Origin: Candidatus Latescibacterota bacterium
GTDB taxonomy: Bacteria; JAAXHH01; JACQVL01
Direction: 5' to 3'
Length of the DNA stretch: 9,928 nucleotides
Assembly: GCA_016209865.1 (NCBI GenBank)
Contig: JACQVL010000303.1
Coordinates: forward strand, 1 to 9,928
Both the position numbers and the translations under genes were made by a program. Below are positions 1 to 9,928 of the stretch, in pieces. The notes below the pieces were generated by a model. That model had not been told where the DNA came from, ran no database searches, and saw only the letters and a list, made by a program, of their open reading frames with translations. Positions within the stretch are counted from its first letter, which is position 1. Each line of letters opens with the position of its first letter.

Positions 1-11
1 GGTCGGGGAAT

Positions 12-1919
12 CTATTGCCCCCCTCCGCCCCCACCCGCCGCCACGCCGGGAGCTTCCTCGAACATCGACTCGATCTGGAGGAGCCGGCCGTCGGTCGGGA
101 CTTTGAGGGTGAGCGGCTTCGCGTACTCCGGCAGCGGGACGTCTTTCTTGTTGGCGAAGATCGGGTGCCGGCCGTACTTCTTGAACCACTCGACGGTCGT
201 CGCGTTCATGTGCATCTTCTCGACGATGTTCCGCCAGCCGACCCCGGTGTTGTACGCACAGAAGGAGATCTCGCCCATCTGGGTGGCGTACGGGATGATG
301 CACATCTCGGTCCGCCGGAAGTCGTACGTGAACAGATCCTGGAACCACATCCCGGCGATGAACATGATCAGCCAGTCGTCTCCCTTGCGGTTCTCGTTGT
401 CCATCGCGCCGAGCTTCCCGCCGAGCGCCCCGCCGCTCTGCTTGTCGAACTTCCTGATCAGGTCGTAGAGCTTGAACCCTTCCGGCGCCTGCGTCGGGTC
501 GTAGTTGCGGAGGACGCTCAGCCCGACCTGGACCTTCGTCCAGAACGGGCTCCGGGCGGCGTCGACGATCTTCTTGGCGTCCGTGAGCAGCCGCTCCAGG
601 TTGAGGAACTGCGGCAGGGGCGCCCACTTCTTCGTCCGCTTGTTGACCATCAACGCAGTGGAAATCCCGCAGTTCGGGTGGCATCCGCACTTCATCGTCC
701 CCCATTCCGCTCCCGGCCCCTTCAACAGGTCGGTCATGTCGGAGATCGGGCCGACGGCCGAGATGGGGAACCAGTCACGCAGCGGCTCGGTCACCCCGGT
801 CTGGTTTTTCACGTCATGGGCCAGGTGGGAGAGGGTGTACCGGTGCTGGGCCCGGGTCTCGTCGTCGATGTCCTCGTCCCGCCCGGTGAACGACACCGGC
901 TGGAACGCGATGAAGCTGATCTTGTCCGCGTTCTCGATGGCGAACTTGATGACCGGCCCGACCTGATGGTCGTTGATCGTCTTCACGATCGTCACCACCA
1001 AGACGACATCGATGCCCGCCTCGTACAGGTTCTGGATCGCCCGGAGTTTGACGTCGAACAGGTTGCTGATCTTCCGGTGGGCATGGTTTTGGTTGCCGAC
1101 CCCGTCGAACTGGAGGTAGGCCAAGCGCATGCCCGCTTCCCGCGCTTTCTTCGCAAAATCCGGCTCCTGGGCGAACCGGATGCCGTTCGTCGCCGCCTGC
1201 ACGCTGAAGTACCCGACGTCCTTCGCGTACTTCACTGCATCCAGGAAGATCGGGGAGATCGTCGGTTCCCCGCCGGAGAACTGGACGGAGAGTTGTCGTT
1301 TCGGTTTGATCGTGATCGCGTCGTCGAGGAGTTTCTTCACATCCTCGAACGTCAACTCGTGCACGTACCCCACCTGGTTGGCGTCCATAAAGCACGGGTC
1401 GCACATCATGTTGCACCGGTTGGTCAGGTCGATCGTCAAGACCGACCCGCGGCCGTACTGGATGGACGACGTGCCGTGGTTGTGGAGGTCGGTGACCGCT
1501 TTGAAGTCACGCCCCGGGTAGAGGCGTTCGATCCGCGCCAGCCACTTGGGGTCGATGGCCAGGATGTCCTCGAACGTCCCGTGGGTCGGACAGGTCTTCC
1601 GCATGATGATCTTGCCGTCTTCCTCTAAGATCATCGCCTTGATCTCGCCCGGATGGCCGTGGATGAGGACGTCCAGGTCTTCCTCGCCGTTCAGGATGTT
1701 CTCACGGGTCTCTTTGACGCACTTCGGACAGAGAGAGTCCGTCTGGCGGGGCCAGCCGAGGGTAGGGAAACTCCGCTCCTGGCTCTTCAACAGGGGGGCC
1801 GGCGCCCATTTCGGTTGGAACATCTTGCCCTGGAACCGTTGATTGACGGACTGAAAGATCGGCCAGGCGGCCGACGCCGCTTTGGTCAGCGCCAGTTCCA
1901 TCGTCTTGGTCAAATCCAT
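12..1919 (-). CDS. Radical SAM protein, COG1964/MJ0619 (tetraether synthase-like) type
   Basis: This is a 635-residue radical SAM enzyme. The SAM-binding [4Fe-4S] motif CxxxCxxC is C169/C173/C176, and the SAM-contacting GGEP is at about 216-219. Before the core lies a metal-binding-like segment with C64, C67 and C110 (CPKC and CPTH). After it come further cysteine groups, C411/C413/C417 and C540/C554, suggesting auxiliary iron-sulfur clusters. A cysteine-rich N-terminal module plus a radical SAM core with C-terminal cysteines is the layout I associate with COG1964, which includes MJ0619, first described as a pterin-related methylase and later linked to tetraether lipid synthases. No B12-binding domain or membrane segment is evident. 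The substrate cannot be read from sequence; joining or modifying lipid chains is one possibility. The protein ends in a low-complexity Gly-rich tail (about 629-634). The ATG start is supported by a very strong Shine-Dalgarno. The gene lies 134 bp downstream of ccmF in the same direction. Radical SAM membership is certain; the subfamily is probable. Confidence 0.9.
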   Translation of the reverse strand: MDLTKTMELALTKAASAAWPIFQSVNQRFQGKMFQPKWAPAPLLKSQERSFPTLGWPRQTDSLCPKCVKETRENILNGEEDLDVLIHGHPGEIKAMILEEDGKIIMRKTCPTHGTFEDILAIDPKWLARIERLYPGRDFKAVTDLHNHGTSSIQYGRGSVLTIDLTNRCNMMCDPCFMDANQVGYVHELTFEDVKKLLDDAITIKPKRQLSVQFSGGEPTISPIFLDAVKYAKDVGYFSVQAATNGIRFAQEPDFAKKAREAGMRLAYLQFDGVGNQNHAHRKISNLFDVKLRAIQNLYEAGIDVVLVVTIVKTINDHQVGPVIKFAIENADKISFIAFQPVSFTGRDEDIDDETRAQHRYTLSHLAHDVKNQTGVTEPLRDWFPISAVGPISDMTDLLKGPGAEWGTMKCGCHPNCGISTALMVNKRTKKWAPLPQFLNLERLLTDAKKIVDAARSPFWTKVQVGLSVLRNYDPTQAPEGFKLYDLIRKFDKQSGGALGGKLGAMDNENRKGDDWLIMFIAGMWFQDLFTYDFRRTEMCIIPYATQMGEISFCAYNTGVGWRNIVEKMHMNATTVEWFKKYGRHPIFANKKDVPLPEYAKPLTLKVPTDGRLLQIESMFEEAPGVAAGGGGGGQ

Positions 1920-1922
1920 ACG

Positions 1923-1932
1923 CCTCCTCCTT
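1923..1932 (-). promoter_or_regulatory. Strong ribosome binding site of the radical SAM gene
   Basis: The minus strand reads AAGGAGGAGG, then CGT, then ATG. This near-perfect anti-16S match fixes the start at 1919. It is the strongest ribosome binding site in the window; the kinase gene has no obvious one. I could not identify a convincing promoter between the preceding hairpin and this site. Confidence 0.8.
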
Positions 1933-1990
1933 CTATGAGGAAAGGGTCATGGACCCAATATGTATGTACGGTGGTCATGATCCGACGCGG

Positions 1991-2033
1991 TGTAGGGGCG
2001 AAGCATTCGCGGGACGAATGCTTCGCCCCTACA
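1991..2033. repeat. Perfect 19-bp inverted repeat between ccmF and the radical SAM gene
   Basis: The arms TGTAGGGGCGAAGCATTCG and their exact complement surround a 5-nt loop, giving a very stable hairpin about 20 nt after the ccmF stop. There is no T-tract on either side, so it is not a classic intrinsic terminator, though it could weaken read-through or protect an mRNA end. Similar GTAGGGGCGAAGC palindromes are, from general knowledge, dispersed intergenic repeats in several bacterial lineages, so a small repeat or MITE-like element is the likelier identity. Confidence 0.7.
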
Positions 2034-2058
2034 TGATACGTTACGATGATACGTTACG
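2033..2058. repeat. 13-bp tandem direct repeat overlapping the ccmF stop codon
   Basis: ATGATACGTTACG occurs twice in tandem (2033-2045 and 2046-2058). The second copy contains the ccmF stop codon (TAA on minus, 2054-2056), and the first abuts the hairpin at 1991-2033. It may be a duplication made when the neighbouring palindrome inserted, since the unit lies on only one side of the palindrome now. Confidence 0.75.
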
Positions 2059-4072
2059 CGCCCACCTGCTGCCCCGCGTGACGCATCGCCCGGTCGGACC
2101 GGCGAGGCGGCCGATCCTCCTGGCTGGTTGACCGGCGTTCGCGCCGGTCCGGGAAGAACACGATCAGCGTGCCGAGGACGATCACCCAGGTGCCGATCCA
2201 GACCCAGTTGACGAGGGGGTTCAGGTACACCTTCAACGTCGCCACATCCCCGCGCTCGTTGAAGTCGGCGAGGACGACGTACAGGTCTTCTCGCAGGGTG
2301 GAGTAGATGGAGACTTCTGTCGTCGTTTCGCCCTGAATCGGGTAGAAGCGCTTCTCCGGCACCATCAGCCCGACCGGCTGTCCCGCAGCGGACAGGAAGA
2401 CCGACGCGATGGTCGAGGTGAATTCTCCGCGCTCCGATTGGGTGAGGTCGTCAAACCGCAGGGTGTAGTCGTTCACCGTCATCGATTCACCTTTGCGCAG
2501 CGTCTTGTCAGTCTCTGTCGTGAACGCCGCCCCGGTGAACCCGGCGAACATCAGGACGATCCCCAGATGCACGATATACCCGCCGTACCGCCGTTTGTAG
2601 CCCCAGATGAGCTTGCCGAAGGCCACCGGGTACGCCTCCCCGTTCGTCGAATGACGGGCCCGCGTCCCCCGGTAGAACTCCGTGCCGAGAGCCCCCACGA
2701 CGAACGCGCACATGCCGAACGAGAGGATGGCGTACACGTGCCGCACCCCGAACCCGATGAGGACGAAGATGGTCACGACGAAGAGGAGGACGGGCACGGT
2801 GAAATGCCGTTTCAGGCTGGCGACGGACGTCTTGCGCCACGCGAAGAGCGGGCCAGCCCCGGTCAGGAACAGGAGAAAGATGCCGAGGGGCACGTTGATC
2901 TGGTTGAAGTAGGGCGCGCTGACCGTGATCTTGACCCCGCGCACCGCCTCGGAGATGACGGGAAAGATCGTCCCCCAGAGCACCGCGAAACACGCCCCCA
3001 CCAGCGCTAAGTTATTGAGAAGGAAGCTGCTTTCCCGTGAGACGAAGGAGTCGAGTTCGCTCTGGGCTTTCAGCGCCTTCCGCCGGCTGAACAGCAGCCA
3101 GAATGACCCCCCCATGCTGAGCGCCACGAACGACGAGAAGAACGGCCCGATGCCCGACTGCGTGAACGAATGGACGGACGAGACGATCCCGCTCCGGGTC
3201 AGGAACGTCCCGAAGATCGACAGGCCGAACGTCATAATAATCAGCGCCATGTTCCAGACCTTGAGCATCCCCTTCTTCTCCTGGATCATCACCGAATGGA
3301 GGAAGGCGGTCACGGTCAGCCAGGGCATCAGCGCCGCGTTCTCGACCGGGTCCCATGCCCAGTACCCGCCCCAGCCGAGCTCGACGTACGCCCATTTCGC
3401 GCCGAGCAGCAGGCCGACCCCTAAGAAGAACCAGGCATACAGCGTCCACCGCCGGACCGTCCGGATCCAGGTGTCCCCCACCTCGCGCGTGATCAGAGCG
3501 GCCATGGCGAACGCGAACGGGATGGCCACCCCCACGTACCCCTGGTAGAGCACCGGCGGATGGATGACCATCAGCGGCATCTGGAGGAGCGGGTTCAGCC
3601 CTTTCCCCTCCGCCGGGGTGAACGGGAGCAGGTCGAACGGGTTGGATACGAACAGGTTGAGAGAGATGAAGAAAAGAACGATCGTCATCAGCACCGCGCA
3701 CACATACGGCATCAGCACCCGGTTGCGCGTCCGGTTCTGGATGAGGACGATCAGGCTGAAGGTGGCTAACAGCCAGCCCCAGAGCAGGAGCGACCCCGCC
3801 TGGCCGGCCCAGAGCGCGGCGAACCGGTAGAAGCCCGGAAGGGTGCGGCTCGTGTACGACGCGACGTACTCGACCTGCAGGTTGCCGATGACGAGGTTAT
3901 AGACGAGCGCGCCGGCCGCCAGGGTTAACAGCCCCCAGACGGCGACCACCCCACGCTCCCCGCTGGCGATCAACCGCTCATTTTGAGACCGCGCCCCGAA
4001 TACCGAGGCCACGATCGCGTACGCGGCGGATAGGAACGCAAGGGTGAGACTGAAATACCCGAGATCAACCAT
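2054..4072 (-). CDS. ccmF: Cytochrome c heme lyase subunit CcmF
   Basis: This is a multi-pass membrane protein of 672 residues from the start chosen here, close to the usual ~650. CcmF works with CcmH/CcmI to attach heme covalently to apocytochromes c on the outer face of the inner membrane (System I). The tryptophan-rich WWD heme-handling motif lies at about 233-241 (GWGGYWAWD), followed by PVEN. The four expected heme-ligand histidines are present: H171 (HPPVLY), H259, H301 and H502, matching E. coli H173, H261, H303 and H491. A large periplasmic loop (about 515-615) precedes the last membrane helix, then a basic, charged tail. The frame stays open another 23 codons upstream, but I start at 4072: it gives the canonical MVDLGYF beginning, has a GAGG ribosome site, and the extra codons would be translated from a dispersed repeat. 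No other ccm gene is in the window. A sigma-54 promoter lies upstream, so expression is probably conditional. Confidence 0.96.
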   Translation of the reverse strand: MVDLGYFSLTLAFLSAAYAIVASVFGARSQNERLIASGERGVVAVWGLLTLAAGALVYNLVIGNLQVEYVASYTSRTLPGFYRFAALWAGQAGSLLLWGWLLATFSLIVLIQNRTRNRVLMPYVCAVLMTIVLFFISLNLFVSNPFDLLPFTPAEGKGLNPLLQMPLMVIHPPVLYQGYVGVAIPFAFAMAALITREVGDTWIRTVRRWTLYAWFFLGVGLLLGAKWAYVELGWGGYWAWDPVENAALMPWLTVTAFLHSVMIQEKKGMLKVWNMALIIMTFGLSIFGTFLTRSGIVSSVHSFTQSGIGPFFSSFVALSMGGSFWLLFSRRKALKAQSELDSFVSRESSFLLNNLALVGACFAVLWGTIFPVISEAVRGVKITVSAPYFNQINVPLGIFLLFLTGAGPLFAWRKTSVASLKRHFTVPVLLFVVTIFVLIGFGVRHVYAILSFGMCAFVVGALGTEFYRGTRARHSTNGEAYPVAFGKLIWGYKRRYGGYIVHLGIVLMFAGFTGAAFTTETDKTLRKGESMTVNDYTLRFDDLTQSERGEFTSTIASVFLSAAGQPVGLMVPEKRFYPIQGETTTEVSIYSTLREDLYVVLADFNERGDVATLKVYLNPLVNWVWIGTWVIVLGTLIVFFPDRRERRSTSQEDRPPRRSDRAMRHAGQQVGA

Positions 4073-4085
4073 GAAGACCTCACAC

Positions 4086-4113
4086 TGGATTCCCGCTTGC
4101 GCGGGTAATGACA
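4086..4113 (-). repeat. dRS3-like palindromic repeat, copy A, in the ccmF leader
   Basis: TGGATTCCCGCTTGCGCGGG then TAATGACA: an imperfect palindrome with ATTCCCGC and GCGGGTAAT arms around a 4-nt loop. One extra T distinguishes it from copy C (9393-9419). It lies 13 nt upstream of the ccmF start, so it would be transcribed as a hairpin just before the ribosome site. The shape resembles the neisserial dRS3 form ATTCCC-N8-GGGAAT; no common origin is claimed. Confidence 0.8.
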
Positions 4114-4186
4114 ACATCGTTAGAACGGCTAAGGCAAGCAATTAGTTTAAATCTATACGCCTTCCCACGTTCGCGCAACCCCAAAA

Positions 4187-4200
4187 TGTGATCTATCACA
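4187..4200. promoter_or_regulatory. Inverted repeat TGTGA-N4-TCACA at the predicted ccmF transcription start
   Basis: TGTGATCTATCACA is a perfect dyad of TGTGAT and ATCACA with a 2-nt spacer. It looks like an E. coli CRP site shortened by 2 bp in the middle, so the normal CRP spacing (TGTGA-N6-TCACA) is not met, and it is not a standard FNR site. The predicted sigma-54 start (about 4195) falls inside it, so a bound protein would more likely repress than activate. Which family binds it is unknown. Confidence 0.5.
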
Positions 4201-4205
4201 CATAG

Positions 4206-4221
4206 TGCAAAATCGGTGCCA
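4206..4221 (-). promoter_or_regulatory. Sigma-54 (RpoN) -24/-12 promoter for ccmF
   Basis: The minus strand reads TGGCAC, five bases (CGATT), then TTGCA: a full match to the RpoN consensus TGGCAC-N5-TTGCA, including the GG and GC dinucleotides at the correct spacing. Transcription would begin near 4195 and give a leader of about 123 nt before ccmF. Sigma-54 polymerase needs an AAA+ activator, and one is encoded immediately upstream on the same strand. Confidence 0.85.
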
Positions 4222-4446
4222 GAGCCGGAGCCTGGCCGGGGGTCGGCTCCTCCTGCCGCGACGAATATTACATAAGTATCTGAAAAATTGATATTAATGC
4301 TCTATTTCCCGTTCTCGTTTCTGGACTCAGAGAGGACGCATCCGGCCCGTCATCAATCAGACCGCTGTCAAATTTTTATCGATCGGACCAAGAAGTCTTC
4401 GCCTCAACGCTGTTCAACCTCATGGAGGAGTGAAGACTTGCACGGC
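4222..4446. other. Gene-free spacer between activator-site dyads and sigma-54 promoter
   Basis: I see no credible gene here. Next to the promoter is a short GC-rich dyad (GAGCCG 4222-4227 with CGGCTC 4244-4249). From 4260 to 4320 the DNA becomes markedly AT-rich compared with the genes, including an IHF-like near-match. A single half-site TGTCAAAT (4366-4373) repeats half of the downstream dyads. A loose 8-bp inverted repeat (AAGTCTTC 4393-4400 with GAAGACTT 4432-4439) is also present. The layout suits the looping DNA between an enhancer and a sigma-54 promoter. Confidence 0.5.
4281..4293 (-). promoter_or_regulatory. Possible IHF binding site
   Basis: The minus strand reads TATCAATTTTTCA, which meets WATCAA-N4-TTR at all defined positions but one, inside an AT-rich tract. 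It lies between the putative activator sites and the promoter, where IHF often bends DNA at sigma-54 promoters. The consensus is loose, so chance occurrence is possible. Confidence 0.35.
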
Positions 4447-4483
4447 CGTCGAATATTGGACAGCCCCTGTCAAATATTCGACA
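4447..4483. promoter_or_regulatory. Paired 16-bp dyads, candidate upstream activating sequences
   Basis: Two related dyads occur in tandem: CGTCGAATATTGGACA (4447-4462) and TGTCAAATATTCGACA (4468-4483), both of the form YGTC-N-AATATT-N-GACA. Their centres (4454.5 and 4475.5) are 21 bp apart, about two helical turns, so two activator dimers would sit on the same DNA face. Together they also form one larger inverted repeat (16-bp arms, one mismatch, 3-bp spacer). They begin 4 bp after the activator gene's stop codon and lie about 260-280 bp upstream of the predicted ccmF transcription start. A transcription terminator for the regulator gene is the alternative, but no T-tract follows the hairpin on the minus strand. 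Confidence 0.6.
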
Positions 4484-4486
4484 CCC

Positions 4487-5872
4487 TCACTCCCCTGGCT
4501 TTATCCCATACTTTTTCAGCCGGTAGAGCAAGTTCTGCCGGGGAATGCCTAAGAACCGGGCAGCCTGGCTCCGGTTGCCGTGGTGCAGGTCAAGGGCGTG
4601 CTCAATGAGCCGGCGGTTGAGGTGTTCCAGGACGTTCCCTCCGGCCGGCATGTTGAGGGTCAGCAAGTCGTCGGAGGAGGAGATCGACGGGCGCGGCTGT
4701 GACTGGATGAACGAGAGGTGTTCCGTGTGGACGACCAGGCTGTCCTCGACTAAGGCCACCCGTTCGATCGCGTTCTTCAGCTCGCGGACGTTCCCCCGCC
4801 AGGGGTGGCTGAGGAGCAGGCGTTCGGCCTCCGAGGTGAACCCGGTGAACGTTTTGTTGAACCGCTCCCCGAACTGCGCTAAGAACGCCCGGCTGAGGAG
4901 GAGGACGTCCTCCCCGCGCTCCCGGAGGGGCGGCATGACGATCCGGGCGACGTTCAAGCGGTAGTAGAGGTCTTCCCGGAACTGCCGCGATTCCACCGCG
5001 CGTTGCAGGTTGCGGTTGGTCGTGGCCACGATGCGGACGTCGATCGTCCGCTTCGTCGTCCCTCCCACCTGGTAGAGCGCCCGCTCCTCGATCACCCGGA
5101 GCAGGGTCACCTGCGTGGGCAGGGGGAGTTCGGCCACTTCGTCTAAGAGCAGCGTCCCGCCGTCGGCCAGCTCGAACTTGCCCTTCTTCCCCTTCGGCAG
5201 TCCGCCCGTGAACGTCCCGCGCTCGTAGCCGAACAGCTCGACCTCCAACAGGTCTTTCGCGATCGCCCCGCAGTTGATCGTGATAAACGGCCCCGACGCC
5301 CGTGGGCTCTGGTAATGGATAGCGCGAGCAACCAGTTCCTTCCCCGTCCCGCTCTCCCCCTCGATCAGCACCGTCGTGTTCTCGCTCTTCACGATCTTGC
5401 CGATCAGCTCCAGAATCCGTTTGATGGGCGGGCTCTCTCCGATGATCCGGAGCTCATGGTACTGCTCGATCCGCTCCGACTGGAGTTGCTTCACCTGGCG
5501 CGTCAGCCGGACGGTTTGCAGTCCTCTCTCGATCGTCAGCTCCAGTTCGTCTAAATCGAGCGGCTTGACTAAGTAATCGAACGCCCCGTCCTTCATCGCC
5601 TCGACCACATGACGGACCTTCTCGTGCGCGGTAATCATCAGGACGACGATGTCCGGGTCGTGCCGTTTGATCTGCCGGAGCGTCTCCAGTCCATTCATGC
5701 CGGGGAGGGCGATGTCCAGCAGTACCAGGTCGGGTGCCCGCTCCCTGACGAGCGCAATCCCCTCCTCCCCGCTGCTGGCTAAGATCGTCTCGTACTGGCT
5801 CGACAGGACGGTGTTGAGCGACTGGAGGAGCGACGGCTCGTCGTCGATGATGAGGATTTTGGGGGGTCTCAT
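4487..5872 (-). CDS. NtrC-family sigma-54-dependent response regulator
   Basis: This is a 461-residue activator with three parts. The receiver domain (about 4-120) has acidic-pocket D10/D11, phospho-acceptor D53, T81 and K103. The AAA+ sigma-54 activation domain (about 143-370) has Walker A GESGTGKE (172-179), Walker B LLLDE ending D244/E245, and likely arginine fingers R299 and R305. A Fis-type helix-turn-helix closes the protein (about 415-458). When phosphorylated, such proteins oligomerise on distant sites and use ATP to open sigma-54 polymerase complexes. The sigma-54 contact loop, normally GAFTGA, reads GTFTGG (219-224). The ATG overlaps the kinase stop codon (ATGA), so translation is probably coupled; no separate ribosome site is obvious. 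The likely target is ccmF. The signal sensed is unknown, so no gene symbol is given. Confidence 0.95.
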   Translation of the reverse strand: MRPPKILIIDDEPSLLQSLNTVLSSQYETILASSGEEGIALVRERAPDLVLLDIALPGMNGLETLRQIKRHDPDIVVLMITAHEKVRHVVEAMKDGAFDYLVKPLDLDELELTIERGLQTVRLTRQVKQLQSERIEQYHELRIIGESPPIKRILELIGKIVKSENTTVLIEGESGTGKELVARAIHYQSPRASGPFITINCGAIAKDLLEVELFGYERGTFTGGLPKGKKGKFELADGGTLLLDEVAELPLPTQVTLLRVIEERALYQVGGTTKRTIDVRIVATTNRNLQRAVESRQFREDLYYRLNVARIVMPPLRERGEDVLLLSRAFLAQFGERFNKTFTGFTSEAERLLLSHPWRGNVRELKNAIERVALVEDSLVVHTEHLSFIQSQPRPSISSSDDLLTLNMPAGGNVLEHLNRRLIEHALDLHHGNRSQAARFLGIPRQNLLYRLKKYGIKPGE

Positions 5873-7845
5873 GTCGAGTGTTGCGCGTTCAACGGGAACC
5901 GGATGAGGAACGTCGTGCCGTCGCCCACTCGGCTGGCGACCTCGATCGACGCCCGGTGGCGTTCCAAGATACGCTGGACGATCGACAGTCCCAGTCCCGT
6001 TCCCTGCGACCGGGTCGTGAAGAAGGGGTTGAAAATCTTACTCAGGTTCTGCGGGGCGATCCCGACCCCGGTATCCGCCACCCGGACATCTACCGTCTGC
6101 GTCGTCGCCCGCACGGCGATCGACAGTCGTCCGCCCGCCGGCATCGCATGGATGGCGTTCAGGAAGATGTTCACGAACACCTGCTGGACCTGGTTGGGGT
6201 CGACGAAGACCGGCAGGATGCGGGCGGGCGGGTCGAACTCGACCTGAACCTTCGCCTTGTCGAGGGATCTCCGGACGACGCCGAGGCTCTGCTCGATCAC
6301 CCGGGTCAACTCGGTGAACCGGAACGCCGGCTCCTCGGGACGGGCATAACTCAGGGTGTTCTTCACCACCCCCTCGATCTTCTGGATGGCATCCAGGATG
6401 TTCCCGACGATCTTGCGCTGCGTCTCGTCGGCGGTGAGCTGGCGGGCGAGCAACTGGGCGTCCAGCTTCACGCTCGACAGCGGGTTCCGGATCTCGTGCG
6501 CGATCCCGGCGGAGAGTTCGCCCAGAGACGACAGCCGGTCCATCCGGCGGATCTCTTCCTCTAAGCGGCGATGCTCGGTGATGTCCCGCAGGACGAGCAC
6601 CGAGCCGATCCGTTCCCGGCGGTCGTCGAACCGGGGGAAGGCGGACAGGAGGAACGTCCCCTCGATGACCAGGTCGTTCACCTCTTCCACGACCGGCTCG
6701 ACCTGGTCGGGTCCGAGCAGGCGATCCCCCCAGGTCCCGGCCTGGCCGTTCCGGATGAACACCGCCTGCCAGGTCTGGCCGATGAGCTGGTCCGGGGACG
6801 TCCGCAGCCGTTCGACGAGCGCGCGGTTGACCCGGATGATGCGACCGCTGGCATCCTGGACGGAGATCGGGTCGGTGATGGCGTCGAACGTGTCCTCCCA
6901 CTCCCGCTTGTCCTGGGACACCTGGTGGAAGAGCTGCGCCTTCTCGACCGCTAACCCGACCTGATGGCCGATCGTCACGATCAGGTCGATCTCGTGCTCC
7001 GCGAACCGGTGCGCCTGGCGCGACCCCACGCTCATCGTCCCGACGATCCGATCCCGCGCCCGCAGGGGCACCATAGCGAACGCGGCAACGCCTAAGTTGA
7101 GGGCGGCGATCTGTCCCAATCGCGGGTCGCGACTGATGTCCTCGGCGTAGATCGGCTGGCCGGACTGGAACACCTGGCCGAGCACGTTCTCGTTGATCTT
7201 CACCCGGCCGATCACCCGGGCGTACTCACCCGGCAGATGATCGCTCGCCATCATGACGAGCTCCGCCCGCTCGGCGTCCAGCACGTGCACCGCCCCCATC
7301 TCCAGTCCCGTCACTTCGATCACCCGGTCGAGGGCGATCGTGACGATCTCGTCGAGGTCGAGCGACTGGCTGATCGCCCAGGCGACGTGGTTGAGGGCGG
7401 ACAACTCTAAGTTCCGCCGCGCGACTTCCGCCTCCGCCTGCTTGATCTCGGAGAGGTCTTTGACGATCCCCATAATCGCCACCGGCCGGCCCGCCTCATC
7501 CCGGACGAGCGAGGTCGAGAGGAAGATCGGAAACCACCCCCCGCTTTTCTTGATCGTCATCGCTTCCCCGCTCCAGCCGTCCTTCTCCAGCATCGCCGGG
7601 ATCATCTCCCGGTTCTCCGCGTACGCCGGGTTGAGGACTTCGACCCCCTTGCCGATCAGCTCGTCCATCTCGTACCCGAACAGCTCCCGCACCGCCCGGT
7701 TGGTGTAGGTGATCCGGCCGTTCAGGTCGGCGATGACGATCCCATCGTACGCGCTGTCGACCGCGTGAGACAGGAAGGTGAGCGTCTTCTCCAGCGCCGC
7801 GCGCGCGCTGGCCTCTTGTTCGACGATGACGAGACGGTTAGGCAT
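5869..7845 (-). CDS. Soluble PAS-GAF-PAS sensor histidine kinase
   Basis: This is a 658-residue sensor kinase, the presumed partner of the overlapping response regulator. In order: a short N-terminal stretch, a PAS domain (about 25-135), a short helical linker, a GAF domain (about 158-305), a second PAS domain (about 316-425), the HisKA dimerisation domain with H450 in HEIRNP, and a HATPase domain (about 545-653) with N-box N559/N563, G1 DTGVG (591-595) and G2 GTGLGL (615-620). No signal peptide or membrane helix is visible, so it should sense a cytoplasmic cue such as redox state, a gas, a cofactor or a small molecule; nothing seen identifies which. The H-box resembles NtrB-type kinases. The ATG has no clear Shine-Dalgarno. 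The gene is 91 bp downstream of rpiA and could share its transcript. Confidence 0.95.
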   Translation of the reverse strand: MPNRLVIVEQEASARAALEKTLTFLSHAVDSAYDGIVIADLNGRITYTNRAVRELFGYEMDELIGKGVEVLNPAYAENREMIPAMLEKDGWSGEAMTIKKSGGWFPIFLSTSLVRDEAGRPVAIMGIVKDLSEIKQAEAEVARRNLELSALNHVAWAISQSLDLDEIVTIALDRVIEVTGLEMGAVHVLDAERAELVMMASDHLPGEYARVIGRVKINENVLGQVFQSGQPIYAEDISRDPRLGQIAALNLGVAAFAMVPLRARDRIVGTMSVGSRQAHRFAEHEIDLIVTIGHQVGLAVEKAQLFHQVSQDKREWEDTFDAITDPISVQDASGRIIRVNRALVERLRTSPDQLIGQTWQAVFIRNGQAGTWGDRLLGPDQVEPVVEEVNDLVIEGTFLLSAFPRFDDRRERIGSVLVLRDITEHRRLEEEIRRMDRLSSLGELSAGIAHEIRNPLSSVKLDAQLLARQLTADETQRKIVGNILDAIQKIEGVVKNTLSYARPEEPAFRFTELTRVIEQSLGVVRRSLDKAKVQVEFDPPARILPVFVDPNQVQQVFVNIFLNAIHAMPAGGRLSIAVRATTQTVDVRVADTGVGIAPQNLSKIFNPFFTTRSQGTGLGLSIVQRILERHRASIEVASRVGDGTTFLIRFPLNAQHST

Positions 7846-7850
7846 AAGAG

Positions 7851-7934
7851 CAGTGACGAGTGACGAGTGTCAAGCAACAAGTAGAAAACAAGATCAATTT
7901 CCTGTTTTTACTCGTCCCTTGTCACTCGTCCCTG
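7851..7934. repeat. Heptamer-based inverted repeat between rpiA and the kinase gene
   Basis: The left arm starts with a 7-nt period (GTGACGA twice, then GTGTCAA) and continues to AAAACAAG. The right arm (7901-7934) is approximately its reverse complement. The best core pairing is 7852-7864 with 7921-7933 (12 of 13). It fills nearly the whole gap and would fold in the RNA just before the kinase start. It shares its architecture, but not its sequence, with the elements at 9514-9595 and 9684-9787. Confidence 0.65.
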
Positions 7935-7936
7935 AT

Positions 7937-8647
7937 TCATTCGATCCGACGGACGGATATGGCTCCATCCATGTTGAGCTGTCCCACAAGGATGATCGTA
8001 GCCACCCCCACGAACAGCCCATTCTCCACCACACCGGGGATGTTGTTCAGCGTCCGTTCCATCCCGGCCGGGTCGTCGATCTCGTCGAACGTGACGTCGA
8101 CGACCATGTTCCCCTGGTCGGTGATGACCGGCCCGTCCTTCTTCACCCCCATCCGGAGGACGGGCGTCCCGCCCAGGTCCCGGAGCCGGCGCATGACGGG
8201 CGCGATCGCCATCGGGAGGACTTCCACCGGGACGGGACACGTCGTGCCCAGCCGGTCGACGAGCTTCGACTCATCGACGACGACTACAAAGACTTTCGCT
8301 AAAGCATCGATGATTTTTTCCCGCGTATGCGCTGCCCCCCGACCCTTAATCAGGCACTTCATGGGATCCACCTCATCCGCCCCGTCGATGGCGATGTCGA
8401 TCCGCTCGACATCATCTAAGGTGCGGACGGGAATGCCCTGGGATCGGGCGCGGACGGCGGCGTCGTAGGAAGTCGGAATCCCGACGATCCGGAGTCCCTC
8501 CGACCGAACCCGGCGTCCCAGTTCTTCGATCATGAACACCGCCGTCGAGCCGGTCCCCAGCCCGACGACCGCGCCGTCCTCGACCAGCCGGGCGGCTTCG
8601 ATGCCCACGTGCTGTTTCATCATCTTGATTTGGGCGTCGCGGTCCAT
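7937..8647 (-). CDS. rpiA: Ribose-5-phosphate isomerase A
   Basis: RpiA interconverts ribose 5-phosphate and ribulose 5-phosphate in the cytoplasmic pentose phosphate pathway. From the start used here the protein has 236 residues, a little over the usual 220-230. It has the phosphate-binding GLGTGST near the N-terminus, the DGADE motif, the lysine loop before TREKI, VEVLPMA, and the closing [12 protein letters not shown]. The catalytic pair of acids in DGADE, the lysine of the KGRG loop and the glutamate of TREKI are all present. The loop reads KGRGAAHT, where the family normally has KGGG(G/A)ALT, so a conserved glycine is replaced by arginine. I prefer the ATG at 8647 to a GTG at 8653, because the GAAGAG ribosome site is properly spaced only for the ATG. 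A good sigma-70-type promoter lies upstream. Confidence 0.96.
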
Positions 8648-8687
8648 GATCACTCTTCACTGCGTGGTGGATGCGATCTCTGCGGCA

Positions 8688-8714
8688 TGGATTCCCGCAT
8701 GCGCTGGAATGACA
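8688..8714 (-). repeat. dRS3-like palindromic repeat, copy B, in the rpiA leader
   Basis: TGGATTCCCGCATGCGCTGG then AATGACA: the same element as at 4086 and 9393, with two substitutions relative to copy C. It lies 40 nt upstream of the rpiA start and downstream of its predicted promoter, so it would be in the transcript. Confidence 0.8.
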
Positions 8715-8734
8715 CCGGACGGAAACCATACGTT

Positions 8735-8764
8735 ATATTACACCGGAAGCGTTAGCTTTGTCAA
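8735..8764 (-). promoter_or_regulatory. Sigma-70-type promoter of rpiA
   Basis: On the minus strand a perfect -35 TTGACA (8759-8764) is followed by an 18-bp spacer and a -10 of TAATAT (8735-8740). Transcription would start near 8728, giving a leader of about 80 nt that includes repeat copy B. This may also drive the kinase and regulator genes downstream. Confidence 0.7.
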
Positions 8765-8858
8765 TCGAATCTTTGCCGCCAGCCCTATCCCCTCTGCTCC
8801 CTGCACTCTTTCACGCCCTTATCTTGACGTCGGCGAGCTGCTGCTCATGAGATCTCCA
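8765..8858. other. Intergenic stretch with no recognisable feature
   Basis: Between the rpiA promoter and the hairpin at 8859 I see no gene, repeat or clear regulatory site. With the flanking elements it makes up the 303-bp gap between rpiA and the small secreted protein gene. Confidence 0.5.
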
Positions 8859-8917
8859 ACGCAAACGGCCCGACCAGAGCCAGGTTGACCTCTCCTGGCT
8901 CGATCGGGCCGTTGCGT
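8859..8917 (-). terminator. Long hairpin after the small secreted protein gene
   Basis: Arms at 8859-8884 and 8894-8917 (both containing CGGCCCGA and GAGCCAGG when read in the same sense) pair over about 23 bp with a few bulges or mismatches around a 9-nt loop. The hairpin begins 33 nt after the stop codon at 8951, where a terminator is expected, but there is no T-run after it. It may end transcription inefficiently, protect the mRNA end, or be a dispersed repeat. Confidence 0.45.
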
Positions 8918-8950
8918 CCGGGCGTGGGTCTTCCGCCGTCCCGAACCCCG

Positions 8951-9373
8951 TTACTTGAGCAATGTCATCCAGCGGGTCTGACTGAACCCGGCGGTCATCG
9001 TCAGCCTGTACAGGTAGACGCCGCTGGCCACCGCCTCCCCGTGGACGTTCCGGCCATCCCACGCCACGACATACCGTCCCGGCGCTTTCGGTTCATCCAC
9101 GAGCCGCGCCACCTGCTGGCCTAACAGGTTGTACACCGCTAAGATGATGTGCGCCGCCTGCGGCACGTCGTAGGCAATCCGCGTCGCTGGGTTGAACGGG
9201 TTCGGCCGGTTGGGCTTCACGGTAAAAAACAATCGAGCCAGCGTCTTACCCGGCGGCGGGACGGCCCGCTGATCGAACCGCACCACGCCGTTCACGGACG
9301 CGGGCAAGATCAGGAGGGCGCTGAGGAGTCCGAACGCGACGACGCGCAGAGCGAAAAGGGGACGATGAGGCAT
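8951..9373 (-). CDS. Small exported protein with FlgD-Ig/T9SS type A-like C-terminal domain
   Basis: This is a 140-residue protein of two recognisable parts. The N-terminus looks like a signal peptide: basic start, hydrophobic core at about 9-25, possible cleavage near 26-30. Residues 50-140 form a FlgD-Ig/type IX secretion type A-like domain: the NRPNPFNPAT hallmark (55-64), then VYNLLGQQVARL, G-Y-V-WDG, and ASGVYLYRL near the end. Such domains normally sit at the C-terminus of large secreted enzymes or adhesins, where they guide export or surface attachment. Here almost no cargo lies between the signal peptide and the domain (about 20 residues). It may be a stand-alone surface protein or the remnant of a larger gene. 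A GGGGTGA ribosome site precedes the ATG, and the gene looks intact. Confidence 0.85.
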   Translation of the reverse strand: MPHRPLFALRVVAFGLLSALLILPASVNGVVRFDQRAVPPPGKTLARLFFTVKPNRPNPFNPATRIAYDVPQAAHIILAVYNLLGQQVARLVDEPKAPGRYVVAWDGRNVHGEAVASGVYLYRLTMTAGFSQTRWMTLLK

Positions 9374-9392
9374 CAGTCACCCCGAAGAGCGA

Positions 9393-9419
9393 TGGATTCC
9401 CGCTTGCGCGGGAATGACA
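9393..9419 (-). repeat. dRS3-like palindromic repeat, copy C
   Basis: TGGATTCCCGCTTGCGCGGG then AATGACA: the cleanest copy, with arms ATTCCCGC and GCGGGAAT around TTGC. It lies 19 nt upstream of the start of the small exported protein gene, in the same orientation to that gene as copies A and B have to theirs. Confidence 0.85.
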
Positions 9420-9449
9420 CTCTAAGGCCGGATATTCTGGAGGATAGGT

Positions 9450-9480
9450 ATAACATGCGCGATGAGCCGCCGCTTGTCAA
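9450..9480 (-). promoter_or_regulatory. Possible promoter of the small exported protein gene
   Basis: The minus strand has TTGACA (9475-9480) and, after 19 bp, TGTTAT (9450-9455); TATACC lies a little further on. The -35 is perfect, but the spacing is longer than ideal and the -10 is mediocre. The -35 sits in CTTGACAAGC, the same ten bases as at the opposite-facing promoter at 9622. Confidence 0.35.
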
Positions 9481-9513
9481 GCGTTCTGTGGTGCCCCCCA
9501 TCCCCCGGCCCCG

Positions 9514-9595
9514 CCGGGCAGGTGGGCAATGGGCAGTGGGCAGTGGAAGCCGTTCCCCCGTCTACTGCCTACCTGCCCATCTGCCTACTGCCCGG
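9514..9595. repeat. Heptamer-based inverted repeat in the divergent intergenic region
   Basis: The left arm (about 9514-9546) repeats a 7-nt unit, GGGCAAT then GGGCAGT twice. The right arm (9562-9595) is the approximate reverse complement, built from CTGCC(C/T)A-like units. Roughly three-quarters of positions pair. It resembles in form the heptanucleotide STRR repeats known from cyanobacteria, but the arms are inverted. Confidence 0.65.
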
Positions 9596-9621
9596 CAGAG
9601 AGGCGAGGGGTGAGAATTGTC

Positions 9622-9650
9622 TTGACAAGCCATCCGACCCCGCGTAATGT
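9622..9650 (+). promoter_or_regulatory. Possible sigma-70-type promoter of the dihydrolipoamide dehydrogenase gene
   Basis: A perfect -35 TTGACA (9622-9627) is followed by 17 bp and TAATGT (9645-9650), only a moderate -10. The -35 lies within the small dyad TTGTC-TT-GACAA (9618-9629), which could be an operator. Transcription from here would carry a leader of about 150 nt that includes the heptamer repeat at 9684-9787. Confidence 0.5.
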
Positions 9651-9683
9651 AGAACCGCATTTTTCTCATCCCATTCAATAAAA

Positions 9684-9787
9684 ACAAGGACGAAGGACGA
9701 AGACCAAAGTACGAAAAAGAAAGTTTTTCCTTCGCCTGTATTTTCTGCTTTTCGTTCGTCCTTTATTCTTCGTACTTCGTCCTTATT
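9684..9787. repeat. Heptamer-based inverted repeat in the leader of the lipoamide dehydrogenase gene
   Basis: The left arm starts with a 7-nt period (AAGGACG twice, then AAGACCA). The right arm (about 9748-9787) is an approximate reverse complement with TTCGTCC-type units. It lies between the predicted promoter and the start codon of the plus-strand gene and is AT-richer than the genes. I see no open reading frame worth calling in it. Confidence 0.65.
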
Positions 9788-9799
9788 TTGTCACCCTGA

Positions 9800-9928
<129 letters not shown>

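Follow-up and report, generated by a model that had tools for sequence, protein, structure and literature searches.

CorSR from Myxococcus xanthus is an NtrC-type two-component system whose regulator has the same domains as the one studied here (PMC3707914). Closest to the present locus are NtrC-family systems with sigma-54 promoters such as AtoSC, ZraSR and NtrBC: the genes for a REC-AAA-HTH_8 regulator and its kinase adjoin each other, a -24/-12 promoter is present, and the tandem dyads stand far upstream of it. The locus described here combines such an arrangement with a heme lyase gene, ccmF, and with a gene for a radical-SAM protein related to the tetraether synthase Tes.

Widely used palaeoclimate proxies raise the question of what bacteria produce branched tetraether lipids, and under which circumstances. 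Bacterial Tes homologues are without confirmed activity; the brGDGT-making Edaphobacter reportedly produces these lipids under oxygen limitation, and suboxic and euxinic waters are reported to harbour Tes homologues, those of Poribacteria included (PMC8941075, PMC11868695). Among Black Sea Poribacteria MAGs, 10 of 29 are reported to carry such a homologue (PMC11868695). Here we propose that the locus is likely to encode a sigma-54-dependent two-component switch dedicated to an operon of ccmF and the tes-like gene.

A cytosolic kinase and an NtrC-type regulator precede ccmF

We analysed a stretch of 9,928 nt from a Candidatus Latescibacterota genome (contig JACQVL010000303.1), referred to as the window. 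All genes concerned lie on its minus strand; rpiA comes first, followed by the kinase gene, the regulator gene, ccmF and the radical-SAM gene. The NtrC-type regulator that the original prediction had read from the sequence was confirmed at 4487-5872 (-), where the product carries REC (PF00072, 107 bits), sigma-54 AAA+ (PF00158, 216 bits) and Fis-type HTH_8 (PF02954, 49 bits) domains. The adjoining gene at 5869-7845 (-), whose reading frame overlaps that of the regulator by 4 bases, encodes a HisKA and HATPase_c sensor histidine kinase, with the domain order PAS-GAF-PAS-HisKA-HATPase in the profile search. The kinase is a cytosolic sensor: it has no transmembrane-like segment (top 19-residue hydropathy of 1.7), and its signal is therefore internal. 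The AtoC and AtoS models gave the top family scores for the pair, and all NCBIfam equivalog scores stayed far under their cut-offs (445 versus 714 for AtoC), indicating that the pair is none of the named two-component systems. As we read it, the functional unit also takes in the kinase (5869-7845) and the radical-SAM gene (12-1919), both outside the range of the original prediction.

We then searched 58 other genomes for an orthologue of the regulator. The only clear one (68% identity) was found in G011, a genome from the same order and another family, and the best matches outside the phylum reached about 44-46%. A kinase orthologue stands at the same place in G011 (65% identity). The GAFTGA loop of the regulator reads GTFTGG in both orthologues (window 4487-5872; L037 7372-8760 in G011), retaining the F, the T and the following G. 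Among 33 other sampled activators GAFTGA was found in 23, the others having GAFTDA, GSFTGA, GSYTGA or GAYTGA, and GTFTGG in none. Since the variant is common to both orthologues, it is old and presumably tolerated.

The gene at 2054-4072 (-) is CcmF-like by domain, its product being a CcmF/NrfE-type heme lyase (Pfam CcmF_C, 219 bits; Cytochrom_C_asm, 133 bits) with the tryptophan-rich WWD motif WGGYWAWDPVENA. The Pfam cut-offs were passed, and TIGR00353 scored 452 bits against a cut-off of 569. Identity to the G011 orthologue is 70-71%. We also looked for ccmE, the sole other ccm gene examined: it lies on another contig than ccmF in G011, is present in four relatives, and was not found in the window's own assembly, which is 83% complete. 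At the far end of the window, 8951-9373 (-) encodes a small secreted-looking protein consisting mostly of a FlgD/type IX-like C-terminal sorting domain.

Tandem dyads and a -24/-12 element lie between the regulator and ccmF

The gap between regulator and ccmF spans 414 bp. Two 16-bp dyads 21 bp apart had been predicted just past the regulator, and both are present. Dyad 1 (4468-4483 (-), TGTCGAATATTTGACA) is exact to TGTCNAATATTNGACA and stands 3 nt past the regulator stop, while dyad 2 (4447-4462 (-), TGTCCAATATTCGACG) has one mismatch to the same motif; both are candidate regulator sites. Their centres are 21 bp apart, that is, two helical turns, and an exact dyad appeared in 0 of 5000 dinucleotide shuffles of the gap. 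Dyad 1 is a probable binding site of the regulator.

TGGCAC-N5-TTGCA, predicted before ccmF, was recovered as a perfect match at 4206-4221 (-) (TGGCACCGATTTTGCA, 0 mismatches), 134 nt upstream of the ccmF ATG, and an exact promoter of this kind occurred in 0.02% of 5000 dinucleotide shuffles of the gap. The first gene downstream of this predicted sigma-54 promoter is ccmF, and judged from the standard distance, transcription is expected to start near 4195. Sigma-54 is encoded in the window's own genome (PF04552, 3.4e-61) as well as in G011. Across the whole genome, -24/-12 strings with one mismatch at most are no more frequent than the reversed pattern (44 versus 67), and the exact sites are in modest excess only (8 versus about 1.8 expected from base composition). 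An exact element at G000:C255:9836-9851 (L072), 113 nt before a groES-like gene identified by reading, suggests that chaperonin genes may be under sigma-54 control in this genome.

An IHF-like site had been proposed as a further part of the circuit. The near-match exists (4281-4293 (-), TATCAATTTTTCA, 1 mismatch), but an equally good string was found in 31% of the shuffles and G011 has no counterpart at that place, and we therefore count it neither as evidence for the circuit nor as a proven part of it. An IHF site between dyads and promoter is a frequent but not a required feature of such circuits. The gap holds two other features. A perfect palindrome, TGTGAT-AG-ATCACA, at 4187-4200 of the window spans the expected transcription start; its spacing is unlike that of CRP and FNR sites, and it is not at that place in G011. 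A dispersed repeat, GATTCCCGC(T/A)TGCGC, occurs in three gaps of the window (4088-4102, 8690-8704 and 9395-9409; 0.2 expected by chance), with one copy sitting within the ccmF leader. No match to known RNA families was found in the RNA-family search.

We further scanned for the dyad motif elsewhere. In the own genome, whose assembly is 83% complete, the motif with up to two mismatches to TGTCNAATATTNGACA was found at the present locus only, and in G011 its exact relaxed form was found at the ccmF locus only. Other places with a one-mismatch dyad were mostly intragenic, and a sigma-54 element was near none of them. The near-matches that we opened in the own genome, in G011 and in G013, another genome of the phylum, were likewise all intragenic and away from any sigma-54 element, except for one intergenic near-match in G011 (C334:3281), which lies 127 nt from an outer-membrane-efflux-like gene (by reading) and also has no sigma-54 element nearby. 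Occurrence of the motif at one locus suggests that the regulator acts on one promoter only, as far as an own assembly of 83% completeness can be read.

The dyads, their phasing and the promoter are kept in G011

G011 is the only relative retaining the order rpiA-kinase-regulator-ccmF-radical-SAM, with identities of 75, 65, 68, 71 and 82%, respectively. Its regulator-ccmF gap is 535 bp long and cannot be aligned with that of the window; compared locally, the two gaps resemble each other most at the dyads. The counterpart of dyad 1, TGTCCAATTTTCTACA, lies 12 nt past the regulator stop; that of dyad 2, CGTCGATAATTTTTCA, is weak, with 9 of 14 positions matching and 5 differing, and stands exactly 21 bp on. 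The -24/-12 counterpart, TGGTATGGAATTTGCT, lies 137 nt upstream of ccmF. In 5000 shuffles of the G011 gap, such a promoter at 137±10 nt appeared in 0.06%, such a dyad no more than 25 nt from the regulator stop in 0.02%, and the 21-bp pair in none. The C-terminal helix-turn-helix is almost identical in both regulators, which fits a common DNA site.

These comparisons also bear on whether the dyads might be an RNA hairpin ending the kinase-regulator transcript, as a terminator or stability element, instead of sites for the regulator. The dyad pair of the window does fold as a single 16-bp RNA stem (-25.4 kcal/mol, z -5). However, no T-run follows the dyads and the terminator scan does not pick them; moreover, the G011 counterpart does not fold in this way (z -1.4), although the DNA motif and the 21-bp spacing are kept there. 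We regard this explanation as very improbable and read the dyads as candidate DNA sites of the regulator.

The two-component and radical-SAM genes are kept or lost together

We next examined the 16 genomes of the phylum. All of them carry ccmF and 14 of them a recognisable sigma-54, while the two-component genes were found in only two, the window's genome and G011; the radical-SAM gene is intact only in those same two. In 13 of the 14 genomes lacking the system, sequence is available before ccmF, and rpiA lies directly upstream at a distance of 18-385 nt; the contig of the fourteenth, G001, ends within ccmF. A dyad is absent from all 13 upstream regions (at least 4 mismatches in 14 positions), and so is a -24/-12 element (at least 4 mismatches). 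The check in relatives named in the original prediction came out in its favour: dyads, 21-bp phasing and promoter are present where the two-component genes are, in G011, and absent from the 13 relatives without them.

This distribution makes it unlikely that the circuit serves ccmF and cytochrome c maturation with the radical-SAM gene as an unrelated neighbour. Such a reading has in its favour that the first gene behind the promoter is ccmF, which encodes a heme lyase of the pathway. But ccmF is kept in all 14 system-less genomes, in none of which the radical-SAM gene is intact, and no exact dyad occurs elsewhere that could recruit other ccm genes, the near-matches being without a nearby sigma-54 element. 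Of the original claim that the circuit controls ccmF, a dedicated NtrC/sigma-54 circuit reading into ccmF is supported, while its being devoted to ccmF is not: ccmF survives without the circuit, and it is the Tes-like gene that is co-retained and co-lost with it.

In 11 of the system-less genomes, the 500-740 nt past ccmF hold broken C-terminal pieces of the radical-SAM gene, with stops and frame changes (L055 9716-10214; L058 6317-6849; nine further loci, between ccmF and rny). No kinase or regulator remnant was found before ccmF in the other phylum genomes, so that loss of these two genes, as opposed to their never having been present, rests on the tree. In the CcmF tree the window forms the earliest branch, followed in turn by G001, by G011 and by G013 together with the remaining clade. 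Because the window branches first and G011 is nested inside, the full arrangement spans the deepest sampled split of the phylum. The simplest history is ancestral presence followed by at least two joint losses of the two-component and radical-SAM genes with ccmF kept, one at G001 and one at G013 and its sister clade; one of these losses is less sure, since the G001 assembly is only 85% complete. Outside the phylum, among 80 close ccmF loci, a full NtrC-type regulator was in reach only at L119, 5 kb downstream and 39% identical.

The system-less loci also invite the view that ccmF is transcribed by read-through out of the kinase-regulator genes, or from a housekeeping promoter that went unrecognised, with the sigma-54 element being functionless. 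All genes are on one strand, and the relatives with ccmF 18-385 nt past rpiA and no sigma-54 element indicate that ccmF can manage without it. However, promoter position and core are kept between the two otherwise unalignable gaps of the window and G011, and no sigma-70-like site was found in 1900-4600, which is weak evidence. We consider a functionless element improbable, and a sigma-54 promoter feeding into ccmF the better reading.

The gene behind ccmF encodes a relative of Tes

The gene at 12-1919 (-) encodes a Tes/GDGT-MAS-related radical-SAM protein with a zinc-ribbon N-terminus. Its closest solved relative is the archaeal GDGT/macrocyclic-archaeol synthase PDB 7tol (E 6.8e-72), over residues 93-569, and the radical-SAM core CxxxCxxC is present. 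With the NCBIfam Tes model NF045702 the score was 333 bits, short of the cut-off of 450; the product is therefore a Tes relative, not an equivalog. Relatives with 58-68% identity were found in five other families, and none of these genes adjoins ccmF. At the six nearest Tes-like genes elsewhere we found no adjoining ccmF or regulator and no intact -24/-12 element.

The spacing between ccmF and the radical-SAM gene is 134 nt in the window versus 40 nt in G011. The 134-nt gap contains a hairpin-forming repeat (1992-2032 (-), GTAGGGGCGAAGCATTCG...CGAATGCTTCGCCCCTAC), and co-transcription of the two genes is therefore not assured in the window. There is no such repeat in the G011 gap, where the radical-SAM gene has a good ribosome site and starts 40 nt past ccmF, which speaks for a single transcript. 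Past the radical-SAM gene, G011 carries mqnD- and mqnB-like genes of the menaquinone futalosine pathway, by reading (L037 1159-1986 and 1983-2720, (-)).

A proposed switch for ccmF and the Tes-like gene

Taken together, these results lead us to favour the dedicated switch, which would work as follows. The soluble PAS-GAF-PAS kinase would sense an internal signal and phosphorylate the NtrC-type regulator, whose oligomers would occupy both dyads on the same face of the DNA, two turns apart. A DNA loop of about 250 bp would bring the regulator to the RNA polymerase–sigma-54 complex at the -24/-12 element, where the promoter would be opened. The transcript would span ccmF and most likely run on into the radical-SAM gene. 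Where the unit is missing, ccmF is still there but no intact Tes-like gene, which makes the Tes-like gene the better candidate for the purpose of the unit; the radical-SAM enzyme is probably the co-inherited, defining target, with ccmF switched along. The signal may be redox state or low oxygen, a guess prompted by the oxygen-limitation reports on Edaphobacter and by the suboxic and euxinic waters in which Tes homologues occur. Several observations weigh against the model: the full set is present in two genomes only, the second dyad of G011 is weak, the regulator has the GTFTGG loop, the hairpin repeat lies between ccmF and the radical-SAM gene in the window, and near-exact -24/-12 strings are no commoner than the reversed pattern.

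More tentatively, and with more doubt than confidence, one on/off circuit might couple bacterial tetraether-type lipid synthesis to cytochrome c heme ligation through one cytosolic signal, with the losers of the lipid enzyme having dropped the switch. If so, membrane remodelling and assembly of the respiratory chain would be switched together. A conserved switch before a Tes-like gene would also offer a direct handle on the enzyme, in that the inducing signal would tell when it is needed.

Comparison with known systems

The combination of sigma-54, an NtrC-type regulator and ccmF, and with it sigma-54 control over the gene of a heme lyase, was not found in the open-licence literature searched. 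Among the targets named in a paper on the Geobacter RpoN regulon there is neither a heme lyase nor any other cytochrome c biogenesis gene, and one open-licence paper brings together tetraether and sigma-54, on an acid-tolerance genome of Acidihalobacter, which appears unrelated. CorSR controls a copper-tolerance cluster, and the available part of its description names no ccmF or Tes target (PMC3707914).

The individual parts of the locus can be set beside their known counterparts. The ccmF product shares CcmF_C, Cytochrom_C_asm and the WWD motif with CcmF/NrfE of cytochrome c maturation system I; unlike there, ccmF is apart from ccmE (on another contig in G011) and the TIGR00353 score is under cut-off. 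The 12-1919 product has the CxxxCxxC core in common with archaeal Tes/GDGT-MAS (PDB 7tol; PMC8941075) and is its sequence relative over residues 93-569, but it falls under the NF045702 cut-off and belongs with bacterial homologues of no confirmed activity (PMC8941075, PMC11868695). Compared with AtoSC, ZraSR and NtrBC, the locus differs in its target gene set and in the GTFTGG loop. Its architecture is that of a textbook NtrC-type sigma-54 circuit, and the target is new within the open-licence literature searched.
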